DNA of 64,000 bases from an uncultured Prevotellaceae bacterium (GTDB taxonomy: Bacteria > Bacteroidota > Bacteroidia > Bacteroidales > Muribaculaceae): positions 40,584 to 104,583 of the forward strand of contig ONRP01000006.1 in the NCBI GenBank assembly GCA_900320245.1. The letters are read 5' to 3'. Of this stretch, positions 1 to 64,000 are shown in pieces; the stretch's first letter is position 1, and each line of letters begins with the position of its first letter. The notes below the pieces were generated by a model. That model saw nothing but the letters and a program-made list of their open reading frames with translations. It made no database searches and was not told the DNA's origin. Both the position numbers and the translations under genes were made by a program.

Positions 1-1046
1 CGGTCACAGTCCATTGTCGCAGCCTGTTGGAAGGCCATGTTGGCACCGTTCAGGTCGTGGAGTTGGCGCTTGGCCTGTCCCATGTACAGGTAGGCGCTCT
101 GTGCCAGGGCATCGCTGCCGTCGGTGACGTGCAGCATGTCATTGACCACGGCCTGGTAGTTGCCGTCACGGTAGTCAAGCACACCCATCGTGTAGGCTGC
201 GGTGCGGTAAGGCTCGCCCTCGGGGTTGTCGAGATAGCGGCGCAGGTAGGTGCGTGCCTCGACGTCGTTGCCCAGGTGGTAGTAACTCTCGCCCACCAAG
301 CGGTTCAACTCGGCGTCAAAGTAGTCGTTCTGGTGCTCGGCCAGCAGGGCCTTGCCCTGGTCGATGACCTGGCTATAGTGTTTCTTGTTATACTCAATCT
401 GGGTGAGATAGTACTGGGACTGGTAGCCCAACTCGGTGCCCTGCGGAATGCGCGCGAATTTCTCCTCGGCATCGCTGTAGTCGCCCTGGGCATAGTCCAG
501 ATAAGCCTTGTAGAACTCGCTGGCACCGCTGTAGCGCGGGCTGTGGTCGAGTTCATAGTACTGGCGCTCAGCCTCGCGGTAGTTGCCCAGACGCAGGTTG
601 CTGTAGGCACGGCGGTACTCGAGGTCCTCGTCGCTGTTGAGGTCCAGCGCGCGGTTGCGCACGAGCGAGTAACTCAACAGGGCGCTTTCCCACTGGCCGC
701 GGTAGAAGTAGTAGTTACCCATCTTCAACTGGGCCTCCACCGCCAGCGGCGAGGCAGGGTAACGGTCGATGAACTGCTGCAGCAACGCCAGGCTGGCCTC
801 GTCGCCCAGTTCAAAGCGGCTCAGGGCGATGTAGTAGTCGGCCTGCTCACGCATCGTCGCGTCGGCGGGCAGTTGCTTCATGTGCTCGAGTTGGTCGACG
901 GCTCCCACATAGTTGTGGGACTCATACATCTGCAAGCCGCGCTCGAGATAGCCCGCGGCCTCGCTGTTCATCACGCCAGGCTGTCCCATAGCCACCGCCG
1001 GGGCGGCCACAAGCACTGACATCAAGACTCTTTTAATCTTTTTCAT
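1..1046 (-). CDS. TPR-repeat secreted protein, 3' end outside window
   Basis: The reverse strand is open from the ATG at 1044-1046 to the window edge (348 codons). The product begins MKKIKRVLMSVLVAAPAVAM, a Sec signal peptide. The rest is repeated helical pairs of TPR type, with recurring patterns such as 'ADYYIALSRFELGD', 'KMGNYYFYRGQWESAL' and 'VGESYYHLGNDVEARTYL'. TPR arrays are protein-protein scaffolds. Large periplasmic TPR proteins of this kind are common in Bacteroidales, but the partner cannot be told from sequence. The C-terminus is missing, so a further domain cannot be excluded. The family call is firm and the function unknown. Confidence 0.85.
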   Translation of the reverse strand, partial: MKKIKRVLMSVLVAAPAVAMGQPGVMNSEAAGYLERGLQMYESHNYVGAVDQLEHMKQLPADATMREQADYYIALSRFELGDEASLALLQQFIDRYPASPLAVEAQLKMGNYYFYRGQWESALLSYSLVRNRALDLNSDEDLEYRRAYSNLRLGNYREAERQYYELDHSPRYSGASEFYKAYLDYAQGDYSDAEEKFARIPQGTELGYQSQYYLTQIEYNKKHYSQVIDQGKALLAEHQNDYFDAELNRLVGESYYHLGNDVEARTYLRRYLDNPEGEPYRTAAYTMGVLDYRDGNYQAVVNDMLHVTDGSDALAQSAYLYMGQAKRQLHDLNGANMAFQQAATMDCD

Positions 1047-1136
1047 TATGATGCTATTTAGTTATTTTCCAGAGAATTAGCGCTCCACAAGAGGGGTCGC
1101 CGCACATTTCACATTAATAATAACTGCAAATTTAGC

Positions 1137-1144
1137 CATAAATT
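1137..1144 (-). promoter_or_regulatory. Putative -7 box (TAAATTTG) for the TPR gene
   Basis: Read on the reverse strand, TAAATTTG fits the Bacteroidota -7 consensus TAnnTTTG and lies about 90 bases before the TPR start. I see no TTTG at the usual 19-20 base distance, so this is a candidate only. The whole gap 1047-1375 is non-coding, AT-rich and lies between divergent genes; nothing else stands out in it. Confidence 0.4.
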
Positions 1145-1375
1145 GCCATACGGCAGCCACACATCTTCTAAAATAATCCTAAAGGGTGCTAAATAATTGC
1201 TAAATGCCTATTGCTGTGTCGCAACGCGGTTTTCATGCAACACCCTCGTCAAAAAACAACGACCGCCCTGCCAGGGGGAAAAGTAAACAAATTTCGAATA
1301 AGTTTAAGTTCTGTCCACAATTTTTTGGATGCCAAGACGTTATATTAATGTTAGCAATTCTAAACCCTTAACATC

Positions 1376-2449
1376 ATGAAAAAGATTTTATTCACATTGG
1401 TATGCTTGTTGGCGCTTGTCGCCTGCAGTGATCACGACGAGCCCACTCCCAGCAATGACCCGACAAGCATCTATGTCACCGTCACGGACAACGGAATCGA
1501 TTATATCTATAGTCTCGAGGGCGATTTAATCTATAAGGCCGACCCAGACTGCTCCATCAAAAACATGGCCGCCGGCGGTCAGGACTGGTATGCCCTCGTC
1601 AAGCCCAAAAGGAGTGATGACATTGTGGTCAAGAATGGCACCGCCATCTACACAACCCCGAGAACCGTCCTCTATCTGAGAGCGGGAAATGATGGCTACT
1701 ATACTCTTGAAAAGGAGCCTCTGTACACCGACGGCCCAGAATACCCATCTGAATGGGGCGGCATCTGGGGTGTGTACCGGAACGGAGCGCTGCTCTATGA
1801 CTTGGGCACATGGAACGGCGCGCCTTTTCAGGACATGCAATTGCATCAATCCCCGAGCGGACAAACCGACATCATCATCTATCGCACGGGCGGCAAAAGC
1901 GGCAATATGCCGTGGGTGAACGGAAAAGAGTTCCAGATTCCCGAAAACATCCCGGGGGAGATACTCGGTTACGATATCGAAAACAACGAGACACTGCTCG
2001 CCTATCGCCTGACCATCGAGGAAAATGATGGCATCACGTTCAAAGATAGGATTTATTGCATGTACAATGGCCAAACCTGGACGCTCAATGATGATTTCTC
2101 ATTCGGCCAAGCATTGCTAGATAAAGGCAACACCTACATCTTAGGCGGTACTTACCATGATGAAGACCATACACGAAACTCAACACCCATGATCATCATC
2201 AATGGAAAAGAGAAAAAGATTGACACGGGAGGAGACACACACCAATATGCTCTAAAGTTGCTCGTCCACAACAGCAGCACCTATGTGTTGACACACAACA
2301 ATATAAAAGGTCACTCATTTTTCTACCGTGACCTGAAACCGCTTGACACCGGCAGCATCTTCCTGCAGTCTAAGGGGCAGAAAGTCAAACTTGGCGACAT
2401 TCTATTCTATGATTTCATCGTAGTGGACAAACCCATCAACAATCAGTAA
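1376..2449 (+). CDS. Hypothetical lipoprotein
   Basis: A 357-residue product starts MKKILFTLVCLLALVACSDH. The LVAC lipobox marks Cys17 as the lipidated residue, followed by an acidic/Pro-rich linker. The body is rich in beta-strand-like segments with aromatic and Gly-Asp turns (for example 'NGKEFQIP', 'YYTLEK'), suggesting a beta-propeller or repeated beta fold, but I recognise no family. It is probably anchored in the outer or inner membrane. It stands alone, transcribed divergently from the TPR gene. The ATG at 1376 is the only start that keeps the signal. Confidence 0.8.
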   Translation: MKKILFTLVCLLALVACSDHDEPTPSNDPTSIYVTVTDNGIDYIYSLEGDLIYKADPDCSIKNMAAGGQDWYALVKPKRSDDIVVKNGTAIYTTPRTVLYLRAGNDGYYTLEKEPLYTDGPEYPSEWGGIWGVYRNGALLYDLGTWNGAPFQDMQLHQSPSGQTDIIIYRTGGKSGNMPWVNGKEFQIPENIPGEILGYDIENNETLLAYRLTIEENDGITFKDRIYCMYNGQTWTLNDDFSFGQALLDKGNTYILGGTYHDEDHTRNSTPMIIINGKEKKIDTGGDTHQYALKLLVHNSSTYVLTHNNIKGHSFFYRDLKPLDTGSIFLQSKGQKVKLGDILFYDFIVVDKPINNQ

Positions 2450-2524
2450 GCAGATTGCCTGTCAAGACAGACGTCTAAACAATACCCCCTATTCATTTTC
2501 TGACACGCTGGGCATGATGAAGGG

Positions 2525-2554
2525 CTACAGTTCTGAGACGGGAACGGGAATAAT
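2525..2554 (-). pseudogene. Remnant C-terminus of a paralog of the 2685-3611 protein
   Basis: The reverse strand reads IIPVPVSEL then a stop, nearly the same as the 'IIPIPVSEL' tail of the next gene. The DNA cagttctgagacgggaa is identical at 2528-2544 and 2706-2722. The bases between do not align convincingly with the paralog. This looks like a decayed end of a former tandem copy, or a short duplication. The gap 2450-2684 has no other feature. Confidence 0.4.
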
Positions 2555-2684
2555 ACCGACACAACTGTTACAATGCCGGCATATCAACATCAACGCGCCA
2601 GACACACCGAACGCCCTGCGGCCAGGTTGTTCATCAAACTTGAATAGAACCCGGCCGCAGAGCGGATTCAGGTCGAGTGGGACC

Positions 2685-3611
2685 TTATTCTAAGACGGCT
2701 GACCGCAGTTCTGAGACGGGAATGGGGATGATGAACGGATCAGGATCGTCGGGGGAATCCATCATCCGGAATTCCATATCATAGCCCAATGTCAAGACCA
2801 CACAGAAGAAAGTCAACCAATCAAACTCGTCCTCGTCTTTGACAGGTCCGTCGAGAAGGCCAGAGGCGCTAATCAGCATTCCATAACCCAAGTACTCCAG
2901 ATCCTCCTTGCCGTCAACAGAGTTGGCAATGTCAGCCTTCACTGCAGGTTCATCAACAAACGTTGCAATCACCTTGGTGTCTTCACGCCAGATGCGGTTG
3001 GGGTTGCCCGATGCCTCATTATCCCAATAATAGTTGGCCATCATGAGTTCGAGTGATGTCGCAGGATCCTCGAGCATTTCCATATTCACCTGCAACTCAG
3101 GGATGGTGTCTACCGTCCCCACAACATCAACAATCCTGTCCTCCCAACTTTTGGCATAATCTTCAAAAGAGGTGACCACTTCGTTTAACTCCGCATTAGT
3201 GAAATCCAACGAAACACAGAAGGCATCGGGATTATTGATATCCCCAAATTTCACCCTGAATGAACGGTCTGCCTGCGCCATCAACTGAACCAACTCGGCA
3301 AATTGGTCGCTATCATACATCATGCCGTAGATGAAATCCCATTTTTCGGTTGCCGCTTCGCATTGGTATTGAGCGATTTCCTCGGGGTCGGTGGGGAAAT
3401 CGTCACCCAACAATTCAAGGGCAACCATGCCAGATGAGGAAATAAACCGTGCCATAGGATTGGACACGTTATCCTCGTTCATTGTAGCATTTAACGAGTC
3501 CATCACTTGCACCAAGCGCAATTCGGGGTTGCCATCTGTCGCTGCATGCAACATCTGCACTGGCAGAATGGCGGCCAGGGCCACCATAATCGTCATTATG
3601 GTTCTTTTCAT
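2685..3611 (-). CDS. Secreted protein, paralog family member 3 of 3
   Basis: 308 residues with a Sec signal (MKRTIMTIMVALAAILP, cleavage near LHAA). It is rich in Asp/Glu and has no recognised domain. It shares layout with the two genes upstream: an N-terminal half and a C-terminal half, each ending in a hydrophobic strand plus a polar helix. The C-terminus IIPIPVSELRSAVLE replaces the 'YTPDELMDAL' motif of its neighbour. It is last in the operon transcribed from about 5490 leftwards, 36 bases after the previous stop. Function unknown. Confidence 0.75.
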   Translation of the reverse strand: MKRTIMTIMVALAAILPVQMLHAATDGNPELRLVQVMDSLNATMNEDNVSNPMARFISSSGMVALELLGDDFPTDPEEIAQYQCEAATEKWDFIYGMMYDSDQFAELVQLMAQADRSFRVKFGDINNPDAFCVSLDFTNAELNEVVTSFEDYAKSWEDRIVDVVGTVDTIPELQVNMEMLEDPATSLELMMANYYWDNEASGNPNRIWREDTKVIATFVDEPAVKADIANSVDGKEDLEYLGYGMLISASGLLDGPVKDEDEFDWLTFFCVVLTLGYDMEFRMMDSPDDPDPFIIPIPVSELRSAVLE

Positions 3612-3647
3612 CGGTTTATTTGGCTAAATAATCATTGCAGGGCTGCG

Positions 3648-4562
3648 TTATTCGTCGCCGAGGGCATCCATCAGTTCGTCGGGCGTATAGTCCAGCACTA
3701 TGGGGTTGTCCTCGTCACCGGGTGCTCTCAACTGAACCTGCAGGCCGCGTCCCGTCTGGACCAACAAACCGAGGAATATAAGGTTTGAATCGTCCTCGGT
3801 CAACGACTGCAAAAATACGGGCTTGAACAAATACATCATATCGCGATACTCATTCACATCGGCAAAGTCGTCGGAAGTCATGGTCATCACGACCCGCTTG
3901 GCATTGGGGTCAAGCCATACGTGGGCATCCATATCGAGGCCATCCGACATGTATTCATCCATCACATCAACGAGTTTCTTGAGCGTCGTCTCGGGATCGT
4001 CATCGTCGGCAAAGTTTAAACCATCGTCAACAAGAGGCTTGACCGAGCCATCTCTTGACGAGCCACCGCTGGCATGCTCCTCGATGGCGCGGCGCATCTC
4101 GCTGGGAGTGTATATGAGGCGAGCAGCATTGTCGATGTCTTTGTCATTGTAAATACTCACCTCAAGGCTACGTCCTGTGTTGATGATGACATTGAACAAC
4201 GCGCTGATCGCGCCGTCCTCGTCGTCATCGAACAAGGTTGACATGAATACACCTTTCATCAAATCGGTCATACCGGACGACATGTCACTAACATCGACGC
4301 CCAGGTTATCGCCGTCGATCAGCATCACAACCTTATTATTATAATCATCCTTGAGGACCTTTATATAATCACCCATGTTCTCATAGGCATTGTTGAGGAT
4401 GGTGATTGTCATGTCGAGTTTCTGCTCGGGGGTCTTGGCGCCCAGCAACTCAAGGGCTTCGTCGAAATCGTCGGGGGCGCACACTGGTGCCTGGGCGGCA
4501 CGTGAATTCATCATCAGCACGGCAGCCAGGGCCACCAGCATCGTCATTAAGATTCTTTTCAT
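3648..4562 (-). CDS. Secreted protein, paralog family member 2 of 3, internally duplicated
   Basis: 304 residues with a Sec signal (MKRILMTMLVALAAVLMMNS). The mature part shows two repeats of about 130 residues. Each has a stretch with 'TGRSLEV' or 'TGRGLQV' and ends in 'YTPSEMRRAIE' or 'YTPDELMDALG'. An Asp-rich linker (residues about 170-190) joins them. The same TGRGL...Y(T/S)xxDL arrangement is at the end of the 4628-5470 protein, so all three genes are one family. It lies 65 bases from the upstream gene and 36 from the downstream one. No known domain is recognised; it is probably periplasmic. Confidence 0.75.
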   Translation of the reverse strand: MKRILMTMLVALAAVLMMNSRAAQAPVCAPDDFDEALELLGAKTPEQKLDMTITILNNAYENMGDYIKVLKDDYNNKVVMLIDGDNLGVDVSDMSSGMTDLMKGVFMSTLFDDDEDGAISALFNVIINTGRSLEVSIYNDKDIDNAARLIYTPSEMRRAIEEHASGGSSRDGSVKPLVDDGLNFADDDDPETTLKKLVDVMDEYMSDGLDMDAHVWLDPNAKRVVMTMTSDDFADVNEYRDMMYLFKPVFLQSLTEDDSNLIFLGLLVQTGRGLQVQLRAPGDEDNPIVLDYTPDELMDALGDE

Positions 4563-4627
4563 AATTGTTTCAGTTTTAGTGATTTAAGTAATATTTAATG
4601 TTCATTATTGTCGTTTGCCATCACCTA

Positions 4628-5470
4628 TCAATCCCACAACCTCTCACACATGATGAAGAGGTCATCATTGCTGTAGCGCAGCGTCCAGGGAGTACTCTCG
4701 CCCGGGAACTCATACAGACGGAACCAGAGCCCGCGTCCCGTGGCTGCAATAGTATTGATAAAGGCCAACCAGTCAGAGCCGATGTCGGCGTTCATCATCT
4801 GGGACAGAAACACTTCCTTAAGGTCTATATTCTCCTCGTCCTCGGGGCTCAAGGGGTCCAATCCGGGTCCCACCAGCAGCGACACGATTACCGCATTGTT
4901 GCTGTCGTCGATGCGTACACTGTTATGAGGGTCCTCGGCACGCACCTTGGCATCGGCCTTGTCAACCATCTCGCTGAGCAGGTCCTCGTTGATTTCGTCA
5001 AGTTGCGATTTAGCCTCCTGCTCGCTGGGGCTGTATTTCATATAAGCCATTGTCAACTCGTCGGTAGAAAACAGCACCGTAGCCGCCACCGCATCGGCCG
5101 ACATGTCCACCAGGACGAACCTCACGTCATAGCCGACATACCCCGCCAAGCGCAACATCTCGGAGAAAAAATCGCTCTTCATCCAGACCGACATGAGGAA
5201 ATCCTTGTAACGGAAGTAGGTGTCTTCATCATCCAGATCAGGAATCTCAGACGGCTGAAAACCAGAGGACATCATCAACTCTCCCCTGGAATCATCAAGC
5301 CACACCCGTGCATAGGGGTCATCTTCGTTGCCCTGCAAGGCGTCATTGGCCGTTTCAACCATCTCACGCAGCGATTGCTCCGGGTCGTAGCCCTGGGCAG
5401 ACGCCGTGGTCGGCACGCAATAGAGTGCCATCATCAACACACACAGTAACGCAAAGGTAATCTTCTTCAT
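4628..5470 (-). CDS. Secreted protein, paralog family member 1 of 3
   Basis: 280 residues from the ATG at 5470. An earlier in-frame ATG at 5485 is rejected because it lies only about 10 bases after the -7 promoter box (5495-5502) and would precede the typical MKK signal start. The signal peptide is MKKITFALLCVLMMALYC, cleaved near ASAQ. The C-terminal 'ATGRGLWFRLYEFPGE...LRYSNDDL' matches the repeat of its neighbour. It is the first gene of a three-gene operon of paralogs. No enzymatic motif is visible and the function is unknown. Confidence 0.75.
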   Translation of the reverse strand: MKKITFALLCVLMMALYCVPTTASAQGYDPEQSLREMVETANDALQGNEDDPYARVWLDDSRGELMMSSGFQPSEIPDLDDEDTYFRYKDFLMSVWMKSDFFSEMLRLAGYVGYDVRFVLVDMSADAVAATVLFSTDELTMAYMKYSPSEQEAKSQLDEINEDLLSEMVDKADAKVRAEDPHNSVRIDDSNNAVIVSLLVGPGLDPLSPEDEENIDLKEVFLSQMMNADIGSDWLAFINTIAATGRGLWFRLYEFPGESTPWTLRYSNDDLFIMCERLWD

Positions 5471-5494
5471 AACGGTAATTATCAAATTCTATCG

Positions 5495-5502
5495 CAAAGG
5501 TA
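5495..5502 (-). promoter_or_regulatory. -7 promoter box (TACCTTTG) of the three-paralog operon
   Basis: TACCTTTG on the reverse strand matches TAnnTTTG and lies 24 bases before the ATG at 5470. It decides the start of the 4628-5470 gene. No good TTTG is seen at the -33 position. Confidence 0.55.
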
Positions 5503-5641
5503 ATATAAAAACGGCAATGGAGCGCATCAGGACCCATAAAAGCCATGAAAACCTGCCATTGAGGCTACTGGAGGCAGCGGACGGGTGCCAAGTGCCGAAA
5601 CCCGTGTTTTTGGAGAAAAAATCAAAAAATGATTTAAGATT

Positions 5642-5672
5642 TTTGTCAGTATACAAAAAATAACTACTTTTG
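5642..5672 (+). promoter_or_regulatory. Promoter TTTG-19-TACTTTTG for the PpiD-like gene
   Basis: TTTG at 5642-5645 and TACTTTTG at 5665-5672 are separated by 19 bases, the canonical Bacteroidota housekeeping promoter. The ATG follows 61 bases later at 5734. Confidence 0.75.
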
Positions 5673-5733
5673 CGTGTTTATTTGGCGAAATGCCCTAAAA
5701 TCGAGAGAAATAACGTAATATAAATCATTGTAA

Positions 5734-7818
5734 ATGGCAACATTAGAGAAAATTAGGCAAAGAAAAAAGATTCTTGCCATCGTGATCGGACTGGCCTTGC
5801 TCGCATTCATTGTTGAGGCCGGTGTCGAAGCAGCCGGACGTATGGCTGGAAAAACTTCAGCCGCAAAAGTCGGCAGTGAGAAGATTGACATTGTAGATTT
5901 CCAAAACCGCGTAGCAAAGGTTTCTGCACAGGAACAGCAGAACGGTGACAACGGTGAAACCGACCCCGCCGTACGCCAGCAGCAAGTGCTCGAAGAGATG
6001 ATCAACGACGCACTGCTCAACCAGGAGTACAAGAAAGTGGGTATCGACATCTGTGACTGGGAGATCAGTCAACTGATGCTGGGCAAGACGCCCCACCCCG
6101 CAGTCATGCAATTCATCCAGCAGGCCGGTGCCAAGACCCCTGAGGAGTTCTATGACTTCATCACGAACCCCGGCAAGCAGGGCGTTGCCGAAAGCGACGT
6201 GGCACAACTGCGCCAGCAGTGGAGCGACCTCCAGGAAGAGGTTTCCAAGGAATATAAATTCTCCAAACTCCAGATGCTCATGGCCGGCTGCATGCAGCCC
6301 AACGACCTGGAGCGCAAGCAGATGGCCGAAGAGGAAGCCATCACCAACGTGGTAACCTTCGCCAAGAAGGACTACTCGTCGCTGCCCGATGACCAGTTCA
6401 AGGTATCGGATGCCGAACTCAAGGCAGAGTGGGAGAAGATGAAACCGATGTTCAAGATCGACGAGGAGATGCGTAACATCCACTTCATCGCTGTGCCCAT
6501 CCAGCCCAGCCCCGCCGACATTGCCGAGGCCAACACAATTGCCGACGCCGCCTATATCGCCCTGCAGAAGGGTGTGGGTGTAGACTCGGTTCGCCTGTTG
6601 GGTACCGTCAACGTCGACACCGCCAAGGTGCTCCAGAAGGACATCCCCGCCAAGGCCCGCGACTACTTCACCAACGCTCCCGTGGGCTCGACCCTGCGCG
6701 ACAGCGTGATGAACAACCGCCACACCATGTACAAACTCATCAACAAGGGCATGAGCCTTGACTCGGTACAACTGAGTTTCGTGGTAGTACAAGGTGATGC
6801 CAAGGTGCAGAAGGACGTCATGGACCAACTCAACGCCGGCAAGACGCTCGACGACCTGAAGAAGACCTATCCCCAGAAGGTTGAGGGCAACCTGAACCAG
6901 TGGCAACGCATCTACATGGTTGCCGACTCGATGAAGGCCAAGATTGCCGACGCACAGATCGGTAACTACTTCGTGCTCAACAGCGGCGAGAACGGTGCAC
7001 AGTTGGTAGCCGTGAACGAGAAGAAACCCGCCAACTTGTTCTATACCGTGGCAACCGTCACCTATGACGCCTATGCCAGCGCCAAGACCATCGACGAACT
7101 TACCGACAAGTTCCAGGCCTTCCTGAACAAGAACAAGACCGCAGCCGACTTCGAGAAGAACGCCGCTGCAGCAGGCTACAACGCCGCTGAAATGCTCATC
7201 TCGCCCAGCCAGGCACAGTTGTCGGCAGGTCCCTTCGGCCAGGGTATCAAGGACACCCGCAAGGTCATCAAGTGGGCCTTCGACAGCAAGAAGGGTGAGG
7301 TATCTCCCATCTTCAACGACAACAAGGACATGCTGGTTGCCGTCGCTCTCGACGACATCTATAGCGAGGGCTACCTGCCCTACACCTTCCCGAGAGGCAA
7401 GGAGATGCTGACCCGTCGCATCATCAACGAGAAGAAGGGTGACGCCCTCGTGGCTCAGTACAAGGGCAAAGCAAACGACCTGAACGGTTATGCTACACTC
7501 ATGGGCACCCAGGTTGACACCGCCAACGTGGTATTCGCTGCCGCCGGCGATCCCAAACTGGGTAACGAGCCCGGTCTGATTGGCCGCATGTCAGCCGCCA
7601 AGCAGGGTCAACTCAAGGGTCCGTGGAAGGGCTTGAACGCCGTCTACGTTTACCAGGTTGTACGTCAGGACAAGGCCGAGCGCCAGCCCTCTAAGGAGGA
7701 ACTCAACCAGCGCTACTCGCAGACGCGCGGTGCCGGCATCTATGCCAACCCCAACTACATCTTCAATGTCCTGTCCAAGGCCACGAAGGTAGAGCGGCAC
7801 TTGATTAAGTTCAATTGA
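5734..7818 (+). CDS. PpiD/SurA-type peptidyl-prolyl isomerase, periplasmic foldase
   Basis: 694 residues. A short N-terminal cytoplasmic part (MATLEKIRQRKK) and one transmembrane helix (about 13-35, ILAIVIGLALLAFIVEAGVE) are followed by a SurA_N-like helical region (about 40-220) and parvulin-like/coil regions to the C-terminus. Length and N-terminus match the Bacteroidota PpiD-like family, which is anchored in the inner membrane and assists folding of exported proteins. The central rotamase domain is divergent (around residues 340-370, 'LSFVVVQGDAKVQKDVMDQL'), so isomerase activity is assumed from the family and not shown. It is a single-gene unit with its own promoter and terminator. Confidence 0.85.
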   Translation: MATLEKIRQRKKILAIVIGLALLAFIVEAGVEAAGRMAGKTSAAKVGSEKIDIVDFQNRVAKVSAQEQQNGDNGETDPAVRQQQVLEEMINDALLNQEYKKVGIDICDWEISQLMLGKTPHPAVMQFIQQAGAKTPEEFYDFITNPGKQGVAESDVAQLRQQWSDLQEEVSKEYKFSKLQMLMAGCMQPNDLERKQMAEEEAITNVVTFAKKDYSSLPDDQFKVSDAELKAEWEKMKPMFKIDEEMRNIHFIAVPIQPSPADIAEANTIADAAYIALQKGVGVDSVRLLGTVNVDTAKVLQKDIPAKARDYFTNAPVGSTLRDSVMNNRHTMYKLINKGMSLDSVQLSFVVVQGDAKVQKDVMDQLNAGKTLDDLKKTYPQKVEGNLNQWQRIYMVADSMKAKIADAQIGNYFVLNSGENGAQLVAVNEKKPANLFYTVATVTYDAYASAKTIDELTDKFQAFLNKNKTAADFEKNAAAAGYNAAEMLISPSQAQLSAGPFGQGIKDTRKVIKWAFDSKKGEVSPIFNDNKDMLVAVALDDIYSEGYLPYTFPRGKEMLTRRIINEKKGDALVAQYKGKANDLNGYATLMGTQVDTANVVFAAAGDPKLGNEPGLIGRMSAAKQGQLKGPWKGLNAVYVYQVVRQDKAERQPSKEELNQRYSQTRGAGIYANPNYIFNVLSKATKVERHLIKFN

Positions 7819-7842
7819 TGCTTTAACTGAATCCGATAATTC

Positions 7843-7880
7843 CAAGTCCCGTCGGCAATGCTGGCGGGACTTGCTTTTTG
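7843..7880 (+). terminator. Rho-independent terminator after the PpiD-like gene
   Basis: CAAGTCCCG (7843-7851) pairs with CGGGACTTG (7865-7873), followed by CTTTTTG. It lies 25 bases after the stop. Confidence 0.8.
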
Positions 7881-7934
7881 CCCAAAAATAGCATTTTTAT
7901 CGGGCCGATGACCTCCTATGTCAAAAAAATGGAC

Positions 7935-7942
7935 TATCTTTG
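7935..7942 (+). promoter_or_regulatory. -7 box (TATCTTTG) of sufE
   Basis: TATCTTTG overlaps the in-frame ATG at 7940, which argues that translation starts at the later ATG at 7973. No clear -33 TTTG is seen. Confidence 0.55.
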
Positions 7943-7972
7943 GAGGTTAAACCAAAACATTATCTTTTTAAC

Positions 7973-8407
7973 ATGTCAACAGTCAACGAGCGACAAGACG
8001 AAATCATTGAGGAATTTGAGGGTCTGGACGACTGGATGGACCGCTACAGTGTCATCATCGACATGGGCAACGCCATGCCCGCGCTCGACGAGCAGTACAA
8101 GTCGGCCGACAACCTGATTGACGGCTGCCAGAGCCGCGTGTGGCTGCAGGCCGACTGCATCGACGGCAAGATGCGCCTGCAGGCCGACAGCGACGCCATC
8201 ATCGTCAAGGGCATCATCTCGATGCTCGTGCGCGTGCTCGACGGCGCCACGCCCCAGGAGGTGCTCGACGCCGACCTCTACTTCATCGAGCGCATCGGCC
8301 TGCGCGAGCACCTGTCGCCCACGCGCAGCAACGGCCTGCTGGCCATGGTCAAGCAAATCCGCGCCTATGCCATCGCCTATCAGGCACGCGAGCATTCCGG
8401 CTGTTGA
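7973..8407 (+). CDS. sufE: SufE-family cysteine desulfuration protein
   Basis: 144 residues from ATG 7973. SufE proteins take persulfide sulfur from a cysteine desulfurase and pass it to the Fe-S scaffold in the cytoplasm. The family landmarks are present: 'ALDEQYKSADNLIDGCQSRVWL' contains the conserved GCQS with the sulfur-accepting Cys (about residue 50), followed by 'GIISMLVRVLDG' and the C-terminal 'LSPTRSNGLLAMV'. Size is normal for SufE (about 140). No suf operon genes are adjacent, so it acts with a desulfurase encoded elsewhere. Confidence 0.92.
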   Translation: MSTVNERQDEIIEEFEGLDDWMDRYSVIIDMGNAMPALDEQYKSADNLIDGCQSRVWLQADCIDGKMRLQADSDAIIVKGIISMLVRVLDGATPQEVLDADLYFIERIGLREHLSPTRSNGLLAMVKQIRAYAIAYQAREHSGC

Positions 8408-8456
8408 AACGACAACAACATTATTAATATATTAACCAATAAACCTAAACAAAGTT

Positions 8457-10043
8457 ATGTTTAAAAACCATCCCAAGGGTCTAATCCCCGCCGCATTGAG
8501 CAACATGGGAGAGCGCTTCGGCTACTACATCATGAATGCCGTGCTCGCCTTGTTCCTTTGCTCCAAGTTCGGCCTTGACGAGGGTACGTCAGGCAGAATT
8601 TACAGCGTATTCTATGCTGGCATCTACGTGTTGAGTCTTGTCGGCGGTTTCATTGCCGACCGCACCCAGAACTACAAGCGCACCATCCAGTGGGGTCTTG
8701 TAATTATGGCCATCGGCTATGTGCTGTTGTCTATTCCTATCCTTCACAACGCCGGCAACCACATGTGGCTGTTGGTATTCACCTGCGTGGCATTGTTCCT
8801 GATCGCCTTCGGTAACGGTCTGTTCAAGGGCAACCTGCAGGCTATCGTGGGTCAGATGTATGACAATATGGAAGCAGATGCTGTTGCCGCCGGAAAGAGC
8901 GAAGATGAACTCAAGCAGATCAAGGAGCGCCGTGACTCGGGCTTCCAGATTTTCTATGTGTTCATCAATATCGGTGGTCTGATTGCCCCGTTCGTTGCCC
9001 CGTTGCTGCGCCAGTGGTGGCTCGGCGTCAAGGGTATGGTCTATGATGCAGGTCTGCCCGCATTGTGCCACCAGTACCTGAACGATGCCGCCAACATGAC
9101 ATCTGAGCAGATGGCCAACCTCACCACGCTGTTAGGCAACGTCAACAAGGGCGGCCTCGATTTGAAAGACATCGGTTCTGCCTGCAGCAGTTACCTTGAT
9201 GTGTTCAACACGGGTGTGCACTACAGTTTCATTGCCTCGGTCATCGCCATGTTCATCTCGCTGATCGTCTTTGTGGTCTACAAGAGGCTCTTCCCCACTC
9301 CCGCCAAGAAGGAGGCTGCCGAGGTTGCAGGCTACACTGCCGAAGAGAAGCGCGCTATGGCCAAGGAGATCAAGCAGCGCATGGCAGCGTTGTTCGCTGT
9401 ACTCGGCGTTTGCGTCTTCTTCTGGCTCTCGTTCCACCAGAACGGTCAGTCGCTGTCGTTCTTTGCCCGTGACTATGTGATTTCAGACAAGATCGCTCCC
9501 GAGATCTGGCAGGCTGTAAACCCGTTCTTCGTGATTGTGCTCACGCCCATCATCATGGCCATCTTCGCGTCACTGGCACGAAAGGGCCACGCCATTTCCA
9601 CCCCGCGCAAGATTGTCCTCGGTATGGCAATCACCGGTCTGGCTTATCTGTTCCTGGTAATCCTGAGCATGAGTTACGATTATCCTAACGGTAATGACTT
9701 CCGTGCATTGGGCATTGATCAGCAAATTGCCATGAAGTCACACTGGTGGGTTCTTATCGCCACCTATTTCTTCCTGACCGTTGCCGAGTTGTTCATCTCG
9801 CCGCTGGGTCTGTCGTTCGTTTCCAAGATTGCGCCCAAGCACCTGCAGGGTATCTGCCAGGGCTTGTGGCTGGGTGCCACCGCCGTGGGCAACCTGCTCA
9901 TCTGGATTGGTCCGGAAATGCTCAACAGAATGCCCAAACTGTGGATGTGCTGGGCCGTGTTCCTTGGCATCTGCCTCATCGCCATGGGCGTGATGTGGGG
10001 TATGGTAAGTTGGCTGGAACGTGTTACCGGCGAGAAAGAGTAA
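8457..10043 (+). CDS. POT-family proton-coupled peptide transporter
   Basis: 528 residues with about 14 hydrophobic segments. The family signature ERFGYY is at residues 19-24 (the ExxERFxYY proton-coupling motif), and 'GNGLFKGNLQAIVG' follows at about 120. 'FFWLSFHQNGQSLSFFA' (about 320-340) and 'ELFISPLGLSFVSKIAP' (about 443) are typical of the DtpT/PepT branch. It imports di- and tripeptides across the inner membrane. A 50-residue insertion around 210-260 separates the two six-helix halves. The next gene is a paralog, so this is a tandem pair. Confidence 0.93.
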   Translation: MFKNHPKGLIPAALSNMGERFGYYIMNAVLALFLCSKFGLDEGTSGRIYSVFYAGIYVLSLVGGFIADRTQNYKRTIQWGLVIMAIGYVLLSIPILHNAGNHMWLLVFTCVALFLIAFGNGLFKGNLQAIVGQMYDNMEADAVAAGKSEDELKQIKERRDSGFQIFYVFINIGGLIAPFVAPLLRQWWLGVKGMVYDAGLPALCHQYLNDAANMTSEQMANLTTLLGNVNKGGLDLKDIGSACSSYLDVFNTGVHYSFIASVIAMFISLIVFVVYKRLFPTPAKKEAAEVAGYTAEEKRAMAKEIKQRMAALFAVLGVCVFFWLSFHQNGQSLSFFARDYVISDKIAPEIWQAVNPFFVIVLTPIIMAIFASLARKGHAISTPRKIVLGMAITGLAYLFLVILSMSYDYPNGNDFRALGIDQQIAMKSHWWVLIATYFFLTVAELFISPLGLSFVSKIAPKHLQGICQGLWLGATAVGNLLIWIGPEMLNRMPKLWMCWAVFLGICLIAMGVMWGMVSWLERVTGEKE

Positions 10044-10069
10044 TTGCCTATCACATTATTAACAAATAG

Positions 10070-10112
10070 GAGAATCTAGAGGATCTAGAGTGACTAGATT
10101 TTCTAGATTCTC
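10070..10112 (+). other. Inverted repeat between the two peptide transporter genes
   Basis: Arms 10070-10088 and 10094-10112 match at 17 of 19 positions, with a 5-base loop and internal TCTAGA repeats. It is followed by taattaaaaa but no T-run, so it is not a classical terminator. It may act as a processing site or attenuator between the paralogous genes, 19 bases before the second start. Confidence 0.6.
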
Positions 10113-10131
10113 TAATTAAAAAGACATTATC

Positions 10132-11673
10132 ATGTTTGAAAACCAACCAAAAGGACTGTTCGCGTTGGCACTGGCCAACACGGGCGAGCGCTTCGGCTAC
10201 TACACGATGATTGCCGTGTTCGCCTTGTTCCTGAGGTCAAACTATGGCTTGTCGCCAGCAGTTGCAGGCACCATCTATAGTTCGTTCCTGATGGTCGTGT
10301 ATTTCCTCCCGCTTTTTGGCGGCTTATTGGCAGACATATTCGGGTATGGTAAGATGGTGACCACAGGTATTATTATTATGTTCCTGGGCTACCTGCTCCT
10401 GTCCATACCACTAGGAGGAGACAATACCGCTTTTTGGGTGATGATTGGCGCACTACTGCTCATCGGCTGTGGCACGGGCCTGTTCAAGGGTAACCTCCAA
10501 GTGATGGTGGGCAACCTGTATGACGACCCACGCTATGCCAACCAGCGTGACGCCGGTTTCTCGCTGTTCTATATGGCCATCAACATCGGTGCCCTGTTTG
10601 CACCGACGGCAGCCATCAAAATAACCGAATATGCCCAGACCCATCTGGGTTACACCGCTCCCGGCGAGGCCTATCACTTCGCCTTCATGGTGGCCTGCGC
10701 ATCGCTGGTGCTCTCCATCGCCATCTACTATCTGACCCGCAGCACCTTCCGCCACACCGAAGAAAGCAAAATTCATGCCAGTATAACAAATAAAGATTCA
10801 AAAAGCAGTGATATAAGTTCAAAAGAGACTATACAGCGTATCGTGGCGCTAATTTTGGTGTTCATCGTCGTCATCTTCTTCTGGATGGCCTTCCACCAGA
10901 ACGGTCTGTCACTGACCTACTTTGCCGATGAGTTCACCGCCAAGACCGCATCGGGCGTGCACACCATGCCGTTCGATGTCATCAACCTGGTGATGCTTAT
11001 CCTCATCGTCTATGCCGGCTTCTCGCTGTTCCAGAGCAAGACGGGCAAGGGCAAGGGCATCTCGGCCGCCATCATCGTGGCAGCCCTGGCCGTGCTGGGC
11101 TACAAGTACACCCGCGCCACGGGCACCATCGACATCTCGGCCCCGATTTTCCAGCAGTTCAACCCGTTCTATGTGGTTGCGTTGACGCCCGTGTCGATGG
11201 CCATCTTCACCTACCTGGCCAACAAGGGCAAGGAGCCCTCGGCACCCCGCAAGATTGCCTACGGTATGGTTGTTGCCGCCATCGCTTATGCCATCATGGC
11301 ATTTGCCTCGGTGGGCCTGCCCATGCCACAGACACAGCCTGGTCCCGATGGCTTACCCGTTGCCATGCATGTGGCTGACGTGACGCCCAATCTGCTGATT
11401 GGCGTCTATCTAGTGCTGACCTTTGGAGAACTGCTGCTTTCGCCGATGGGACTTTCCTTTGTTAGTAAAGTAGCACCCCCATCTTTAAAAGGTTTAATGA
11501 TGGGTGGCTGGTTCGTAGCAACAGCATTAGGTAACATGCTCGTTGTTGTGGGGGGGCTGTTGTGGGGCAAGGTACCCCTGTGGGTTTGCTGGAGCGTATT
11601 CCTGGCCGTCTGCCTCGTCGCAGCCATCTTCATGTTCGCTATGATGAAGCGCCTCGAGAAGGTTGCCAAGTAA
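10132..11673 (+). CDS. POT-family proton-coupled peptide transporter, second copy
   Basis: 513 residues, clearly paralogous to the upstream transporter. It starts MFENQPKGLFALALANTGER and has ERFGYY, 'GTGLFKGNLQVMVG', 'FFWMAFHQNGLSLTYFA' and 'ELLLSPMGLSFVSKVAP' in the same order. The loop between the two halves is shorter and Ser/Lys-rich ('TNKDSKSSDISSKE', about 216-230), and an additional loop around 395-410 is Pro/Gly-rich. Substrate is probably again small peptides; the divergence suggests a different preference. It is followed by REP-type palindromes. Confidence 0.93.
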   Translation: MFENQPKGLFALALANTGERFGYYTMIAVFALFLRSNYGLSPAVAGTIYSSFLMVVYFLPLFGGLLADIFGYGKMVTTGIIIMFLGYLLLSIPLGGDNTAFWVMIGALLLIGCGTGLFKGNLQVMVGNLYDDPRYANQRDAGFSLFYMAINIGALFAPTAAIKITEYAQTHLGYTAPGEAYHFAFMVACASLVLSIAIYYLTRSTFRHTEESKIHASITNKDSKSSDISSKETIQRIVALILVFIVVIFFWMAFHQNGLSLTYFADEFTAKTASGVHTMPFDVINLVMLILIVYAGFSLFQSKTGKGKGISAAIIVAALAVLGYKYTRATGTIDISAPIFQQFNPFYVVALTPVSMAIFTYLANKGKEPSAPRKIAYGMVVAAIAYAIMAFASVGLPMPQTQPGPDGLPVAMHVADVTPNLLIGVYLVLTFGELLLSPMGLSFVSKVAPPSLKGLMMGGWFVATALGNMLVVVGGLLWGKVPLWVCWSVFLAVCLVAAIFMFAMMKRLEKVAK

Positions 11674-11683
11674 TCAACCCCTA

Positions 11684-11698
11684 CGAGCCACAGGCTCG
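11684..11698. repeat. REP-like palindrome CGAGCCACAGGCTCG
   Basis: Perfect 6-base arms around ACA, 10 bases after the transporter stop. Related copies are at 11826-11842, 12852-12870 and 19457-19471. Together they flank the REP-associated transposase. Confidence 0.75.
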
Positions 11699-11825
11699 CA
11701 ATACCCCGACAACCCGCCCCCTGGGCGGGAACCCGCCACAGCCCAGCCCGCAACGGGCGCGACAGCCCCGGCCGCCACTACGGCCGCGAGGGGCGACAGT
11801 CCCGGCTGTGGCATGTCGGAGTATT
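11699..11825. repeat. GC-rich cluster of palindromes (BIME-like)
   Basis: The stretch is made of successive short inverted repeats: CCCGCC...GGCGGG, GCCCG...CGGGC and CGGCCG...CGGCCG. A longer pair GCCACAGC...GCTGTGGC encloses most of it. No gene is seen. Its position just before a RAYT gene fits a bacterial interspersed mosaic element. Confidence 0.6.
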
Positions 11826-11842
11826 GCGAGCCTGCGGCTCGC
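11826..11842. repeat. REP-like palindrome GCGAGCCTGCGGCTCGC
   Basis: 7-base arms around TGC, 18 bases before the chosen transposase start. Same family as the copy downstream of the gene, differing in the loop. Confidence 0.75.
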
Positions 11843-11859
11843 TAAAAAAGAGAAAAGCA

Positions 11860-12822
11860 ATGGAGGAGAAGCGCAACGAGGGGCGCAAGCAGTGGGCACT
11901 GAAGCATCCTGAGCTCACCGCGACGGCGTCGATGAAGCGCCGTATGGTGAGCCATGACTACCGGGAGAGGGCTGTCTACCTCATCACCTTGTGCGTCGAT
12001 GGACGCGCGCCACGGCTAGGCTCCCTGTGCGGGCCCGATGACAGCCACCCGCTGCCGTGGGTGAGCCTCTCGCCGCTGGGCGAGCGCGTGAAGGCCGAAT
12101 GGCTGGGCATCCCCCGCTACTACCCTCAAATCCGTGTGCTCGCTTTAACCGTCATGCCCGACCACCTGCACGGCATCCTGTTCGTCACCGAGCCGCTGCC
12201 CGTCCATCTGGGAAAGGTCATCAATGGCTTCAAGACTGGCTGCAACAAGGCGGCCCGCGACTTGGAGTTGTCCGTGCCGCTATGGGAACAGGGCTACAAC
12301 GACGGTGTACTTCGTGGCAAGGGACAACTCAACAGGTGGATAGAGTACCTGAACGACAACCCGCGTCGCTTGTGGGTGAAGAGGGAGCATCAAGACTACT
12401 TCACGGTTTCCCGCAATCTCACCATTGCGGGCGTTTCCGTTAGCGCCATGGGAAACCACAGGCTCCTGCAGCACCCGACAATCCTGCAGGTCTACTGCTC
12501 GCGACGCATGAGCAAGGAGGATATCGCGCGCGAGGGCGACCGCTTGCTTGGCCAAGGGGGCGTGCTGGTGTCTCCGGGCATCAGCCCTGGCGAGAAAGAC
12601 ATCATGGCCAGGGCCCTCGAGGCGGAGGTTCCCGTGATACAGATCTGCAACAACGGCTTCTCAGACATCTCGAAACCCGGCGGGCGGCTATTCGATGCCT
12701 GTGCCGCTGGCAAGGTGTTGATGATCTCCCCCTTCGAGCACCGCAACGACTACCAGCGCTTGACCGCCGAGTGCTGCCATGAGATGAACGCCCTGGCCCG
12801 AGCCATCGCCACACGACGGTGA
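11860..12822 (+). CDS. REP-associated tyrosine transposase with C-terminal DprA/SLOG-like domain
   Basis: 320 residues from ATG 11860; the upstream in-frame ATG at 11824 overlaps a REP palindrome and is not preferred. Residues about 30-180 are a Y1 HUH domain. 'VMPDHLHGILF' contains the metal-binding HxH, and 'RWIEYLNDNPRRLWV' supplies the likely nucleophilic Tyr. This is the RAYT pattern, an enzyme family that acts on REP palindromes. Residues about 195-320 are extra: 'GGVLVSPGISPGEKDIMARA', 'VPVIQICNNGFSD' and 'VLMISPFEH' resemble the Rossmann-like fold of DprA/SLOG proteins. REP palindromes lie on both sides. The transposase call is strong; the C-terminal call is by pattern only. Confidence 0.82.
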   Translation: MEEKRNEGRKQWALKHPELTATASMKRRMVSHDYRERAVYLITLCVDGRAPRLGSLCGPDDSHPLPWVSLSPLGERVKAEWLGIPRYYPQIRVLALTVMPDHLHGILFVTEPLPVHLGKVINGFKTGCNKAARDLELSVPLWEQGYNDGVLRGKGQLNRWIEYLNDNPRRLWVKREHQDYFTVSRNLTIAGVSVSAMGNHRLLQHPTILQVYCSRRMSKEDIAREGDRLLGQGGVLVSPGISPGEKDIMARALEAEVPVIQICNNGFSDISKPGGRLFDACAAGKVLMISPFEHRNDYQRLTAECCHEMNALARAIATRR

Positions 12823-12851
12823 CGGCCAAACAGAGAGCAAGCCACGCACAA

Positions 12852-12878
12852 AGCGAGCCACAGGCTCGCTTTTTTTTT
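12852..12878 (+). terminator. REP palindrome acting as terminator after the RAYT gene
   Basis: AGCGAGCC (12852-12859) pairs with GGCTCGCT (12863-12870) and runs into nine T. It is the same palindrome as the REP copies, here with the shape of a Rho-independent terminator. Confidence 0.75.
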
Positions 12879-12945
12879 CGCTTTATTTTTTCACGTTGCT
12901 TGAAAAAACCGAAGGAGTGAAAACCGAAAAGTGAAAACTTCTTTG

Positions 12946-12953
12946 TAACTTTG
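12946..12953 (+). promoter_or_regulatory. -7 box (TAACTTTG) of hpt-adk-yihY
   Basis: TAACTTTG fits TAnnTTTG and precedes the hpt ATG by 20 bases. No TTTG is seen 19-20 bases upstream. Confidence 0.55.
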
Positions 12954-12973
12954 CGCTTTAATTCTGTAAGCAA

Positions 12974-13516
12974 ATGGAAGAAGTAACTTATCAGGGCCTG
13001 ACGTTTGAGCCCTACATCAGACGTGAAGAGATTGCCAAGCAAGTTCATCGCCTTGCTCAGGAAATCAAGCGAGACTACGCTAATGAGAAGCCCCTGTTCC
13101 TGTGTGTGCTCAACGGTTCGTTCATCTTTGCAGCCGACCTGTTCCGCGCGTGCGGCCTGCACGATGCCGAGATTACCTTCATCCGTTTCAAATCTTATGA
13201 GGGCATGGAGTCGACCGGCACGGTGAAGGAAATCATGGGTCTGACCGAGGACATCGAGGGCCGCAACGTGCTCATTGTCGAGGACATCATCGACAGCGGT
13301 GTGACTGCCGCCCAGTTGCGCAAGGAGTTGGCCAAGCACAACCCCAAGAGCGTGAAGATGGTGTCGCTGCTGTTCAAGCCCGAGGCGTTGACCATAGGCG
13401 AGGCGCCCGAGTATGTCGGCTTCAAGATTCCCAGCAAGTTCATCCTGGGTTACGGCCTAGACCTCGACGGTCTGGCCCGCAACCTGGCCGACATCTATGT
13501 GCTGAAAGAGAAATAA
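12974..13516 (+). CDS. hpt: Hypoxanthine phosphoribosyltransferase
   Basis: 180 residues, the usual length. It converts hypoxanthine (and guanine) plus PRPP to IMP/GMP in purine salvage. The PRPP-binding loop 'VLIVEDIIDSGVTA' (about 97-110) and the N-terminal 'LCVLNGSFIFAADL' loop are present. It is the first gene of a likely operon: adk begins 34 bases after its stop and yihY follows. Pairing with adenylate kinase gives a purine nucleotide theme. Confidence 0.95.
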   Translation: MEEVTYQGLTFEPYIRREEIAKQVHRLAQEIKRDYANEKPLFLCVLNGSFIFAADLFRACGLHDAEITFIRFKSYEGMESTGTVKEIMGLTEDIEGRNVLIVEDIIDSGVTAAQLRKELAKHNPKSVKMVSLLFKPEALTIGEAPEYVGFKIPSKFILGYGLDLDGLARNLADIYVLKEK

Positions 13517-13550
13517 CCACATTATTGTTATCTATAATTAACTGACGATT

Positions 13551-14126
13551 ATGCTGAACATTGTCATTTTTGGTGCGCCCGGTTCGGGCAAAGGCACCCA
13601 GAGCGATAAACTCATCGATCATTATCACCTGTTCCACATCTCGACGGGCGACGTGCTGCGCGACAACATCCGCCGCGGCACTGAACTGGGCAAGACGGCC
13701 AAGGGCTACATCGACCAGGGTCAACTCGTGCCCGACGAACTCATCATCGATATCCTGGCCCAAGTGCTCGACGAGAACAAGGACAAGGCCAGCGAGGGCG
13801 TCATCTTTGACGGCTTCCCCCGCACCATTCCCCAGGCCGAGGCACTCGAGCAACTGCTCGCCGACCGCGGCACGCAGATCGACGCCGTCGTGGGCCTCGA
13901 GGTTCCCGAGGACGAACTTATCCAGCGCATCCTGCTGCGCGGCAAGATGAGTGGCCGTGCCGACGACAACGAGGAGACTGCCCGCAAGCGCCTGGAGGTA
14001 TACCACAACCAGACGTCACCGCTCAAGGCCTACTACGAGGAGCAGGGCAAGTACCGCGCCATCAACGGCTTGGGAAGCATCGACGGCATCTTTGACCTGA
14101 TCAAGGCTGAACTCGACAACGTCTAA
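13551..14126 (+). CDS. adk: Adenylate kinase
   Basis: 191 residues, short form without the zinc LID insertion. The P-loop 'GAPGSGKGTQS' (residues 8-18), 'ISTGDVLR' and 'FDGFPRTIPQAEAL' are all present. The enzyme interconverts ATP + AMP and 2 ADP in the cytosol. It sits between hpt and the YihY-type gene with gaps of 34 and 32 bases, so the three are probably co-transcribed. Confidence 0.97.
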   Translation: MLNIVIFGAPGSGKGTQSDKLIDHYHLFHISTGDVLRDNIRRGTELGKTAKGYIDQGQLVPDELIIDILAQVLDENKDKASEGVIFDGFPRTIPQAEALEQLLADRGTQIDAVVGLEVPEDELIQRILLRGKMSGRADDNEETARKRLEVYHNQTSPLKAYYEEQGKYRAINGLGSIDGIFDLIKAELDNV

Positions 14127-14158
14127 CCACCGTTAAGGCAAGTGCCGCCCAACCAACG

Positions 14159-15517
14159 ATGAGCGACAAGCAAGAGGAACAGCAGGGACAGGGCCTGTGG
14201 CAGCGCATCATGCGCAACATACGCTACTGCATCACCAACGTGTGGGACGACACCCGCTCGTTGTGGTCGGTCAAGGCCGTCAAGATCGTGAATCTGAGCA
14301 TCCAGTCCTTCCTGGACCGTGACCTGCAGATACGCGCCGCCGCCCTGACCTACAACACCGTGCTGGCCGTTGTTCCGGCACTGGCGATGCTGTTTGCCAT
14401 CGGGCGCGGGTTCGGGTTCCAAAACCTGCTGCAGAGCGAACTGTTCCGCTACTTCCCCGCCCAGCGCGAGGCTCTGGAGACGGCATCCACCTATGTGGAC
14501 AATTATCTGGCTCAGGCGTCACAGGGAGCCTTCATCGGCATCGGTCTGGTTTTCCTGTTGTGGACATTGATATCGCTCATGAGCAACGTGGAAGATACGT
14601 TCAACCACGTGTGGGGCATCACCACCAAGCGCTCGCTCCAGCGCAAGTTCACCGACTACACCGCCCTGTTCCTGCTCTTGCCGGTGCTGATGGTGTGCTC
14701 GGCGGGTATCTCCATCTTCATGAGCGACGCGGTGCAGCACGTGTTTGGCGACACGCTGTCACCGGTGATGCACCGTTTGCTGGCCTTCACGCCCCTGGTG
14801 ATTTCATGGATCGTGTTCACAGCAGCCTACTACATGATCCCCAACACCAAAGTGAAGTTGGGCGGGGCCGTGTTTGCCGGCATCCTGTGCGGCACGCTGT
14901 TCCAGGGCGTGCAGTGGCTGTTCGTCACCGGTCAGATGTACGTGTCGAAGTACAACGCCATCTACGGCAGTTTCGCCTTCCTGCCCTTGCTGCTGGTGTG
15001 GATGCAACTCTCGTGGCTCATTGCCCTGGCCGGCGTCGTGCTGACCTACTCCTGGCAGAACTTCGAGAATTATGCCCACCGCGAGAAGACCAAGGACATC
15101 TCCACCGACTACACGTCACAACTGTCGATTGCCATCCTGAGCGTCGCTGCAGGCCGTTTCAAGCGCCGCGAACCGGCATTGACGCGCACCGAGTTGCTCC
15201 GCGACTATGAACTGCCCGCCAGCCTGGCCGACGAACTGCTCGACCACCTGAGCCGCGCCGGCCTGCTCAACACCATCGCAGTCAGCGACAAGAAGGACGA
15301 ACAGGGCTACCAACCCGCATTCGACCCCGACGACATGACCGTCAACGAGGCGCTCAACCGCCTGGGCAGCGTGGGCAACACCGGGTTCATCCCCAGCGCC
15401 GACGACCGCTTTGCACCCATCTTCGAGCGCTTCAAGCGACTGCTTGAACGCCAGCAGGGAGCCGAAGACCTCCCCCTCGTCGAACTCGACGACCAAGCCG
15501 CCAAGGCAAAAAAATAA
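14159..15517 (+). CDS. YihY/BrkB-family inner membrane protein
   Basis: 452 residues. A cytoplasmic N-terminus leads to the conserved 'RAAALTYNTVLAVVPALAML' region and about six transmembrane helices up to residue 310; 'IYGSFAFLPLLLVWMQLSW' is diagnostic of the family. The last 140 residues are soluble, with a winged-helix-like part ('LTRTELLRDYELPASLADEL') and a charged tail. The family was once called ribonuclease BN in error; its real role is unsettled, with transport suggested. It is last gene of the hpt-adk operon. Confidence 0.9.
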   Translation: MSDKQEEQQGQGLWQRIMRNIRYCITNVWDDTRSLWSVKAVKIVNLSIQSFLDRDLQIRAAALTYNTVLAVVPALAMLFAIGRGFGFQNLLQSELFRYFPAQREALETASTYVDNYLAQASQGAFIGIGLVFLLWTLISLMSNVEDTFNHVWGITTKRSLQRKFTDYTALFLLLPVLMVCSAGISIFMSDAVQHVFGDTLSPVMHRLLAFTPLVISWIVFTAAYYMIPNTKVKLGGAVFAGILCGTLFQGVQWLFVTGQMYVSKYNAIYGSFAFLPLLLVWMQLSWLIALAGVVLTYSWQNFENYAHREKTKDISTDYTSQLSIAILSVAAGRFKRREPALTRTELLRDYELPASLADELLDHLSRAGLLNTIAVSDKKDEQGYQPAFDPDDMTVNEALNRLGSVGNTGFIPSADDRFAPIFERFKRLLERQQGAEDLPLVELDDQAAKAKK

Positions 15518-15549
15518 TGGTAAATAGCAACGATATCTGCAAAATGTAG

Positions 15550-15557
15550 TATCTTTG
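15550..15557 (+). promoter_or_regulatory. -7 box (TATCTTTG) before tRNA-Leu
   Basis: TATCTTTG is 20 bases before the 5' end of the tRNA. This gives the tRNA its own promoter, separate from the yihY gene. Confidence 0.6.
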
Positions 15558-15577
15558 CACCCGCAACCGCACCGCAC

Positions 15578-15662
15578 GCCTGAATGGTGGAATCGGTAGA
15601 CACGAGGGACTTAAAATCCCTTGGCCATTGCGGCCGTGTGGGTTCAAGTCCCACTTCAGGTA
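15578..15662 (+). tRNA. tRNA-Leu (anticodon TAA)
   Basis: An 85-base cloverleaf with a long variable arm, as expected for Leu. The acceptor GCCTGAA pairs with TTCAGGT (one G-U) and the discriminator is A. The anticodon loop CTTAAAA gives TAA, and the T arm GTGGGTTCAAGTCCCAC is intact. CCA is not encoded. Confidence 0.95.
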
Positions 15663-15666
15663 CGCA

Positions 15667-15707
15667 CAGGGGCTGGTAATCAGTTGATTACCAGCCCCTG
15701 TTGTTTT
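15667..15707 (+). terminator. Terminator of tRNA-Leu
   Basis: A perfect 16-base stem (15667-15682 with 15685-15700) is followed by TTGTTTT, five bases after the tRNA. It may also work from the other side for the converging gene at 15730. Confidence 0.8.
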
Positions 15708-15729
15708 CTCAGGACTGTTGGGTGGCACC

Positions 15730-17250
15730 TTATTTCATCGCCTCGATAAAGGCTTTGCCCAGGTTGTTGACGATATCGCTGGCCACCATGCCGTAGGTGC
15801 CGTGCTCCTGAGCGGCGAGGTCGCCGGCCAGGCCGTGCAGGAAGACGCCGAGCACGACGGCCCAGTCGGGCTGGTAGTTCTGTGCGATAAGCGACGAGAT
15901 CACACCCGTTAGCACGTCACCGCTACCCGGGGTTGCCATACCGGCATTGCCGCTGCTGTTGACATAGACCTTGCTGTCGGGACGCACGGTCATGGTGTAG
16001 TGTCCCTTGAGCACGATGGTAATGTTGTGGCGCTTGGACATGTCGATGGCCTTCTTGAGGCGCTCCTCGTCGGTGTGATGCTCACCGAACAGGCGGTCGA
16101 ACTCGATGGCATGGGGGGTGATGATCGAACGCTGCGGGATGCTCTTGAGCAGCATTGAGCGGCGTGCGATGCAATTCAAGGCGTCGGCGTCGATGAGGCA
16201 TGGACGCTTGAAGTTCATGATGAACTGATGCACGGCCTCGAGGGTCTCGTCGTTGACACTCATGCCGGGACCCAGGGCCACCACGCTGTAGGTGTGGTGC
16301 AGGTCGATGTTAGTGGTCACGAGTTCGTTACGGTCGGGCTCGAACAGGGCTTCGGGTACCGCGGTCTGCAGCACCTGGTAGCCGCAGCGCGGGGCATGCA
16401 CCGTCACCAGTCCGGCACCGGCACGCAGGGCACCCTTGGCCGCCAGGACGGCAGCACCCATCATGCCGTAACTGCCAGCGATGAGCAGCACCGTGCCGTT
16501 GTCATACTTGTTGATGAAGGGGTTGCGTGGTCGCAGCACTTCGCGCACGTCCTCACGCTCGATGAGGTAGAAGTCGGTCGGAGTGCGCGCCGTGCTCTCG
16601 CTGTCCAGATCCAGGTCCAGCACCTTGCATTCGCCGACGAACTCGGCATTCTCGGCAAAGTAGAAGGCCAGGCGCTTGCTCTGGTAGGTGAGCGTCAAGT
16701 TGGCACGGATGATGTTGCGGCGGTCGTTGCCCATGTTCCACTCGCCGAACATGCCCGAGGGCACGTCGATCGACACGACATAGGCGCCGCTCGAGTTGAT
16801 GTACTGCACCAGCGCGGTGTAACCGCCCTTGAGGGGCGTGCGCAGGCCGTTGCCGAACAGGCCGTCGACCACGACGTCGTTCTTGTCGAGGGCCGGTGGC
16901 GTGAAGTTGGTGATGACCTCGATGAAATCGAAGTCCTCGTCGACAGTCTCGAGCAGACGGTCACGGTTGACGAGGCAAGCCTCGGACAACTGTGCCGACT
17001 TGATGTTGAACAGGTAGACCTCGGGGCGGTAGCCCTGCTCATACATCATGCGGGCCACAGCCAGGGCATCGGCGCCGTTGTCGCCAGGTCCCGCAAAGAT
17101 GACGAAGCGCTTGGAGACCCTCCAGCGCGAGATCAACTCATAGGACACAGCCGACGCTGCCCGCTCGATGAGATCAAGCATCGTTATATTTTCTTTCTCC
17201 AGGGTATGGTCGCCGATGCGACGCAGCCCGTCGTTGGTAAATATTTTCAT
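15730..17250 (-). CDS. nnr: Bifunctional NAD(P)H-hydrate epimerase / ADP-dependent dehydratase
   Basis: 506 residues, the length of the fused enzyme. The N-terminal half (about 1-215) is the YjeF_N epimerase, with 'GPGDNGADALAVARM' and 'VDGLFGNGL'. The C-terminal half (about 230-506) is the ribokinase-like dehydratase, with 'LLIAGSYGMMGAAVLAAKGA' and the ATP/ADP-binding 'MATPGSGDVLTGVI'. Together they repair hydrated NADH and NADPH in the cytosol. It is a single gene converging on tRNA-Leu; a -7 box TAACTTTG is at 17288-17295. Confidence 0.95.
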   Translation of the reverse strand: MKIFTNDGLRRIGDHTLEKENITMLDLIERAASAVSYELISRWRVSKRFVIFAGPGDNGADALAVARMMYEQGYRPEVYLFNIKSAQLSEACLVNRDRLLETVDEDFDFIEVITNFTPPALDKNDVVVDGLFGNGLRTPLKGGYTALVQYINSSGAYVVSIDVPSGMFGEWNMGNDRRNIIRANLTLTYQSKRLAFYFAENAEFVGECKVLDLDLDSESTARTPTDFYLIEREDVREVLRPRNPFINKYDNGTVLLIAGSYGMMGAAVLAAKGALRAGAGLVTVHAPRCGYQVLQTAVPEALFEPDRNELVTTNIDLHHTYSVVALGPGMSVNDETLEAVHQFIMNFKRPCLIDADALNCIARRSMLLKSIPQRSIITPHAIEFDRLFGEHHTDEERLKKAIDMSKRHNITIVLKGHYTMTVRPDSKVYVNSSGNAGMATPGSGDVLTGVISSLIAQNYQPDWAVVLGVFLHGLAGDLAAQEHGTYGMVASDIVNNLGKAFIEAMK

Positions 17251-17287
17251 TGTGATAGGGTATTTTCCAGTTGTTTGATTGAGTTAG

Positions 17288-17295
17288 CAAAGTTA
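17288..17295 (-). promoter_or_regulatory. -7 box (TAACTTTG) of nnr
   Basis: TAACTTTG on the reverse strand, 37 bases before the nnr ATG. The rest of the gap 17251-17580 is AT-rich non-coding sequence between divergent genes; besides the two promoter boxes nothing is seen. Confidence 0.5.
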
Positions 17296-17518
17296 CTTCA
17301 TTTTTAGCGGATGACAGGCAAAAAAAACAAAAAAGACAAAAATATTTTTACTGAAACTTTGTTAACAGGGTCCAACAGTGGTGTGCAACAGTTTTTTAGG
17401 GCCGTTTTAAGGGCCGCAGCGGTAACTTTTTGCTACTCAGCACGGCTTTTTAAGCCGATAATCGATGAAAATCATTGAAAATAACAGGCCCTACTCGATT
17501 CAGATGGCAACTTTTTAC

Positions 17519-17526
17519 TATCTTTG
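17519..17526 (+). promoter_or_regulatory. -7 box (TATCTTTG) of the CotH/dockerin gene
   Basis: TATCTTTG lies 54 bases before the ATG at 17581. No matching TTTG at the -33 spacing. Confidence 0.5.
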
Positions 17527-17580
17527 CGGCCATAAAAGAGGATACTATCATCAATTATCATCAATAATAACGACGTAAAA

Positions 17581-19317
17581 ATGAAGAAAAATTTACTTCT
17601 GACTTTGGCTTGCATGTTGACGGCCATGGCCTCGTGGGCACAGGTCCTCAACATCGGCGGCCATCGCGCTGTGCCTGACAGTCTGAACAACATCTGGCTG
17701 TGCAGCATTCCGCAGTCATTCTTCGGCAACGACTTCGAAGCCACGGTAACCTTCGGCGACGAGTTGACCGACCTGGTCATCGACGGCACTGCCGTTGAGA
17801 GCGGCGACACCATCACCTTTGAGAGCGTCGAGGGCGGCAAGAACTACACCGTCACTGCCCACATGGGCGAGGAGGTCATCACCGGCAACATCACCTTCAC
17901 CTGGTTGCCCATCGTGGAACTGGTCGGTGATTTCGGCAACAAGTACGTTATCGGTAGCGTCACCGTGAGCGAGCCCGACTCGGCCTACGCCGAGCCGCTG
18001 GTAGCCAAGGTGAAATGGCGTGGTGGTGCAACCAACCTGGCCGACAAGCACAAACGCAACTACCGCATCAAGTTCATCAACGCAGAGGACTCCACCAAGG
18101 AGGACCACCGCTTCTTCGGCCTGCGCAACGACAACAGTTGGATTCTGGATGCCGGTCAAGTCGATTTCCTGCGCGTGCGCAACCGCGTGAGCAACGACCT
18201 GTGGCTCGACATGGCACGCCGCCCCTGGTATGCCGACACGCTGCCCAACGCCCGCAACGGCTCGCGCGGCAAGATGGTCGAGGTGCTGCTCAATGGCGCG
18301 TATGCCGGTATCTACAACATGTGCGAGCCCCTGGACCGCAAGCAGTTCAAGGTAAAGCGCTATGACGAGGAAAACGGTGAATTTCATGGCCAACTGTGGA
18401 TGTCCTACAAGAGGACGCGCACCGTTGCCATGAGTTATCCCGAACCGCTCATCAAGAACATGGCCACCTGGGACGGATTTGAACTGAAGTATCCCGACCC
18501 CGATGAGATAACACCCTACGATTGGACCGCACTCTACAATGCCGTCCAATTCGTTGGCCGCGCCGACCTTGACATGGATCTGCGTGTCGACAGCATGGGC
18601 GAGTACTTTGACCTGCCCGTGATGCAGGACTACTACATCTTCATCGTTGCCCTGCAGGCCCTGGACAACGAGTGCAAGAACATCTACTGGGCTTGCTACG
18701 ACACCCAGACCACCAAGCGCCTGACCATGGCTCCCTGGGACCTAGACATCAGCCTCGGCCAGAACTACTCACCCTGGGTTAACTATCCCGATATGATTAA
18801 CCCCGAGCGCGGTGCCGAATGGGTAGGCCTCGTGCCTATGGGCGACATGCTCGAAGTCAAGGACTACTACAACAGCCTCGTGGAACGCTACCGCGAACTG
18901 CGCCAGACCTATCTGGACACCGACAACCTGGTGAACCGCTACCGCACCGCCATCAACGAACTCGAGAACAGTGGTGCTGCAGCACGTGAAGAGCAGCGCT
19001 GGAGCGGAGACTACGACCTCGCCTACAAGACACTCGACCTGAGCGCCGAGATGGATTATGTCGAGGATTGGATCCGCAAGCACATGCCCTACATCGACGA
19101 GCATGTATTCCATGACTGGGTAGACCCCGTTCCTCCCTTCATCAAGGGAGATGTGAACGGTGACGGTGAGGTCAACATTGCCGATATCAACGCCCTGATC
19201 AACATTATCCTGGGCGGTGAGGCCGATGATGCAACCTTGATTCGCGCCGACGTCAACGAGGACGGTGAGATCAACATTGCCGACGTCAATGCCCTGATCG
19301 ACATCATCCTGCAATAA
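17581..19317 (+). CDS. Secreted CotH-kinase-like protein with C-terminal dockerin-like repeats
   Basis: 578 residues. A Sec signal (MKKNLLLTLACMLTAMASWA) is followed by a beta-rich N-domain (about 25-120) and a CotH domain (about 125-500). CotH marks: 'VKWRGGATNL', 'NDNSWILDAGQVDFLRVRN', 'VEVLLNGAYAGIYNMCEPLD' and 'MAPWDLDISLGQNY', which carries the metal-binding DxD. The last 55 residues hold two calcium-loop repeats (GDVNGDGEVNIADINALIN and DVNEDGEINIADVNALIDI), as in dockerin type I. CotH proteins are protein kinases in spores and in some secreted systems; whether this one phosphorylates is unknown. A relative lies at 61410-63041. It ends at a strong terminator. Confidence 0.88.
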   Translation: MKKNLLLTLACMLTAMASWAQVLNIGGHRAVPDSLNNIWLCSIPQSFFGNDFEATVTFGDELTDLVIDGTAVESGDTITFESVEGGKNYTVTAHMGEEVITGNITFTWLPIVELVGDFGNKYVIGSVTVSEPDSAYAEPLVAKVKWRGGATNLADKHKRNYRIKFINAEDSTKEDHRFFGLRNDNSWILDAGQVDFLRVRNRVSNDLWLDMARRPWYADTLPNARNGSRGKMVEVLLNGAYAGIYNMCEPLDRKQFKVKRYDEENGEFHGQLWMSYKRTRTVAMSYPEPLIKNMATWDGFELKYPDPDEITPYDWTALYNAVQFVGRADLDMDLRVDSMGEYFDLPVMQDYYIFIVALQALDNECKNIYWACYDTQTTKRLTMAPWDLDISLGQNYSPWVNYPDMINPERGAEWVGLVPMGDMLEVKDYYNSLVERYRELRQTYLDTDNLVNRYRTAINELENSGAAAREEQRWSGDYDLAYKTLDLSAEMDYVEDWIRKHMPYIDEHVFHDWVDPVPPFIKGDVNGDGEVNIADINALINIILGGEADDATLIRADVNEDGEINIADVNALIDIILQ

Positions 19318-19354
19318 TCACACAACGCCTGTTTCGGGCGATTGACACCCATCC

Positions 19355-19391
19355 GGGCTCCTGCACACGATTGTGCAGGAGCCCGTTTTTT
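19355..19391 (+). terminator. Terminator after the CotH/dockerin gene
   Basis: A perfect 13-base stem GGGCTCCTGCACA/TGTGCAGGAGCCC with a 4-base loop (19355-19384) is followed by GTTTTTT. Confidence 0.9.
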
Positions 19392-19456
19392 ATTGCCCCC
19401 GCAACGGCAGGGGCAGGGATAAAGAAAACCAGCGCATGGTGGGACAGGCTGGTATA

Positions 19457-19471
19457 CGAGCCACAGGCTCG
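19457..19471. repeat. REP-like palindrome CGAGCCACAGGCTCG
   Basis: Identical 15-mer to 11684-11698, preceded by TA in both places. It is 6.6 kb away from the RAYT gene, showing that the family is dispersed. Confidence 0.7.
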
Positions 19472-19530
19472 CAAAACACAGACAAGGCCAACCAAGGGGG
19501 GGAGAAGGATACTCAATCCCGAATGGGGAC

Positions 19531-19564
19531 AAAAAATGCGGGCCCGCGTTGCGCGGACCCGCAT
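19531..19564 (-). terminator. Terminator left of attL, probably the original tRNA-Lys terminator
   Basis: On the reverse strand a 13-base stem (19552-19564 with 19536-19548, one G-U pair, loop of three) is followed by six T. Just upstream in that direction lies the partial tRNA 3' end left at attL. Before the island integrated this would have stood directly after tRNA-Lys. Its present role may be termination of island or neighbour transcripts. Confidence 0.7.
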
Positions 19565-19574
19565 CATTTCCCCA

Positions 19575-19588
19575 GTGATTCGCGTGGG
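19575..19588. repeat. attL of the tRNA-Lys island
   Basis: GTGATTCGCGTGGG, identical to the last 13 bases of tRNA-Lys plus one flanking base at 25785-25798. Beyond it the tRNA T-loop is degraded (GATTACAACCCA compared with GGCTCGAACCCA). Confidence 0.85.
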
Positions 19589-19635
19589 ATTACAACCCAT
19601 TACTGATTATCAAGCAATTACGAACTATAAAAACC

Positions 19636-19760
19636 AAAAATGTACTTTTTTCGTCCTAAAATATGGCTAAAACCCATCCCTGGGGCACCAGGCTGACCAA
19701 TCAAATCACTTGCACGGCAAGGCCTTTTTAGCACAAAAATAGTACAAAAATAGTACATTT
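19636..19760. repeat. Left arm-type sites with GTAC cores
   Basis: AAAAATGTACTTTTTT (19636-19651), TAGTACAAAAA (19740-19750) and TAGTACATTT (19751-19760) all recur at the right end of the island. They probably bind integrase or its accessory factor. The rest of 19589-19907 is non-coding. Confidence 0.7.
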
Positions 19761-19907
19761 TGCACTAAAGCATGACTGGCACCACCTCACGGCGGCACCA
19801 GTCTAACCGAAAAATGATATCCTTGTTTATCGACAAGTCTATCGGGCGCAAAGATAGCAAAATCTTTTCATATCAGATTCACGTTTGTTGAGAACACATG
19901 TTCAGCA

Positions 19908-20519
19908 TCAAAATTTGTTGATGATGTTGTTTCTAATGCCCAGGCGCCTGGCGATTACCCGCAAAATCGCCGGGCCGCGCTCCCTGCGGCTGCTGGCCAT
20001 ATCGTTGCAGACATCATTTGTCAACTCCTCGGCGATGGTGCGCGACGCGGTGCCCTTTTCGCTATCCAGCCCCAGGAAAAGCCCGGCGATGGTGTCGGCC
20101 ACATCCTGGCGGCTGGCCCAGATCGCAGCGCGTCGCTCTTTCTCCGATTCTAACCGGACATAAGCACTTAACGGCGCTTCGACATCCCCCAGGGCGCGGA
20201 CGGTGGCGGGCTTGAAATCCTTGTCCATTTCGATAACCTTGTCTCGGCTGATTATCTCGTTAAGGCCCGACAAACTGAAATGCACCGGGGCTATGCGGTT
20301 GGCTCCCATGGGGCCGGAGGTGGTGCATAAGCCCGAAAATCGCACATCATCATCAATGCGGCTGCACCCGGTTATATACCAATAACCCTCGGGATTGTTG
20401 CGGCGGTCGGGGAAAAGCAGTTTACAACATACAACGGCATCAAGGCCCTTGTCCTTTTGTGAGTCCAGCGGGTATTTTTCCGCTAACTCGTCGATTTGTT
20501 TTTGTGTTAAAATTTCCAT
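19908..20519 (-). CDS. Island protein of unknown function
   Basis: 203 residues. The N-terminus (about 1-60) has 'KLLFPDRRNNPEGYWYITG', which weakly recalls the DUF2958 type ('..F.P....TWY.tE'). The middle (about 95-150) is charged, and the C-terminus 'RERGPAILRVIARRLGIRNN' looks helical and basic. No enzyme motif is visible. It is the last island gene, 53 bases after the DUF5681-type gene, and therefore could be the most variable or cargo position. I do not assign a function. Confidence 0.65.
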   Translation of the reverse strand: MEILTQKQIDELAEKYPLDSQKDKGLDAVVCCKLLFPDRRNNPEGYWYITGCSRIDDDVRFSGLCTTSGPMGANRIAPVHFSLSGLNEIISRDKVIEMDKDFKPATVRALGDVEAPLSAYVRLESEKERRAAIWASRQDVADTIAGLFLGLDSEKGTASRTIAEELTNDVCNDMASSRRERGPAILRVIARRLGIRNNIINKF

Positions 20520-20572
20520 AGTTAACTCGTTTATTTAATGCCCACCGGGACGGCCCCGGGATGGGCGGTTGT

Positions 20573-21109
20573 TCAGTATTGCCGAATAACTCCGGAGCGC
20601 TGCATCCGTTTGCGCTGCTCATAGATGAGCCGTTCACGGGCGCGTTGCTCCTCGTCTTGCGTCGCTATATCCACCTTAACTCTCTTGGCTTCATCACGAG
20701 AATAGACGGTTATATCTTCACCCGAAGGCTCTTGTTCTATGTTCTCCAGGCCCTCGCGCTGCATCACTTCCTCCTCGCTGCTGGCGGGTGTGAATCCTGT
20801 ATTGTGCTTCTTGATAATTAGCGGTTCAGCATCCACTTCGGCATCCACTTCTTTCAAAATAAAAACCGTGCGTCCACCCTCGTCTGCAGTGGTCTCAATG
20901 GGCGAGAGACGCGGTGTGGCATAGGGCAGCAGTTTAACAATGAACTGCAGACGGGTTGCAGGGTCTACTGCAGCCAGGTCTTCCGCTATGATATCGCGGT
21001 GGCTGTCGATGATGTTAAACAGCCATTTGCGTATATTCTCGCTCTTCTTGTCTCTCGAGCCTTTGGGTCTGCCTGCAGGGTTGCCGCTGGTGCCTTTTTG
21101 AAATTTCAT
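20573..21109 (-). CDS. DUF5681-type protein, possible small-terminase-like factor
   Basis: 178 residues. The N-terminus 'FQKGTSGNPAGRPKGSRDKK' is the DUF5681 signature (F..G.SGNP.GRPKG), followed by a helical part to about residue 70. As I recall, this family is common in prophages next to terminase genes, where it may do the work of a small terminase subunit. Residues 75-178 are acidic then basic and look disordered. In satellites a terS-like gene redirects packaging, so its presence here supports a satellite interpretation. That last step is inference. Confidence 0.7.
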   Translation of the reverse strand: MKFQKGTSGNPAGRPKGSRDKKSENIRKWLFNIIDSHRDIIAEDLAAVDPATRLQFIVKLLPYATPRLSPIETTADEGGRTVFILKEVDAEVDAEPLIIKKHNTGFTPASSEEEVMQREGLENIEQEPSGEDITVYSRDEAKRVKVDIATQDEEQRARERLIYEQRKRMQRSGVIRQY

Positions 21110-21205
21110 CTACTTTACCTCCTGTTAATTTGCCTGTTCTTTACAGGAACAAAGATAAACTTTCTACCTGATTCTGCCACATTTCAAGTCGAAAATCATG
21201 GTTCA

Positions 21206-21475
21206 TCAATATGGCCCAAGCAACTTGAGGGTGGTCTCGGCTACCTCCGGAGCAAGTTCTCCGTTCATCGCCATCCTATAGAAAACCTCGGGTTTCATTA
21301 CAGGCAGACCATTATGCTGAGTTACATCGTCCGTAGTGGTGACGGCATACTCGCAGCGCTCCCTCTCTCGCTGCTTGAGAAACTTATTGAAACTATCCAT
21401 GATAAACAGCGGGTCGATTGATCCATAAACCCTCCCATATTCCGCGTTGCTCAGTCTCCAAAAGAAGAGCGACCT
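21206..21475 (-). pseudogene. Truncated second copy of the upstream DUF6633-like gene
   Basis: Directly after the TAA at 21476-21478 the same frame continues for 90 codons: 'SLFFWRLSNAEYGRVYGSID', then 'FNKFLKQRERERCEYAVTTT'. This aligns with the C-terminal half of the gene before it ('MLFFWRLGNGEYGKIFGNIS', 'FYKGFLKQRDDEVGRYTVTA'). There is no N-terminal half. A tandem duplicate has evidently lost its front by deletion. An internal ATG at 21400 could still start a 64-residue protein. Confidence 0.75.
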
Positions 21476-22153
21476 TTAGATGTACGTAGGTAGGACGAAA
21501 TTTTCAAGCCATCTGATTTCATCTTCGTTGTTTTCTTGTATCGCTCGTTCTAACAAATTCTGCTGGACGGCTCGGATTTCTTCGCCTTTTAATATATGTC
21601 GTTCGCTTGATTCAGCCACGTCATCGGTAGCGGTTACAGTATATCTGCCAACTTCGTCATCGCGTTGCTTGAGAAATCCCTTGTAGAAAGGTTCGGTGAT
21701 GTCCATCGGACTGATATTGCCGAAGATTTTCCCGTATTCGCCGTTGCCAAGCCTCCAAAAGAATAGCATGAATTCGGTAACCTTCAGATGAGTCTTCACG
21801 CTCAGGCGCCGCGCCGTGTCCATCATCTGCTTTCCAGTCAGGGCACCTTTGTTGCAGTACTGGACAAAGGAGTCGATGAGCATATATAGCCATGCTATAG
21901 CAGCATCTTCCCCGAAGGCGCGCATTACCACCTCAAGTGTCGGCACTGTGCTACTATATGCCATTCCTGGATTTTGGCCAAAGACGGCCGTCGCGTCAGG
22001 GCAGTAATAACTCTTGAACGCTTGAATGCCACTGAATCGGGCTTTAAGCGCCTCGGACTTCTCCAGCAATCCTGGCCTCGGCTGCACGCTGTTCTGCACA
22101 CAGTCGTTCAAGTTCTGCAGAGCGTTGTTCACTTGTTGTGTTATCGTCTTCAT
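21476..22153 (-). CDS. DUF6633-like island/phage protein
   Basis: 225 residues from the ATG at 22153; a longer frame reaches 22207 but overlaps the upstream gene more. The core 'FGEDAAIAWLYMLIDSFVQY' ... 'LKVTEFMLFFWRLGNGEYGK' ... 'DITEPFYKGFLKQRDDE' matches a family I recall as DUF6633 from Bacteroidales phages and mobile elements, of unknown role. The first 110 bases still overlap the replication-like gene in another frame, an unusually long overlap. A truncated copy follows in the same frame after the stop. Confidence 0.7.
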   Translation of the reverse strand: MKTITQQVNNALQNLNDCVQNSVQPRPGLLEKSEALKARFSGIQAFKSYYCPDATAVFGQNPGMAYSSTVPTLEVVMRAFGEDAAIAWLYMLIDSFVQYCNKGALTGKQMMDTARRLSVKTHLKVTEFMLFFWRLGNGEYGKIFGNISPMDITEPFYKGFLKQRDDEVGRYTVTATDDVAESSERHILKGEEIRAVQQNLLERAIQENNEDEIRWLENFVLPTYI

Positions 22154-22739
22154 CGTTGTGTGTATTTTTGTGGTTGAACTCCGTTTCTTTGTCGCACCAT
22201 GATTCAAAGGCTGCTTGCCAGTCAGTCATCGGCATACCGTTACCCATCACCCATCCCTGGCGGGCATAGTGGTTGAAAAATTTCTTTGCAAGTCCATCGC
22301 CATCGGTTGCATGAGTAGAAGAACAATAATTCAAAACATCCTCAAGTGAGGGTGGGCGGAAAATATTATCTCCCTCTCCCTCTATATCTATATCTTTATC
22401 TTTGTCCTCTTCTTTATCTTTATCTTTATAGGCTTGACTTTGGGTTAACTTTGGGTTAACTTTCTTCTTACCTTTGTTGTTGGTGTTGCCTATGGGCGCA
22501 CCGCCTTTGCATCCGTTCTCGAACTGCGCCCAGTTCTTCGCCATCACAGCCCTGGCGCCCTTCCAAAAGAAACGCGTCATCGAGTGGAAATGGCCGTTCT
22601 TGAAATCCGGTTCAGTCTTATTGAACGCGTAATTAAGGAGAACTTCATACATTTCCAGTCTCGCTGTAGGTTCATCGCAGTCGCTTATCTGCTCGAAGAA
22701 CGAGCGATAAAAAGTGAAATAATCCCGTCCAGCCATCAC
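22044..22739 (-). CDS. Replication-initiator-like protein (DUF6291-type)
   Basis: 231 residues. The N-terminal 'YFTFYRSFFEQISDCDEP...EMYEVLLNYAFN' matches what I know as DUF6291. A low-complexity Lys/Asp linker (about 105-122) follows. The C-terminal 'KKFFNHYARQGWVMGNGMPM' plus 'TDWQAAFESW' is the motif seen at the end of phage replisome organisers and DnaD-like helicase loaders. It probably opens or loads replication on the excised island. Its start overlaps the previous gene by 4 bases (ATGA), so translation is coupled. Confidence 0.75.
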   Translation of the reverse strand: MMAGRDYFTFYRSFFEQISDCDEPTARLEMYEVLLNYAFNKTEPDFKNGHFHSMTRFFWKGARAVMAKNWAQFENGCKGGAPIGNTNNKGKKKVNPKLTQSQAYKDKDKEEDKDKDIDIEGEGDNIFRPPSLEDVLNYCSSTHATDGDGLAKKFFNHYARQGWVMGNGMPMTDWQAAFESWCDKETEFNHKNTHNDEDDNTTSEQRSAELERLCAEQRAAEARIAGEVRGA

Positions 22740-23053
22740 TCTTCCTCCAGCCCGGCGCCATCAGCCGCGTTATAATCCTGTTCAACATAATAATGACGCG
22801 TCACCCGTGCGGCCAAATCCAGGGCAGCGGATGTTACCGCCATCGTTATGGCTGGCTTGACTTCCTGCAGTTCCAGATCGGCAGCCTTCGTCATCTCCAC
22901 CTCGAGACGGCGGGCTGCTTGTATCAGGCGCGCATAGATTGCGGCCAGGTCTGCGATGCTGACTTCAGTTTTAATTTGGCAATTCGCAGCAACATCAGCC
23001 ACGAAATCAATGTACCTAACATAATTGTCATTGCTTTTCTTTGCGGTTTCCAT
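22736..23053 (-). CDS. Small island protein, helical
   Basis: 105 residues, almost wholly helical by composition (Ala-, Glu- and Leu-rich: 'VSIADLAAIYARLIQAARRL'). No recognised domain. It lies between the HTH gene (29 bases) and the replication-like gene (4-base overlap), so it belongs to the same operon. It could be a DNA-binding partner of the replication protein, but the sequence gives no proof. Confidence 0.65.
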   Translation of the reverse strand: METAKKSNDNYVRYIDFVADVAANCQIKTEVSIADLAAIYARLIQAARRLEVEMTKAADLELQEVKPAITMAVTSAALDLAARVTRHYYVEQDYNAADGAGLEEE

Positions 23054-23082
23054 TTTTCGGCAAATTTAATTGGTTGAACTTG

Positions 23083-23382
23083 TTACTTAATCTTGACCTG
23101 GGCGGCGCGCTCGACATCTGCGCGACGGTAGCGGACTACTCCGCCAATCCTTATCCTCGACAGGAAGCCTGTCTTGTTCCATACATACAAAGTCTTGTCG
23201 GTTACTCCAAACATGGTTCGCACTTCCTTTGCAGTCATCAGTTCGCCATCGTCCTGGCTGCAGGGAGAAGGCGCTGCTGCCTTAACCTTGTCGGCCACCT
23301 TGTCGGCGAACTCTTCGAGCACTCGCGTGAAATCGTCATAGTCCATGACAATCTGCGTTCTTGTTATTCCCTGTGGTGTCAT
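23083..23382 (-). CDS. AlpA/MerR-like helix-turn-helix protein, putative excisionase
   Basis: 99 residues. The C-terminal half is a winged helix of the MerR/AlpA type: 'MTAKEVRTMFGVTDKTLYVW' then 'RIRIGGVVRYRRADVERAAQ'. Such proteins serve as excisionases or as activators of satellite excision. The first 45 residues are an acidic helix. It is the first gene after a complete promoter at 23450-23481 and heads the operon that holds the replication genes. Confidence 0.82.
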   Translation of the reverse strand: MTPQGITRTQIVMDYDDFTRVLEEFADKVADKVKAAAPSPCSQDDGELMTAKEVRTMFGVTDKTLYVWNKTGFLSRIRIGGVVRYRRADVERAAQVKIK

Positions 23383-23449
23383 AAAACATTATTGTAACAC
23401 TTCCCATCACGGCAGAAAAAAGCACCGCGATTTTGTTGTTTCGCGATGC

Positions 23450-23481
23450 AAAATTATGGTGTGAGTATTACCTCGTCAAAT
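23450..23481 (-). promoter_or_regulatory. Promoter TTTG-20-TAATTTTG of the island operon
   Basis: On the reverse strand TTTG (23478-23481) and TAATTTTG (23450-23457) are 20 bases apart, a full-consensus promoter. It separates the integrase pair from the AlpA-like gene and its operon. Confidence 0.7.
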
Positions 23482-23516
23482 ATTTGTAGTAGCCTGTAAT
23501 AGCGCGCTACTAAATG

Positions 23517-24281
23517 CTACTTTAGGCTATCAAGATACTCTTTGAATGGCTCTAAATTACTATTTATTCCCTGTCTTTCATGTTCTTCGTATGCTGCAGG
23601 ATAATTCCGATAATATTTGTCATAATTACTATGATGACCAATTTTGCCAAACTCTGCTTCAAGCACTCCAAAGGTCGGTTTGCTCATCAATCCAAGTTCA
23701 ACACATAAACGGATAACCAATGCAACCGCTTTTCCCTTTTTCCCGTCAATAAGCAAGTGTAACTTCTTTAGCAGTTCATCCTTCTTGTCATCTTGGATGA
23801 GAAGGCAACTTCTAAACTCGTTCCCAGGGGCAGTGTTGCGTTGATTATTCCCTGACGCGGTTTGTGCTGATTTGCGTAACTTGTCATAGTTGGGCAGTTC
23901 TTCCATCCTCTTCCGTAGTGCATGAGCAATGGTGCCTGGCTCGGGATTATAGCGATAATAACCGTCTATCCTATCGATCCATTGGCGGCACAACGCGGCC
24001 ACGGCCCACCAGTCATGAAAAACTTCTTTGTTGGCATCCTTGATGGCGGTGTTGATTACATCCTCAGCCGCCAGCAATGAGCGCTCAAGGCTCTTGATGA
24101 ACGGGCCTTTGGGTTTACCCAGGGTGCTCTCCAGGTACATGATGAGCCAAATCTCGCCCTCAGCAAGTTGCTCATGCACTTCGCTGTAGTCAAGGTTGGA
24201 CTGATTCAGTTCGTAGTTCTCGGCTGTAATCCCGTCAAGGGTGACGCAAAGCGCGTTCAATGTGTCTATAGTCTTATACAT
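23517..24281 (-). CDS. Island protein of unknown function next to integrase
   Basis: 254 residues, helical, with no motif I recognise. The C-terminal third ('LGLMSKPTFGVLEAEFGKIG...YDKYYRNYPAAYEEHE') resembles the end of proteins found beside integrases in Bacteroidales elements, in the manner of RteC-type regulators, but the match is weak. It starts 9 bases after the integrase stop and is surely co-transcribed. A role in excision control is inferred only from position. Confidence 0.65.
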   Translation of the reverse strand: MYKTIDTLNALCVTLDGITAENYELNQSNLDYSEVHEQLAEGEIWLIMYLESTLGKPKGPFIKSLERSLLAAEDVINTAIKDANKEVFHDWWAVAALCRQWIDRIDGYYRYNPEPGTIAHALRKRMEELPNYDKLRKSAQTASGNNQRNTAPGNEFRSCLLIQDDKKDELLKKLHLLIDGKKGKAVALVIRLCVELGLMSKPTFGVLEAEFGKIGHHSNYDKYYRNYPAAYEEHERQGINSNLEPFKEYLDSLK

Positions 24282-24290
24282 GCCGTCAGA

Positions 24291-25598
24291 TTATTTAGTC
24301 CATTGTGATTTGAATTGGCGCAAAACCATCTTTGCGTTCTCGCTCTCGCTAACCTTGATATAGGTTAAAAATGACTTCTCGGTCTTGTGACCCGTAATAG
24401 CCATGATAGCCAGTGTCGGGAACTCTCGCTTGTACATATTCGTAGCAAACGAGCGACGGGCGGTGTGGGCCGTGACTGCTTGCCACTTCGGGCGGCGCGT
24501 CTCGACGCGTCCAGGAGCAAATTCTCCCTTATTCTGCTGGGTGTGGGTAGTGGTCACTTCATCGTCAAGGCCAGCCATGCGGGCCACTTCCTTGATATAG
24601 TCATTGAATCGCTGGTTGCTGATAGGCTTGGGTGGCTGGTAATCGTATTTCTCCAGTATCGGCACAATCGGCGGCAAGATAGGGATAACAACCTTTGCGC
24701 CCGTCTTTTGCTGCTCCAGGCTAAAGCAGTCATCGCCATCTTCCTGGACGATATAACGACGCGTCAACTTGCCCAGGTCGCTGTATCTGCAGCCCGTCCA
24801 GGCCAGCAGAAGGAACTGGTCACGCACCCGGTCAAGGTAGGGATTATCGGCCAGGTCAAGGTCGGCCAAAGCCTGCAGTTCGTTCTCGTCGAGGGCGATG
24901 TTATCTATATCTTCCATCACGGCCTTGCACTTCTTCGGCTCCACGAACTCGCACCCCACGCGCTCGGCCATCGGTAGGCTATTGATGACCGACTTAATGC
25001 ACTTGACGCGAGTGCTGATTGTGTTCTGCTTGTAGCCCTGGGCATACATGTAGCGGACGAAGGAATCGTAAAAGGATTTATCGGCTCTCTCAATGGTCAC
25101 ACCATCGGCACCCATGCCTTGCAGATTCTTTAATACTTGTTTGTAGTGATTCAGACGGGCTGCGCAAATCGGTCTGCCTTTGTGCCGGATTGTGGTCGGC
25201 GCGGCTTCGATGAAATCATTAACGGCCTGGATTAACGTTTTGGGAGTATCGTCCTGCTCGTTTTCTTGTTTGGTAGGGTGCAATACATCTTCGACGATTG
25301 CGGCCAGCCACGGACGATTTATGGCGCTTTCGGCGGTGTTCGCAGCAGCGGTCTCGATTTCGGTCTTGAGTGTAGCCAGTTTCTTGTTTACCTCAATGAC
25401 TTCTGCACTGAATAGCGGGTTTACTAACTTGGTGCCATGCGTCTGCTTCTTGTCGCTCCAGTAGTCACGGAAGCCATACAGCCCTGTGCGGCACCTGATT
25501 TTTCTTTGTGGATTACCAAACCTCATCACGGCCTGGAACTCGGGGCGGTCATTCTCCTTGCCACCTTTGACTGATAGTTCAAATCTTACACTTGCCAT
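24291..25598 (-). CDS. int: Tyrosine recombinase (island integrase)
   Basis: 435 residues. The N-terminal arm-binding region and SAM-like core-binding domain (about 120-215) precede the catalytic domain. Catalytic residues are in view: Arg in 'LAWTGCRYSDL', Lys in 'EQQKTGAKVVIP', HxxR in 'TAHTARRSFATN', His in 'AITGHKTEKSF' and Tyr in 'FLTYIKV'. It is 188 bases from attR and reads away from the tRNA, the usual place. A -7 box (25626-25633) overlaps an arm-type site, which suggests self-regulation. Confidence 0.95.
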   Translation of the reverse strand: MASVRFELSVKGGKENDRPEFQAVMRFGNPQRKIRCRTGLYGFRDYWSDKKQTHGTKLVNPLFSAEVIEVNKKLATLKTEIETAAANTAESAINRPWLAAIVEDVLHPTKQENEQDDTPKTLIQAVNDFIEAAPTTIRHKGRPICAARLNHYKQVLKNLQGMGADGVTIERADKSFYDSFVRYMYAQGYKQNTISTRVKCIKSVINSLPMAERVGCEFVEPKKCKAVMEDIDNIALDENELQALADLDLADNPYLDRVRDQFLLLAWTGCRYSDLGKLTRRYIVQEDGDDCFSLEQQKTGAKVVIPILPPIVPILEKYDYQPPKPISNQRFNDYIKEVARMAGLDDEVTTTHTQQNKGEFAPGRVETRRPKWQAVTAHTARRSFATNMYKREFPTLAIMAITGHKTEKSFLTYIKVSESENAKMVLRQFKSQWTK

Positions 25599-25625
25599 AA
25601 TAATATCATTTTTCGGTTACGACAA

Positions 25626-25633
25626 CAAAGGTA
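25626..25633 (-). promoter_or_regulatory. -7 box (TACCTTTG) of the integrase gene
   Basis: TACCTTTG on the reverse strand, 27 bases before the integrase ATG. It overlaps by two bases the TAGTACATTT site at 25632-25641. Confidence 0.5.
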
Positions 25634-25669
25634 GTACATTTATTTGAAAAATGTACTTTTTTTGTACTA
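25632..25669. repeat. Right arm-type sites with GTAC cores
   Basis: TAGTACATTT (25632-25641), AAAAATGTACTTTTTT (25647-25662) and TTTTTGTACTA (25659-25669, inverted relative to the left copy) repeat the three left-end sites exactly. Confidence 0.7.
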
Positions 25670-25755
25670 AAAAATGTACTATTCCGTAACTTTCGGTAAT
25701 TGTCGGCAAGTGTCAACCAATTCGTAACTGCTTGAAAAATACGGGATTTAGGGAT

Positions 25756-25784
25756 AAAAAAATGACGGGCGATTACCCGTCATT
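25756..25784 (-). terminator. Terminator of tRNA-Lys, carried by the island
   Basis: On the reverse strand AATGACGGG pairs with CCCGTCATT (25776-25784 and 25761-25769) and is followed by T residues. It lies directly after the tRNA and inside the island boundary. Confidence 0.85.
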
Positions 25785-25798
25785 GTGATTCGCGTGGG
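25785..25798. repeat. attR of the tRNA-Lys island
   Basis: GTGATTCGCGTGGG, the 3' end of tRNA-Lys on the reverse strand, repeated at 19575-19588. Confidence 0.85.
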
Positions 25799-25858
25799 GC
25801 TCGAACCCACGACCCCATCCTTAAAAGGGATGTGCTCTACCTGCTGAGCTAGCGAATC
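25786..25858 (-). tRNA. tRNA-Lys (anticodon TTT)
   Basis: A 73-base cloverleaf without encoded CCA. The acceptor GATTCGC pairs with GCGAATC and the discriminator is A. The anticodon loop CTTTTAA gives TTT. The T arm GTGGGTTCGAGCCCCAC is intact, so the island restored the gene on integration. Confidence 0.95.
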
Positions 25859-25873
25859 TCCGAAAAAGCGGTG

Positions 25874-25905
25874 CAAAGGTACGTCAAATTTCCATACCCG
25901 CCAAA
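25874..25905 (-). promoter_or_regulatory. Promoter TTTG-20-TACCTTTG of tRNA-Lys
   Basis: TTTG (25902-25905) and TACCTTTG (25874-25881) on the reverse strand, 20 bases apart, 15 bases before the tRNA. Confidence 0.7.
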
Positions 25906-25979
25906 TAATTTGGCCGATTTTTGATAAAAGCCGTTTTTTGAAGGCTTTAACGAAACGCTCCAGCCACCGCTGTGAGGGG

Positions 25980-27197
25980 TTACTCTGCCACGAGTTTGCA
26001 GATCTCGATGATGGTCATCATGGCCTTCTCCATCGAGGGAATGGGCACATACTCAAAGCGGCCGTGCATGTTCATGCCGCCGGCAAAGATGTTGGGACAG
26101 GGCAGGTTCTTGAACGAGAGTTGGGCGCCATCGGTACCGCCGCGGATGGGTTGCACCTTGGGGGTGACACCGGCATTCTCCATGGCCTTCTTGGCGATGT
26201 CGATGATGTTCATCACCGGCTCAATCTTCTCCCGCATGTTGTAGTACTGGTCCTTGATTTCGCAGGTGGCGCAGTCGGGGAACTCGGCGTTGATCTTATT
26301 GCACAGGTGCTCAATCTCACGCTTGCGGCTCTCGAAGCGGGCGCGGTCGTGGTCACGGATGATGTAACTCAGCGTGGTCTTCTCCACACCGCCCTGCATG
26401 CTGATGAGGTGGTAGAAGCCCTCGTAGCCCTCGGTGTGCTCGGGGGTCTCCCAGCGCGGCAGCATGGCAGCGAACTGCAGGGCCACGCGCATCGAGTTCA
26501 GCATCTTGTGCTTGGCGGCTCCGGGGTGCACGTTCAAGCCCTTGAAGGTTATTTTGGCGCTGGCGGCGTTGAAGTTCTCATACTCCAACTCACCGACGGC
26601 ACCGCCGTCCATCGTGTAGGCCCAGTCGCAGCCGAATTTCTCGACGTCGAAGTGGTGGGCGCCCAGGCCGATTTCCTCGTCAGGGTTGAAGCCCACGCGG
26701 ATGTTGCCGTGCTTCACCTCGGGGTGCTCCTGCAGCCATTCCACGGCGCTCAGGATCTCGGCGATGCCGGCCTTGTCGTCGGCGCCGAGCAGGGTGTCAC
26801 CGCTGGTAACGATGAACTCCTGGCCGAGGTAATCGTTCATTTCGGGGAACTGTGCGGGGTCGAGCACGATATTCGGCTCCTCGCTCAGGACGATGGGCTT
26901 GCCTTCATACTTGACGAAACGGGGCTTCACGTCGTGACCGCTCATGTCGGGGGCGGTGTCCATGTGGGCGATGAAGCCGATGGTGGGCAGGGCCTTGTCG
27001 GTGTTGGCGGGCAAGGTGGCAAACAGGTAGCCGTTCTCGTCGAGCGAGATGTCGCTCAGGCCCATAGCCTGGAGTTCACGCTCCAATTCCTTGGCGAAGA
27101 CCATCTGGCCCGGGGTGGAGGGAGTCAGGTTGGTGAGTTCGTCACTCTGGGTATCGAACTTCACATACTTCAAAAATCTGTCAACTAATTTAGTCAT
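25980..27197 (-). CDS. pepT: Peptidase T (tripeptide aminopeptidase)
   Basis: 405 residues, the normal length. This M20 zinc peptidase releases the N-terminal residue of tripeptides in the cytosol. Metal and catalytic motifs: '[14 protein letters not shown]' (His-x-Asp), '[12 protein letters not shown]', '[13 protein letters not shown]' and '[13 protein letters not shown]'. It may use peptides brought in by transporters such as the two POT proteins at 8.5-11.7 kb, though it is not linked to them. A -7 box TAACTTTG is at 27242-27249. Confidence 0.96.
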
Positions 27198-27241
27198 AGC
27201 AATATTATACGGTTGTTAATGGATTATTCATTTCTCACCCA

Positions 27242-27249
27242 CAAAGTTA
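27242..27249 (-). promoter_or_regulatory. -7 box (TAACTTTG) of pepT
   Basis: Reverse-strand TAACTTTG, 44 bases before the ATG. No -33 TTTG at canonical spacing. Confidence 0.45.
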
Positions 27250-27309
27250 ATACTTTTCTTTCAAACCACGGCAAGCAAGCAAAAGAAAATACTAACGTTC
27301 CCTGCGGGC

Positions 27310-27383
27310 AAGATAGGCGGCGCCTCAACAATGCAAGAAAAATGGCTTTTTCTTGCCATTGTATTCAGCTTGCGCTATCTTTG
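27310..27383 (+). promoter_or_regulatory. Promoter of first NUC1 gene, diverged copy of a dispersed promoter repeat
   Basis: TTG (27353-27355) and TATCTTTG (27376-27383) are 20 bases apart. The stretch starts AAGATAGGC and ends GCTTGCGCTATCTTTG, like the repeats at 37078-37158 and 53037-53206. The next gene's ATG follows the -7 box by only four bases. Confidence 0.6.
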
Positions 27384-27387
27384 CATC

Positions 27388-28224
27388 ATGGCGAACAAAA
27401 CAGAGCAGTTGTGGCAGCGGTGGGGCGACACTGTCAGGTTCCTCGGGTGGGGCTTGACGGTGGTTATGGTATGCTTTTTGCTGTATCGCATCGCGATGAG
27501 AGATACTGCGACACATCTGGCGCCCCTGAGCGCAGCCAGCCGCGACAGCCTGATGACCGTCGGCGTGCCCGGCGGCATGAGCGACACGCTGCTGAGGCGC
27601 GACGCCTTTGAGGTGCACTTCAACCCCGAGCGCGGCATCGCCAACTGCACTGCCTATGAGTTCGTCATCAATGAACTCAACGGGACAGCAGAGCGCAGCA
27701 ATGAGTTCGTCCAAGAGGCGGGCGTCAACGGCTGCCCCTCGCCCGACGACTACAGCGACAGCGGCATGGACCGCGGCCATCTGGTGCCTGCCGCCGACCT
27801 CAAGTGGGACGAGGAAGCCATGCGCCAGTCGTTCCTGCTCACCAACGTGTGCCCGATGCACAAAGCCCTCAACGAGGGCGGCTGGGCCAAACTAGAGGAG
27901 AAAGTGCGCGAGTGGACGGCCCGCGACAGCGCCCTGCTGGTTTTCACCGGCCCCGTCGTGGACGTGGGCGACACGATGCGTCTCAACGGCAAGGTCGTGG
28001 TGCCGGGCGCCTACTACAAGATCGTGATGGCCCCGTGTGTGCGTCCCGTGCGCGTCATTGCTTTCATCTACCCCAACGGCCATAGCAGCGGCCGCCTGCA
28101 ACAGTATGCCGTGAGCATCGACGAGATAGAGCGCCGCACGGGCCTGGACTTCTTCCCCACCCTGCCCCAAGACGAGCAACACCGCCTGGAGAGCGCGGTG
28201 CACCTCGACGCCTGGCTCAACTGA
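27388..28224 (+). CDS. DNA/RNA non-specific endonuclease (NUC1 family), membrane-anchored
   Basis: 278 residues from ATG 27388; the earlier in-frame ATG at 27331 lies upstream of the promoter -7 box. One transmembrane helix (about 15-33, 'GWGLTVVMVCFLLYRIAM') leads to a beta-beta-alpha-metal nuclease domain. The motif 'MDRGHLVPAADLKWDEEAM' has the catalytic DRGH, and 'SFLLTNVCPMHKALNEGGW' the metal-ligand Asn. Non-specific nucleases of this type degrade DNA and RNA outside the cytoplasm. A paralog follows 67 bases later and a third is at 52137-53015. The start appears leaderless. Confidence 0.92.
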   Translation: MANKTEQLWQRWGDTVRFLGWGLTVVMVCFLLYRIAMRDTATHLAPLSAASRDSLMTVGVPGGMSDTLLRRDAFEVHFNPERGIANCTAYEFVINELNGTAERSNEFVQEAGVNGCPSPDDYSDSGMDRGHLVPAADLKWDEEAMRQSFLLTNVCPMHKALNEGGWAKLEEKVREWTARDSALLVFTGPVVDVGDTMRLNGKVVVPGAYYKIVMAPCVRPVRVIAFIYPNGHSSGRLQQYAVSIDEIERRTGLDFFPTLPQDEQHRLESAVHLDAWLN

Positions 28225-28291
28225 AGCGGAAAAAAGGGACGGTTCCTTTGATGACATTTATTCCCGCCAACGGGTAACAACCAATAGTCGA

Positions 28292-29212
28292 TTGAGAATG
28301 AAACATTGTTTTAAAATCTGGATTCTTGTTGCAGCGATGGTGCTGGGCGGTGCCCTGCCGCCGCAAGTGACAGGTGACAACGTCATCACCTCGCAGTGGT
28401 GTGCCCAAGCCAAGAACAAGCACAGCAAAGCGAAGAAACAGAAACAGCCCAAAAAGCAGAAGCAGAAAAAAGCCAAGACAAAGAAACCCAAGCAGCCAAG
28501 CAGCGGCACGGCCGTGAAGCCCGCAGCCACAACCAGCGGCTCAGCGCTTGCCGTGAGCATTCCCCGCGGGGTGGCCAACCAGGTACTGCAGTACCAAAGC
28601 ATCAGGGTGAACTTCAACCCGTCGTTGAGGATTCCTAACTGCGTAGCCTATGAACTGACGGCGACGATGGTCGACATGGCCGATGCCCCGGGCCACGAGA
28701 ACCGCAAGAACTACAACTATGCCCGCGACCCCAAGGTCAAAGAGTGCCCCGAGAACTGGGAATACCGCGGCAGCGGCTACAGCCGTGGGCATATGGCGCC
28801 CGCGATGGACATGCGATGGGACAAGACCGCAATGGCGCAGTGCTTCTACATGACCAACATGTGTCCCCAGGACACCAAACTCAACAATGACCACTGGCGC
28901 GTGCTCGAGGAGAAAGTGCACCGCTGGGCCAAGCGTGACAAGCGCATCCTGGTCTTCACCGGACCCATCATGGGTAAGAGCCCCAAGAGAATCGGCAAGA
29001 ACAAGGCCGACATCGCCGTGCCCGACGCCTTCTTCAAGGTGCTGTACGCTCCTGACCAGGGGCGCGCCATCGCCTTCATCTACCCCAACCAGCCCTGCCC
29101 CGGCGGCATCGGCAAGTATGCCGTCACAGTCGCCGAAGTGGAGCGCCGCACGGGCCTCACCTTCTCGAGCGACATCCCTAAGCGGCAGTGCAAAGTCGCC
29201 GATTGGGAATAA
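28292..29212 (+). CDS. DNA/RNA non-specific endonuclease (NUC1 family), secreted
   Basis: 306 residues. An N-terminal hydrophobic segment (about 8-28) is followed by a very Lys/Gln-rich stretch (about 40-72) and then the nuclease domain. The catalytic motif reads 'YSRGHMAPAMDMRWDKTAM' (Ser instead of Asp before RGH), with 'YMTNMCPQDTKLNNDHW' for the metal. It is closer to the 52137-53015 protein than to its immediate neighbour. The basic linker may bind nucleic acid or the cell surface. Confidence 0.9.
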   Translation: MRMKHCFKIWILVAAMVLGGALPPQVTGDNVITSQWCAQAKNKHSKAKKQKQPKKQKQKKAKTKKPKQPSSGTAVKPAATTSGSALAVSIPRGVANQVLQYQSIRVNFNPSLRIPNCVAYELTATMVDMADAPGHENRKNYNYARDPKVKECPENWEYRGSGYSRGHMAPAMDMRWDKTAMAQCFYMTNMCPQDTKLNNDHWRVLEEKVHRWAKRDKRILVFTGPIMGKSPKRIGKNKADIAVPDAFFKVLYAPDQGRAIAFIYPNQPCPGGIGKYAVTVAEVERRTGLTFSSDIPKRQCKVADWE

Positions 29213-29227
29213 TAAACTACAAATCTT

Positions 29228-29290
29228 TAACTCGGCATCCGCACGATTTCTTCAAACAACTGAATTGTCTGAGTTGTCTGAGGGCGCCCA
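29228..29290. repeat. Diverged copy of the GGCATCCGC / ACAACT repeat
   Basis: GGCATCCGCACG followed by CAAACAACTGAATTGTCTGAG and GTTGTCTGAG. Compare 40145-40245 and 53241-53340, which share GGCATCCGC and runs of ACAACT/AGTTGT. Confidence 0.45.
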
Positions 29291-29335
29291 CATACAAAGC
29301 ATGAAGCCCGAACCCATGATGAAGGGGCAAGGTCA

Positions 29336-31018
29336 CTAGAGGGCGAGGCGCAGCCCGAGGTGGCCGTCCTTGAGCGTCTGGTGGTAGTAGTTCCTGTGCG
29401 ACACACGGCAGCGCACACCGTCATGGCCATAACTGCCGCCACGGTCCACGCGGAGAGAGCCCGAAGTTGGACCCGTAGGATTTGTCTGAGCGCCACCCGT
29501 GTAACTGCCCCACGAATCCTGGCACCATTCATACACGTTGCCACTCATATCATAGATGCCCAATTCATTGGGTGCCTTGGTGGCGACAGGCTGTATGGTA
29601 GAGGTAGTGCTAGTACCATCCCAATACCATGCGACCTCGTTGAGGTCGTTGCTGCCAGCATATTTATAGCCCAGGCTCTTGTTGCCGCCACGGGCTGCAT
29701 ATTCCCACTCGGCCTCGGTGGGCAGGCGGAAAGTCTTTCCTGTCAACTCGTTCAATTCAGCGACGAACGTCTGACAATCTTCCCAAGAGACTTGTTCCAC
29801 GGGATGTTGCAGGTTGCCCTGGGAGTAACTAGGATTGCTGCCCATCACAGCCTGCCATAGTTCTTGCGTCACCTCGGTCTGGCCGATGCTGTAACTGGAT
29901 AAGGTTACTTGATGAGTGGGATATTCTTCACTACCAGCGTCGCTGCCCTGCTCGGCAGTCGCACCCATCGTGAATGTGCCGCCCTCGACAGTCACCATCG
30001 TAAAGGTCACGCCATTGACGGTAAAGGTCTCGGTCCCTGGCGGATTGAGGTATAGGGCGAGGCGCAGCCCGATGCTGACGTGCGTGTACGACGGGCTGTT
30101 GTAGCCCCGGCACGACACCCGGTGGTCCGGGACGTAGCTGAGCCAACTGCCGCCACGGTCCACGCGCTTAGAGCCCGAATCTGGACCCGTTGGGTTCGTC
30201 TGAGCGTCACTCGTGTAACTGCCGTACCAATCCTGACACCATTCCCACACATTGCCACTCATGTCATAGATGCCCAATTCATTGGGTGCCTTAGTAGCGA
30301 CAGGCTTAGTATCATTGGGGCTGTTATTCCAGCACCATGCGACCTCATTGAGGTCGTTGCTGCCAGCATATTTATAGCCCTGGCTCTTGTTGCCGCCACG
30401 GGCGGCATATTCCCACTCGGCCTCGGTGGGCAGGCGGAAAGCCATGCCAGTCAACTCGTTCAATTTATTGACAAATGTCTGGCAATCGTTCCAGGAGACC
30501 CCCTCCACAGGACGCTGCAGGTCGCTATGGAAGTTACTCGGATTGTTGCCCATCACAGCCTGCCATAGTTCTTGCGTCACCTCGGTCTGGCCGATGCAAT
30601 AACTCGACAATGTCACCTGATGGGCTGGCTTCTCAATATCGCTGGCTTCTGTGTCATCATCGCTTGCACCCATCATGAATGTGCCGCCCTCGACAGTCAC
30701 CATCGTAAAGGTCACGCCATTGACGGTAAAGGTCACGGTCCCGGGCGGATTGGGGTCGATGGCGCCCAGCACGATGCTAATGAGCGTGGTCACATCGTTG
30801 ATGTCGACCATGCCGTCTTCAAACACATCGGCTGCCACAGTGTCGATAGGATCACCGGGTATGCCCAGCACAAAGCCTATCAGGTCCGTCACATCGTTAA
30901 TGTCCACATAACTGTCGCTATTCACGTCACCCAACTTTACATTGTCGGCACTTGCGGTTTGCGGCAACAAAGCCGCTAACAACAAAATGAGAGATAGTAA
31001 TGCTTTTTTCATTGTCAT
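29336..31018 (-). CDS. Secreted dockerin-like protein with two tandem FGE/C-type-lectin domains
   Basis: 560 residues. A signal peptide (MTMKKALLSLILLLAALLPQ) precedes two dockerin-like calcium repeats (about 28-88). Then come two copies of an FGE-sulfatase (SUMF1-like) domain, about 100-325 and 335-560, each opening with 'VTVEGGTFxMGA' and ending 'GLRLAL'. Shared marks are 'GQTEVTQELWQAVMG', 'FRLPTEAEWEYAARGG' and 'GIYDMSGNVxEWCQD'. True sulfatase-activating activity is unlikely; this fold also carries the hypervariable ligand-binding faces of diversity-generating retroelements. The ends of both domains differ almost only at first and second codon positions (see findings). It stands alone. 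Confidence 0.9.
   Translation of the reverse strand: MTMKKALLSLILLLAALLPQTASADNVKLGDVNSDSYVDINDVTDLIGFVLGIPGDPIDTVAADVFEDGMVDINDVTTLISIVLGAIDPNPPGTVTFTVNGVTFTMVTVEGGTFMMGASDDDTEASDIEKPAHQVTLSSYCIGQTEVTQELWQAVMGNNPSNFHSDLQRPVEGVSWNDCQTFVNKLNELTGMAFRLPTEAEWEYAARGGNKSQGYKYAGSNDLNEVAWCWNNSPNDTKPVATKAPNELGIYDMSGNVWEWCQDWYGSYTSDAQTNPTGPDSGSKRVDRGGSWLSYVPDHRVSCRGYNSPSYTHVSIGLRLALYLNPPGTETFTVNGVTFTMVTVEGGTFTMGATAEQGSDAGSEEYPTHQVTLSSYSIGQTEVTQELWQAVMGSNPSYSQGNLQHPVEQVSWEDCQTFVAELNELTGKTFRLPTEAEWEYAARGGNKSLGYKYAGSNDLNEVAWYWDGTSTTSTIQPVATKAPNELGIYDMSGNVYEWCQDSWGSYTGGAQTNPTGPTSGSLRVDRGGSYGHDGVRCRVSHRNYYHQTLKDGHLGLRLAL
29340..29431 (-). repeat. Variable region 2 (DGR-like), at the 3' end of the FGE protein gene
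   Basis: 92 bases ending in the constant GGGCTGCGCCTCGCCCT, directly before the stop. The codon series is rich in NNC codons at surface positions. Compared with 30054-30145 it changes mainly first and second codon bases. Position at the very 3' end of a C-type-lectin gene is normal for a DGR target. Confidence 0.65.
30054..30145 (-). repeat. Variable region 1 (DGR-like), end of the first FGE domain
   Basis: Same length and same constant 17-base end as the copy 714 bases away. The codons between are mostly different in their first two bases. Confidence 0.65.
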
Positions 31019-31082
31019 TTTGGTTTAAGAAATGATTAATTTGCTTTCAAGTTCTCAAAAATACAAAAAAATTTGGAGAACC

Positions 31083-31186
31083 AGTATTTTTCTGCGTCTT
31101 TTTAGGGCATTATGCTTTCTTTTTATCAAAAACCATTATTTTTCTGCGTCTTTTTAGGGCATAATGGTTTCTTTTTATCAAAAACC
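31083..31186. repeat. Tandem repeat, 52 bases twice
   Basis: 31083-31134 and 31135-31186 differ at only four or so positions; each contains CTGCGTCTTTTTAGGGCAT and ends TTTTTATCAAAAACC. A third copy starts but stops after a few bases. It lies upstream of the FGE protein gene in the non-coding gap 31019-31285. Confidence 0.8.
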
Positions 31187-31203
31187 AGTATTGTCCGGGG
31201 AAA

Positions 31204-31217
31204 GCCCCGTTAGGGGC
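31204..31217. repeat. GCCCCGTTAGGGGC palindrome
   Basis: 5-base arms around GTTA. Related to the pair at 56769-56824 and the copy at 56896-56912. Confidence 0.5.
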
Positions 31218-31285
31218 GCCAAGGGCTTCGAAATCAGTATTGCAGAAGGAAAGAAAGAGGATGATGTAAAAACGATTCGCGGGCC

Positions 31286-32038
31286 TCAGGCTTCCAGCCA
31301 GTGACGGCGTTCCTGGGGCGACATCTGCTCGATGGCATAGCGCAGGGCGGTGCGCGGCATCTCGTGGGCATAGCGCTCAAGGAACTGGCGCAACAGGTCC
31401 ATGCTGCAGCGCTTGCCCACCTCGCGCAGCATCCAGCCCACAGCCTTGTGCATCAGGTCGTGCTGATGGTGCAGGTGCACCTCGGCATAGCGCAGGCACC
31501 ACGACGGGTCGCCCTGCTGGGTGGTCTTCCAGGTGCTCACCATGCCCATGCGTTGCCGCCACAGGCAGTCGCTTGCCGCCAGGGCATCCATCACTTCGCG
31601 TTTATCGCCCAGATGCGTGGGCAACAGCAGCCAATGGCCCAGAATCTTGGGTGCCGACAGGTCGACCAGGTCCCAGTTGTTGGCCCGCTCGGCGTGCTGC
31701 AGGTACATCTTCACGATTTCATCGCGCCCAAGGATGGACTCCTCGTTGTCCGCCAGCCGCTTTTTCTCCAACTTCTCGAACCGAGCGACCAAGATGAGCA
31801 AGCCGCACAGGCGCACCTCGTGCCAACGGGACATCAGCAGTTCGGGCACCTCGTCGAGAGGCGTGTCACCGGCCGTGAGTTTGACCACCTCGCGCGTCTG
31901 CGGCACCTTCAGTCCCAAGAACTCGTCGCCCTCGCCATACTCTCCCGGTCCCGTCTTGAAGAACCGCATCAGCACCTGCCGCTGCTCCTCGTTGCGCAAC
32001 GACTCCATATACCTTATAATCTCCTTAGCCGTCATCAT
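31286..32038 (-). CDS. AlkD-like DNA alkylation repair protein
   Basis: 250 residues from ATG 32038. It is an all-helical HEAT-repeat protein; 'GLKVPQTREVV', 'LMSRWHEVRLCGLLILV' and 'NNWDLVDLSAPKILGHWLL' are typical of the AlkD family of DNA glycosylases that remove positively charged alkylated bases. The aromatic/acidic residues of the Trp-Asp pair are in the last motif. An earlier start codon at 32056 lies before the -7 box TACCTTTG (32043-32050), so the transcript appears leaderless at ATG 32038. It is divergent from uraA. Confidence 0.9.
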   Translation of the reverse strand: MMTAKEIIRYMESLRNEEQRQVLMRFFKTGPGEYGEGDEFLGLKVPQTREVVKLTAGDTPLDEVPELLMSRWHEVRLCGLLILVARFEKLEKKRLADNEESILGRDEIVKMYLQHAERANNWDLVDLSAPKILGHWLLLPTHLGDKREVMDALAASDCLWRQRMGMVSTWKTTQQGDPSWCLRYAEVHLHHQHDLMHKAVGWMLREVGKRCSMDLLRQFLERYAHEMPRTALRYAIEQMSPQERRHWLEA

Positions 32039-32042
32039 AGCA

Positions 32043-32050
32043 CAAAGGTA
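32043..32050 (-). promoter_or_regulatory. -7 box (TACCTTTG) of the AlkD-like gene
   Basis: Ends four bases before the ATG at 32038, so there can be almost no 5' leader. Confidence 0.55.
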
Positions 32051-32102
32051 CGTCATATTTATTTTTTATACCTGCAGTATAGCGAAAAAATGAAAAGTGT
32101 TG

Positions 32103-32110
32103 TATCTTTG
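32103..32110 (+). promoter_or_regulatory. -7 box (TATCTTTG) of uraA
   Basis: 24 bases before the ATG at 32135; no -33 TTTG seen. Confidence 0.5.
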
Positions 32111-32134
32111 TGACAAAAATCAGTCAATAGGACT

Positions 32135-33346
32135 ATGAGCAAAACCATCGAAAACTCTAATCTAACCTCCGTCCGCAAGACGATTGTGGGCGTTCAATTC
32201 CTGTTTGTGGCATTTGGCGCCACGGTTCTGGTTCCACTGCTTGTGGGGCTTGACCCGGCAACGGCGTTGTTCACTGCAGGTATCGGCACTTTTATCTTTC
32301 ACATGGTCACCAAAGGTAAGGTGCCCATTTTTTTAGGCTCAAGTTTTGCCTTTATCGCGCCCATCATCTCGGCCTCCAAGCAATGGGGCATGCCGGGCAC
32401 ACTTGCGGGTATGGCCGGTGTGGCGCTGGTCTACTTCACGATGTCGGCGCTCATCAAGTGGCAGGGCCGACGGTTGCTCGACCGCCTGTTCCCGCCTGTG
32501 GTCATCGGTCCCGTCATCATCTGCATCGGTCTGTCGCTGGCACCCACGGCCGTCGATATGGCCAAGGACAACTGGCTGCTGGCCTTCATCTCGCTGATGA
32601 CCGCCATCCTGGTGCTGGTGCTGGGCCGCGGACTGCTGAAGTTGGTGCCTGTGGTGTGCGGCATCGTGGTGGGCTACGTGACATCAGCCTGCATGGGACT
32701 GGTGGATTTCACAGCAGTGGGCAGTGCCCCGTGGTTTGCCCTGCCGTCGAGCATCACCCATTTCGAGTTGCCGGAGTTCTCGTGGGAGCCGTTCCTGTTC
32801 ATGATACCTGTGGCCATTGCCCCCGTGATTGAACACATCGGCGACGTGTTTGTAGTGAGTGCCGTAGCCGATAAGGACTTCGTCAAGGATCCCGGTCTGC
32901 ACCGCACCATGCTGGGCGACGGCCTGGCGTGCCTGGTAGCGGCCCTGTTCGGCGGTCCTCCCGTGACAACCTACAGCGAGGTGACCGGGGCCATGCAGAT
33001 CACGCGCATCACCAGCCCTGCCGTCATCCGCATCGCCGCGGGCACGGCCATCGTGATTTCGGTCCTCGGCAAGTTGAGCGCCATCCTGCAGAGCATCCCC
33101 AGCGCCGTGCTGGGTGGCATCATGCTGCTGCTGTTCGGCTCGATTGCTTCGGTGGGCATCCAGAACCTGGTCAACCACAAGGTGAACCTGGACCAGACGC
33201 GCAACATCATCATCGTGAGCGTGGTGCTCACGTTAGGCATCGGCGGTGCCATCCTGCCAATGGGCTCCTTCTCGCTGAGCGGCATCGGCCTGTCGGCGCT
33301 GGCTGGCGTCATCCTCAACCTCGTGATACCTAACAAAGAAAAATGA
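32135..33346 (+). CDS. uraA: Uracil permease (NCS2 family)
   Basis: 403 residues with about 14 membrane segments. Uracil/proton symporter of the inner membrane. UraA-like marks: 'VQFLFVAFGATVLVPLLVGL', 'FLGSSFAFIAPI', 'PVAIAPVIEHIGDV' with the substrate-binding Glu, and 'FGGPPVTTYSEVTGAM'. It brings in uracil for pyrimidine salvage. The next gene starts inside its stop (ATGA overlap at 33343), so the two are translated together although their products look unrelated. Confidence 0.93.
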   Translation: MSKTIENSNLTSVRKTIVGVQFLFVAFGATVLVPLLVGLDPATALFTAGIGTFIFHMVTKGKVPIFLGSSFAFIAPIISASKQWGMPGTLAGMAGVALVYFTMSALIKWQGRRLLDRLFPPVVIGPVIICIGLSLAPTAVDMAKDNWLLAFISLMTAILVLVLGRGLLKLVPVVCGIVVGYVTSACMGLVDFTAVGSAPWFALPSSITHFELPEFSWEPFLFMIPVAIAPVIEHIGDVFVVSAVADKDFVKDPGLHRTMLGDGLACLVAALFGGPPVTTYSEVTGAMQITRITSPAVIRIAAGTAIVISVLGKLSAILQSIPSAVLGGIMLLLFGSIASVGIQNLVNHKVNLDQTRNIIIVSVVLTLGIGGAILPMGSFSLSGIGLSALAGVILNLVIPNKEK

Positions 33347-34218
33347 AACGACCAGCATTCATCTTTGCCATTGCGGCGCTGTTGCTTTCGCTTTATTCCA
33401 AGCCGTGCCACGCGGGGCGGTATATCGCCGACTCGCTCAAGGTGGACGGCCACATGCGGCAGTTCGTGATGTATCTGCCCGACGGCCTGCAGGCTGATGC
33501 CCCGTTGGTTTTCATGCTGCACGGCTACAGTTCCTGCATCAAGCACGACAACATCATGATTGGCCCGGCCGACCGCCATGGCTTCGCCGTGTGCATCCCG
33601 CAAGCCTTGATAGACCCGCAAGGGGAAACCAGTTGGAACGTGGGCTATTCCTTCCAGCAAGGGTGGCTGGTCGATGACGTCAAGGCATTGTGCCGCATCG
33701 CCCGCCATGTCCAGAAGCGCTACCGCCTGAGCCGTGAGAACACCTTCCTGACCGGCATGTCCAACGGCGGCGAGATGTGTTACCTGATGGCCTACAGCAA
33801 GCAATCGACTTTCAAGGCCGTTGCCGCCATCTCAGGGCTGACAATGGCGTGGACCTATGAGCAAATGGAGGCCCCGCGCCCCCTGCCGCTGATGGAAATC
33901 CACGGCACCGAGGACCGCCTGTCGGAGTGGACCGGCGACATGGAAGACAAGACCGGCTGGGGCACCTATCTGCCCGTGCCTGTCGCCGTGGGTTACTGGG
34001 TCGCCAAGAACCGCTGCACGCATGAAGAGACCGAGCGCACCGAGAGCCTGAAGGGAGCCGAGGGGCATCCCATCGTCAAGCACCGCTACTCGAGTCCTAC
34101 CACAGGCTGTGATGTGTGGCTCTATGAGATCGTGGGCGGCGTCCACAGTTGGCACACCGAGGACATCGACACCGGCGAGGAAATCTGGCAATTCTTCTCG
34201 CATTACCTCAAGAAATAG
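33343..34218 (+). CDS. Secreted esterase of the PHB-depolymerase/feruloyl-esterase type
   Basis: 291 residues. A signal peptide (MKRPAFIFAIAALLLSLYSK) leads to an alpha/beta-hydrolase. 'PLVFMLHGYSS' is the oxyanion-side strand, 'FLTGMSNGGEMCYLMA' holds the nucleophile Ser in GxSxG, 'IHGTEDRLS' the Asp region and 'GGVHSWH' the catalytic His. The LpqC/Esterase_PHB family acts on esters such as feruloyl groups of plant polysaccharides or polyesters. It is coupled to uraA by a 4-base overlap. Confidence 0.85.
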   Translation: MKRPAFIFAIAALLLSLYSKPCHAGRYIADSLKVDGHMRQFVMYLPDGLQADAPLVFMLHGYSSCIKHDNIMIGPADRHGFAVCIPQALIDPQGETSWNVGYSFQQGWLVDDVKALCRIARHVQKRYRLSRENTFLTGMSNGGEMCYLMAYSKQSTFKAVAAISGLTMAWTYEQMEAPRPLPLMEIHGTEDRLSEWTGDMEDKTGWGTYLPVPVAVGYWVAKNRCTHEETERTESLKGAEGHPIVKHRYSSPTTGCDVWLYEIVGGVHSWHTEDIDTGEEIWQFFSHYLKK

Positions 34219-34241
34219 GTTGATATTCAGGAAAATTGATG

Positions 34242-34249
34242 TAAATTTG
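34242..34249 (+). promoter_or_regulatory. -7 box (TAAATTTG) of the GDPD gene
   Basis: 24 bases before the ATG at 34273. Confidence 0.45.
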
Positions 34250-34272
34250 CCCAAACTGATTCAAGTATAACG

Positions 34273-35268
34273 ATGATGAGACGACTTTTTACCGTACTGT
34301 TCCTGTCGGCCCTTGCGGTGGCCGACGCATGGGCCTGGAAGCCGCTGTTTGTGGGCCATCGCGGCTGCAACATCGGTGTGGAAAACACCGCCGAGGCCTA
34401 CCGTAACGGCGTTGACATCTATGGCTATGATGGGCTGGAGTGTGACGTGCGAGTGACCAAGGACGGCTTCTATGTCATCAGCCACGACGAGACCACCAAC
34501 CGCCTGGGCGGCAACCTCACCGTTGCCGATGCCACGCTGGCCGAACTGCGGGCCGAGCAGTATACCCAGACACGTGGCGGGGTGACCTACACGGGCCACA
34601 TCTGCACCGTGGCCGAGTATCTGGCCATCTGTGTCGAGAAGGGCGTTTTTCCCGTCATCGAACTCAAGTGGACCACGGGCATCAACAACAACGACATGAG
34701 CAACTTTGACGGCCTCGCCCACCTGGTCATCGACCAGGGGCTGACCGACAAAGTCATCTTCCTCACCTCGATGAAAAAGTCGCAGGAATACATCGCCACC
34801 CACTACCCCCAATTCACGCGCCAATGGCTGTGCAATGCCAACTGGGAGGGCAACGAGGAGTGGTGCCACGAGTACGGACTCAACCCCAGCATTTCGACCG
34901 GCAATTTTGATGCTGCTACGGTGAAGATCTTCCACGACATGGGCCTGAACGTGGCCATGTGGACCGTTGACACCAAAGCCAACTACCTGAAATACGGCAA
35001 TATGGGTGTCTATATGATGACCTGTAACTCACTCAAGCCGAGTGAAATGCCCGAACTCGACGACATCAACTGGGGCGAGGACGGACTGGACGAGTCGTCG
35101 TGTGATGCCGTCTGTGTCAATGCCACCGACTGGTATACGGTTGGCGGTATGAGGGTGGGCCCCAACGGTTCTCATGATGGCATCTACATCAGTGTCAAGC
35201 ACCTGAGCGACGGCTCCATCCAGGCCGATAAGGTGATAAAACCGGCCGACAGCAATCAAAGGTTCTGA
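34273..35268 (+). CDS. Secreted glycerophosphodiester phosphodiesterase
   Basis: 331 residues. A signal peptide (MMRRLFTVLFLSALAVADAWA region) is followed by a GDPD TIM barrel (about 25-260). 'FVGHRGCNIGVENTAEAY' carries the catalytic His-Arg, 'GLECDVRVTKDG' the metal-binding Glu-x-Asp, and 'VISHDETTNR' the second His. The enzyme splits glycerophosphodiesters to glycerol-3-phosphate and an alcohol in the periplasm. The last 70 residues extend past the barrel and are unassigned. Three bases-scale downstream sequence is a MITE-like insertion. Confidence 0.9.
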   Translation: MMRRLFTVLFLSALAVADAWAWKPLFVGHRGCNIGVENTAEAYRNGVDIYGYDGLECDVRVTKDGFYVISHDETTNRLGGNLTVADATLAELRAEQYTQTRGGVTYTGHICTVAEYLAICVEKGVFPVIELKWTTGINNNDMSNFDGLAHLVIDQGLTDKVIFLTSMKKSQEYIATHYPQFTRQWLCNANWEGNEEWCHEYGLNPSISTGNFDAATVKIFHDMGLNVAMWTVDTKANYLKYGNMGVYMMTCNSLKPSEMPELDDINWGEDGLDESSCDAVCVNATDWYTVGGMRVGPNGSHDGIYISVKHLSDGSIQADKVIKPADSNQRF

Positions 35269-35283
35269 TTGTCGGGTTACAAT

Positions 35284-35444
35284 GTAACTATTCAGCCAAA
35301 ACACCCGCTACCAAATTTCACGCTAAGTCGCAATTTGCGACTTGGTATCATAACCGTGCTATCGCACGCACGCACGCAGGGCGGTTAGAGTTCCAGCCTT
35401 TGATTTATGACACACCCTCGTGAGGAAAATCGCTGAATAGTTAC
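35284..35444. mobile_element. 161-base MITE-like element with target duplication
   Basis: Terminal inverted repeats GTAACTATTCAGC (35284-35296) and GCTGAATAGTTAC (35432-35444) are perfect over 13 bases. The 8-base GTTACAAT is directly repeated on both sides (35276-35283 and 35445-35452). Inside is another palindrome, AAGTCGCAATTTGCGACTT, near 35325. There is no coding capacity. The right target repeat contains the stop codon of the next gene. One end recurs at 53357-53397. Confidence 0.75.
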
Positions 35445-35445
35445 G

Positions 35446-36117
35446 TTACAATTCCCGGGCGCCGAGTTTCTCGAGCGCTTTTTTTGGCAGGCGCGACCAT
35501 TTCTCGGTGGCTGGCGCTTTGTCGTCAAAGGCGTTGGAGGTCGTCACCTGGCGTTTCCACGTCAGGTAGTTCTCGCTGACGATGTTGATCTCACCGGTGT
35601 TGCGCATCATCTCCTCCGTGTCCTTGCCGATGAGGTAGAAGTCGCCCTTCTGGTAGCGGTAGATGTAGGTGTCGGTCGAGGTGCCGTAACTGCCCGCGCT
35701 GCACCACATGCCGACGGCAATGCGCAGCGTGCCGCGCTCGGTGACCGTTAATGCGATATCATGGCTGCAATACTCGTTATCATCAGCCGGAATCACATTG
35801 TCATACTGGCGCCACTGGCTGAAAAGACCCTGCGCGTTGCCGAAATAGATGGCGAGGATGGGCTGGTTGAAGTTGTAGACGTAGCCGTCGTCGCGCCGTT
35901 TCAGGTTCTCCTCGTAGTCGGGCGTTGCTATCACGACGAGGTCGGCGATACCGTCCTTGTTCAAGTCACCCTGTGACTCCTGATGCAGCCAGCCGGCGGG
36001 AACAATGTCCTCGACCGACGTGCCCTGCCGCTTCAACTCCACAGCCTGGGCGCCTTGACAGGTTACCACCATCAGCACAAAGGCTGCAATGCTCTGCACA
36101 ATCCTGAATCGTTTCAT
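35446..36117 (-). CDS. Secreted protein with one FG-GAP/VCBS-like calcium loop
   Basis: 223 residues. Signal peptide MKRFRIVQSIAAFVLMVVTC, cleaved near AQA. 'QGDLNKDGIADLVVIATPD' (about 48-66) is an FG-GAP/VCBS-type calcium loop; 'AIYFGNAQGLFSQWRQY' and 'GTLRIAVGMWCSAGSYGTST' follow as blade-like strands. A single integrin-like blade suggests a small beta-propeller fragment or ligand-binding domain. The stop lies in the target duplication of the MITE-like element. Function unknown. Confidence 0.78.
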   Translation of the reverse strand: MKRFRIVQSIAAFVLMVVTCQGAQAVELKRQGTSVEDIVPAGWLHQESQGDLNKDGIADLVVIATPDYEENLKRRDDGYVYNFNQPILAIYFGNAQGLFSQWRQYDNVIPADDNEYCSHDIALTVTERGTLRIAVGMWCSAGSYGTSTDTYIYRYQKGDFYLIGKDTEEMMRNTGEINIVSENYLTWKRQVTTSNAFDDKAPATEKWSRLPKKALEKLGAREL

Positions 36118-36120
36118 AGT

Positions 36121-36186
36121 CTCAACCTCCTAACTCCTAACTTCTAACTCCTAACCCCTAACTCTAAATTACTAACTCCTAACTAT
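36121..36186. repeat. TAACTCC-type short repeats
   Basis: Repeats of the heptamer CTAACTC/CTAACTT between two minus-strand genes. The same simple motif lies at 41398-41432 and 56930-57012, and inverted (GGTTAGA) at 57989-58025. Confidence 0.7.
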
Positions 36187-36187
36187 A

Positions 36188-36898
36188 TTACTGCCGCTTG
36201 AAGTACATGCCGTCCCACACGAGGCGTATCCCCGTCTTTTTCAAGGAGCCTCTGTAAATATCCACGGTGATGTCCTTGCCCTGTTGCGGCAGATGGTACA
36301 CGACAACAGTCTCATCATATCGCGTCATCTCATCACCCTTCTCAAAACTGGACTTAAAGTCCTCCGCATCAATGTAAACGCCGAGTAGTTCATCATTGGC
36401 GGAATATATCTTGCGAGTGGCGTTGTCGTAGATGTAAAACAAGGTACCGCTGTATTGGCCGAGGTAATACTTACCGTCCATCATCGACACATCGTTCTCG
36501 GCTATGATTTTGTGCTTGCCGTCAGAGCAGTTCCAATAACACATCTCGTGATAGAAATAATCGTCCACGTCGTCATAATCATCACACAGGCTGGAATCAA
36601 ACGTGTATCGTATATACCCGTTTTTCTCGTCTACCGTAAATTGACTACATGGCTCTTGGGGCTCACCCTGCAAATAATGGTTCCAGCACATGGAGAGGTG
36701 CCACAAGACCTCACTCGTCTCGTCTTGCGCGAGAAATGCCTCAAGAAAGTTAGTGATTTTGGGGGCTTTGCCTTTATAGGTCACCACGGGTTCCAACTCG
36801 TAGATGAACATATCCTTGGGATAACTCTTCTGGCCGTAGGCGCTGATGCTGCTGAGCGACAGCAGCGCCGTGAAGATGATAGCAATTACCTTTTTCAT
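36188..36898 (-). CDS. Secreted protein of unknown function
   Basis: 236 residues. Signal peptide MKKVIAIIFTALLSLSSISA, cleaved before YGQ. Six-odd beta strands and an acidic middle ('DSSLCDDYDDVDDYFYHE') are seen; four Cys could form disulfides. I know no family for it. It precedes the FG-GAP-like gene on the same strand, separated by the heptamer repeats, so the pair may be an operon. Confidence 0.72.
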   Translation of the reverse strand: MKKVIAIIFTALLSLSSISAYGQKSYPKDMFIYELEPVVTYKGKAPKITNFLEAFLAQDETSEVLWHLSMCWNHYLQGEPQEPCSQFTVDEKNGYIRYTFDSSLCDDYDDVDDYFYHEMCYWNCSDGKHKIIAENDVSMMDGKYYLGQYSGTLFYIYDNATRKIYSANDELLGVYIDAEDFKSSFEKGDEMTRYDETVVVYHLPQQGKDITVDIYRGSLKKTGIRLVWDGMYFKRQ

Positions 36899-37077
36899 AA
36901 TCTTACGTTATTTGCTGATGACCAACGGTGGTATCGCTACAAAGATACATCATTTTTCGATAAAATCACAAATATCATGCCGAAAAATCCACCTGACCGC
37001 CCATGGGTCACATAACAGCGCAGATTGTCCCAAATAAATGCTGCAATGGAAGGGAATCTCTACCTTTGGCACCTTGC

Positions 37078-37158
37078 CCAAGATAGGCTTCGCTTCGGGA
37101 TAAAAAACAAAAAACTGCGTTTTTCGTTTTGTTCTCCCCTCGGCTTGCACTACCTTTG
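37078..37158 (+). promoter_or_regulatory. Dispersed promoter repeat: TTTG-19-TACCTTTG
   Basis: TTTG (37128-37131) and TACCTTTG (37151-37158) are 19 bases apart. The whole stretch, from AAGATAGGC through GGGATAAAAAACAAAAA to GGCTTGCACTACCTTTG, is the inverse of the tandem units at 53037-53206. The downstream ATG comes five bases after the -7 box. Confidence 0.75.
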
Positions 37159-37163
37159 CACAC

Positions 37164-38201
37164 ATGACCAATCCGATTGCCATCAGACTGCTCAACCAGC
37201 AACTCATCAGCCCGCTGTATAGCGATCCTGCCGCGGTGGTCAGCCACATGGGGGCCGTCCAGGCGCAGGAGTACCGCATGATGCGGTGGGCCGTGGCGAT
37301 GCGCACCCGCAGGCCGTCGGCACGGGCGTTCAAACGCGCGTTCGACAGCGGGCAGGTCATCCGCCTGCACCTGATGCGCGGCACCTGGCAACTGGTGAGC
37401 GCCGAGGACTACTGGCCGATGATTGACCTGTGCGCCCCCAAAGCCATGGCGGTGACACGCGGCTGGATGCACAGCAACCACATTTCCATCCCCGACGAGG
37501 AGGTGGCGAGAATCCGCGACATCCTCGCCCAGACCGCCGCCGACCGGGGCAGCGCCACCAGGGAAGAGTTTGTCGAGGCACTGGCCCGGAAGGACATCAG
37601 CATGGACAGCCACCGCTTATCCTACCACATCCGCATGGCCGAGATGTCAGGCACCTTGTGCAGCGGCGAGTTGCTGCCCATGAAGGCGACCTACGCGTTG
37701 GCGGCAGCCAAAGTGCCCCGGGTGGCACCGATTGACCGCGACGAGGCCCTGATGCGGCTCACCCGCAAATACTTCGACAGCCGGCAGCCCGCCACACTCG
37801 AGGACTTCGTGTGGTGGTCGGGGCTGAACATCGGCGACTGCAGGCGGGGCATCGAACTCATGGGCAGCACGATTCATGAGGAGAGGTGGCGCGGGCGCAC
37901 TTTCTACTTGACCGACGCCTGCCGCACGCGCGGTTTCCGCAAGGGCCGTTACCTGCTGATTCCGCCCTATGACGAGTACCTCATCGGCTACAAGAGCCGT
38001 GATGTCGTCCTGTCGCCCGATTACCGCCACCGTGCCCACAACAACAGCGGCATCTTCCAGCCCGTCGTCGCCCTCGACGGCATCATCTGCGGCAACTGGG
38101 CACCCTTCAAGAACAGCAGCCAGGCCGATTTCTTCATCGGGGACCACGACGGCAGCATCCACGCCGAGTGGGCAAGATACCAGCAGTTCCAAGACCAATA
38201 A
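37164..38201 (+). CDS. AlkZ/YcaQ-like winged-helix DNA glycosylase
   Basis: 345 residues. The N-terminal 'AVVSHMGAVQAQEYRMMRWA' holds the QxQ motif of AlkZ-type (HTH_42) glycosylases, and 'VIRLHLMRGTWQLVSAEDY' follows. 'RYLLIPPYDEYLIGYKSRD' is the conserved third-domain motif. These enzymes unhook interstrand crosslinks or alkylated bases. An AlkD-like gene lies 5 kb away, but with its own promoter. The ATG at 37164 is nearly leaderless. Confidence 0.88.
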   Translation: MTNPIAIRLLNQQLISPLYSDPAAVVSHMGAVQAQEYRMMRWAVAMRTRRPSARAFKRAFDSGQVIRLHLMRGTWQLVSAEDYWPMIDLCAPKAMAVTRGWMHSNHISIPDEEVARIRDILAQTAADRGSATREEFVEALARKDISMDSHRLSYHIRMAEMSGTLCSGELLPMKATYALAAAKVPRVAPIDRDEALMRLTRKYFDSRQPATLEDFVWWSGLNIGDCRRGIELMGSTIHEERWRGRTFYLTDACRTRGFRKGRYLLIPPYDEYLIGYKSRDVVLSPDYRHRAHNNSGIFQPVVALDGIICGNWAPFKNSSQADFFIGDHDGSIHAEWARYQQFQDQ

Positions 38202-38313
38202 GTGATGACAGGGAATGATATTTAAAATTAATTTGTTCAATTTCCCGTGCACAGCACGGTCAATGGTAGCGACAATGTGCCACAGGAGCAACTGATAATT
38301 TTCTAAACGAGAA

Positions 38314-39063
38314 ATGAACATCCGACAAGAACAACCCAGTGATTACCGTGAGGTGGAGAACCTCACACGCGAAGCGTTCTGGAACGTCTATCGCCCGGGA
38401 TGCACCGAGCATTTTGTGCTCAACCGCTTCAGGGAGAATCCCGATTTCATCCCCGAACTGGACCTGGTGATGGAGCACGACGGCCACATCATCGGCCACG
38501 TGATGTTCTCCAGGGCAGAACTCGTCCTCGACGACGGCACCAAGTGTCCCTCGTGGACCTTTGGGCCCATCAGCATCCATCCCGACTACAAGCGGCAGGG
38601 CTATGGCCTGCAACTGCTGAACCATGCGCTGGCTAAGGCGCGCGGGATGGGTGTCGGCTTCCTGTGCATGGAGGGTAACATCGCCTTCTACAGCCAGGCA
38701 GGCTTTGGCCTGGCCAGTAAACTTGGTATTCATTACCATGCCGAGCCGCGTGATGCCGAGGTGCCTTACTTCCTCGCCCAGGAACTCATCCCGGGCTGGC
38801 TGAAGGCGCGCGGCATCGTTGAGGCGACCTATTGCCCGCCCAAGGGCTACTTTGTTGCCGATGCCGACCCCGAGACGTTTGAGGCCTATGAAGCGACCTT
38901 CCCTGCCAAGGAAAAAGCCTTCCTGCCGGGACAGTTGCCCCAGTTCTGCCAGAGTTGCGGCATGCCGCTGGCCAGGGCCGAGGACTTCGGCACCAATGCC
39001 GATGGCAGCACCAACTTTGACTACTGCCGGCACTGCTACCAGGACGGCAAGTATAATATGTAA
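38314..39063 (+). CDS. GNAT acetyltransferase fused to a zinc ribbon
   Basis: 249 residues. Residues 1-150 are a GNAT domain; 'FGPISIHPDYKRQGYGLQLL' includes the acetyl-CoA loop (RQGYG). Residues 150-210 complete a second, unassigned part. The C-terminus is a zinc ribbon: 'CQSCGMPLARAEDFG' and 'YCRHCYQDG', a C-x2-C ... C-x2-C arrangement found in a separate Bacteroidota family. It is followed 16 bases later by the DUF4298-type gene, then a nitroreductase, forming a likely operon. Substrate unknown. Confidence 0.87.
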   Translation: MNIRQEQPSDYREVENLTREAFWNVYRPGCTEHFVLNRFRENPDFIPELDLVMEHDGHIIGHVMFSRAELVLDDGTKCPSWTFGPISIHPDYKRQGYGLQLLNHALAKARGMGVGFLCMEGNIAFYSQAGFGLASKLGIHYHAEPRDAEVPYFLAQELIPGWLKARGIVEATYCPPKGYFVADADPETFEAYEATFPAKEKAFLPGQLPQFCQSCGMPLARAEDFGTNADGSTNFDYCRHCYQDGKYNM

Positions 39064-39079
39064 TCAAAATAACAGCAAG

Positions 39080-39391
39080 ATGAACAAAGACAACAAACAA
39101 CAGATTGCACGCATCCGCACGATGGAGCAGCGGATGAACCGTGCTGCGGCAGCAGTGAAGCGCCTCTCGGTGGCCCTTGACAAGTGGGAGTCGGCACAGG
39201 AGGACATCACCGCACTCGGTGAATACTATGGCAGTGACTTGTGGCGACAGGACTTTGCCGACGATGAGGCAGGGCTCTTGCCTGCCGACCTGAAGCGGGG
39301 AGTCCTCAGCGAGGACGGCCTGTGGAACCTGCTCGTCGATGTCCGCGAAATCGACATCCTCCTGAAAGTCACAGCCAAAAAGAAAAAATGA
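39080..39391 (+). CDS. DUF4298-type small protein
   Basis: 103 residues from ATG 39080. Helical, with 'RIRTMEQRMNRAAAAVKRLS' and 'LGEYYGSDLWRQDFADDEAG' followed by 'LLPADLKRGVLSEDGLWNLL'. This is the pattern of DUF4298, a short family of unknown role. It is tightly coupled: its TGA overlaps the ATG of the nitroreductase (ATGATGA). A longer frame upstream runs inside the acetyltransferase gene and is not used. Confidence 0.85.
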   Translation: MNKDNKQQIARIRTMEQRMNRAAAAVKRLSVALDKWESAQEDITALGEYYGSDLWRQDFADDEAGLLPADLKRGVLSEDGLWNLLVDVREIDILLKVTAKKKK

Positions 39392-40080
39392 TGACACTGT
39401 TAGAAGCGATTCAAGCCCGCCACAGCGTGAGGTACTACACGGAGCAACCGCTCACCGACGCTGATGCCCAAGCCCTGCAGGAAAAGATTGATCAGGTCAA
39501 CCGCGAGGGACGGCTGCACATCCAGTTGATACGCAACGAGCGGAAGGCATTCCTGGGGCCGTTCGCGCGCTACGGCAAGTTCCGCAACGTGACGGACTAT
39601 CTCGTCATGATTGGCGAGAAGGCCGATGACCTGGACGAACGCATCGGCTACTACGGCGAGCAACTGGTGCTGCTGGCCCAGACGCTCGGGATGAACACCT
39701 GCTGGGTGGGACTGAGTTATACCAAGATTCCGGGCACCTATGTCCTCAACGAGGGCGAGGTCATCAAGGCCTACATCTCCATCGGCTACGGCGAGAGCCA
39801 AGGCGTGGCGCACAAGATCAAGCGCATCGACCAGGTGAGCAACGTCAATGACGACTCACCCGAGTGGTTCCGCCGCGGCGTAGAGGCCGCCCTGCTCGCC
39901 CCCACCGCCATCAACCAGCAGAAATTCTCCTTTGAGTTGCTGCCCGCCGAGGTTGGCCAACTGCCCCGCGTCCTCGCCAAGCGCCACTTCTCCCTCGTCG
40001 GCTACACCCAGATGGACCTGGGCATCGCCAAATACCACTTCGAACTCGCCGCCGGCAAAGACAACTTCCAGTGGGCGTAG
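39388..40080 (+). CDS. Putative nitroreductase (TM1586 type)
   Basis: 230 residues from ATG 39388; the next codon is also ATG. An FMN-dependent nitroreductase-like fold, with 'AIQARHSVRYYTEQPLTDAD' at the N-terminus, 'YGEQLVLLAQTLGMNTCWVG' in the middle and 'AALLAPTAINQQKFSFEL' for the second half. The family is thought to reduce nitro or quinone compounds with NAD(P)H. It is the last gene of the GNAT-DUF4298 operon. Confidence 0.87.
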   Translation: MMTLLEAIQARHSVRYYTEQPLTDADAQALQEKIDQVNREGRLHIQLIRNERKAFLGPFARYGKFRNVTDYLVMIGEKADDLDERIGYYGEQLVLLAQTLGMNTCWVGLSYTKIPGTYVLNEGEVIKAYISIGYGESQGVAHKIKRIDQVSNVNDDSPEWFRRGVEAALLAPTAINQQKFSFELLPAEVGQLPRVLAKRHFSLVGYTQMDLGIAKYHFELAAGKDNFQWA

Positions 40081-40144
40081 ATGCTCGCTCCGCTCGCAAG
40101 TCAAACTCGCTACGCTCGTAGGTTAAAGGTTAAAGGTTAAAGAG

Positions 40145-40245
40145 GCATCCGCACGCTTAGTTTTAAAGACAACTCAAACTACTTGGACAACTTTGATAAT
40201 CAAAAAGTTGTAACAGTTGTTTGAGTTGTTTTTTGGTTTTGTGGC
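40145..40245. repeat. GGCATCCGC / ACAACT inverted repeat
   Basis: GGCATCCGC then TTTTAAAGACAACTCAAAC, pairing with GTTTGAGTTGT further on; CAACTTT also pairs with AAAAGTTG inside. It ends in T-rich sequence and may terminate both converging genes. Close relative at 53241-53340. Confidence 0.65.
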
Positions 40246-40267
40246 GGGAGTGGAGTTGTTTTTGGGG

Positions 40268-41359
40268 TTAGAGCAGGGTGTGGATGAAGGTGGATATGGC
40301 ATCGTTGTGTTGGCGGACGGTGCGGTAGAGGGTTAGTTGGTTGCGGGTGCGGTCGAGGTTGTGGGTAGGGTATTTGATTTTGTAGTAGGTGTCGCCGTTC
40401 AGGTAGTCGGTGAGGAAGCGCACACACTGCATGAAGGGGAACAGGGCGACGGCATAGGGCAGCAGTTCCACCTCGATGGGCTTGAGGAAGTCGCGGGCCG
40501 ACTCGAGATAACCCGTGGTGAAGGCCTTGAAAATCTCTTCGTTGAAACCCACACGGGACAGATCGGGGTCGTCCTCGGCAGTGAAATTGGCGGCGGTGCG
40601 CAGGAAGTCGCCATAGTCCGAGAAAATGAACGACGGCATCACGGTGTCGAGGTCGATGACACACAGCACCTGGCCATCACGGTCGAACAGCATGTTGTTA
40701 ACTTTGGTGTCGCAGTGGCAGATGCGTTTGGGCAGGCGACCCTCGCGGTAGAGGCGCTCGGCCTGGCACATCTCGTCGGCATCGCGTTCCAATTCGTCAA
40801 CGATGTCACGTACCTCGGCTAGGCGGCCGGCGGCATCGTTCTGCACGGCCTCGCGCAACTGTCGTATGCGCAGTTCCATGTTGTGGAAGTCGGGAATCGT
40901 CTCGCCCAACTGCTCGGGCACATCGACCAGCATCTTCTCAAAGTTGCCGAAGGCCTTGCCGCAGTCATAGGCATGCTCGGGTGTGACCACCTCGTGGGTG
41001 ACGGAGTCGGGGATGAAGACCATCACGCGCCAGTAGCGGCCGGCCTCGTCACGGTAGTAGGTCTTGCCGCTGCGGGCCTTGACGAACTGCAGCACGCGGC
41101 GGCCGATGTCGGGCGTGCCGGCGGCCTCGAGTTTGCGGCGGATGTGGGCGGTGACCACCTCGATGTTGTGCTGCAGCAGGTCCACGTCCTGAAAGATAGC
41201 GTTGTTGATGCGCTGCAAGACATAGTCGGGGGCGCCGTTCGGCTCGGTGACGACACGGTAGGTGTCGTTGATGAGGCCGTTGCCCAGAGGCTTGACCTCC
41301 CTGACCGTGCCCGATATCTCAAATTGCGCCAGGATGCCGGCGGTGTCAATGTCACTCAT
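40268..41359 (-). CDS. Phosphotransferase, NahK-like N-acetylhexosamine kinase
   Basis: 363 residues of the APH/choline-kinase fold. 'ICHCDTKVNNMLFDRDGQVL' is the catalytic loop (HxD...N), followed by 'VIDLDTVMPSFIFSDYGDFL' with the metal-binding Asp. The N-terminal 'GNGLINDTYRV' is the nucleotide loop. This subtype includes NahK, which phosphorylates GalNAc and GlcNAc at C1. The neighbour upstream is a GH109-type enzyme that frees GalNAc, which supports this substrate. They are 73 bases apart on the same strand. Confidence 0.82.
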   Translation of the reverse strand: MSDIDTAGILAQFEISGTVREVKPLGNGLINDTYRVVTEPNGAPDYVLQRINNAIFQDVDLLQHNIEVVTAHIRRKLEAAGTPDIGRRVLQFVKARSGKTYYRDEAGRYWRVMVFIPDSVTHEVVTPEHAYDCGKAFGNFEKMLVDVPEQLGETIPDFHNMELRIRQLREAVQNDAAGRLAEVRDIVDELERDADEMCQAERLYREGRLPKRICHCDTKVNNMLFDRDGQVLCVIDLDTVMPSFIFSDYGDFLRTAANFTAEDDPDLSRVGFNEEIFKAFTTGYLESARDFLKPIEVELLPYAVALFPFMQCVRFLTDYLNGDTYYKIKYPTHNLDRTRNQLTLYRTVRQHNDAISTFIHTLL

Positions 41360-41397
41360 AGTTTTTTAGTTTCTTGTTTCTAGATGCTCTAGAAATT

Positions 41398-41432
41398 CCA
41401 ACTCCTAACTCCTAACTTCTAACTCCTAATTA
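41398..41432. repeat. TAACTCC heptamer repeats between the GalNAc pair
   Basis: Four near-identical units of CTAACTCC/CTAACTTC in the gap between two minus-strand genes. Confidence 0.65.
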
Positions 41433-42956
41433 TTAATGCTTTTCCCAGTATTTGGCGCCCTTGGCTTTCAGTTGCCTGGTGAATTCCATGGCGGCGGCGC
41501 GCGTGGCGGCCTCGTCCTCGGGCTTGGCCCACGCATGGCGGTATCCACGGAACCTGCTCCACTCGCCGCGGGTGAAGTCGGGCACCTGTACGGGCATGTT
41601 CTTGTTGTTCATTGAGAGGCAGCCCAGTTCGGCCAGGCAGCACCACTCGGCCAGGTCATACACGTCGATGTCGAGCGGCAGGCCGTTCTGCAGGCAATAC
41701 ACCAGTCGCGAGTCCATGATGAAGTCCATGCCGCCGTGTCCGCCCACCTCCTTGGCCTCCTCGCCGTAACGTTTCACGAGCGGCGAAGTGAAGGTTTGCA
41801 GCAGCACCTCGGTATCCTCCTTGCTCAGGTAGGAATGACCCGTATATTCTTTGCTGACGTTGACCCCGGCCTTTTTCATCACTTCGGAGGTCAGCGCAAA
41901 GCCCTCAATCGGATATTTGTTGATAAAGCCCTTGGTACCGCTGAGTTGATACATTCGGTTATAGGGTTGCGGCGTCATCACGTTGTGATGAATCTCGATG
42001 ACCTTGCCTTTCTCGGTTGAGATGAGTGTAGTGGTGTGGTCTCCGTTTTTGAAGTCGGGGCAATACTCGCCCGTGCGAGCCTTGAACAGTTCCTGGCCAT
42101 TAAAGGAGCGGGTGTCCATCGCCACTAACGTTCTCATGCGGTCGCCGCGGTGGATGTTCAGCACCTGGGCGATGGGCCCCAGGCCGTGGGTGGGATAAAC
42201 GTCACCACGGAACTTGCTGTTATAGTCCAGGCGCCAGCCCAATTGGTCGTCATCGCCGCGTTTCCAGTACTCGTCCCAGTAGGGCGACAACTCGTGGCGG
42301 TAGGCGCCCTGCACATAGATGACCTCGCCCAGCAGGCCTCGCTGCGCCATATAGAGCGAGTTGAGTTCAAAGAAGTCATAGCAGCAGTTCTCGAGCATCA
42401 TCACGTGCAGGCGCTTGCTCTCGCTCAGGTTGATGAGCGACCAGATTTCGGTCATGTTCATCGCCGAGGGCACCTCGATGGCCACATGATGGCCGTGCTC
42501 CAACGCCTCGCGCGCCACCAGATAATGGTGGAGCCAGTCGGTGGCGATATACACCAAGTCGATGTCGGTGCGCCGGCACAGGTCCTTATAGCCATCCTCA
42601 CCGTAATAGATATCTGCAGGGGGCATGGAGGCTTTGCGCAAGATGTCTTGGCAGCCCTCGGCACGGTCCCGCTCGTGGTCACACAGTGCCTTCACCTCGA
42701 TGCCGGGGATGTGCGTCCAGCGCTCCACCGCGTCAGGGCCGCGCATGCCCAACCCCACAAAAGCGACCCTCACGACCGGTATCTTGTCCACCGTGAGCCC
42801 CAGCGCCGACTTCTGTCCGGCGGGCCGCACTGGCACCTCGGTCACGATGGTCCCGTCCTGGATGGTATAGGGCCAGTTGAACTGCGCCCAAGAACAGATC
42901 GGCAGCAACGCAAAAACCGCCAATAGCAGCGTAACGATATAATTTCTGTGTCTCAT
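41433..42956 (-). CDS. GH109-type Gfo/Idh/MocA protein, probable alpha-N-acetylgalactosaminidase
   Basis: 507 residues. A signal peptide (MRHRNYIVTLLLAVFALLPI) leads to an NAD-binding Rossmann domain with 'VAFVGLGMRGPDAVERW'. 'HVAIEVPSAMNMTEIWSLIN', 'MMLENCCYDFFELNSLYMAQ' and 'GDVYPTHGLGPIAQVLNIHR' are the conserved blocks of GH109, enzymes that remove terminal alpha-GalNAc (blood group A, mucin) by an NAD-dependent mechanism. It is exported, and pairs with the NahK-like kinase downstream. The start is four bases after a -7 box, hence nearly leaderless. Confidence 0.9.
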   Translation of the reverse strand: MRHRNYIVTLLLAVFALLPICSWAQFNWPYTIQDGTIVTEVPVRPAGQKSALGLTVDKIPVVRVAFVGLGMRGPDAVERWTHIPGIEVKALCDHERDRAEGCQDILRKASMPPADIYYGEDGYKDLCRRTDIDLVYIATDWLHHYLVAREALEHGHHVAIEVPSAMNMTEIWSLINLSESKRLHVMMLENCCYDFFELNSLYMAQRGLLGEVIYVQGAYRHELSPYWDEYWKRGDDDQLGWRLDYNSKFRGDVYPTHGLGPIAQVLNIHRGDRMRTLVAMDTRSFNGQELFKARTGEYCPDFKNGDHTTTLISTEKGKVIEIHHNVMTPQPYNRMYQLSGTKGFINKYPIEGFALTSEVMKKAGVNVSKEYTGHSYLSKEDTEVLLQTFTSPLVKRYGEEAKEVGGHGGMDFIMDSRLVYCLQNGLPLDIDVYDLAEWCCLAELGCLSMNNKNMPVQVPDFTRGEWSRFRGYRHAWAKPEDEAATRAAAMEFTRQLKAKGAKYWEKH

Positions 42957-42960
42957 AATC

Positions 42961-42968
42961 CAAAAGTA
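42961..42968 (-). promoter_or_regulatory. -7 box (TACTTTTG) of the GH109-type gene
   Basis: Four bases before the ATG on the reverse strand; no good TTTG at -33. Confidence 0.5.
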
Positions 42969-43087
42969 CTTGATAATCAGGATTTATAATATCGAACACA
43001 AAAATATGAAAAAAACCGCGAACAAGGCAAAGATATCAGAAAAAACTTGCGTGAGGGGCATCATACTGTTCTCGATAGAGCAGGGAG

Positions 43088-43105
43088 TATATCGTGTGCG
43101 ATATA
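43088..43105. promoter_or_regulatory. OhrR-type operator palindrome 1
   Basis: TATATCG-TGTG-CGATATA, 7-base arms. It is the best of three related palindromes before the peroxidase gene. Confidence 0.65.
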
Positions 43106-43131
43106 ATGTTAAACTATCTTAAAGTTCAGGA

Positions 43132-43149
43132 TAAATCGCTTGCGATATG
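43132..43149. promoter_or_regulatory. OhrR-type operator palindrome 2, over the -33 box
   Basis: AAATCG-CTTG-CGATAT; its centre CTTG (43139-43142) is also the candidate -33 element. Confidence 0.6.
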
Positions 43150-43169
43150 AATTGTTTGGGGTAAATTTG
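43139..43169 (+). promoter_or_regulatory. Promoter TTG-19-TAAATTTG of the peroxidase operon
   Basis: TTG (43140-43142) and TAAATTTG (43162-43169) are 19 bases apart. Palindromes 2 and 3 overlap the two elements, so a repressor bound there would block polymerase. Confidence 0.6.
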
Positions 43170-43185
43170 TATCGTGAACGATATA
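43168..43185. promoter_or_regulatory. OhrR-type operator palindrome 3, at the start site
   Basis: TGTATCG-TGAA-CGATATA, overlapping the end of the -7 box. Confidence 0.62.
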
Positions 43186-43211
43186 AACAACCAATAATAC
43201 ATGATTCAAAT

Positions 43212-43757
43212 ATGGCAAAGATTTATGATTTCAAGGCTCTGACGAGCAAAGGTAAAGAGATTGACTTCAAGGAGTTTGAAGGCAAGGTATTGCTGATTGT
43301 GAACACCGCCAGCAAGTGTGGTTTCACGCCCCAGTTCGCAGGGCTGGAGGAACTGAACCAGAAGTATAAGGACCAGGGGCTGGTCATCATCGGCTTCCCC
43401 TGCAACCAGTTCAAGGAGCAGGACCCCGCCAGCGACGGAGAAATTGAGCAATTCTGCCAGTTGAACTACGGCGTGACTTTCCAAATCATGAAGAAGACCG
43501 ACGTGAACGGTCCTGCTGCAGTGCCCATCTTCGAGTATCTGAAGGCTCAGGCTCCCACCGAGGAGTACCACGGCCTGAAGGCCAAGGGTGCCGCCCTGCT
43601 CTTCAAGACCCTCAGCACCAGTGTGGAGAAGGACAGCGACATCAAGTGGAATTTCACCAAATTCCTGATTTCGAAGGACGGCGAGACCATCAAGCGCTAC
43701 GCTCCCACCACCGAGCCCAAGGACTTTGAAAAGGATGTTGAAGCCATGCTGGCTTAA
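43212..43757 (+). CDS. Glutathione-peroxidase-family thiol peroxidase
   Basis: 181 residues from ATG 43212. An earlier ATG at 43147 is inside the operator region and is not used. Reduces hydroperoxides, in bacteria usually with thioredoxin. 'LLIVNTASKCGFTPQF' carries the peroxidatic Cys, 'GFPCNQF' the Gln, and 'DIKWNFTKF' the Trp-Asn pair. No selenocysteine. It is followed after 9 bases by the OhrR-type repressor, so the operon is peroxide-inducible and self-regulated by inference. Confidence 0.94.
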   Translation: MAKIYDFKALTSKGKEIDFKEFEGKVLLIVNTASKCGFTPQFAGLEELNQKYKDQGLVIIGFPCNQFKEQDPASDGEIEQFCQLNYGVTFQIMKKTDVNGPAAVPIFEYLKAQAPTEEYHGLKAKGAALLFKTLSTSVEKDSDIKWNFTKFLISKDGETIKRYAPTTEPKDFEKDVEAMLA

Positions 43758-43766
43758 CCAGGGATT

Positions 43767-44207
43767 ATGCACGCTGAACTACAGTTAGACAATCAGATCT
43801 GCTTCCGCCTCTATTCGGCGGCGAGGTTGATCACGCAGGCCTACACGCCGATGCTCAAGGCCTTGGGCATCACCTATCCGCAATACCTCGTGCTGCTGGT
43901 GCTGTGGGAGAAGGACGGCCAGCCCGTGAACGACATCGCCCAACGGTTGCTGCTGGAGACCAACACCGTCACCCCCCTACTCCAACGCATGGAGAAAGAG
44001 GGCATCCTCAGCCGCAAGAGAGGCGACCACGACAAGCGGCAGCACATTGTCAACCTGACGGCCAAAGGGAAACGCCTCGAGAAAAAGGCCTACGAACTGA
44101 TTCCCGCAGCCATGGGCGAGCGCCTCGCTGACTGCCCGCTCAGCCTTGAGGAGTACCAACACCTGGCCCAGGAACTCGACGCCATCATCAACTCATTCAA
44201 GAAATAA
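43767..44207 (+). CDS. ohrR: OhrR-type MarR-family repressor
   Basis: 146 residues. A winged-helix MarR protein with 'QPVNDIAQRLLLETNTVTPL' (recognition helix) and 'RKRGDHDKRQHIVNLTAKGK' (wing). The N-terminal 'LDNQICFRLYSAARLI' holds the redox Cys of OhrR, which senses organic hydroperoxides. Three palindromes before the operon are its likely binding sites. The usual partner Ohr is replaced here by a glutathione-peroxidase. Confidence 0.9.
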   Translation: MHAELQLDNQICFRLYSAARLITQAYTPMLKALGITYPQYLVLLVLWEKDGQPVNDIAQRLLLETNTVTPLLQRMEKEGILSRKRGDHDKRQHIVNLTAKGKRLEKKAYELIPAAMGERLADCPLSLEEYQHLAQELDAIINSFKK

Positions 44208-44212
44208 GAGGA

Positions 44213-44232
44213 TGTGTCACAATTATGACACA
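44213..44232. other. Hairpin TGTGTCA-N6-TGACACA after ohrR
   Basis: 7-base arms, 6-base loop, followed by a CCCGGG-bearing inverted repeat but no T-run. It may be a terminator or processing site before the fusion gene. Confidence 0.45.
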
Positions 44233-44326
44233 CCGCTGCCCGGGTAGGAAGTCCCACTTCGACCGCCCGGGTGACAAACAAAAGGATTTGCTTTAACTAA
44301 ACATTCACCAAATACCAATAACCAAC

Positions 44327-45463
44327 ATGAAGAAAATGATAATAGGCCTTGTGGCCATGATGAGCGTGCTGAGCATGTCGGCACAGGGCATCTACGACAT
44401 CTCGGTCAAAGATGACCTGGGCAATGACGTGTCGCTTGCCGATTACAAGGGCAAGGTGTTGCTGATTGTGAACACCGCCACCCGCTGCGGCTTCACACCC
44501 CAGTATGATGAACTGGAGGCCCTCTACGAGAAATATCATGCCCAGGGCTTTGAAATCCTCGATTTCCCCTGCAACCAGTTTGGCGAGCAGGCTCCCGGTA
44601 CCATCGAGGAGATTCACCAGTTCTGCACGATGAATTTCAATATCAAGTTCCCGCAGTTTGACAAAATCGACGTGAACGGCGCCAACGAGTCCCCACTGTT
44701 TACCTATCTCAAGGCGCAGAAGGGCTTTGGCGGCTTCGACCTAGATGACCAGCGGGGCAAGTTCATGGACGAGATGCTGCGCAAGCAGGATGCCGACTAC
44801 GACAAGAAGAGTGACATCAAGTGGAACTTCACCAAGTTCCTCGTTTCGCGTGACGGCCGCGTCGTGAAGCGTTACGAGCCGACCGACAAGATGACGGATG
44901 TCGATGCCGACATCTTGATGGAGATGAATCCCGTGCTGAGCAACATCATGGCGCGCCGCTCGGTCCGCAAGTATCTCGACAAGCCCGTGGAGCATGAGAA
45001 ACTGGAGGTAATCGTACGTGCCGGCATCAATGCCCCGAGCGGCATGAACCGCCAGCCGTGGATTGTCCGCGTGGTGGAGGACCAGCAACTGATTGCCGAT
45101 GTGAACGAGGTCTTCAAGCGCAACAACCCCGAGCAGGTAGCCCGCGACCCGAATTTCAAGAACATGTTCCGCAACGCCCCTAACCTCATCTGCGTCTGCA
45201 CCCCTGCCGAGGGCGGCGGTGAACTCGATGCCGGCCTGCTGGGCGAGAACATGATGCTCGCGGCACAGGCGATGGGGCTTGGCACCTGCTGCCTGGGCGG
45301 TCCCGTGCGTTTCCTGAACACCAATGCCGACGCCAGGTTCTTCCTTGACCGCCTCGACATCCCCGAGGGCTACAAGTTGAACTACATCCTCGCCATCGGT
45401 TATCCCGACGAGCAGCCCGAGGCCAAACCCCGCGACGCTTCTAAAGTTAAATATATCCAATAA
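44327..45463 (+). CDS. Glutathione peroxidase-nitroreductase fusion, exported
   Basis: 378 residues. A signal peptide (MKKMIIGLVAMMSVLSMSA) precedes a peroxidase domain (about 20-190): 'VNTATRCGFTPQY', 'DFPCNQFGEQAPG' and 'DIKWNFTKF' keep all catalytic residues. Residues about 200-378 are an FMN-dependent nitroreductase: 'IMARRSVRKYLDKPVEHEKL', 'APSGMNRQPWIVRVVED' and 'GLGTCCLGG'. One chain thus combines a thiol peroxidase with a flavin oxidoreductase, both presumably periplasmic. It is downstream of the OhrR operon but 120 bases from it. Confidence 0.9.
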   Translation: MKKMIIGLVAMMSVLSMSAQGIYDISVKDDLGNDVSLADYKGKVLLIVNTATRCGFTPQYDELEALYEKYHAQGFEILDFPCNQFGEQAPGTIEEIHQFCTMNFNIKFPQFDKIDVNGANESPLFTYLKAQKGFGGFDLDDQRGKFMDEMLRKQDADYDKKSDIKWNFTKFLVSRDGRVVKRYEPTDKMTDVDADILMEMNPVLSNIMARRSVRKYLDKPVEHEKLEVIVRAGINAPSGMNRQPWIVRVVEDQQLIADVNEVFKRNNPEQVARDPNFKNMFRNAPNLICVCTPAEGGGELDAGLLGENMMLAAQAMGLGTCCLGGPVRFLNTNADARFFLDRLDIPEGYKLNYILAIGYPDEQPEAKPRDASKVKYIQ

Positions 45464-45485
45464 CCAATTTAAAGGAGACATGAGT

Positions 45486-46049
45486 ATGAAAAGTTTTGGT
45501 TCAAAACCCTGGGTTCTTCCACAACCCGTATTGATTATCGGTACCTACGACATGTATGGCAAGCCCAATGCCATGAACGCGGCATGGGGCGGACAGTGGG
45601 ATAATGGCGAAATCATGATTTCGCTGGGCTCTCACGCCACAACCGATAATCTCAAAAACAACCGTGACCTGACTGTTGCCTTTGCCACCACCCAGACTCT
45701 GGTTGCAGCCGACTACGTGGGCATCACCAGCGGCCGCAACACGCCCGACAAGATGGAGAAGGCGGGTTGGACTGCCGAGAAAGCGCCTAACGTGAATGCG
45801 CCGCTGTTCAAGGAGTTCCCGATGACACTGGAATGCCGTGTGAAGGAGAAACTCGATCAGTCGGAACATGGCTATAACCTCGTTGCACAAATCGTCAACG
45901 TCCTCTGTGATGAGAAATACCTGGCTATCGACGGCGAACCCGATGTGGAGAAAATGGAAATCATCACCTTCGATCCCATTCACCACACCTACATCCAGTT
46001 GGGCAAGAAGGTGGGCAACGCATTTGCCGACGGCGCACAAATCAAGTGA
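45486..46049 (+). CDS. Flavin reductase-like protein
   Basis: 187 residues from ATG 45486. The sequence aaaggag sits eight bases before this ATG, a good ribosome-binding spacing, but only two before the other ATG at 45480. FMN-binding split-barrel fold: 'QPVLIIGTYDMYGKPNAMNA' and 'MISLGSHATTDNLKNNRDLT' are typical of flavin reductase/DIM6-NTAB proteins. It may supply reduced flavin. It lies 22 bases after the fusion gene and is probably co-transcribed. Confidence 0.88.
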   Translation: MKSFGSKPWVLPQPVLIIGTYDMYGKPNAMNAAWGGQWDNGEIMISLGSHATTDNLKNNRDLTVAFATTQTLVAADYVGITSGRNTPDKMEKAGWTAEKAPNVNAPLFKEFPMTLECRVKEKLDQSEHGYNLVAQIVNVLCDEKYLAIDGEPDVEKMEIITFDPIHHTYIQLGKKVGNAFADGAQIK

Positions 46050-46180
46050 GAATCGCGAGCAGTGACGGTGACTTGACGGCATGAACAAATTTGTCAGCCT
46101 TCTCAAGTCCCTGATGCCGACACTCGCGGCGGCTTACGACACAGCGCTGATTTTTGTCACAGCATGACCAACTGACAGTG

Positions 46181-46204
46181 ACTCGCCAGATTTTGGTGGC
46201 GAGT
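46181..46204 (+). terminator. Hairpin after the flavin reductase-like gene
   Basis: ACTCGCCA pairs with TGGCGAGT around an 8-base loop; followed by TATTGT, so a weak terminator at best. Confidence 0.45.
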
Positions 46205-46269
46205 TATTGTCGTGACTGCTCACATTGGCAGGCATCAGACCAATTTAACGAACAAAAAACTATACCATC

Positions 46270-46911
46270 ATGAAGAAGATTATCATTATTGACGGAGGCC
46301 CGCGCAAGAACTTCAACACGGCCTTGATGTTGCAGAAATTCGCTGAAGGCGCAACCTCGGTGAGCAGTGAGGTTGAAGTCAAAACCGTGCGCCTGTACGG
46401 CCTCGACTACAAGGGCTGCATGTCGTGCATGGCCTGCAAAATCAAGGGCAGGGCGTCCAACGTCTGTAAGTTCAAGGATGCGCTGACGCCTGTCCTGGAA
46501 GAGATTGCCCAAGCCGACGGTCTGGTGCTCGGCTCGCCGATATACTTTGGCGACGTCACGGGCCAGATGCGGACTTTTCTGGAGCGCCTGGCCTTCCCCT
46601 GGCTGTCCTATAATGACTATAGCATGACGGCTCCCAAACGGATGCCCGTGGTGCTGCTGGAAACCATGAACGGAACGCCCGAGCGCAACAACAGCCAGGG
46701 CTACGGCTCGATGGAGTACTGCATCAGGACCGCCCTGGGCGAGCCCGAACGCCTGATCGCCTACAACACCTATCAGGTGAAGAACTACGATAACTTTGAA
46801 CTGGCCGGTTTCTCGGAGGAGGTCAAACGCAAGTATCGCGACGAGCATTGGGAGCAAGACCTGCAGGCGGCCTATGATGCCGGCAAGCGCATGGCCGAGA
46901 AGATTTTATAA
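46270..46911 (+). CDS. NADPH-dependent FMN reductase / flavodoxin-like protein
   Basis: 213 residues. 'IIDGGPRKNFNTALMLQKFA' is the FMN phosphate loop, 'VLGSPIYFGDVTGQMRTFLE' the second FMN site. 'GCMSCMACK' has two Cys-x2-Cys-like pairs that resemble those of iron-sulfur flavoproteins, but too few for a full cluster. Probably an NAD(P)H:acceptor oxidoreductase. The next gene's ATG shares the A of its stop codon (TAATG). Confidence 0.87.
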   Translation: MKKIIIIDGGPRKNFNTALMLQKFAEGATSVSSEVEVKTVRLYGLDYKGCMSCMACKIKGRASNVCKFKDALTPVLEEIAQADGLVLGSPIYFGDVTGQMRTFLERLAFPWLSYNDYSMTAPKRMPVVLLETMNGTPERNNSQGYGSMEYCIRTALGEPERLIAYNTYQVKNYDNFELAGFSEEVKRKYRDEHWEQDLQAAYDAGKRMAEKIL

Positions 46912-47198
46912 TGCCCTCACGTTCACCCAAGCAAGCCATCCGACACGTGTGGCACCGGTTAAAGTCCTGGCTGCAGTCACTCTCATTCAGGACCGGTGTC
47001 ATCGTGCTGGTGTGCTGCATACCCTTCTACATACTGTCCTTTGCCCAGATGCTGCTGCCCATCAGCGTTTCGGCAAAGGGCATATTGTGGACCATCCTCT
47101 TCGGGCTGGCAAAGACCTGCCAGTACGGAGGGCTGACCATCCTGGGCGTCGAGGGCTATAAACGTCTCAAAAACAAACTCAAGCGCAAGAAGTCTTAA
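46911..47198 (+). CDS. Small two-helix membrane protein
   Basis: 95 residues. A basic N-terminus, two transmembrane segments (about 27-48 and 54-76) and a Lys/Arg-rich end (KRLKNKLKRKKS). Translation is coupled to the flavodoxin-like gene by TAATG, so it may tether the enzyme to the membrane. No family is recognised. Confidence 0.72.
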   Translation: MPSRSPKQAIRHVWHRLKSWLQSLSFRTGVIVLVCCIPFYILSFAQMLLPISVSAKGILWTILFGLAKTCQYGGLTILGVEGYKRLKNKLKRKKS

Positions 47199-47220
47199 CG
47201 ACAGATCAATAAATCCTGTT

Positions 47221-48603
47221 TCACTTGCCGATGCAGAAGTGGGCGAAGATTTCGCCGAGGATGTTGTCGGTGGTGATTTCGCCGGTGATTTCGCCGAGCC
47301 AGTGGAGGCACTCGCGGATGTCCTGGTCGAGGAGGTCGCCGCTCAGGCCGCTGTCAAGGCCGTCGATGGCGCGGGCAATCGCGTCACGGGCATGCGTCAG
47401 GGCCTGATAGTGGCGGGCGTTGGTGACGAAGACGGCGTCGCTGTCCACCTCGGGCAGGGCTACGGTCTCGACGATGAGGCTGCGCAGGGCCTCGACGTCG
47501 GCCTCGCTCTTGGCGCTGATGGCCACGACCGGCGTGCCCTCGGGCAAGAGGTCGCTGAGTTCACTCCTCGCGGCGACATCGTCGTCAAGGTCGGTCTTGT
47601 TGAGCACCGCGATGAGCCGTTTGCCCTCGCAGCGGTCAAGGATGTCATGGATCATACTGGTGTCGGCACTGGTGACGTCAACGACCCAGAGCACGATGTT
47701 GGACTTGTCGATAGCCTGCCAGGTGCGTTCGATGCCCATGCGCTCGACGGTGTCGCTCGACTGGCGTATGCCCGCCGTGTCGATGAAGCGGAACAGCGTG
47801 CCACCCATAACCACGGTGTCCTCGATGGTGTCGCGCGTGGTGCCGTGGATGTCGCTCACCAAGGCGCGGTCGTCACGCAGCAGGGCATTCAACAGGGTGG
47901 ACTTGCCGGCATTGGTCTGGCCGACGATGGCCACGGGCACACCGTTGCGGATGGCATTGCCGTCACGGTAACTGTCGGCCAGGCGGCTGATGAGGGCATG
48001 GATGTCGCGCGCCAGGGCCGTCACCTCGCCACGGTCGGCAAAGGTCACATCCTCCTCGCTGAAGTCCAGTTCCAACTCCATCAGCGCAGTGAAGTGCAGA
48101 AGTTTGTCGCGCAGGCCCTTCAACTCGTCGCTGTAACGGCCGCGCATCTGGCTCATCGCCACGTGGTGGGCCGCACGCGACTGGGCCTCGATGACGTCGG
48201 CGACCGCCTCGGCCTGCGAGAGGTCCATACGGCCGTTGGCAAAGGCGCGGCGGGTGAATTCGCCCGCTGTGGCATGGCGGCAACCCGTGTCGATGAGCGT
48301 CTGGATGACCTGCTGCTGAATCCATGTGGAGCCATGGCAAGCCAGTTCCACCACGTCCTCGCCCGTGAACGAGTTGGGCGTGCGGTAAATGGTCAATATC
48401 ACCTGGTCAAGGATTTCGCCCTTGGAGTCCAGGAGTTGTCCCAAGTGTACGGTATGTGTCTTCATGCCGGTCAGCGGCATGCCTTGCCAGCGCTGCTGCA
48501 CGATGTCAAGCGCCTGCGGGCCACTCACACGGATAACGGCGATACCGCCACGGCCCTGCGGGGTCGAGACGGCACAGATGGTGTCATTGTTTAAGTAAAT
48601 CAT
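47221..48603 (-). CDS. mnmE: tRNA-modification GTPase MnmE
   Basis: 460 residues from ATG 48603; an in-frame extension to 48705 is outside the family. With MnmG it adds the carboxymethylaminomethyl group to U34 of tRNAs. N-terminal formyl-THF domain ('TICAVSTPQGRGGIAVIRVS'), helical middle, and the G domain with 'GQTNAGKSTLLNALL', 'DTAGIRQSSD' and 'LNKTDLDD', ending in the catalytic CIGK. The start overlaps the acyltransferase stop by 4 bases. The first 50 codons exist a second time at 51973-52140, so its 5' part has been replaced by recombination. Confidence 0.97.
   Translation of the reverse strand: MIYLNNDTICAVSTPQGRGGIAVIRVSGPQALDIVQQRWQGMPLTGMKTHTVHLGQLLDSKGEILDQVILTIYRTPNSFTGEDVVELACHGSTWIQQQVIQTLIDTGCRHATAGEFTRRAFANGRMDLSQAEAVADVIEAQSRAAHHVAMSQMRGRYSDELKGLRDKLLHFTALMELELDFSEEDVTFADRGEVTALARDIHALISRLADSYRDGNAIRNGVPVAIVGQTNAGKSTLLNALLRDDRALVSDIHGTTRDTIEDTVVMGGTLFRFIDTAGIRQSSDTVERMGIERTWQAIDKSNIVLWVVDVTSADTSMIHDILDRCEGKRLIAVLNKTDLDDDVAARSELSDLLPEGTPVVAISAKSEADVEALRSLIVETVALPEVDSDAVFVTNARHYQALTHARDAIARAIDGLDSGLSGDLLDQDIRECLHWLGEITGEITTDNILGEIFAHFCIGK
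48451..48516. repeat. Left copy of the 66-base mnmE direct repeat
   Basis: Matches 51973-52038 with one mismatch (C at 48467, T at 51989). Outside it the two copies diverge. Confidence 0.9.
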
Positions 48604-49616
48604 ACCCTGAATTGTTTGTGTAGTATTATATGATGTATCCAACTCAATAATATAACAGGAATTAAGTAAATAGTTGTCATAGTTAATGGATAGTTTGGTG
48701 AGCAAAAACTGTTATAAAAAATTAGTCTGACAAATGGATGAACAACAAAAATACTGGGCGAGATAACACCCAAAAAGTAAATCCATCGTGATTTGCATAC
48801 ATTTGAAATACTTAAGAAAAACAGAATTGCCGATACTTCAACCAGTGGAGAAAGAGGTTTGTTTATGAGGCTAACACATAAAGTGATAAATGAAAGAATA
48901 AAGACCAGAGGATTCATTCTATTTGATATAGTGAAATGCGCTTTTGCAGCAATTATTCCCAACACGAACGAAACACCCCATCCCAAGAAATTATGTCTAC
49001 ACCACTTCATCGTGTATTCAGAGGCGAAAAACAAAAGACAAAAGTGTATAAATAAGAATCCTAGACACAAAGCACATAAACACTTAATGTTTAATTTTCG
49101 AATGAAGATGAAAATAATATAGAATTGTAAGATAGCTCAGAAAAACCAATAAACACCTGGCTCCATGCGAAAATCATTCTCTCCATACGCAAAGAAATTG
49201 ATGGTGAATGTCATATGGGCCACAATTGATTTTATGTTATTAGCATTACTAAATATACCCCAATCAAAAAAAACATAGATTACATATAATGGCAGAAAGA
49301 GTTTTACTAACTTTACAATATGGTGTTGAAGATAAGAAAAAATATTGAATTCTGTCTGCTTTTGATTGTACTTTCTTGTCAGGCCATACCCGCTTAAGAA
49401 TAAGAACACAGGCACACCAATCCATCCGGCATATGAGAGGATATACCAGAAAGAATTTTCTGAAAAAACATTTGAGAGAAAAATGTCAACTCGTTCTTGG
49501 TTAAACGACATTTCATTGCATTTAATTTCCAATAAGTGGTCCACAAAGTTGTGAACTATAATAATAGTGATGGCTAAACCTTTAAGTGTTGCACTTTGTT
49601 CTCTACTAATATCCAT
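48600..49616 (-). pseudogene. Acyltransferase-3 (OafA type) gene broken by an in-frame TGA
   Basis: 339 codons in one frame. The N-terminal part (49616-49140) has 'LKGLAITIIIVHNFVDHLLE' and 'VPVFLFLSGYGLTRKYNQKQ', typical of the membrane acyltransferase family that O-acetylates surface glycans. A TGA at 49137-49139 falls after 'PGVYWFF', and the frame goes on as 'AILQFYIIFIFIRKLNIKCL' with more membrane helices to 48600. A single base change (from GGA or CGA) would explain it. The end overlaps the mnmE ATG by 4 bases. Codon use is AT-rich. Confidence 0.82.
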
Positions 49617-50265
49617 GATGGATTAAAGGAAATAGGAAGTATTTATATTTCTACGAAAACGTGTATAATTGTAATTCTATGAAATAGTTGACTTTATGCA
49701 GGTTCATGATCGCAAATATGATAAAATCTCAATTATACAATACAAAGGTAACAATATTCTCTCGGAGTTGAAAATGTTTTCCCCAAAAAATTAAAAGTAA
49801 CAATTTGGTCAAAGTGTGTGGATGCAACAAATTCATCTTATAAGGATAAGATGTTAGCGATGGCATTGAACTGTGATTGGTTGTTCTTCCATGCGGTATC
49901 GGCAATGGAATGCAATGCAATGAGAAAAACGCATCGTCCCCTGCGTCGGAGGGGAATGTACCTGATATTTTCTGTTTGACCTTGAGTTATCGGATGCCTC
50001 TTTCACTGGTATTGTTGTAGGGCGGTGTGAGCGGGTTCTTAAAAAAAAAAGAAAGATTAACAAATGTTAAATCAATGAGGAAAATACTGGTTATGGGTAA
50101 AAAGAAGTAATTTTGCAATCAACAATAAAGTGCTATATAAGAGGAATGTGGGTAATACTCTTAGAAGTAGCTTTGAAGAATTTATAGAGCCCACGATTTA
50201 AAAAGTACTGACTGGCTATAATTGCTCAATTTGGCATGGGGAGTAGTCATCTTTGATTAGATAAA
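49617..50265. other. AT-rich non-coding stretch in the cassette
   Basis: No convincing gene. A reverse frame at 49854-50063 has no recognisable product. TAATTTTG at 50108-50115 is a possible -7 box for the next gene. A run of ten or more A is at 50041-50050. Confidence 0.5.
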
Positions 50266-51894
50266 ATGATTGGTTTTTTGACTCGATTGGGGAAATTGCT
50301 TTTAAAACCATTTACAGAGCATTTTTTGTTTTTGTTAGTTTTTTTTGTCTTGGCAACAAGTCCTTGTATTCTACACCAGTTTTTTGTTGTAAAATCAGGA
50401 TTAAACATATTGTTTGTAGCCATTCATTGTTTTGTGCTGTCATATATAGTAACTCTACTTATAGGGCTAATTCAATTTGGTGTTATCCGTAAAATTGTTC
50501 AATCAGTCTTAATCGTCATATTTGCAATAGATTTTGGATTAAATATATATTGTATATTTAATTTGGGCTACCTGTTTGATGCAGAGTTTGCAAAAATAAT
50601 AATGGATACCAATGTCAATGAAGCGAAAGAATTTGCAACTGCGATGTTGCCCATGCCGATTATATTGAGCGTTTTGGGTGTCTACTTGGTTTTGATGTGT
50701 TTATGGTATTTATTTGAAAAGTATAATTTAAATCTTCGGGGGAGGCTAGCTAAAATGGCTCTGTTTCTCACCTGTCTCTGTATATTTGAGAATATTCATG
50801 TCTGGGGCGTTTGGCAAGATGGACCAATAAATCGTTTGATGGAACTACCTACATATGAAACACCTAGTAATTTCAAAGAATACTATACTCATCCAGTATT
50901 AGTTTTTCAACAAGATTCAATAATTCCGTCAAATGTGGTTCTCATATTAGGCGAATCATTTGCTCGTTGCCATAGTTCACTATATGGTTATGAAAGGAAT
51001 ACAAACCCAAGGCTTAGTGCGTTAAGAGATGAATCTTTGCTCTATACTTTTGACAGCATTGATGCACCAGCACCATCAACAGCCCAAGCAATAAAGTTAC
51101 TAATGAGCACATATGATAGACAAGATGACAATACAGGCAAAAAGTGGTATGAATACACTACACTAATAGAGATTCTTCAAGAAAGTGGGTTTGATTGTTA
51201 TTGGTTCAGCAACCAGGCTATAGGTAGTAAACATAATGGAGTAGCAAGAGCCTTGGCAGGGTTGTGTGATCAACGATGGTTCCTGCAGAAAGAAGGATCA
51301 GAAAAAATTGATGAAAAAAATCAAAAGTTTTTGGACGTAGTTCTAGTGGACTCATCATATCAGTTTGTGAATCATTTGAATCCTCAGCAACATAATTTTA
51401 TTGTTTTTCACATGATGGGGTCTCATTTCCATTATAAAATGCGCTATCCCAAGGAATTTGATTTTTTTCACGAGAACGATTATATGTCTGAGCCACAGAG
51501 TCATCGGGAAATTTTGGCTTGTTACGACAATTCAATTTTGTACAATGACTATATTGTGGAACACATTATCAATTTATTTAGGGATAAGGATGCCTTGGTT
51601 ATTTACTTTCCAGATCATGGCCAAGTCATGTATAGAGACAAACGAAACCCAGAATACTATGCCCATGGAATAAAGAACGATGTCATTAGTTGTGCTTTTA
51701 GTGAAGAAATTCCATTCGTGGTATATGCTTCCCCGTTATTCCAAAAAAAGAATCCTCGTACAATGGCGCGTATTAGATTTCGTCAAGCGCATACAAAAAA
51801 ATGGAATACTGATGATTTGCCCTATTTCATTATGGATTTAATAGGCATAAAAGAAATTGATGGTGAAAATGTTCGTTCGAAGTCTGTCATATGA
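50266..51894 (+). CDS. Phosphoethanolamine-transferase-like membrane sulfatase-fold enzyme
   Basis: 542 residues. About five N-terminal transmembrane helices (to residue 175) precede a periplasmic alkaline-phosphatase-fold domain. 'VVLILGESFARCHSSLYGYE' is the EptA/CptA signature with the metal-binding Glu, 'APAPSTAQAIKLLMS' contains the likely nucleophile Thr, and 'FHMMGSHFHY' and 'FPDHGQVM' hold metal-binding His/Asp. Such enzymes add phosphoethanolamine to lipid A, core or surface glycans. It is AT-rich like the acyltransferase gene, which points to foreign origin. Confidence 0.88.
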   Translation: MIGFLTRLGKLLLKPFTEHFLFLLVFFVLATSPCILHQFFVVKSGLNILFVAIHCFVLSYIVTLLIGLIQFGVIRKIVQSVLIVIFAIDFGLNIYCIFNLGYLFDAEFAKIIMDTNVNEAKEFATAMLPMPIILSVLGVYLVLMCLWYLFEKYNLNLRGRLAKMALFLTCLCIFENIHVWGVWQDGPINRLMELPTYETPSNFKEYYTHPVLVFQQDSIIPSNVVLILGESFARCHSSLYGYERNTNPRLSALRDESLLYTFDSIDAPAPSTAQAIKLLMSTYDRQDDNTGKKWYEYTTLIEILQESGFDCYWFSNQAIGSKHNGVARALAGLCDQRWFLQKEGSEKIDEKNQKFLDVVLVDSSYQFVNHLNPQQHNFIVFHMMGSHFHYKMRYPKEFDFFHENDYMSEPQSHREILACYDNSILYNDYIVEHIINLFRDKDALVIYFPDHGQVMYRDKRNPEYYAHGIKNDVISCAFSEEIPFVVYASPLFQKKNPRTMARIRFRQAHTKKWNTDDLPYFIMDLIGIKEIDGENVRSKSVI

Positions 51895-51972
51895 CATTAC
51901 TGTTTTCAATTATTGGTTAGTCTCTCAAATAAATATTTGTATCATTTCTTTCTTAGATTTATAGGTGGACCG

Positions 51973-52038
51973 GGTATGTGTCTTCATGTCGGTCAGCGGC
52001 ATGCCTTGCCAGCGCTGCTGCACGATGTCAAGCGCCTG
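51973..52038. repeat. Right copy of the 66-base mnmE direct repeat
   Basis: 65 of 66 bases equal 48451-48516; it lies in the truncated mnmE fragment. Confidence 0.9.
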
Positions 52039-52140
52039 GGGCCCGCTCACGCGAATCACAGCGATGCCGCCACGGCCCTGCGGGGTCGATACGGCACAGA
52101 TGGTATCGCTGCCTATTCCGGTTAAGTCATTCATGTTCAT
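51973..52140 (-). pseudogene. mnmE: Truncated 5' end of mnmE
   Basis: The first 56 codons, 'MNMNDLTGIGSDTICAVSTP' onwards, are homologous to MnmE but stop matching at 51973; the frame ends in unrelated sequence at 51925. Its ATG overlaps the nuclease stop by 4 bases, so this was the original, translationally coupled mnmE start before the cassette arrived. Confidence 0.88.
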
Positions 52141-53015
52141 CGGCGTGGATAGTATTTAGGCCAGTCCTTGATGTTTTCTTTACTCTCGATGACGTTCTCC
52201 ACCTTATCCTCGAGGGTGGAGAGGAAGTCATATCCCGTGAGCGCCTCCACCTCGTCGATGGTGGTGGCGTAGTTGGTCCAACTGTTGGGCATCGCCTTGT
52301 TGGGCATCACGAAGGCGATGGCCCTGTTCTGTGAAGGCGAATAGATGACCTTGAAGAAGCGTTCAGGCACGGCGATGTCACTGCGCTTGCCGATGCGGTC
52401 CATGTCGTCCGAGAAGATGGGGCCCGTGAACACGATGAGCCGTCCTGCCGTGCGCGACCACTTGTGGACAGCCTCCTCGACATGGCGCCACTCGCCATCG
52501 TTCATCGCGTCGAGTTGCGGGCAAATGTTGGTCATCAGGAAACACTCCCGCATCGCCGTCTTGTCCCAGCGCATGTCCATCGCGGGGGCCATGTGACCGC
52601 GCGTATAGCCGCTCTCCTTGTATTCCCACCAGTCGGGGCAGCCTTTCACGTCGTGGTCGCGTTCAAACTTGTAGTCGTCGCGTATCTCGGCGTCGCGCGA
52701 GTCGGCCATCGACGTCATGGTGTTGGTCAGTTCATAGGCCACACAGTTGGGCACGCGGTAATTCTTGTTGTAATAGACCGTGATGGCCTTGTAGCGCACC
52801 GTCTGGTTCTCGAGGCGCTCGGGCAACTTCACGTCGAGCAACCCCAAGTCGCCAGTCGACTGGTAGTCCTTGCCCTGTTGGCTCTGCTCGCCGGGGAGTT
52901 CATCGTTGTAGGCGCTCTTGTAGAACGAAGTACGATGATAACTCTGATAGCCCGCAACAGCCAACGCTACTGCCAACAACACATAATATAAAATCCTCTT
53001 GTGTTTCCTCTTCAT
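52137..53015 (-). CDS. DNA/RNA non-specific endonuclease (NUC1 family), membrane-anchored
   Basis: 292 residues. A transmembrane helix at about 9-24 ('ILYYVLLAVALAVAGY') is followed by the nuclease domain with 'YTRGHMAPAMDMRWDKTAM' (catalytic His) and 'FLMTNICPQLDAMNDGEW'. It resembles the 28292-29212 protein most. It once headed an operon with mnmE (ATGA overlap at 52137-52140). Two tandem copies of the dispersed promoter repeat lie upstream. Confidence 0.92.
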   Translation of the reverse strand: MKRKHKRILYYVLLAVALAVAGYQSYHRTSFYKSAYNDELPGEQSQQGKDYQSTGDLGLLDVKLPERLENQTVRYKAITVYYNKNYRVPNCVAYELTNTMTSMADSRDAEIRDDYKFERDHDVKGCPDWWEYKESGYTRGHMAPAMDMRWDKTAMRECFLMTNICPQLDAMNDGEWRHVEEAVHKWSRTAGRLIVFTGPIFSDDMDRIGKRSDIAVPERFFKVIYSPSQNRAIAFVMPNKAMPNSWTNYATTIDEVEALTGYDFLSTLEDKVENVIESKENIKDWPKYYPRR

Positions 53016-53036
53016 CTCTTGTCAATTTCTCGACCA

Positions 53037-53206
53037 CAAAGATAGTGCAAGCCGAGGGGAGAACAAAACGAAAACGAAGTTTTTGTTTTTTATCCCGAGG
53101 CGCAGCCTGTCTTCGGCGACAGCCAAAGATAGTGCAAGCCGAGGGGAGAACAAAACAAAACGAAGTTTTTGTTTTTTATCCCGAGGCGCAGCCCATCTTC
53201 GGCGAC
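53037..53206 (-). promoter_or_regulatory. Two tandem 83-87-base promoter repeats before the nuclease gene
   Basis: Units 53037-53123 and 53124-53206. On the reverse strand each ends TTTTG-19-TATCTTTG: TTTG at 53064-53067 with the -7 box at 53037-53044, and TTTG at 53151-53154 with the box at 53124-53131. The 5' part of each unit reads CGGGATAAAAAACAAAAACT. The same unit is before the AlkZ-like gene, and a diverged one before the nuclease at 27388. Confidence 0.75.
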
Positions 53207-53240
53207 GAAAAAGAAAAACAAGAAATACAAGAAATACTAT

Positions 53241-53340
53241 GGCATCCGCGTCCAGGGCTTTAAAGACAACTATTACAACTGGGACAACTTTTTACAACAG
53301 TTTCACTATGTTGTTTAAGTTGTACAAGTTGTCTTTAAAT
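53241..53340. repeat. GGCATCCGC / ACAACT inverted repeat
   Basis: GGCATCCGC, then TTTAAAGACAACTATTACAAC, and on the other side AGTTGTCTTTAAA, forming a long interrupted hairpin. Same family as 40145-40245. The gap 53016-53496 holds only this, the promoter units, a MITE end and the next promoter. Confidence 0.65.
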
Positions 53341-53356
53341 AAAACTTAGCGGCTTT

Positions 53357-53397
53357 GCGTGATATTTGGTGGCGGGTGTTTTGGCTGAATAGTTACA
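53357..53397 (-). repeat. Partial copy of the MITE-like element
   Basis: Reverse strand TGTAACTATTCAGCCAAAAC and on through ACCCGC to ACGC, matching 35283-35323 with few changes. Only one end is found. Confidence 0.6.
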
Positions 53398-53460
53398 TGA
53401 AATTCGCATTAGCCCTGCAGGGTTAGGGGTGACTGCTATAGCATTACCAAAAATTTTGTG

Positions 53461-53468
53461 TAACTTTG
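53461..53468 (+). promoter_or_regulatory. -7 box (TAACTTTG) of the tricorn-like gene
   Basis: 28 bases before the ATG at 53497. Confidence 0.5.
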
Positions 53469-53496
53469 CAGGAAAATAACTTAACTATTACCCAAC

Positions 53497-56400
53497 ATGA
53501 ACATCAAGAAAAGATTAACCCTCATGGCCATGCTGCTGTTGGCCCTCAGTGCCATGGCACAAACCAGCCCGCTGTGGATGCGCTTCTGCGCCATCTCGCC
53601 CGACGGGCAGACCATCGCCTTCTCCTATATGGGCGACATCTTCACGGTATCGTCACAGGGCGGCACCGCCCACCAGTTGACTTCCAATGCTGGCTATGAC
53701 GCCTATCCCGTGTGGAGTCCCGACGGGACAAGCATCGCGTTTGCCTCGGCCCGCGAAGGCAGCCTGGACGTGTATGTCGTCAACCGCGATGGCGGCACGC
53801 CCAAACGCCTGACCACCGACAGCGGCAGCGAGACCCCGCTGTGCTACCTGGACAACGGAACCGTCCTGTTCGAGGCGACCGATATGCCGACGGCCCAGTC
53901 CATCCTGTTTGCCGGCCGTTCTTTCCCGCAGGTCTATCAGGTGAGCACCAGCGGCGGCCGGGCGCGCCTGTTCTCGGCGTTGCCGATGCAGGACCTGAGC
54001 ATCAACAGCCGCGGCGACATCCTCTACCATGACATCAAGGGCTATGAGGACCCGTTCCGCAAGCACCACACCAGTGCCATCACGCGCGACATCTGGCTCC
54101 AGAGGGACGGCCACTTCACCAAACTCACCGACTTCAACGGCGAGGACCGCACGCCCCGCTGGGCCCCTGACGGCAATGCCTACTACTACCTGAGCGAGCA
54201 GGACGGCACCTTCAACGTGTACAAGGGCGCCATTGGCGGGCAGGCCGTGCAACTCACCCATCACAAGGACAACCCCGTTCGTTTCCTCACCGTGGCCGGC
54301 AACGGCATGCTGTGCTACGGCTACAACGGCGAAATCTATACCCTGCGCGAGGGCAGCGAGCCCCAGCGCGTCAATATCACCATCGCTGCCGACCGCAACG
54401 ACAAGGAACTCATCCGCCAGATCAAGAGCAACGGTGCCACCGCCATCAGCGTGTCGCCGAGCGGCAAGGAAGTGGCCTTTGTGATGCATGGCGACGTCTA
54501 TGTCACGTCGGTGGACTACAAGACCACCAAGCAGGTCACCAACACCCCCGAGCAGGAACGCACCATCGACTTCTCGCCCGACGGCCGCAGCATCGTCTAT
54601 GACAGCGAGCGCGGCGGCATGTGGCAAATCTACCAGACGTCCATCAAGAACAAGGACGAGAAACAGTTCACCTATGCCACCGACCTCGTCGAGGAGCAAC
54701 TGACCAACACGGGCCACACCTCTTTCCAGCCCCAGTACAGCCCTGACGGCAAGAGTGTCGCCTTCCTGAAAGACCGCTGCACGCTGAGCGCCGTGGATGT
54801 CAAGACCAAGGCCGTGCGCACCTTGATGGACGACAAATACATCTATTCCTACAGCGACGGTGACGTGTGGTTTGAGTGGAGTCCCGACAGCCGCTGGCTG
54901 CTCTCCTCCTACATCGGAACGGGCGGCTGGAACAGTCAGGACGTCGCACTGGTCAACGCCAGCGGCAACGGCGAGGTACACAACCTGACCGAGAGCGGCT
55001 ACAACGAGGGCAACGCCAAGTGGGTGCTGGGCGGCAAGGCCCTCATCTTCACCAGCGACCGTGCGGGCTTCCGCAGCCACGGCAGTTGGGGCTCGGAAGA
55101 TGACGTGTACATCATGTTCCTGGACTTGGATGCCTATGAGCGCTTCAAGATGACCAAGGAAGAGAAAGTCCTGCGCGAGGAGGCCGAGAAAGAGCAGAAG
55201 AAAGCGGCCGATAAGGAGCAAGCCGACAAGAACACCAAGAAAAAGAACGACAAGAAGAAAAAAGGCGCCGAGGCCGACAAACCTGCCGTGCCGGCACTTC
55301 AGTTCGACCTGGACAACTGCCGCGACCGCGTCGTGCGCCTGACCGTGAACTCGACGCGACTGGGTGATGCCGTCCTGTCCAACGGCGGCGACACGCTCTA
55401 CTACCAGGCCGCCTTTGAGGGCGACATGGACCTGTGGAAGCACGACCTGCGCGAAAACAAGACCGAAATCGTGCTCAAGGGCGTCGGCGAGGGCAACATG
55501 ATGGCTGACAAGGATGGCAAGAACCTGTTCCTGTGCACCAATGGCGGCATCAAGAAGATTGACCTGGCCAAAGGCAAACCCGAGGCCGTCAACTTTGAGG
55601 CCCAATTCAACTACCGCCCCCAAGAGGAGCGCGAATACATCTTCAACCACGTCTGGCAACAGGTCAAGGACAAATTCTATGTCGAGAACCTGCACGGTGT
55701 GGACTGGGAGGCCTATCGCGATAATTACAAGCGTTTCTTGCCCCACATCAACAACAACTATGACTTCCGCGACATGCTGAGCGAGATGCTCGGCGAGTTG
55801 AACGGTTCGCACACGGGAGCCCGCTACAATCCCGGGGGACCGAGCCTCAAGACCGCAGCGCTGGGCCTCTTCCTCGACAACACCTACCAGGGCGACGGCC
55901 TGCGCGTCGAGGAGGTCATCAAGCGCGGCCCGTTTGACGTGAAAAAGACGGGCGTCACCGCCGGATGCATCATCGAGAAAATCGACGGCAACGCCATCCT
56001 GGCCAACCAGGACTACAACTGGATGCTCGACGGCAAGGCCGGCAAACCCATCCGCGTCACGGTGTTCGACCCCAAGAGCGGCAAGCGCTTTGATGTCAAC
56101 GTCAAGGCCATCAGCAAGGGCGAGCAGTCCGAACTACTCTACAAGCGCTGGGTGGACCGCAATCGCGCGTTGGTCGACAGCCTGTCGGGCGGTCAGTTGG
56201 CCTATGTGCACGTCAAGGAGATGAACAGCGAGAGTTTCCGTACCGTCTACCGCGAATTGCTGAGCGACAAGAACCGTAACCGCAAGGCCGTCATCGTCGA
56301 CGAGCGCCACAACGGCGGCGGCTGGCTGCACGACGACCTGTGCACCCTGCTCGGCGGTCAGCAGTATCAGAGTTTCGTGCCCAAAGGCAAGTTTGTCGGA

Positions 56401-56739
56401 GCCGACCCCTTCAACAAGTGGAACAAGCCATCATGTGTGCTCATGTGTGAAGACGATTACAGCAACGGCCACGGTTTCCCGTTCGTCTATAAGGAATTAG
56501 GCATCGGCAAACTCATCGGCACTCCCGTAGCGGGCACGATGACTGCCGTGTGGTGGGAAACGCTCATCGACAACACGCTCATTTTCGGCATCCCGCAAGT
56601 GGGTTGCGTGGACATGCGCGGCAATTACTGCGAGAACACCCAACTCTATCCTGACATCGAGGTCTACAACACCCCCGAAGACTATCTCACCGGTCATGAC
56701 CGCCAACTCGAGCGCGCCATCCAGGAGATGCTCAAGTAA
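53497..56739 (+). CDS. Tricorn-like S41 protease, exported
   Basis: 1080 residues. A signal peptide (MNIKKRLTLMAMLLLALSAM) is followed by PD40/TolB-type beta-propeller repeats (about 25-550) such as 'AYPVWSPDGTSIAFASAREG' and 'TIDFSPDGRSIVYDSERGGM'. A Lys/Glu-rich coil (about 555-595) interrupts, then a second smaller propeller, a helical cap, a PDZ domain (about 775-870) and the S41 protease core. The catalytic Ser is probably in 'EDDYSNGHGFPF'; 'GTPVAGTMTAVWWE' follows. Tricorn-type enzymes degrade peptides made by other proteases. It has its own promoter and no operon partners. Confidence 0.93.
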   Translation: MNIKKRLTLMAMLLLALSAMAQTSPLWMRFCAISPDGQTIAFSYMGDIFTVSSQGGTAHQLTSNAGYDAYPVWSPDGTSIAFASAREGSLDVYVVNRDGGTPKRLTTDSGSETPLCYLDNGTVLFEATDMPTAQSILFAGRSFPQVYQVSTSGGRARLFSALPMQDLSINSRGDILYHDIKGYEDPFRKHHTSAITRDIWLQRDGHFTKLTDFNGEDRTPRWAPDGNAYYYLSEQDGTFNVYKGAIGGQAVQLTHHKDNPVRFLTVAGNGMLCYGYNGEIYTLREGSEPQRVNITIAADRNDKELIRQIKSNGATAISVSPSGKEVAFVMHGDVYVTSVDYKTTKQVTNTPEQERTIDFSPDGRSIVYDSERGGMWQIYQTSIKNKDEKQFTYATDLVEEQLTNTGHTSFQPQYSPDGKSVAFLKDRCTLSAVDVKTKAVRTLMDDKYIYSYSDGDVWFEWSPDSRWLLSSYIGTGGWNSQDVALVNASGNGEVHNLTESGYNEGNAKWVLGGKALIFTSDRAGFRSHGSWGSEDDVYIMFLDLDAYERFKMTKEEKVLREEAEKEQKKAADKEQADKNTKKKNDKKKKGAEADKPAVPALQFDLDNCRDRVVRLTVNSTRLGDAVLSNGGDTLYYQAAFEGDMDLWKHDLRENKTEIVLKGVGEGNMMADKDGKNLFLCTNGGIKKIDLAKGKPEAVNFEAQFNYRPQEEREYIFNHVWQQVKDKFYVENLHGVDWEAYRDNYKRFLPHINNNYDFRDMLSEMLGELNGSHTGARYNPGGPSLKTAALGLFLDNTYQGDGLRVEEVIKRGPFDVKKTGVTAGCIIEKIDGNAILANQDYNWMLDGKAGKPIRVTVFDPKSGKRFDVNVKAISKGEQSELLYKRWVDRNRALVDSLSGGQLAYVHVKEMNSESFRTVYRELLSDKNRNRKAVIVDERHNGGGWLHDDLCTLLGGQQYQSFVPKGKFVGADPFNKWNKPSCVLMCEDDYSNGHGFPFVYKELGIGKLIGTPVAGTMTAVWWETLIDNTLIFGIPQVGCVDMRGNYCENTQLYPDIEVYNTPEDYLTGHDRQLERAIQEMLK

Positions 56740-56768
56740 CACCGGCCACAAGGCTCATCCCAAACACC

Positions 56769-56824
56769 AGCCCCGTTAGCGGCGGCAGATTTTACTCGAA
56801 CCATCTGCCGCCCCTAACGGGGCT
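56769..56824. repeat. Long inverted repeat of the CCCCGTTAGGGG family
   Basis: 22-base arms (56769-56790, 56803-56824) with a single mismatch and a 12-base loop. Another half is at 56896-56912. No gene is seen in 56740-57014; it holds these repeats and the heptamers. Confidence 0.75.
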
Positions 56825-56895
56825 AGGACTTCAATGCCCATTATTACCGGGGTTACACTCGGCTTCGCCTCGTTACACCCCGGCCTATGCCCTGA

Positions 56896-56912
56896 CCGCC
56901 CCTAACGGGGCT
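56896..56912. repeat. CCGCCCCTAACGGGGCT copy
   Basis: Same 17-mer as the right arm of 56803-56824. Confidence 0.6.
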
Positions 56913-56929
56913 TAGCAGACCACCAACTC

Positions 56930-57012
56930 TTATCTCTTATCTCTTAACTTTTAACTATTAACTCTTAACTGTTAACTCTTATCTCTTAACTGTTAACTCT
57001 TAACTCTTAACT
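56930..57012. repeat. TAACTCT heptamer array
   Basis: About ten units of TTAACTCT/TTATCTCT between two converging genes; same simple family as 36121-36186. Confidence 0.7.
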
Positions 57013-57014
57013 GA

Positions 57015-57971
57015 TTACGGTTTGTCTGGACCCCACTCGCGGTAACGTATCCACACGTGGAGCCAGGCGCGTGCAATCGAATCCACCGCATCGGCCATCA
57101 GCATAGCCGAGTACTCGTCGAAGTGCTGGAAGCGCTCGTGCTTCTTGTATTTGCTCCAAGAGAGTTTCTCACACTCTTCGGGAATCATCTCATGGGCCAT
57201 CAAGTAGGAATACTCGGTCACGGCCTTGATATAGTCGCGGGTGCTGTAGTCGCCGCCCCAGCCGTAGATGAACGGGCGCGACACTATCTTATCCTCGACG
57301 GCGGCAATCATGGCAGACATCTTGTCGGTGGCCAAGGGATAGCCGTCACGGTCGTAGAAGAAGCGGCGGTTGTCATCATCGATGCAGTAGGAATCCCAGA
57401 CCTGGTCCTCCCAGGCGCCCTCGATCGCGGTATGGAGTTTGTCGAGTTTGCGGGCATCACAGTGCAGCGGCATGTGGGAGTCGGCGATATAGTGGCTCAT
57501 GATGAAGAAGCGCATCGCCATGTGGGTCGACGTCGGGCCGATGGGATTGCCCTTCTCTTCACGGTACTGTATCTTGAAGTTGTCCACGATGTTGTGGGCC
57601 ATGGCATCGCAGCGGTCACACACGTTGCCCTTCTTGTCGGCATAAGGCTCCTCATAGAGTTCCGATTTCTGCATCAGGTTATAGACCTCCATGGTCTTGG
57701 GCAGCGTCATGAAGCGCTGCATTTCCAGGCTGATGGTATCGTGCTCGAGTTTGCGGCCATGGCTGCTGCCCTGGTCACAGAACACCTCATCGGGGTACCA
57801 GGCGCCCTGCACCACAAAATCACGGTAATTCTTAAACCAACGGACGAGGCTGCGAGCATATTTCGCCACTTGCTGGGGATTCTTGCCGCGGCCCTCGGTC
57901 TCGGGGATTGCTGCCTTGTCCAGGCGCTTCATGGCCATCATGGCCAACCATGCATGAGTGTATCGTTTCAT
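57015..57971 (-). CDS. Zinc-dependent phospholipase C / S1-P1-like protein
   Basis: 318 residues, all helical, without a clear signal peptide. His/Asp pairs fit a trinuclear zinc site: 'YTHAWLAMMAM', 'SHGRKLEHD', 'MAHNIVDNF' and 'SHYIADSHMPLHCDARKLDK', the last being the family's HxxxDxHxPxH block, then 'LHTAIEGAWEDQVWDSY'. The fold is shared by zinc phospholipase C and S1/P1 nucleases; which activity applies is not clear. A run of GGTTAGA repeats lies before it. Confidence 0.82.
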   Translation of the reverse strand: MKRYTHAWLAMMAMKRLDKAAIPETEGRGKNPQQVAKYARSLVRWFKNYRDFVVQGAWYPDEVFCDQGSSHGRKLEHDTISLEMQRFMTLPKTMEVYNLMQKSELYEEPYADKKGNVCDRCDAMAHNIVDNFKIQYREEKGNPIGPTSTHMAMRFFIMSHYIADSHMPLHCDARKLDKLHTAIEGAWEDQVWDSYCIDDDNRRFFYDRDGYPLATDKMSAMIAAVEDKIVSRPFIYGWGGDYSTRDYIKAVTEYSYLMAHEMIPEECEKLSWSKYKKHERFQHFDEYSAMLMADAVDSIARAWLHVWIRYREWGPDKP

Positions 57972-57988
57972 TGAGGTTACAGTTTACA

Positions 57989-58025
57989 GGTTAAAGGTTA
58001 GAGGTTAGAGGTTAGAGGTTAGAGA
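57989..58025. repeat. GGTTAGA heptamer array
   Basis: Five units of GGTTAAA/GGTTAGA; the last overlap the end of the flavoprotein gene (its stop is within the array). Inverse of the TAACTCC repeats. Confidence 0.7.
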
Positions 58026-60999
58026 GTGGGCGGGTGACTTCGTTGACCAGGTAGACGATGCTCTGGTAGGGGATGCCGCCGTTGGTCTCGAGTCCCACCT
58101 CACAGGTGCGGCTGTTGCTGTAGCCCATCTCGATGCGGTTTTCTTCCAACTGACGGCGCAGTTTTCTGAGCGCCCAGCGGTTGACCTCGGGATGCGTCCA
58201 GCCGCGGTCACCGGCAAAACCGCAGCAGCCCACGCCCTCGGGCAGGAAGACGTTGTTGCTGCACAGGCGTGCCAGATTGGTCATCGTGTCCACCAGACCC
58301 ATCTCGCGCGTCGAGCAGGTGAAATGCAGGGCGATGCGTCGATCGATGGGCGTGAACTCCAAGCGGCCGCGCAAGAATTCCCAAATGAATTCCACAGGCT
58401 CGTACAGGCGCATGCGCTTGATGCACTTGCGCAGGCGGTGCAGGCAGGGGCTCTGGTCGCACATGACGGGATACTTACCCTGTTCGCTGGCCTGCCACAA
58501 GGCCTCATCAAGTTCGGCGGTCTTGCGGTCGGCAATGTCGAGCATGCCCTTGGACTCCCAGATGGTGCCGCAGCACATCTTTTCCAGTCCCTCGGGGAAG
58601 ATGACCTGGTAGCCCGCCTTGCGGCACAGCCTCACCATCTCGTTGACGAGGGTATTCTTGACGGGGGCACCCTTGGACAGGCCCATCGTCTGGTTGATGC
58701 ACGAGGGGAAATAGACCACCTTGTGGTCGCTCTCCTCGCCTGCCCTGCCGGCCCTTGGCTGCTTGGCCTTACCCGGCATGGCGGACGTCCACAGGGGCAG
58801 TCCAGCCTTGTGCATGGCCCCGGTCATGCCCCGCATGGCCGTGGTGCCGAGCACGTTGTGGCCCAGGCGCGCGACGTCCAAGGTGAAACGCAAGCCGCTC
58901 TTGATGCCCGCGAAATGGCGTGCGGCAAAGTCACCTGTCCTGTAGCCCATGCTGCCTGGCAGCAAAGCCTCCTGGCGCACGAGGTGGGTCAAGTCGGCCA
59001 CATTGATTTTCATCGGGCAAGAGGTAGCGCACAGGCCGTCGCCGGCGCAAGTCTGGTTGCCCTGATAGCGGTACTGCTTGACGAGCGTTGCCAAGCGCTT
59101 GGGGTCGCTGCCGGTCTCACGCAGGTGAGAAATCTCGCGCTGGATGACGATGCGCTGGCGTGACGAGAGCGTGAAGCCGCAGGTCACGCAGTTCACCTCG
59201 CAGAAGCCACACTCGATGCACTTGTTGGCCTTGAGGACGCCCTCGACGGTCTCGCGCACGCTGTCATGACGGTCATTCCCCTCGCCGGACGGGAGGTCCA
59301 ACCCGCGCATCTTGAGTTCGGGCAACGGCTTGAAGTGCTTGATGAAGCACTCGGGATCATCGTTGAAGATGACACCCGGATTGAGCAGGTATTGCGGGTC
59401 GAAAATCTCCTTCAACTCAAGCATGGCGGCAAAGGCCTCCTCACCCCACTCATACTTGACAAAGGGCGCCATGTTGCGGCCCGTGCCGTGCTCGGCCTTG
59501 AGCGAGCCGTCGTAGTCCTCGACCACGAGGCGCGCCACGTCGCGCATCATGGCGGCATAGCGCTGCACCTCGCTCTCGTCGCTGAAGAGTTGGTTGATGA
59601 TGAAGTGGTAGTTGCCCTCGAAGGCGTGGCCGTAGATGCAGGCATCCTTGTAGCCGTGGTCGGCAATGAGTTTTTGCAGTTTGACGGTGGCCTCGGGCAG
59701 GTCCTCGACAGCAAAGGCGACATCCTCAATCAGGCACGAGGTGCCCACGGGACGCGCACCACCCACGCTGGGGAAGATGCCCGAGCGGATAGCCCAGTAC
59801 TTGCCATAGACTGCGGGGTCGGTGGTGAACGAGACAGGGATATAGGTCTTGAACTGCGACAGACATGCGGTGATGGCATCGATGCGGCGCTGCAGGTCCT
59901 CAGGGGTCATGGCCTTGGTCTCGGTGAGGATGGCCGTCAGGTTATGGTAGTCGCCAGGCTCCACGCCCTCGATTTTGCCGGCATCCACGTCCTGCTTGTA
60001 TTGCAAATAGACGGGGTCATCGACCGACGCCAGCGACAGGTAGTCGAGCATCTCGGCGCTCTTGACCATCAGGTTCTCCTCGCTCATGGCAATGTCCTCG
60101 TCGCCGGACCGCAACTGCTTGAGGGCCACAACCGCCTCGCAACTCTCGCGCATGGTGAAAAAGTAGAGCATCGCCGACGCCTTGCAGGGATAGTCGTGCA
60201 GCGTGCGCATTGTCACCTGGCTGATAAACGCCAACGTGCCCTCGCTGCCCACCACACAGTGAGCGATGATGTCAAACGGGTCGTCATAGGCGACGAACGG
60301 CCGCAGGTTCAGGCCCGTCACGTTCTTGATGCTGTATTTCTTGCGGATGCGGTCGGCCAGCGGCTGGTTGCTGCGGATGCGGTCACGCAGGGCCTCAATC
60401 TTGGTAATGAATTCGGGATGCGACTTGCTGAAGGCCTCGCGGCTCGCCGCATCACCCGTGTCGAGCACCGTGCCGTCGGGCAGCACCAGGCGTGCCGACA
60501 GGAGCATGCGGTCACTGTTGGCATGGGTGCCACAGTTCATGCCCGAGGCGTTATTGGCGACGATGCCGCCCACCATGGCCGAGCCGATGCTGGCGGGGTC
60601 AGGCGGAAAGACACGCCCCAGGGGCTTGAGGATCTGATTCACGCGGGCACCCACAATGCCGGGCTGCAAGGTGATGCTTTCGGCATCGAGAGCGACGCTG
60701 TAGCCTTCCCAGTTCTTGCCCGCCACGATGAGGATGCTGTCGCTCACACTCTGGCCCGACAGCGACGTGCCTGCCGCACGGAAGGTGAACGGCAAATCAT
60801 GCCTCATGGCCACCTTGATGATGGTTGATACCTCGGCCTCGTCTTTGGCACGGACGACCACCCGGGGCGTCAACCGGTAAAAACTCGCGTCGGTGCCCCA
60901 CGCCAGCGTCCGCAGTTCGTCGGTGTAAAGCCTTTCGGCAGGCAACACCGCCCGTATTTCCTTGATAAAAGCACTATAATCCTTCATAGCCCTTGACAT
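58012..60999 (-). CDS. D-lactate-dehydrogenase-like FAD/Fe-S protein (Dld-GlpC fusion)
   Basis: 995 residues. The N-terminal half is an FAD-binding PCMH domain ('RAAGTSLSGQSVSDSILIVA', 'NNASGMNCG') plus the FAD-oxidase cap ('VVGSEGTLAFIS', 'KAEHGTGRNMAPF'). The second half has two 4Fe-4S motifs ('CIECGFCEVNC', 'CAGDGLCATSCP') and two CCG domains ('KMCCGTIWESKG', 'GVGCCGFAGDRG'). Such fused proteins oxidise D-lactate or D-2-hydroxyglutarate with quinone. The ATG at 60999 is nine bases after GAAGG; a second Met at 60987 is possible. The last codons lie in the heptamer array. Confidence 0.92.
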   Translation of the reverse strand: MSRAMKDYSAFIKEIRAVLPAERLYTDELRTLAWGTDASFYRLTPRVVVRAKDEAEVSTIIKVAMRHDLPFTFRAAGTSLSGQSVSDSILIVAGKNWEGYSVALDAESITLQPGIVGARVNQILKPLGRVFPPDPASIGSAMVGGIVANNASGMNCGTHANSDRMLLSARLVLPDGTVLDTGDAASREAFSKSHPEFITKIEALRDRIRSNQPLADRIRKKYSIKNVTGLNLRPFVAYDDPFDIIAHCVVGSEGTLAFISQVTMRTLHDYPCKASAMLYFFTMRESCEAVVALKQLRSGDEDIAMSEENLMVKSAEMLDYLSLASVDDPVYLQYKQDVDAGKIEGVEPGDYHNLTAILTETKAMTPEDLQRRIDAITACLSQFKTYIPVSFTTDPAVYGKYWAIRSGIFPSVGGARPVGTSCLIEDVAFAVEDLPEATVKLQKLIADHGYKDACIYGHAFEGNYHFIINQLFSDESEVQRYAAMMRDVARLVVEDYDGSLKAEHGTGRNMAPFVKYEWGEEAFAAMLELKEIFDPQYLLNPGVIFNDDPECFIKHFKPLPELKMRGLDLPSGEGNDRHDSVRETVEGVLKANKCIECGFCEVNCVTCGFTLSSRQRIVIQREISHLRETGSDPKRLATLVKQYRYQGNQTCAGDGLCATSCPMKINVADLTHLVRQEALLPGSMGYRTGDFAARHFAGIKSGLRFTLDVARLGHNVLGTTAMRGMTGAMHKAGLPLWTSAMPGKAKQPRAGRAGEESDHKVVYFPSCINQTMGLSKGAPVKNTLVNEMVRLCRKAGYQVIFPEGLEKMCCGTIWESKGMLDIADRKTAELDEALWQASEQGKYPVMCDQSPCLHRLRKCIKRMRLYEPVEFIWEFLRGRLEFTPIDRRIALHFTCSTREMGLVDTMTNLARLCSNNVFLPEGVGCCGFAGDRGWTHPEVNRWALRKLRRQLEENRIEMGYSNSRTCEVGLETNGGIPYQSIVYLVNEVTRPLSNL

Positions 61000-61012
61000 T
61001 GAATCACACCTT

Positions 61013-61020
61013 CAAAGATA
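61013..61020 (-). promoter_or_regulatory. -7 box (TATCTTTG) of the flavoprotein gene
   Basis: 13 bases before the ATG at 60999. Confidence 0.5.
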
Positions 61021-61092
61021 AGACAATTATCTCTTACACCAGGCAAAAAAACAGAAAAATGTGATACAATGACAATTATGACAGGCCAAGCG

Positions 61093-61392
61093 TCAATAGT
61101 ACTCGATGGTGAAGGCGGTGGTGAGGTTGAGTTGGTCACCCCAAGGGTCGCAGTAGACGATGGCCATGCCGCGGTAGGCCTCGGGCACGCGGAGCACGCC
61201 GATTTTTCCCCAGCGCGGCGGGCCGTAGTCGAATGACTTGCCCGACAGTATCACCATGCCACTGGTGTAGTCAAACTCATAGAAACCGCCACCCAGGCAG
61301 TCCTCGTGGGGCTGCAGCAGGTCGCGGTGCAGGGTCACCATGCCCAAGCGCAGGTGTCCGCCAGTGGTGATGATGAATTTGGGGTGCTCCAT
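61093..61392 (-). CDS. Conserved small protein, unknown function
   Basis: 99 residues from ATG 61392; a TTG at 61413 would add seven residues and overlap the CotH stop. Beta-rich: 'KFIITTGGHLRLGMVTLHRD', 'FYEFDYTSGMVILSG', 'GLVRVPEAYRGMAIVY'-like strands and a last strand 'AFTIEYY'. I recall homologs in many Bacteroidales genomes but no function. It begins 17 bases after the CotH/dockerin stop and is probably co-transcribed. Confidence 0.72.
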   Translation of the reverse strand: MEHPKFIITTGGHLRLGMVTLHRDLLQPHEDCLGGGFYEFDYTSGMVILSGKSFDYGPPRWGKIGVLRVPEAYRGMAIVYCDPWGDQLNLTTAFTIEYY

Positions 61393-61409
61393 CGGTGGGG
61401 ATACGGCGG

Positions 61410-63041
61410 TCAAGGACTCAGCAGGATGTCGATAATCGCAGCGATGTCGGCAAGGGTGATTTCTCCGTCACCGTTGACGTCGGCCCGTTTCAAGGTATCC
61501 TTGTCGGCCGCGCCTCCCAAGATGATATTGGTCACGACATTGACGTCGGCAATGGTCACCTGGCCGTCAGCGTTCACGTCACCCTTGACGGGTTCGGGGG
61601 GATCGGGAGGGTCGGGGCTGGGAGTATACTTCAAGGCCCCGTCCATCCAAGCAACGCGTTCCTTGATCCACCGCTTCATGAAACTGATTTCGTCCTGATA
61701 ACTCTTGGACACATAGTAGTTGGGCCATACCCACACGCCCCAGCGAGGCCAGGCCTGGCTGTTGCGCGCCTCGGCGCCGCAGCGGGTCACCTCGTTGGCC
61801 AGCGAGTCGAGAACGCCCATCAGTCGGTGTTCCTGCAAGTTGGACTCGCGCATCTCTTTCCAGCGGGCACGACGGGCCAGCACATAGGCATTGTCCTTGA
61901 TCAGGCGGTTCCACCAGAACGGAATCATGTAGTCCCCGTTGTCATAGAGTATCTGGTTCTGGCGCGACATCCAGTTGTTGGTTGCCCAACCGAAGTTGTG
62001 GCGGCAGTTGCCGAAGCCCAGGTTCAAATCCCAGATGACCATCTTGAAACGCGAGTCAATGCTGTCGCGGCGCTTATAGAACTTGGCTCCCAGACGGTAG
62101 GCATCCACGTTGTGCGCCAACTCGTTGACCAGTTGGTAGTCCATGAACGACTGCACGTCGATATACTTGCGGTAGCCCTCGACAGAATCTTTGAAGTTAG
62201 GCGAGGCGAAAGCATCTTCCATCCTGTCGACGGCGCCGTTGATATAGGATACCTGGGTATAGTCCATATCGACATAGTCGGGCGACTTGAACTGGAACAG
62301 GATAAACCGGTCGGTATAGGTGTAGGAACCGTCGGCACTGACGGGATGGTACTTGGAGATGTGGATAGGCCCTTCGTTGGTACCCACTTCGAGCAGATAA
62401 CCGCCGGTCAAGGCATCGCCCTCCAGGCCTGGGTCATCGAGGTTGAGGCGGTGCTTGCCCTTGGAGACGACCTCGCACAGGATGTGCACGCCGTAATAAA
62501 CGCCGTCGAGGTAGACCTCGCACAGGCGCCCCTGGGGCGTATATTCCATCCACGGGCGTGCCACCTCAAAGGCCAGCAGGTCGCGTATCATGCTCCTGTC
62601 GCTGTAGGGAGCCAGCAGGGCCCACTTGTTGTCCTTGCCCATGCCCAGGATCTCCACCTTCTTCTTGTCGTAGCCCATCTCGAGGGGCTGGCTCAAGGTG
62701 CGGAACTGGTAAGGCTTCTTGGGGCTCTGGGTATAGGTCGTGTTGCCACGATGGCGTATCGCGATATAGCCCTCGTAGTCGATGCGCTGCCCGGGATGGG
62801 CGATGGTGTCGCCATAGTTGAGGCGTCCCCTGCCGTTGTGGATGATCTTCATCCGCCCACCGATGACATCGCTGCGCATGATGGAGTCACCGCCCACTTC
62901 AATCCACACAATGGGCAGGTTGGTCGAGTCAATGACCACCGTGGGATTGTCGGGAGGGAAATTGGTATAGGCCTTCGTGCCGAGCGCAAAGCCCTGCATC
63001 AACAACACCAACAGTATGACGAGCCATGGGATACGTTTCAT
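61410..63041 (-). CDS. Secreted CotH-kinase-like protein with C-terminal dockerin-like repeats
   Basis: 543 residues from ATG 63041. The in-frame ATG at 63071 is only five bases after the -7 box and would spoil the signal peptide (MKRIPWLVILLVLLMQGFAL). CotH marks: 'YIAIRHRGNTTYTQSPKKPY', 'DNKWALLAPYSDRSMIRDLL', 'CEVYLDGVYYGVHILCEVVS' and 'MVIWDLNLGFGN'. The Asp-Leu-Asn replaces the usual Asp-x-Asp, so catalysis is uncertain. After a Pro-rich linker come two dockerin-like calcium loops (about 490-543). Relative of 17581-19317. Confidence 0.88.
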   Translation of the reverse strand: MKRIPWLVILLVLLMQGFALGTKAYTNFPPDNPTVVIDSTNLPIVWIEVGGDSIMRSDVIGGRMKIIHNGRGRLNYGDTIAHPGQRIDYEGYIAIRHRGNTTYTQSPKKPYQFRTLSQPLEMGYDKKKVEILGMGKDNKWALLAPYSDRSMIRDLLAFEVARPWMEYTPQGRLCEVYLDGVYYGVHILCEVVSKGKHRLNLDDPGLEGDALTGGYLLEVGTNEGPIHISKYHPVSADGSYTYTDRFILFQFKSPDYVDMDYTQVSYINGAVDRMEDAFASPNFKDSVEGYRKYIDVQSFMDYQLVNELAHNVDAYRLGAKFYKRRDSIDSRFKMVIWDLNLGFGNCRHNFGWATNNWMSRQNQILYDNGDYMIPFWWNRLIKDNAYVLARRARWKEMRESNLQEHRLMGVLDSLANEVTRCGAEARNSQAWPRWGVWVWPNYYVSKSYQDEISFMKRWIKERVAWMDGALKYTPSPDPPDPPEPVKGDVNADGQVTIADVNVVTNIILGGAADKDTLKRADVNGDGEITLADIAAIIDILLSP

Positions 63042-63075
63042 AAACCTCTGTAGACTACCTTCTGGTTTCAAGCCG

Positions 63076-63083
63076 CAAAAGTA
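63076..63083 (-). promoter_or_regulatory. -7 box (TACTTTTG) of the CotH gene
   Basis: 34 bases before ATG 63041. It decides against the earlier ATG at 63071. Confidence 0.5.
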
Positions 63084-63153
63084 TAAAAAATTTGCTCAAA
63101 CCCGCTATTATGCAACACATTATTTCATACTTTCACCTTTTTTACCATTATAA

Positions 63154-63185
63154 TTTGGCCACAAAGAAAGAATAAGGTAATTTTG
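63154..63185 (+). promoter_or_regulatory. Promoter TTTG-20-TAATTTTG
   Basis: TTTG (63154-63157) and TAATTTTG (63178-63185), 20 bases apart. The ATG of the last gene follows after a 74-base leader. Confidence 0.7.
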
Positions 63186-63259
63186 CAAGAAATTAGAAGA
63201 CTATCTGATGCCTTGTATTTTTATTAATTATATTTATTTATTCTTAAATTTTATTCATC

Positions 63260-64000
63260 ATGAAGATATTCTTTACTTTAATTTCAGTTGCCTTTTTGGC
63301 ATTAGCAGCCCAAGCCAACGTTTTGACCGTTTGTGATGGTACTGCAACTAATTACCTGGTTCCCATCAATGGTTGGTATGTTGACCAAGAGGGCACCATG
63401 AGTCAGATGATTTATCCTGCCGATATGCTTGCCGATATGCAGAACGGCCAGATTACCCAGGTGAAGTTCTATCCCGAGGAGACCATCGAATTTGACGATT
63501 GTGAACTGCAGTTGGCTTTCAAGACCGTTGATGAGAATGGTTTTGAGACGGCCACCGCTATTACCGGAGCCACTGTTGTTTCGACAACGGATGTCTTCTA
63601 CAACAACACCGCCATTACCTTCGACCTGTATCAGCCCTACGAGTATACGGGCGGCAACCTTCTGGTCGAGGTTAAGGTGACCTTTGCCGGTGACTACAAC
63701 TACACCACCACCTACTACCTCGGCATCGAAACTGAGAACTATGCTTCGTTCTCATCTTACGATTCCTACGGCACTCCTTCCAACAGGCTGCATCAGTTCC
63801 TGCCCAAGTGCACATTCACCTATGAGCCTGGCACGACTCCTCAACCCACCGAGAAGACCGGTGCTCCCGTATTCAACGGCTACACCACCGACGGCATCCA
63901 TGCCTACTTCATCGAGATCCAGGAGAGCGAGCCCAGCACCATCTACTACCGCGTACAGTTTGGTCAGAACGGTGAGTTCACCGAGTGGGCTGAGTACGAG
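63260..64000 (+). CDS. Secreted surface protein, 3' end outside window
   Basis: The frame is open from ATG 63260 to the window edge (247 codons). Signal peptide MKIFFTLISVAFLALAAQA. The next 170 residues are beta-rich ('TVCDGTATNYLVPINGWYVD', 'GGNLLVEVKVTFAG'), of the type found at the start of large Bacteroidales surface proteins. From about residue 195, 'GAPVFNGYTTDGIHAYFIEI' starts a chitobiase-C-like/Ig-like repeat ('STIYYRVQFGQNG'). Full size unknown; a later enzymatic or anchor domain may exist. Confidence 0.78.
   Translation, partial: MKIFFTLISVAFLALAAQANVLTVCDGTATNYLVPINGWYVDQEGTMSQMIYPADMLADMQNGQITQVKFYPEETIEFDDCELQLAFKTVDENGFETATAITGATVVSTTDVFYNNTAITFDLYQPYEYTGGNLLVEVKVTFAGDYNYTTTYYLGIETENYASFSSYDSYGTPSNRLHQFLPKCTFTYEPGTTPQPTEKTGAPVFNGYTTDGIHAYFIEIQESEPSTIYYRVQFGQNGEFTEWAEYE

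What the first reader, a model, noticed from the sequence alone, without database searches (positions are those of the whole stretch)
29340..30145. Two DGR-like variable regions in one tandem FGE/C-type-lectin protein
Seen: the 92-base ends of the two FGE domains (30054-30145 and 29340-29431) share the 17-base GGGCTGCGCCTCGCCCT and equal length, but differ strongly before it. From the eighth codon after 'GGS' to that end (19 codons) I count 23 differences; 22 are at codon positions 1 or 2 and one at position 3. Nearly all fit A in a common template, mostly AAC codons read as NNC. Ordinary divergence would show the reverse. Known: DGRs mutate adenines by error-prone RT and their targets often have this fold with the variable region at the 3' end. 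Inferred: this gene is a remote target with an unusual internal second variable region. No RT, Avd or template is in the window.
Basis: partly seen in the sequence, partly recalled or inferred. Interest (0 to 1): 0.88.

Follow-up and report, generated by a model that had tools for sequence, protein, structure and literature searches.

The report
Twin hypermutation scars without their mutator
A probably secreted protein of a gut bacterium carries two copies of a lectin-like domain whose variable loops look as if they were scrambled by a known bacterial hypermutation system, but that system was not found in the genome, so the gene looks like an inherited leftover of past hypermutation.

Summary
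In the gene at 29336-31018 (-), a dockerin plus two FGE/C-type-lectin domains, the two domain ends differ at 23 bases over 19 codons, 22 at codon positions 1/2; in the rest of the domains the split is 50:50 (Fisher p=3e-5). At the 12 codons that are AAC in DGR templates of two congeners, VR1 has third-base C at 12/12 and VR2 at 11/12, gene body 0.35; given the amino acids p=1.8e-5 and 5e-4. The closest solved structure is a Treponema variable protein. DGR origin is well supported. A currently active remote target is not: no DGR RT and no template was found in this 90%-complete genome or in two species carrying the gene in the same neighbourhood, and VR2 is almost unchanged in all three, though VR1 differs between two of them, mostly at positions 1/2. 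Of 81 tested FGE ends of the genus 42 keep the signature, in 24 genomes, 20 without a DGR-type RT. Several VRs per target and leftover targets are both in print. Best reading: a retained, tandem-duplicated product of past DGR activity; new member of a known kind.

The parts
29336..31018 (-). target gene, 560 aa: hydrophobic N-terminus, dockerin, two tandem FGE-sulfatase (C-type-lectin) domains
   Evidence: ORF; Pfam FGE-sulfatase 2.5e-98, two stretches, and Dockerin_1 1.9e-5. Signal peptide read by eye, not tested.
30773..30934 (-). dockerin type I domain (residues 29-82)
   Evidence: Pfam PF00404
30053..30748 (-). FGE/CLec domain 1
   Evidence: place G000:C38:70636-71331; Pfam
30071..30145 (-). 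VR1, internal variable region; clean codon-1/2 signature in 30071-30127
30054..30070 (-). conserved 17-base tail of VR1
29339..30043 (-). FGE/CLec domain 2; best solved match 2Y3C (T. denticola variable protein 1)
29357..29431 (-). VR2, C-terminal variable region; clean codon-1/2 signature in 29357-29413
29340..29356 (-). conserved 17-base tail of VR2, next to the stop codon
31079..31192 (.). 52-bp tandem repeat (2.2 copies) just upstream of the gene; role unknown, may not belong

Best explanation
The two domain ends are variable regions written in the past by a diversity-generating retroelement (DGR) of the FGE type: an AAC-rich template is copied by an error-prone RT with changes at A and replaces the 3' end of a CLec-domain coding stretch. 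The cassette is no longer detectable. The products were kept, the gene now holds two such domains in tandem, and it is inherited and recombined like an ordinary gene. The protein is probably secreted and dockerin-anchored, with two different fixed binding surfaces. Shown: two CLec-type domains, the NNC skeleton, templates with RT in two congeners, near-invariant VR2, no RT or template found here. Inferred: the past mutagenesis itself, secretion, ligand binding, order of events.
For: 22 of 23 VR1/VR2 differences at codon positions 1/2 against 50 of 100 in the rest. NNC skeleton 12/12 and 11/12; p=1.8e-5 and 5e-4 given the amino acids, VR1 heading the list of 81 with L147 level to two digits. 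DGRs of the same domain family in G083 and G017: over codons 5-28 the VRs differ from the template only at A sites (L060 14/27 A, 0/45 non-A; L064 16/27, 0/45; L072 15/28, 0/44), and so does a gene on another contig of G017 (L153 12/28, 0/44). In G051 (98% complete, not in the DGR-RT list) an FGE end (L183) differs from the G083 template at 13/27 A and 2/45 non-A sites: a signature without an RT found. No DGR RT in G000, G059, G080; RVT_1 does detect the G083 RT (51.9 bits, cut-off 29.6). Same neighbourhood in G080 and G059. VR2 has 0 differences at template-AAC positions 1/2 and 1 other base against each ortholog over codons 10-33, plus one GTG/GGG just upstream in G059. Best sequence and fold match 2Y3C.
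Against: No known template fits: against 5 FGE-type template-like sequences VR1 mismatches at 14-17 and VR2 at 15-19 of 48-51 non-A sites, so the parent template is inferred. VR1 and VR2 may come from slightly different templates. Non-A-type changes exist: G080 VR1 has an extra codon, TCG/TTG, TAC/TTA and GGG/GGT differences. Domain 2 differs between G000 and G080 at 16 bases in 232 codons (2.3%) while pepT nearby differs by about 10%, so recombination has acted here and VR2's sameness may partly reflect a recently shared allele. Assembly only 90% complete.
Confidence: 0.7

Rival explanations
1. Active remote DGR target: the RT/template cassette is in the roughly 10% of the genome missing from the assembly, or on an unbinned phage or mobile element, and still rewrites VR1 (and perhaps VR2).
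For: Genome 90% complete in 73 contigs. VR1 differs between G000 and G080 at 17 of 69 bases, 15 at codon positions 1/2. Remote targeting is real in G017. In PB-PSB1 the VRs of one target vary unequally (PMC10907252 section 10).
Against: No cassette found in G000, G080 (96% complete) or G059 (82%; completeness); VR2 near-invariant in all three; G080 VR1 carries an extra codon and non-A changes; viral contigs: 11 of 11 hits of one exact template pattern were another sequence and a second pattern gave 0.
Confidence: 0.15
2. No DGR at all: positive selection and exchange among many FGE paralogs diversified the loops, and third bases stayed C through codon bias.
For: The genus has many FGE paralogs (115 places at E<=1e-85 in 27 of 35 genomes). 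NNY codons in the body of this gene are already about 60% C. 39 of 81 FGE ends do not pass the skeleton test.
Against: Amino-acid-conditioned p=1.8e-5 for VR1. Of 10 standard-length FGE ends of this genome only VR1, VR2 and L008 pass; for example L013 has 2/12, L004 5/12, L016 5/12. Template/RT cassettes for this family exist in congeners.
Confidence: 0.1
3. The VRs were written in another lineage and the gene, or single domains, came in by recombination, so this lineage need never have held the cassette (a variant of the best reading, not exclusive with it).
For: Domain 2 is more alike between G000 and G080 than pepT nearby; a one-domain version sits in the same neighbourhood in G059; PMC4891356 names acquisition of a target alone as an alternative for T. 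denticola SP32 (passage).
Against: The shared neighbourhood in three species favours long residence; no donor identified; no domain tree was built.
Confidence: 0.3

Closest known systems
Treponema denticola DGR variable protein (PDB 2Y3C; known as TvpA, recalled) and its paralogs
   Same: Best sequence match (9.2e-35) and fold match (1.2e-15, TMq 0.76); isolates that lack RT and TR still carry target genes, read there as remnants (PMC4891356, passages)
   Different: Here two domains in one chain, a dockerin, and no identified template
   Same: Same domain end; templates read RGGSWNNNARNCRVSNRNNN...LGLRLA, RT beside them
   Different: RT and template lie beside single-VR targets; their templates do not match the window VRs at all non-A sites
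Thiohalocapsa PB-PSB1 DGR 4/5 targets with three tandem CLec domains
   Same: Several VRs in one target, written in trans, VRs of unequal activity (PMC10907252, passages and section 10)
   Different: vWA-CLec conflict-system proteins with a matching template in the genome
DGRs with several VRs in one target ORF (31 of 271 multi-VR DGRs, Yan et al. 2019)
   Same: More than one VR in one ORF; sulfatase-modifying targets named (PMC6642488, passages)
   Different: Those were called as DGRs together with their RT and template

Membership tests
DGR variable protein (target) | C-type-lectin/FGE fold (usual scaffold) | tested here: met
   Pfam FGE-sulfatase; 2Y3C best in sequence and fold; model mean pLDDT 75, below 50 in three segments including 220-227
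DGR variable protein (target) | variable codons derived from AAY-type template codons (changes at positions 1/2, third base kept) | tested here: met
   22/23 at positions 1/2; NNC 12/12 and 11/12; p given amino acids 1.8e-5 and 5e-4
DGR variable protein (target) | template repeat that matches the VR at all non-A sites | tested here: not met
   No exact template pattern in G000. The G083 template region as DNA query gave 8 hits in G000: two at the window VRs, one at the FGE end on C34, one inside an ABC-type ATPase frame on C57, one inside an ordinary frame on C31 and three short weak ones. 14-19 non-A mismatches to the 5 template-like sequences.
DGR system | DGR reverse transcriptase in the genome | tested here: not met
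   No RVT_1 match; no match to the 8-sequence DGR-RT profile A1 at E<=0.01. Assembly 90% complete.
DGR system | accessory protein Avd | tested here: inconclusive
   PF05635 has 6 matches, 3 over cut-off; the family also covers non-Avd four-helix proteins (recalled); around 4 of the 6 (the 3 over cut-off and C31) no RT motif and no A-biased repeat was seen
active DGR target | A-site variation among strains or reads | not testable with these tools
   One genome per species held; across species VR2 is near-invariant, VR1 is not
formylglycine-generating enzyme | catalytic cysteine pair near the C-terminus | not tested
   Feature recalled for human FGE; not mapped residue by residue here

The most novel reading that the evidence does not exclude
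Hit-and-run diversification: short-lived DGR cassettes pass through this gut genus, stamp new binding loops onto a large family of secreted FGE/CLec proteins, and are lost; the bacteria keep the results as a fixed repertoire that is then duplicated, recombined and slowly eroded. The window gene, with one near-invariant and one divergent VR, would be a two-site receptor built from two such stamps.
Probability: 0.35. Interest if true: 0.6.

Novelty: new member of a known kind. Interest (0 to 1): 0.42.

Why it matters
It suggests that DGR-made variable regions can be recognised from the codon skeleton alone, without RT or template, and that in this genus such scars are commoner than cassettes: 42 of 81 tested FGE ends, in 24 genomes, 20 of them without a DGR-type RT match (the 81 were chosen by similarity, not at random), against 2 of 101 genomes with an FGE-type template by one exact pattern. 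Surveys that start from the RT would miss these. It makes testable whether DGRs serve as passing engines that seed lasting receptor repertoires.

Tried and rejected
A cassette in the window or near FGE genes of this genome: RT-motif and A-biased-repeat scans of the window and of 14 fetched own-genome stretches found no RT motif; the only A-biased repeats (L242, G000:C57) are 7-bp tandem arrays between genes. The G083-template hit on C57 lies in an ABC-type ATPase frame. A weak template hit on G000:C31 next to a weak PF05635 match lies inside that same 255-aa frame: rejected.

Other DGRs of the genus as the source: those with the IGLRSSQ-type RT have templates that do not encode FGE ends (L070, L074-L076, L080, L081).

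Template searches: viral contigs, 11 stretches for one pattern, all of another sequence, 0 for a second. Genome contigs, 8 stretches: 5 FGE-type template-like sequences (L204, L206-L209; an RT frame was seen beside L204, L207 and L208 but not in the stretches held for L206 and L209), one FGE-type end of a Bryobacteraceae MAG (L210) and 2 unrelated (L203, L205). The L231 and L232 matches are unrelated.

Dropped before the count: one search extracted 100 strings, 4 of them second readings of the same end; the 81 of 34 residues were tested, 19 of other lengths were not; ends that the expression did not catch were not counted. Of 115 places, 90 were delivered or fetched; of the other 25 a few were held from earlier calls, the rest not looked at. 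The 81 include near-copies, such as three orthologous VR2s.

Literature: 6 searches answered, one malformed. I saw listings with starts of abstracts, and passages of PMC8144416, PMC10907252 (plus section 10), PMC7517822, PMC4891356 and PMC6642488. The listings showed no paper on dockerin-FGE DGR relics in Muribaculaceae; that speaks of these searches only.

Full report
What is there. The minus-strand gene 29336-31018 encodes 560 aa: a hydrophobic N-terminus, a dockerin and two FGE-sulfatase domains that are 72% identical. Each ends in RGGS...GLRLAL. The last 19 codons before the shared 17-base tail differ at 23 bases, 22 at codon positions 1/2. In the rest of the alignment the split is 50 to 50, Fisher p=3e-5.

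Is it more than chance? The pair alone hardly identifies A as the mutated base: 16 of 23 differences include an A, p=0.047. So I looked for outside templates. Of 101 genomes of the genus (the window's included) 43 have an RVT_1 match and 14 match a DGR-RT profile at E<1e-50 (counted). Two genomes, G083 and G017, hold a DGR whose template encodes RGGSWNNNARNCRVSNRNNN...LGLRLA beside FGE targets. There the VRs match the template at every non-A base of codons 5-28: 0/45, 0/45 and 0/44 mismatches for L060, L064 and L072; an FGE end on another contig of G017 (L153) also matches at 44 of 44. So FGE ends in this genus are written by DGRs, also at a distance. The wider scan, which includes flanks, had 16 and 17 of 21 mismatches at A for G083 and 18 of 19 for G017.

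With the 12 AAC codons of those templates as a ruler, VR1 of the window has third-base C at 12/12 and VR2 at 11/12, against 0.35 in the gene body. Given the encoded amino acids p is 1.8e-5 (top of 81) and 5e-4; 42 of 81 ends pass a 5% FDR. The 42 lie in 24 genomes, 4 with and 20 without a DGR-type RT match (mapped by hand). The 81 are those of 100 extracted strings with the standard length, from loci chosen by similarity, so the fraction is not an unbiased rate. The 39 that fail, 7 of the 10 ends of this genome among them, show that the skeleton is not a general property of FGE genes. In G051, 98% complete and without a DGR-RT match, one end (L183) is only 2/45 non-A sites away from the G083 template.

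Is it active here? No RT by RVT_1 or by the DGR profile, no template by two exact patterns, none in the window or the 14 own-genome stretches scanned. RVT_1 does detect the G083 RT (51.9 bits). The gene sits in the same neighbourhood in G080 (two domains) and G059 (one domain): the nuclease and pepT side is shared by all three, the other side by G000 and G080 only (gene names outside the window by eye). Neither has an RT match. VR2 differs from each ortholog by one base in codons 10-33, none at template-AAC positions 1/2, plus GTG/GGG just upstream in G059. VR1 differs between G000 and G080 at 17 of 69 bases, 15 at positions 1/2, but with an extra codon upstream and at least three changes that A-mutagenesis does not make. 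Domain 2 differs at 16 bases in 232 codons (2.3%), pepT nearby by 10%: recombination or transfer has touched this locus. I conclude that VR2 has not been rewritten since the three copies parted, whenever that was, and that VR1's history is open.

How it most likely works. Sequence and fold put domain 2 closest to T. denticola variable protein 1, a DGR product by recall (model of moderate confidence, low in three segments including the loop 220-227). By analogy the variable loop is a ligand-binding surface; two domains with different loops would give a two-site binder. The dockerin and a single cohesin match in the genome (E 2.9e-5) make attachment to a surface or scaffold possible, not shown.

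Relation to what is known. Several VRs in one ORF (PMC6642488, 31 of 271 multi-VR DGRs; PMC10907252, three tandem CLec domains) and targets left behind in isolates without RT and TR (PMC4891356) are in print (passages and one section). PMC8144416 says that its survey would not detect remote targets (passage). So neither the internal VR nor the orphan state is new in kind. Less expected is the number of skeleton-bearing FGE genes in genomes of one genus that have no DGR-type RT match.

Noticed in passing
27331-28224 and 28292-29212 (+): Two tandem DNA/RNA non-specific endonuclease genes (PF01223) lie next to the FGE gene and convergent to it; similar genes (by eye) flank it in G080 and G059.
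   Followed up: partly
31079-31192: A 52-bp tandem repeat (2.2 copies) sits just upstream of the FGE gene; could be a duplicated regulatory element.
   Followed up: no
L108 3345-4358 (G000:C34): An FGE paralog whose C-terminal variable end appears shifted into another frame after GGFW, next to an intact paralog at 4387-5367 whose end keeps the skeleton at 11/12 codons (L008).
   Followed up: no
L070, L074, L075, L076, L080, L081 (congeners): A second DGR type in the genus with RT motif IGLRSSQ and YCDD and N-rich, non-FGE templates; mismatches to nearby VRs at template A range from 12 of 15 to 19 of 19.
   Followed up: partly
L067, L068, L069, L071 (congeners): RTs with motif IGNITSQ carry an N-rich, template-like stretch in frame near the 5' end of the stop-to-stop RT frame; none seen in L066. 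Targets not identified, except a possible A-biased pair in L071 (8 of 9).
   Followed up: no
G078:C5:23139-23654 (L107): A short RT frame ended by a stop, without DGR motif, beside an FGE gene.
   Followed up: no
G000 whole genome: Most of the 108 matches of the window protein in its own genome cover only its dockerin part, so dockerins are very numerous, while only one cohesin match was found.
   Followed up: no
L242 4127-4244, 10616-10805, 11187-11278 (G000:C57): Intergenic 7-bp tandem arrays (unit like CTAGTCC) recur on this contig in both orientations; they mimic A-biased repeats.
   Followed up: partly
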